Source: Spartobacteria bacterium
Lineage (GTDB): Bacteria; Verrucomicrobiota; Verrucomicrobiia; Chthoniobacterales; Chthoniobacteraceae
NCBI GenBank assembly: GCA_025350985.1
Contig: JANXWU010000238.1
Location: 1-7,603 of the forward strand
Direction of reading: 5' to 3'
Length of the DNA stretch: 7,603 nucleotides
Translations under genes and position numbers: made by a program
In this document: positions 1 through 7,603 of the stretch, piece after piece
Position numbering within the stretch: position 1 is the first letter of the stretch
How the letters are laid out: the number at the start of each line of letters is the position of its first letter
Notes under the pieces: model-generated
Told to the model about the DNA's origin: nothing
The model's input: only the letters and a program-made list of their open reading frames with translations
Databases searched by the model: none

Positions 1-536
1 GATGGCCGTCCGCCGAGGATGGAGCCGGTGTTCATCTGGCAAACGCCAGCCGAGTGATTGATGCCGTCGGCCCAGCAGGAGCGGATGACGGCGAGATCGT
101 CCACCATTTCCGCCGTGTGCGGCAGCCAGTCGCTGACCCACAGCCCGCTCTTGCCATGTTGTTTCCACTCGCGTTTGTCGGTTAAGATGGGTGACCGCGA
201 TTCGCCCATCGCGGTGATGATTTCCCCGAAACTGCTCGGGATTGGTTTGCCCGCGAGCTTGCGAAGTTCCGGCTTCGGATCGAACAAATCGAGATGGCTC
301 GGCCCGCCTTCCATGAACAAAAAAATCACACTCTTCGCGCGCGCGGCGAAGTGCGGCTTCTTCGGAGCGAGCGGGGAAATGATGGGCGACGCCGCCGAGG
401 CCGCGTGTTGTCCGAGGAGATAGTTCAGGGCGAGCGCACCGAAGCCTGCGCCACTTTTGGCGAGGAAATCGCGGCGGGAAAAGGAACGTTGGAAGTGCGG
501 AACTCGGAGCGCGGAATGCGGAGTGGAAGAATACAT
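1..536 (-). CDS. DUF1501 family protein, Tat-exported, N-terminal part only (gene runs off the left edge)
   Basis: This is a partial gene of which the first 178 codons are present. The protein opens with a twin-arginine signal: SRRDFL at residues 20-25, then a hydrophobic stretch to about residue 42 and an Ala-rich cleavage region near 46-49. The mature part shows the DUF1501 start: VIFLFMEGGPSHLDLFDPKP (70-89), GLWVSDWLPH (131-140) and NTGSILGGRP (169-178). DUF1501 proteins resemble the sulfatase/alkaline phosphatase fold, are Tat substrates, and usually sit next to a DUF1549/DUF1553 gene as here; their reaction is unknown. ATG at 536 is the chosen start because an in-frame TAA, the stop of the preceding gene, lies three codons upstream. 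No good Shine-Dalgarno is visible, only an A-rich leader. Residues 4-18 are encoded by a heptamer-repeat array, so this N-terminal extension may be a recent acquisition. The family call is confident; function is not known. Confidence 0.9.
   Translation of the reverse strand, partial: MYSSTPHSALRVPHFQRSFSRRDFLAKSGAGFGALALNYLLGQHAASAASPIISPLAPKKPHFAARAKSVIFLFMEGGPSHLDLFDPKPELRKLAGKPIPSSFGEIITAMGESRSPILTDKREWKQHGKSGLWVSDWLPHTAEMVDDLAVIRSCWADGINHSAGVCQMNTGSILGGRP
482..525. repeat. Heptamer repeat array A (CGGARNN), left border of the four-helix-bundle gene
   Basis: On the plus strand four perfectly phased 7-base units lie at 498-504 (CGGAACT), 505-511 (CGGAGCG), 512-518 (CGGAATG) and 519-525 (CGGAGTG). 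They are preceded by two looser 8-base relatives, AGGAACGT at 482 and TGGAAGTG at 490. The array lies inside the start of the DUF1501 gene and is translated there. Units CGGAACT and CGGAGTG recur in array B in the opposite orientation. Confidence 0.8.
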
Positions 537-542
537 CTTGCG

Positions 543-938
543 TTATTTTTTCTTTCTGGCGGTGACAATGGACGAGACGACCATCGCGAGAATTTCGTTC
601 GCCTCCCGGTGCAGTTCGGCGAGTTTTTCGGCACGGATGATGGAGCCTTCGGTCAACAGTTCAAACCAGTACAAACACTCGTCAGCCTCTTCCTCGACGA
701 TACCGAGTTTTGCACAAAACTCCTGTTGAGAGCGGGCCCGCCGCGCCGCACGATAATTTGCCCCGACGGAAGTCGCGGACCGCAACACTTGCCTGCCAAT
801 CACATCGGCTGCGCGGCCACGGGGTAGTGCGTCCACCAGCTTCATGACGCGCAAGGCGAAATGCTTCGTCCGATAAGCAAGTTGATCGGTTCTGGGGTTT
901 CCCAGTTCCTCACTCCGAGTTCCGAGTTCCGCGTTCAT
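543..938 (-). CDS. Four-helix-bundle protein of the 23S rRNA intervening-sequence (S23/IVP) family
   Basis: A 131-residue protein of the family annotated as four helix bundle protein or 23S rRNA-intervening sequence protein (TIGR02436/PF05635 type). The signature segments are GRAADVIGRQVLRSATSVGA (41-60), NYRAARRARS (61-70), EFCAKLGIVEEEADECLYWF (73-92) and a last amphipathic helix with a basic tail ending RKKK. Relatives form pentameric helical bundles and resemble the Avd protein of diversity-generating retroelements; the cellular role of free-standing copies is unknown. There is no rRNA or retroelement here. The ATG at 938 overlaps the TGA of the upstream DUF1553 gene (ATGA), suggesting translational coupling, and no Shine-Dalgarno is visible. 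It is the only standard start codon before helix 1, so the repeat-encoded residues 2-14 (containing ELGTRSEELG) should be translated. The gene sits between two genes that normally adjoin and is bracketed by inverted heptamer arrays. Confidence 0.88.
   Translation of the reverse strand: MNAELGTRSEELGNPRTDQLAYRTKHFALRVMKLVDALPRGRAADVIGRQVLRSATSVGANYRAARRARSQQEFCAKLGIVEEEADECLYWFELLTEGSIIRAEKLAELHREANEILAMVVSSIVTARKKK
897..931. repeat. Heptamer repeat array B, inverted relative to array A, right border of the four-helix-bundle gene
   Basis: Read on the minus strand, phased 7-base units run CGGAACT (931-925), CGGAACT (924-918), CGGAGTG (917-911) and AGGAACT (910-904), then a weaker GGGAAAC (903-897). 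The array begins seven bases inside the four-helix-bundle gene and encodes part of its N-terminus. A 12-base segment at 921-932 is the exact reverse complement of 497-508 in array A, so the two arrays are inverted repeats about 400 bp apart. Confidence 0.8.
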
Positions 939-3900
939 TCGACGTAGAGGAATTCATTCGAGTTCAAAAGGACGTGGCAGAAATCGCGCAGCGCCGCGGA
1001 GTGGACATCGACTTTTTCGGCGACGCTTTCGGCGACGGTGATGTTCAGTTTGTGCTCGCCAGAATCCAGAAACACGCCCGGCTTTTGCTCGAAGCGCCAG
1101 TAGGCAACCGTCTCGCTGGCCGTTCCTTCCTTGGTCAAAAGAAGCTGCTCGTTGCGCAGCGCCGCGTTGGAAAGGCGCACGTCGTCGATCAGTCCGTCGA
1201 ACCACGATTCCTTGTTCCCGACACGACCGCCGATCGTGAACGGCTCGGCGTTGGCAAAGCCGCCGGCGATCGTGTGCTCGACTTCGGCGGCGAGCAGCGG
1301 GTCCTCGTCATTCGACAAATCCTTCACGAAAAAAGTGACCTTCCCGGAGGCAGTGGCCGACGCGAGCTTCACCGACGCGGCGAGATAATAGGGCTTGTTC
1401 GGTTCGAGGTGCTGGTCGGAAAAAATCGCGTCTTCACCGAAGCTTCCATCCAGCTTTTTGCCGAACATTTGCAGCACCAGTGTCTCCGGTTTGCGGCGCG
1501 ATTTTTTTCCGGTGATGCCAAAGCCCCAGCCGGGTTCCTTCGCATCGCCGTTCCATTTCGCCGCGATCGTGCGGACCGAGCCGTTGTCGTAAATCGAACG
1601 CAAGACGATGAACGCCTCAATCGTGAAATCGCCCGTCGGCAGCGTGTCGCAGTTCGGCACGTCGAAGCGCCGCTGGGAGCTGTTCGGCGCGAGCACCGCA
1701 GCCTGCCCGTCCCGGTATGGAATCTTGTCGTAAATGAAAGCGGCTTTCGCCGAGCCTGCTTTGTTGGGGTCGATGCGCGCTTTTTGTTCCCTTAAAAACG
1801 CCAGCGCCGCCGCAGTTTCGTCAGTGCTGGGCGCGCGCCCAAAAGCGAGCAGATACGCGCGCGCGACGGCCCCGGCGTCGTCCTTGCCACTCTCTTTTTG
1901 CAGGCGATCTGCGAACGCTTTTGCGCGCTGAAGCATCCGCTGGCTGTTGATCAAAAACAGCGACTGCACCGGCGTCGTTGTCGTGTCTCGCGACGAGGCG
2001 CTGGTAAACCAAAATGGCGCGTCAAACACGTCGTTCAGCGGGTCGCGCAGATTGCGCATGATCTTCGTGTAAATCGCGCGCCGCGGCTGATCGCTGTTCA
2101 CGCCCGGCCCGCCCGCAGCAGGTTTCAAATCACCGGTGACGGCGAGCAGCGCGTCACGAATTTGTTCGGCGTCGAGTCGGCGCGTGGGGAACCGCCAGAG
2201 CAGTTTGTTTTCGGGATCGACCAATTGCGGATTGGCGGCTGCGACCGTGGCTTTGCCGGCCGCAAGTTGACTCCCCTGCCGATAGGTCGCGCTCGTCAGG
2301 ATGAGACGGTGCAGTTTTTTCAAACTCCAGCCGTCGGCGACAAACTGCGTCGCGAGGAAATCGAGCAGTTCCGGGTGCGTCGGGGCTTCGCCGAGTTTGC
2401 CAAAGTCGCTGGCATTCGCCGCAAGACCCCGACCGAAATGCTGCTGCCATAAGCGGTTCACCATCACGCGCGCGGTGAGGGGATTCTCAGGACGCGTGAG
2501 CCACGCGGCCAACGCGGAGCGGCGCCCAGTCGTGTTTTTGACCGTCAGTTTTTGAGGGTCGATTTGCGCCGGGTTCGGATCGAGCACCGTCGGGAAACCG
2601 GGATCGATTGCACCGGCCTTTTCTTTTTTTGGAATGAAAACCGGCGGCGCGGAAGGGCCCAGATCGGTGGCGGCGAACGCGACCGGCAGCGGCGCGGGTT
2701 TGTCTTGCTCGAACTCCGCGAGCTGGTGTTTGAGCGTGACGAGTTTCTCCTTGTCGCCGCCTTTGATTTTCGTGTCGAGCCGGTGGAACTCGTAGTGAAC
2801 CTGACGGTAGGCAAGCTCGGCGAGTTGATGCTCCAGCGGTTCGCGCTCGGCGACCGGCTTGAGGATCATCGCCTGGATTTCGTCGGGAAATCTTTTGATC
2901 GCCTCCAGCCGCGCCCGCTCGCGATGAGGCATTTCGATCGCCTCGATTTGCGCGCGCAAGTCCGCACTTTTTTGTTCCCATGCCGCGAGCTTCGCCGCGT
3001 GCTCGGCGAGCTGCGCCTCGGTCGCGGCGACCAAATCCTCGCGCGGCAAAATCGCCGCAAAGAAGGCCTGCAGCCGGTAGTAATCCTTCTGCAAAATCGG
3101 GTCGAACTTGTGGTCATGGCAGCGCGCGCATTGCACGCCCATCCCGAGAAAAACGTCGCCGGTCGTGTCGGTCAGATCGTTCAAAATCGTCGTCCACTGC
3201 CCGCGCACGTCGCGGTTGTTGTACTCGTAAATCCCGTGCCGCAGATAGCCCGTGGCGATGAGCGCGTCGGGGTTGCCGGGGAAAAGCTCGTCGCCCGCGA
3301 GTTGCTCCTTCACGAAGCGATCGTACGGCTTGTCCTCGTTGAGCGCGCTGATGACGTAGTCGCGATAACGCCACGCGTTGGGCCGATAGTCGTCGATGCG
3401 GTAGCCGTCGCTGTCGGCATAGCGCACAAGGTCGAGCCAGTGCCGCGCCCACCGCTCGCCGTAATGCGGACTCGCAAGCACGCGGTCGATGAGTTTTTCG
3501 TAGGCGTCGGTCGATGGGTCGGCCACGAACGTCTCCACTTCTTCCGGCGACGGCGGCAGGCCGAGCATGTCGAAATAAACCCGCCGGACGAGCACGCGCC
3601 GCTCGGCGGAAGGCGACGGTTTCAGTCCCGCGTCGGCGAGTTTTTTGAAAACGAAAGCATCGATGTCGTTGCGACCCCAGCCCTCGTCTTTCACCTGCGG
3701 AGGCTTCGCCTTGCGCATCGGCTGGAACGCCCACCACTGCCGGTCTTCGTCGGTGATTTTTCCACGCGGACGCGCTTTCAGTTTGCCGTCTGCCTGCGCG
3801 GTTTCCGGCCACGGTGCGCCTATTTTTACCCACTCGGTAAGCAGCGCGATTTGCGCGTCGCTGAGTTTCTTCCGGTCGCCTTTAGTGGGCGGCATTTCGA

Positions 3901-4237
3901 GATCAGGATCGGCGTAGCTGATTGCCTTGATGAGCAAACTTTTCGCCGGATCGCCGGGCACGATCGCCGGGCCGGTGTCGCCGCCGGTGAGCGCGCCGTC
4001 GCGCGAGTCAAGGACGAGGCCACCTTTGATTTTCTTCGCCTGATGGCTGTGGCAGTCGAAGCATTGCTCGGTCAGCAAAGGGCGGATGTTTTTCTCAAAA
4101 AACTCCGAGCCTTTCGCATCCGTTTCCGCGCGAGCGCAGACCGCCAAAACAGCGAGAGCCGACACAAGAAACGCCACCGAAAATGCGCGCGAAATTTTGC
4201 CGGTGCTCAAAATGTCACGGCGGCGTTTTGGATTCAT
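935..4237 (-). CDS. Secreted di-heme PSCyt1-DUF1549-DUF1553 (PSD1) protein with a nested LamG-like domain
   Basis: A 1100-residue exported protein. A Sec signal peptide ends near residue 37 (CARA|E). A planctomycete cytochrome C (PSCyt1) domain covers about 43-140, with heme motif CFDCH (59-63) and a likely distal Met in LEMPP (Met115). DUF1549/PSCyt2 covers about 167-395, including GLPPSPEEVETF and a second heme motif CARCH (370-374). A charged, coiled-coil-like linker spans about 400-510. DUF1553/PSD1 starts near 565 (RENPL-type segment, VMVNRLWQQHFGRG) and runs to about 815. A LamG/concanavalin-like domain spans about 830-1050 (FTIEAFIVLRS, WFDGLIDDVRLSNAAL). The protein closes with the usual PSD1 ending, LRDFCHVLLNSNEFLYVE. 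I chose ATG 4237 because AGGAAG lies 6 bases upstream; an in-frame TTG at 4258 would add 7 residues but lacks this spacing. It lies 10 bp after the PQQ-like gene and overlaps the next gene by 4 bp. Two c-hemes suggest periplasmic electron transfer; the substrate is unknown. Confidence 0.93.
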   Translation of the reverse strand: MNPKRRRDILSTGKISRAFSVAFLVSALAVLAVCARAETDAKGSEFFEKNIRPLLTEQCFDCHSHQAKKIKGGLVLDSRDGALTGGDTGPAIVPGDPAKSLLIKAISYADPDLEMPPTKGDRKKLSDAQIALLTEWVKIGAPWPETAQADGKLKARPRGKITDEDRQWWAFQPMRKAKPPQVKDEGWGRNDIDAFVFKKLADAGLKPSPSAERRVLVRRVYFDMLGLPPSPEEVETFVADPSTDAYEKLIDRVLASPHYGERWARHWLDLVRYADSDGYRIDDYRPNAWRYRDYVISALNEDKPYDRFVKEQLAGDELFPGNPDALIATGYLRHGIYEYNNRDVRGQWTTILNDLTDTTGDVFLGMGVQCARCHDHKFDPILQKDYYRLQAFFAAILPREDLVAATEAQLAEHAAKLAAWEQKSADLRAQIEAIEMPHRERARLEAIKRFPDEIQAMILKPVAEREPLEHQLAELAYRQVHYEFHRLDTKIKGGDKEKLVTLKHQLAEFEQDKPAPLPVAFAATDLGPSAPPVFIPKKEKAGAIDPGFPTVLDPNPAQIDPQKLTVKNTTGRRSALAAWLTRPENPLTARVMVNRLWQQHFGRGLAANASDFGKLGEAPTHPELLDFLATQFVADGWSLKKLHRLILTSATYRQGSQLAAGKATVAAANPQLVDPENKLLWRFPTRRLDAEQIRDALLAVTGDLKPAAGGPGVNSDQPRRAIYTKIMRNLRDPLNDVFDAPFWFTSASSRDTTTTPVQSLFLINSQRMLQRAKAFADRLQKESGKDDAGAVARAYLLAFGRAPSTDETAAALAFLREQKARIDPNKAGSAKAAFIYDKIPYRDGQAAVLAPNSSQRRFDVPNCDTLPTGDFTIEAFIVLRSIYDNGSVRTIAAKWNGDAKEPGWGFGITGKKSRRKPETLVLQMFGKKLDGSFGEDAIFSDQHLEPNKPYYLAASVKLASATASGKVTFFVKDLSNDEDPLLAAEVEHTIAGGFANAEPFTIGGRVGNKESWFDGLIDDVRLSNAALRNEQLLLTKEGTASETVAYWRFEQKPGVFLDSGEHKLNITVAESVAEKVDVHSAALRDFCHVLLNSNEFLYVE
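1030..1725 (-). other. Coding segment for a LamG-like domain nested within the PSD1 C-terminal region
   Basis: This segment encodes about residues 838-1070 of the DUF1553 protein. Beta-rich lectin-like sequence is visible: TGDFTIEAFIVLRSIYDNGS, GWGFGITG, KPYYLAASVK, FTIGGRVG, WFDGLIDDVRLSNAAL and ETVAYWRFEQ. This order matches LamG/concanavalin A-like domains, which often bind carbohydrate or adhere to surfaces. PSD1-type sequence lies on both sides (AYLLAFGRAPSTDE before, LRDFCHVLLNSNEFLYVE after), so the domain is inserted and not appended. Boundaries are approximate. Confidence 0.7.
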
Positions 4238-4243
4238 CGTGTG

Positions 4244-4249
4244 CTTCCT
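4244..4249 (-). promoter_or_regulatory. Shine-Dalgarno AGGAAG that decides the DUF1553 start
   Basis: AGGAAG ends six bases before the ATG at 4237 and overlaps the TAG stop of the upstream propeller gene (4250-4248). This supports ATG 4237 over the upstream in-frame TTG at 4258, and points to coupled translation of the two genes. Confidence 0.65.
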
Positions 4250-5507
4250 ATTCAGCAATCGCCATGGCGGTTAGGTGCGATTCGTCCTTCACAAAAATTC
4301 GGCCATCCACGTAGGCCGGGCTCGCCCAAGTCGTGCCGCAGACTTGCGCGCGTCCCAGTTCCTCGTATTTCGCGGGCGAGGCTTTCACCAGAATCAGCTC
4401 TCCATTCGAGTTGAGCACCAGCAGCTTGTCGTTGACCGCCGTGATGCTTGCGTAATCGGCCAGCCCCGGCTGCGCCCAGATTTGTTTGCCTGTCGCGGCT
4501 TCGAGGCAGACAAGATCGGCGTGATCGCGCGGCCCGAGCGTGAAGATATTTTTCCCCACGAGAATCGGCGAGCCGATGATGGTCTTGCACTGCGCATTCG
4601 CCCACGCCTGCTCCGCCGCGAACTCGGCGCCTTTTTTTACGATGCGAAACTGCAGCGTGCCAATGCTCGTCGAGGCGACAGTGACCGTGTCGCCCGCGAT
4701 GACCGGCGTGCAGGCGTGGCGTTTTGCCCCGGTCTTCAACGGCACGCGCCAAAGCACTTTTCCGTTCGCGGCATCGACGCCCATCAGTGCGTCCGCGGTG
4801 AAATGCACGGCCTGCCGCGTGCCCGCAAGCGTCGCCACCATTACCGATGAATAAGCCGTGTTATCGCTGCCCGCGCGCCAGATTTCCTTGCCGGTTTTTT
4901 TGTCGAAACAGACCAGCGTCGCGCCGTTGATGCTGCCCACGGGAACGAAAATGCGCTCGCCGTCGATGGCCGCGGAGCCGTTGTTGCCGTGGCGGCGCGA
5001 GGCCGTTTCGTTCGCGCCGGGGTCACCGCTTTTGTTGCCGATAAAAGTCGCGCCGTAGTCCTTGCCAAAACTCACATGCCAGAGCACGCGTCCATCTGCC
5101 AGCGACAGGCAACTGAACTCGCCCCCGCACGTCTGCACGTACACGCGGTCACCGTCGATGAGCGGCGTGCTGCGTGGCCCGCCACCGTACGGGGGCGAGA
5201 GCGTCACCATCGGTCCCGCCGGCACGCTCCACAGACTTTTTCCGGTCGCCGCATCGAGGCAGTGCGCGGTTTCCTGACCGTTCTGTCCATCGAGAAAAAT
5301 CAGCCGGCCGCCCGCGACGATGGGCGACGACTGTCCCGGCCCGGCGTTAATTTTCCACAGCGTCTTCGGCTCGGCAGAGAGTTTGTTGAGAGCGTGCTTC
5401 GCGTCCACCGTCACGCCGTCGCGATTGGGCCCGCGCCATTGGGGCCAGTCGGCGAAAGCAAGGGTAGGGAACGCAACGAGAACCAGCAGGGGGACCGCAG
5501 TTTTCAT
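4248..5507 (-). CDS. Secreted PQQ-binding-like (BamB-type) beta-propeller protein
   Basis: A 419-residue protein with a short Sec signal peptide (MKTAVPLLVLVAFPTLAFA, cleavage after residue 19). The mature N-terminus DWPQWRGPNRDGV is typical of planctomycete/verrucomicrobial PQQ-like propellers. Propeller blade motifs of the form D-x-x-T/N-G-K-x-x-W recur: LDAATGKSLW (84-93), LADGRVLW (136-143), FDKKTGKEIW (201-210), VDAANGKVLW (244-253) and LEAATGKQIW (335-344), giving five clear blades and probably more degenerate ones. These proteins share the fold of quinoprotein dehydrogenases and BamB, but I see no case for enzymatic activity, and quinone binding is not shown. ATG 5507 is preferred because it sets the signal peptide at the N-terminus; the open frame extends upstream to 5741 but would run into the divergent isomerase gene. 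It has no obvious Shine-Dalgarno. It is the first gene of the minus-strand operon, 10 bp before the DUF1553 start. Confidence 0.92.
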   Translation of the reverse strand: MKTAVPLLVLVAFPTLAFADWPQWRGPNRDGVTVDAKHALNKLSAEPKTLWKINAGPGQSSPIVAGGRLIFLDGQNGQETAHCLDAATGKSLWSVPAGPMVTLSPPYGGGPRSTPLIDGDRVYVQTCGGEFSCLSLADGRVLWHVSFGKDYGATFIGNKSGDPGANETASRRHGNNGSAAIDGERIFVPVGSINGATLVCFDKKTGKEIWRAGSDNTAYSSVMVATLAGTRQAVHFTADALMGVDAANGKVLWRVPLKTGAKRHACTPVIAGDTVTVASTSIGTLQFRIVKKGAEFAAEQAWANAQCKTIIGSPILVGKNIFTLGPRDHADLVCLEAATGKQIWAQPGLADYASITAVNDKLLVLNSNGELILVKASPAKYEELGRAQVCGTTWASPAYVDGRIFVKDESHLTAMAIAE

Positions 5508-5598
5508 GGGGAAAACTATTAGTCGCGTTCCCGCGCAGAGACAAGCGCCGTGGCACCGCTTCTTGACGCGAGCCGTGGTCGTGATGAGGTAGGTCGCG
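5508..5598. promoter_or_regulatory. Divergent intergenic region between the propeller operon and the isomerase gene
   Basis: The 91 bp between the two divergent start codons must hold the promoters for both directions unless they lie within the genes. On the minus strand, TTGTCT (5544-5539) and TAATAG (5521-5516) are separated by 17 bases, but both match the sigma-70 consensus poorly and the leader would be very short. On the plus strand, TTGACG (5563-5568) resembles a -35 box but has no good -10. No operator or riboswitch is recognisable. Confidence 0.3.
5586..5593 (+). promoter_or_regulatory. Shine-Dalgarno region of the isomerase gene
   Basis: The purine-rich stretch GAGGTAGG ends five bases before the ATG at 5599. 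It offers either GAGG (spacing 9) or AGG (spacing 5) for ribosome pairing and supports that start. Confidence 0.5.
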
Positions 5599-6726
5599 AT
5601 GAAGGTAAATGGCCGGCACTTCCGAACCATCTGGTTGAAAGAAAACGATCCCCGCGTGGTGCAAGTCATCGACCAGCGCGCGCTTCCGCACCGGTTCGTG
5701 ATTGCGGAGATCAAAACGGTGAAGCAAGCCGCCGCCGCCATCCGGGATATGCTGGTCCGCGGAGCCGGGTTGATCGGCGCGACCGCAGGCTACGCGATGT
5801 ATCTCGCCGCGCTGGAAGCGTCGCGATCGACTGATTTCGAGGCGAAACTTTTCCAAGCAGCGGGAGAGTTGAAGGCCACGCGGCCAACGGCGGTGAATCT
5901 TGCCCGGTCGGTGGATTTGCAGTTGAAAAGGCTCGCACTTGCGCCGACGCCCGAAGCGAAAATCGCGGCCGCTCTTGGAACTGCGATGCAAATCGCGGAC
6001 GAAGACGCGGAATTCTGCCGGCGCATAGGCGAGCACGGGCTTGGACTGATCCAGCGTTTGAGCAAAAACAAAAATGGAGCGCCGGTGCATATCCTGACCC
6101 ACTGCAACGCGGGCTGGCTGGCCTTTGTCGATTACGGTTCAGCGACCGCGCCCATTTACGCGGCGCATGACCTTGGGGTTTCGGTGCATGTCTGGGTTGA
6201 TGAAACCAGGCCGCGCAGTCAGGGCTCAAAGCTAACTGCTTGGGAACTCGGGGAGCACGGGGTGCCGCATACGATTATTGCCGACAATACCGGCGGACAC
6301 CTAATGCAACACGGAATGGTGGACATGGTCATCGTGGGGACTGATCGCACGACTTGCACCGGCGATGTGGCCAATAAGATCGGAACCTATCTAAAAGCGC
6401 TGGCGGCGAAGGACAATGGAGTCCCTTTCTATGTCGCGCTTCCGTCGTCCTCCTTCGATTGGAAGCTACGCGATGGGTTAAGCGAAATTCCCATTGAGGA
6501 ACGCGATTCCGATGAAGTGCGCTTCGCCGACGGATGGCACGACGACGGGCACACCGAAGTTCGCGTGTGTCCTGAAAAAAGTAGCGCGGCCAACTATGGA
6601 TTCGACGTGACGCCCCGCCGCCTGGTCACCGGGCTCATTACCGAGCGCGGCCTTTGCGAAGCCAATGAAGAAAGCATTAGGTCACTCTTTCCAGACTTAG
6701 CCGGATTCGCGGCCATTGCAGAGTAA
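5599..6726 (+). CDS. mtnA: MtnA-family isomerase, probably S-methyl-5-thioribose-1-phosphate isomerase or a close paralogue
   Basis: A 375-residue cytoplasmic protein of the aldose-1-phosphate to ketose-1-phosphate isomerase family that includes MtnA and the eIF2B-alpha-like fold. MtnA converts 5-methylthioribose-1-phosphate to 5-methylthioribulose-1-phosphate in methionine salvage. Visible motifs: RGAGLIG (54-60, phosphate-site loop), LTHCNAG (166-172) with catalytic Cys169, DETRPRSQGSKLTAWEL (201-217), IVGTDR (245-250) with catalytic Asp249, GDVANKIGTY (255-264), and the C-terminal substrate loop around NYGFDVTP (332-339). Length is normal for the family. Departures from standard MtnA include RGAGLIG instead of the usual RGAPAIG, and GTDR instead of GADR. 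No mtnK, mtnP, mtnB or mtnC gene is in view, so a related role such as 5-deoxyribose-1-phosphate isomerase (DrdI-like) is possible. It is transcribed divergently from the propeller operon. Family confidence is high; the exact substrate is less sure. Confidence 0.9.
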   Translation: MKVNGRHFRTIWLKENDPRVVQVIDQRALPHRFVIAEIKTVKQAAAAIRDMLVRGAGLIGATAGYAMYLAALEASRSTDFEAKLFQAAGELKATRPTAVNLARSVDLQLKRLALAPTPEAKIAAALGTAMQIADEDAEFCRRIGEHGLGLIQRLSKNKNGAPVHILTHCNAGWLAFVDYGSATAPIYAAHDLGVSVHVWVDETRPRSQGSKLTAWELGEHGVPHTIIADNTGGHLMQHGMVDMVIVGTDRTTCTGDVANKIGTYLKALAAKDNGVPFYVALPSSSFDWKLRDGLSEIPIEERDSDEVRFADGWHDDGHTEVRVCPEKSSAANYGFDVTPRRLVTGLITERGLCEANEESIRSLFPDLAGFAAIAE

Positions 6727-6853
6727 GCGGTAAATTGAAGCTCACCCCAACGTCGCTGAGAAAAGGCGGTTGCCGTTCAACATCGGTCACCCATTCACAA
6801 ATAACCTTGTCGGGCGGCAGCCTCTGTCGCAGGCTCAACAGTCAAAGATCAAA
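6727..6853. other. Intergenic gap between the isomerase and NHL-like genes
   Basis: This 127-bp gap contains no convincing rho-independent terminator, since no strong hairpin is followed by a T run. A small 5-bp stem (AGCCT at 6819-6823 with AGGCT at 6831-6835, 7-base loop) lies just before the next gene but has no T tract. The reading frame of the downstream gene stays open through the gap from a TAA at 6731-6733, so an upstream non-ATG start is possible (TTG at 6770). Confidence 0.5.
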
Positions 6854-7603
6854 ATGAAACACGAATGGTACCTTAGTTTCCACGGCGGGGCGGAGAAAGA
6901 AGCTCGCAATAACATTCACGTTTACTCCGCCGACGGGCTAGAGTTAAGGAAGGCGCTGGAGGTGCATCATTTGCCTCCACACGTAAATCTCCGCGAGCTG
7001 CGTGGATTTACCTTCGGCCCGGACGGAAACCTTTATGTTGTTAATGCCTACTATGAGTATAGTGAGGTGTTGCTTTTCAAAGGAACTCCGAACGCAACGG
7101 GACAGCATGAATTTATGCGGGTCTTCGTCAAGGGCGACAAGGTGCGGAACCCCGCCGTGCTGCATCCGTTCAATGTGGTTTTCGGGCCGGATGGAAACCT
7201 GTTCCTCACCAGTCAGGACACCAATGTCGTGTCGCGGTTCTTCGGTCCAGGCAGCACGGCGGGTCTTCCCGGAGATCCCATGCCTCTGCCCGACGCGATC
7301 AAGGGTACCAAGATGGTTTCGCCCGGCACCTTTATACCTTCGGCGGAACATTTTGTGGATGGATTGAACACGGTTCGCAAGGCTTTATTCGGTCGCGACG
7401 GGCGTTTGTATGTCGCGGATCGCGATGCCGACTGCGTTAAGATTTATGATGGAAAGTCCGGTCGTTATCTTTCGCGGATTGCCGCCGCCGGCAAACCCAT
7501 CCATTTGCTTTTCCGCGGCCACGATGAGCTTTATATCGGCTGCGGGGGCGCGGACTCGGTGTTGAAATATAGTCTTCAAAACGCCACGACCGCCGTCTTT
7601 ATC
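6854..7603 (+). CDS. NHL-like / SMP-30-type beta-propeller protein, 5' part only (runs off the right edge)
   Basis: Exactly 250 codons are open from the ATG at 6854 to the end of the window. Repeating blade motifs of NHL type are visible: GFTFGPDGNLYVVN (51-64), VVFGPDGNLFLTSQ (108-121), ALFGRDGRLYVADR (177-190) followed by DCVKIYDGKSGRYL, and LLFRGHDELYIGCG (218-231) followed by DSVLKYS. An earlier blade is suggested by NNIHVYSADG (19-28). Such propellers act as binding scaffolds or, in SMP-30 relatives, as lactonases; nothing here picks one. No signal peptide follows the ATG, and no Shine-Dalgarno precedes it, so the true start could be upstream (in-frame TTG at 6770) or the gene may be N-terminally reduced. 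It is co-directional with the isomerase but 127 bp away, so operon membership is uncertain. Confidence 0.82.
   Translation, partial: MKHEWYLSFHGGAEKEARNNIHVYSADGLELRKALEVHHLPPHVNLRELRGFTFGPDGNLYVVNAYYEYSEVLLFKGTPNATGQHEFMRVFVKGDKVRNPAVLHPFNVVFGPDGNLFLTSQDTNVVSRFFGPGSTAGLPGDPMPLPDAIKGTKMVSPGTFIPSAEHFVDGLNTVRKALFGRDGRLYVADRDADCVKIYDGKSGRYLSRIAAAGKPIHLLFRGHDELYIGCGGADSVLKYSLQNATTAVFI

Follow-up and report, generated by a model that had tools for sequence, protein, structure and literature searches.

The window analyzed here, meaning the whole stretch of DNA under study, comprises 7,603 nucleotides of a contig from a Spartobacteria bacterium (JANXWU010000238.1 in assembly GCA_025350985.1; an 88% complete MAG, referred to as G000). 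On its minus strand, a gene for a 131-aa four-helix-bundle protein of the S23 (23S_rRNA_IVP) family (543 to 938) lies between an upstream PSCyt1/DUF1549/DUF1553 gene (935 to 4258, minus strand), the end of which is joined to DUF1501 in relatives, and a downstream DUF1501 gene (3 to 536, minus strand), which is cut by the contig end and whose start codon now falls within the S23 cassette. Relative to S23, the 3′ cassette end is a left heptamer array of four phased CGGARNN units (497 to 526, plus strand), and the 5′ end is a right array of five units (about 896 to 936, minus strand), the two innermost of which have decayed to AGGAACT and GGGAAAC. The opposite-facing CGGAR arrays and the 12-base inverted match described in the first-pass annotation were both borne out, since GCGGAACTCGGA (497 to 508) is the exact reverse complement of positions 921 to 932, and each strand of the window has one chain of at least three CGGAR motifs at period 7, a pattern seen in none of 2000 first-order Markov shuffles.

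Both arrays are also read as protein. The DUF1553 and S23 genes share the bases ATGA (935 to 938, minus strand), in which the stop codon of the former overlaps the start codon of the latter, and the array starts at most 2 nt from that stop. As a consequence, translation of the right array gives the S23 N terminus (MNAELGTRSEELG...), while the left array codes for the N terminus of the present DUF1501 open reading frame (ORF) (MYSSTPHSALRVPHFQ...). The S23 ORF matched PF05635 with 62 bits (cut-off, 33.8) and also TIGR02436, confirming the earlier assignment of an S23/IVP-type gene between the arrays. Its AlphaFold2 model had a mean pLDDT of 93.3, with a block mean of 67 to 68 over the first 20, array-coded residues. 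A Foldseek search with this model returned, as the sole matches under an E value of 0.001, the S23 family protein 2rld in each of its five chains, all of one sequence; weaker matches included 2gsc (E of at least 0.002), Avd (4dwl, 0.036), and a complex from a diversity-generating retroelement (8ub7, 0.069), with unrelated helical inhibitors (e.g., 1x8z) interleaved among them. The paper on 2gsc, going by its title, reportedly concerns an assembly of five four-helix bundles. PF05635 was the sole Pfam family found in the cassette protein, which carries no HuH Y1 transposase domain, and no transposase, recombinase, or nuclease lies within the cassette. No Rfam family scored above its gathering score in the window, and PADLOC gave no match. 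Elsewhere in the window, positions 5599 to 6726 (plus strand) code for an IF-2B family protein unrelated to the cassette, possibly a methylthioribose-1-phosphate isomerase.

We then examined the DUF1553|DUF1501 junction in related genomes. The window DUF1501 end was searched in 40 genomes of the family and had a strict-threshold match in 24, its own genome included, and 24 related loci from 23 genomes were compared. The junction was closed, with at most 70 nt between the aligned parts and no S23 gene, in 21 of these 24 loci, some of which may be paralogues, because the families are large and DUF1501 identities were about 56 to 74%. Among the other three, one held 616 nt of other sequence and two lacked the upstream DUF1553 piece. 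These closed junctions support the earlier claim that the S23 block is inserted where two genes normally adjoin.

The window MAG contained five further S23 loci, each with its own, unlike inverted heptamer arrays, at pyrB/pyrC, livG/livF, purA/uppS, DUF58/BatA, and one unnamed neighbor pair (here and for cysD|cysN below, neighbors were named by reading, with no family search). The S23 copy at pyrB|pyrC is broken into two frames with one stop. For this junction, 37 genomes matched and 30 loci were fetched, 29 of them from relatives, in which the gap was at most 89 nt in 15, larger with other content in 11 (three of them above 900 nt, content having been read for the smaller ones), and the pair was missing in 3. 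By eye, livG and livF abut or overlap in 22 of 29 relatives. The comparison of the DUF1553|DUF1501 junction in relatives that had been suggested at the outset located S23-less sites, and such sites were also present at pyrB|pyrC and livG|livF. At the latter two junctions, S23-less array hairpins or arrays of other units were seen by eye in other genomes (L134, L148, and L149), hinting that the same junctions have been hit repeatedly.

The outer arm edge of the cassettes tends to lie close to the stop codon of a neighboring gene. For 92 of 146 sides, an ORF of at least 100 codons ended between −60 and +45 nt of the outer arm edge, and the distance of the neighbor ORF end from that edge had a median of −1 (middle half, −9 to +9), where ORFs were counted stop to stop and some may be spurious. 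By reading, the neighbors (pyr, liv, cys, pur/upp, and DUF1553) have no common pathway, and S23 exceeded the Pfam cut-off in 38 of 57 genomes, a patchy presence in unrelated operons. Seven S23 loci with differing units had homologous flanks (G000:C160, G016:C126, G028:C4, G012:C134, G022:C145, G035:C168, and G012:C147), possibly marking a recurrent insertion neighborhood. At two other loci (L225 and L226), the S23 cassette is embedded in, or placed between pieces of, sequence that reads as hsdM-like, in restriction-modification loci.

To describe the flanks of S23 genes in general, we collected 103 rows above the Pfam cut-off from the 57 genomes and used 89, one of them without flank; the 14 left out were mostly partial matches or long frames. 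An arm score was obtained by local alignment of the upstream flank against the reverse complement of the downstream flank. As judged by this score, 70 of 88 S23 genes had inverted matching flanks at 18 or above and 74 at 16 or above, leaving 14 below 16, while scores of 18 or above were reached by 6 of 88 in direct orientation and by 1 of 100 cross-locus pairings. A simple tandem repeat is expected to have no inverted preference, and this expectation failed at the same 70 inverted versus 6 direct. Strictly periodic arrays within 275 nt on either side flanked 51 of 89 S23 genes, and 15 of these genes had one on each side. The remainder of these loci contained 27 strict arrays over 369,463 nt, which corresponds to 0.040 per equal length. 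In one genome, a stretch of 400 kb contained 9 strict arrays, of which 1 had an inverted and 2 had a direct partner. The repeat period, assigned at 74 loci, was 7 in 59, 8 in 7, 6 in 5, 9 in 2, and 11 in 1, and the outer length of the element was 455 to 551 nt (middle half) with arms of about 4 to 6 units, both as the alignment cut them.

CGGARNN itself was rejected as a family signature, because the loci have their own units, and the other S23 loci of the window MAG carry different ones. These results indicated that the conserved feature is an inverted phased repetition with a lineage-dependent period. The claim that CGGARNN arrays bracket S23 genes thus stood as regards facing arrays, which are far above chance, and fell as regards CGGARNN, which is not general. 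Gene-free arrays spread over the genome had been named as an outcome that would count against the first reading; arrays of the same unit do exist without S23, but S23 genes are strongly associated with arrays (51 of 89).

The architecture extended to named genomes of other phyla. A scan with a 10-row S23 alignment gave at least 563 confirmed relatives, and among the best 80 of these, 78 of which had enough flank, the arm score was 16 or above in 62 of 78 and 18 or above in 56 of 78; in the controls for the same best 80, 18 or above was reached by 12 of 78 in direct orientation and by 7 of 80 cross-locus pairings. More cross-locus matches than in the first set are expected if related S23 genes share units. 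According to record titles, array-positive loci came from Verrucomicrobia, Acidobacteria, Chloroflexi, Planctomycetes, Bacteroidetes, Ignavibacteria, Armatimonadetes, Lentisphaerae, Alpha- and Deltaproteobacteria, Lamprocystis, which is a gammaproteobacterium, and a Magasanikbacteria genome. The isolates Lamprocystis purpurea, Herpetosiphon geysericola, and Pontibacter populi and a complete chromosome of Roseithermus were among the positives, which excludes an assembly artefact as the cause.

Next, we compared repeat period and unit with S23 lineage, using a quick tree of 89 S23 proteins (106 columns, with 36 of 85 inner forks open). The period changed 7 times over 73 loci, whereas 2000 shuffles averaged 13.7 changes and never gave fewer than 11. 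The five period-6 loci all grouped within a single clade of seven rows, and a clade of eleven rows took in five of the seven period-8 loci; since four of the period-6 loci represent one orthologous junction, the test rests mainly on period 8. For this reason, loci with homologous flanks were thinned and the test was repeated; the thinned set (50 to 52 of the 73 loci) gave 6 to 7 period changes against shuffled means of 9.8 to 10.7, and in each of 20 thinnings no more than 2 of 300 shuffles reached so few changes.

Units were compared over 6,493 pairs of period-7 elements without detected same-side flank homology, a filter for unlike sites that is imperfect, as L225/L226 passed it despite a common downstream hsdM-like stretch. 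On the S23 sense strand, unit similarity increased from 0.456 at S23 identity below 30% to 0.689 at 70% or above, while opposite-strand similarity dropped from 0.42 to 0.352 as identity rose, and unit and S23 identity were correlated over 115 elements (Mantel r of 0.444; 0 of 1000 permutations). Of 127 consensus units of period 7 to 9, 93 contained a conserved GA dinucleotide, compared with 56.5 expected from column shuffles (maximum of 69 in 500 shuffles); in the five period-6 loci, it lies on the opposite strand (TC in all five). By eye, the orthologous period-6 arms differ mainly at spacer positions, without clear compensation.

Several loci bear on how the cassettes may have moved. Two S23 genes with 95% identity lie at unlike sites, G004:C60 and G016:C130 (L106 and L081), where homology runs from array to array and none is evident beyond the arrays. 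The flanks of a second pair (S23 genes of L219 and L220, 98% identical) are unlike apart from some 16 nt adjoining one end, possibly a target preference or a carried flank. The L225/L226 pair was dropped as a clean case of transposition because the downstream hsdM-like sequence is shared. Within one genus, the cysD|cysN junction differs between three species: G004 has a cassette of unit GATTGCG there, G025 has a cassette of unit CCGGATA whose S23 gene belongs to another branch, and G060 has neither. At a second junction, S23 is present in G016, while G033 and G004, whose flanks are 97% and 94% identical to those of G016, have the same arms around a short loop without S23, and G025 has a GTGACTG hairpin. 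Given these S23-less arms in close relatives, parsimony would have it that S23 at G016:C130 may have entered a pre-existing array hairpin, rather than the whole cassette having moved. No target-site duplication was found or was evident by eye, the nearest empty site (G060) having a flank only about 84% identical. Purifying selection acts on S23: dN/dS was 0.03 to 0.09 in 10 of 11 pairs and 0.25 in the least diverged one, with silent sites close to saturated in several pairs.

Arrays were also dispersed away from S23 genes. Genomes with the CGGARNN S23 unit had 5 (G000), 94 (G017), 10 (G035), and 618 (G048) hits to the CGGARNN x3.4 pattern, compared with a median of 0 in the other 53 genomes (14 nonzero; maximum, 18; p of 1.1 × 10−4), and GGATTKC gave 67, 22, and 12 hits in G004, G016, and G035, compared with a median of 0 in 54 others (12 nonzero; maximum, 17; p of 1.9 × 10−4); genomes were assigned by hand, the p values ignore kinship, and pattern hits overlap, so that long arrays are counted repeatedly and most listed G017 hits come from two arrays. 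A backward control pattern was high in G047, G054, G002, and G019. It exceeded the pattern in G054 (173 versus 18) and G047 (20 versus 12), which suggests that another heptamer family may be abundant in these two genomes. In G017 (L318), CGGARNN arrays run for hundreds of bases. Of 37 arrays sampled for a partner within 260 nt, 10 had an inverted one, 4 a direct one, and 23 neither, the sample including at least one cassette arm (L348) whose partner is further off; the 27 arrays without an inverted partner in this range suggest that arrays may spread by themselves.

In the window MAG, CGGARNN arrays were also found in frame inside genes, namely, in mfd (L015, about 515 to 550; G000:C204), in a gene read as ispG-like (L018, about 1500 to 1522; G000:C249), and, as an inverted pair, in a third gene (L009, about 1500 to 1590; G000:C76). 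The array-coded residues of mfd form an insertion in the alignment with E. coli Mfd. As for enzymes that might act in trans, RVT_1 had no match in the cassette carriers G000 (88% complete), G007, and G051 and was present in 25 of 57 genomes, which ruled out a reverse transcriptase as an obligatory partner. Y1_Tnp had no match in G007 and G051, and G000 had 3; these two carriers ruled out a Y1 transposase in the same role.

We reasoned that an S23 gene and two inverted phased arrays make up a cassette of about 440 to 500 bp that has probably moved as a unit and whose protein is predicted to bind the arrays. The original proposal of a mobile cassette holds in respect of the insertion, the facing arrays, and the array-to-array homology of L106/L081, while its CGGARNN wording does not. 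Judging from the co-variation of protein and unit, S23 would bind the arrays as its cognate cassette ends. A ring-forming bundle could read one unit per subunit, with the GA core and a variable spacer, a picture drawn from the five-chain assembly of 2rld, and such a ring may draw the two cassette ends together. Cutting and joining would be left to an enzyme supplied in trans or to host replication and recombination, and S23-less single arrays and array hairpins might be non-autonomous or relict forms, standing to the cassette as REPs do to a REPtron. More tentatively, and with somewhat less confidence than an even bet would need, S23/IVP proteins could serve as recognition subunits for a single class of mobile elements found across bacteria, in which a protein lineage sets the period (6 to 9 nt) and the unit that its ring reads and seeds matching arrays throughout the genome, and of which the 23S rRNA intervening sequence (IVS) would be one rRNA-resident case.

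RNA-hairpin processing is the main rival to this cassette reading, and the two are compatible. Here, the arrays would pair in the transcript to form a stem around the S23 message, which RNase III would excise from the polycistronic mRNA, so that S23 rides in a low-cost loop. The protein might bind this stem or the message encoding it. The predicted RNA fold of the window cassette does pair the two arrays (z of −3.03; 100 shuffles), cassettes sit at the stop codons of their neighbors, and the stem of the Coxiella 23S IVS, which is cut by RNase III according to passages of PMC4990558, provides a precedent. In-register matching of the arms also exceeds, by a small margin, what their units would give (above the shuffle mean at 39 of 55 loci and individually so at 4 of 55), as an RNA or single-stranded DNA hairpin would predict; at this size, the excess was rejected as the strong in-register complementarity that would prove an RNA stem. 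However, an inverted partner within 260 nt was missing for 27 of the 37 arrays sampled, the orthologous period-6 arms vary mainly in spacers with no compensation clear to the eye, and base pairing by itself leaves unexplained that period and unit track S23 lineage and that one strand sense is preferred. We consider RNA processing unlikely as the explanation.

A domesticated regulator, in which S23 binds nucleic acid, the arrays are its operators, and copies spread by homologous recombination between arrays, would also fit the purifying selection on S23, the cognate-unit arrays at other places of the genome, and the hairpin loop that S23 appears to have entered. The patchy presence in 38 of 57 genomes, in unrelated operons whose neighbors have no common pathway, argues against such a role and makes it quite improbable. 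Finally, the arrays might be hypermutable microsatellites at gene boundaries that S23 tolerates or with which it hitchhikes. S23-less heptamer arrays are indeed common in some genomes and some are long (618 and 94 overlapping hits in G048 and G017), but slippage alone is not expected to yield inverted, not direct, pairing around S23 or to match period and unit to S23 lineage, and we regard this passive origin as very improbable.

The S23/IVP family first came to notice as an insertion in 23S rRNA genes. According to PMC4990558, the 23S IVS of Coxiella measures 428 nt, carries an S23 ORF, and ends in a 28-bp stem that RNase III cuts, and such S23/IVP IVSs are sporadic and thought to be spread horizontally; S23 ORFs are also described, in passages of PMC11270868, within insertions of the 16S genes of CPR bacteria. 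The cassette resembles the 23S rRNA IVSs of, for example, Coxiella and Leptospira in S23 family and that of Coxiella also in size class and terminal inverted repeats, and its predicted RNA fold has the complementary, stem-closing termini of an IVS (z of −3.03). In contrast, it lies between protein-coding genes (DUF1553 and DUF1501) and not in an rRNA gene, its arrays are phased at 6 to 9 nt and track S23 lineage, and S23-less arrays occur elsewhere. With the REPtron (TnpA_REP/RAYT and cognate REPs, as outlined in part of PMC8266576), the cassette shares one gene, inverted bordering repeats, and dispersed copies, while differing in its helix bundle without HuH and in its tandem arrays, which are not the GTAG REP palindromes of that account. 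As tested, the cassette works like a REPtron, is nearest to the 23S IVS by protein family, and is a member of neither. Avd of diversity-generating retroelements has a fold like that of the window S23 (4dwl, E of 0.036; 8ub7, E of 0.069), and homology of PF05635 and Avd is reported in a passage of PMC10053308; unlike such a retroelement, the window genome (88% complete) had no reverse transcriptase match.

Cyanobacterial STRRs are period-7 repeats and mostly intergenic, and MITEs and Rickettsia-type palindromic elements are short, non-autonomous, capable of in-frame insertion into genes, and bounded by fixed terminal sequences. Cassette ends differ from the ends of MITEs and Rickettsia palindromic elements in that they have only architecture and lineage-dependent units in common. 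The TAACTGA heptamers of Beggiatoaceae, cyanobacteria, and Bacteroidetes, for which a repeat-binding protein has been proposed as a mobile element, resemble S23 arrays in their period of 7 and mostly intergenic location and differ in being direct repeats, and S23 is not named in the searched text of that paper (PMC4679880). A link to these repeats was rejected, as TAACTGA x3 was absent from 358 loci. In the passages of the open-access PMC literature that were consulted, we found no report tying S23 genes to flanking arrays.

S23 travelling with its cognate arrays, together with a repeat length that tracks protein lineage, makes array binding a testable candidate function for the widespread S23/IVP family, and exchanging arrays between S23 clades would be expected to break the protein-array pair. 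The finding also links selfish 23S rRNA intervening sequences, unexplained heptamer repeats, and the Avd-like fold. As a minor observation, a legend in a CRISPR-association study (PMC10910872) names 23S rRNA IVP, and one might speculate that S23-adjacent micro-arrays have been mistaken for CRISPR arrays.
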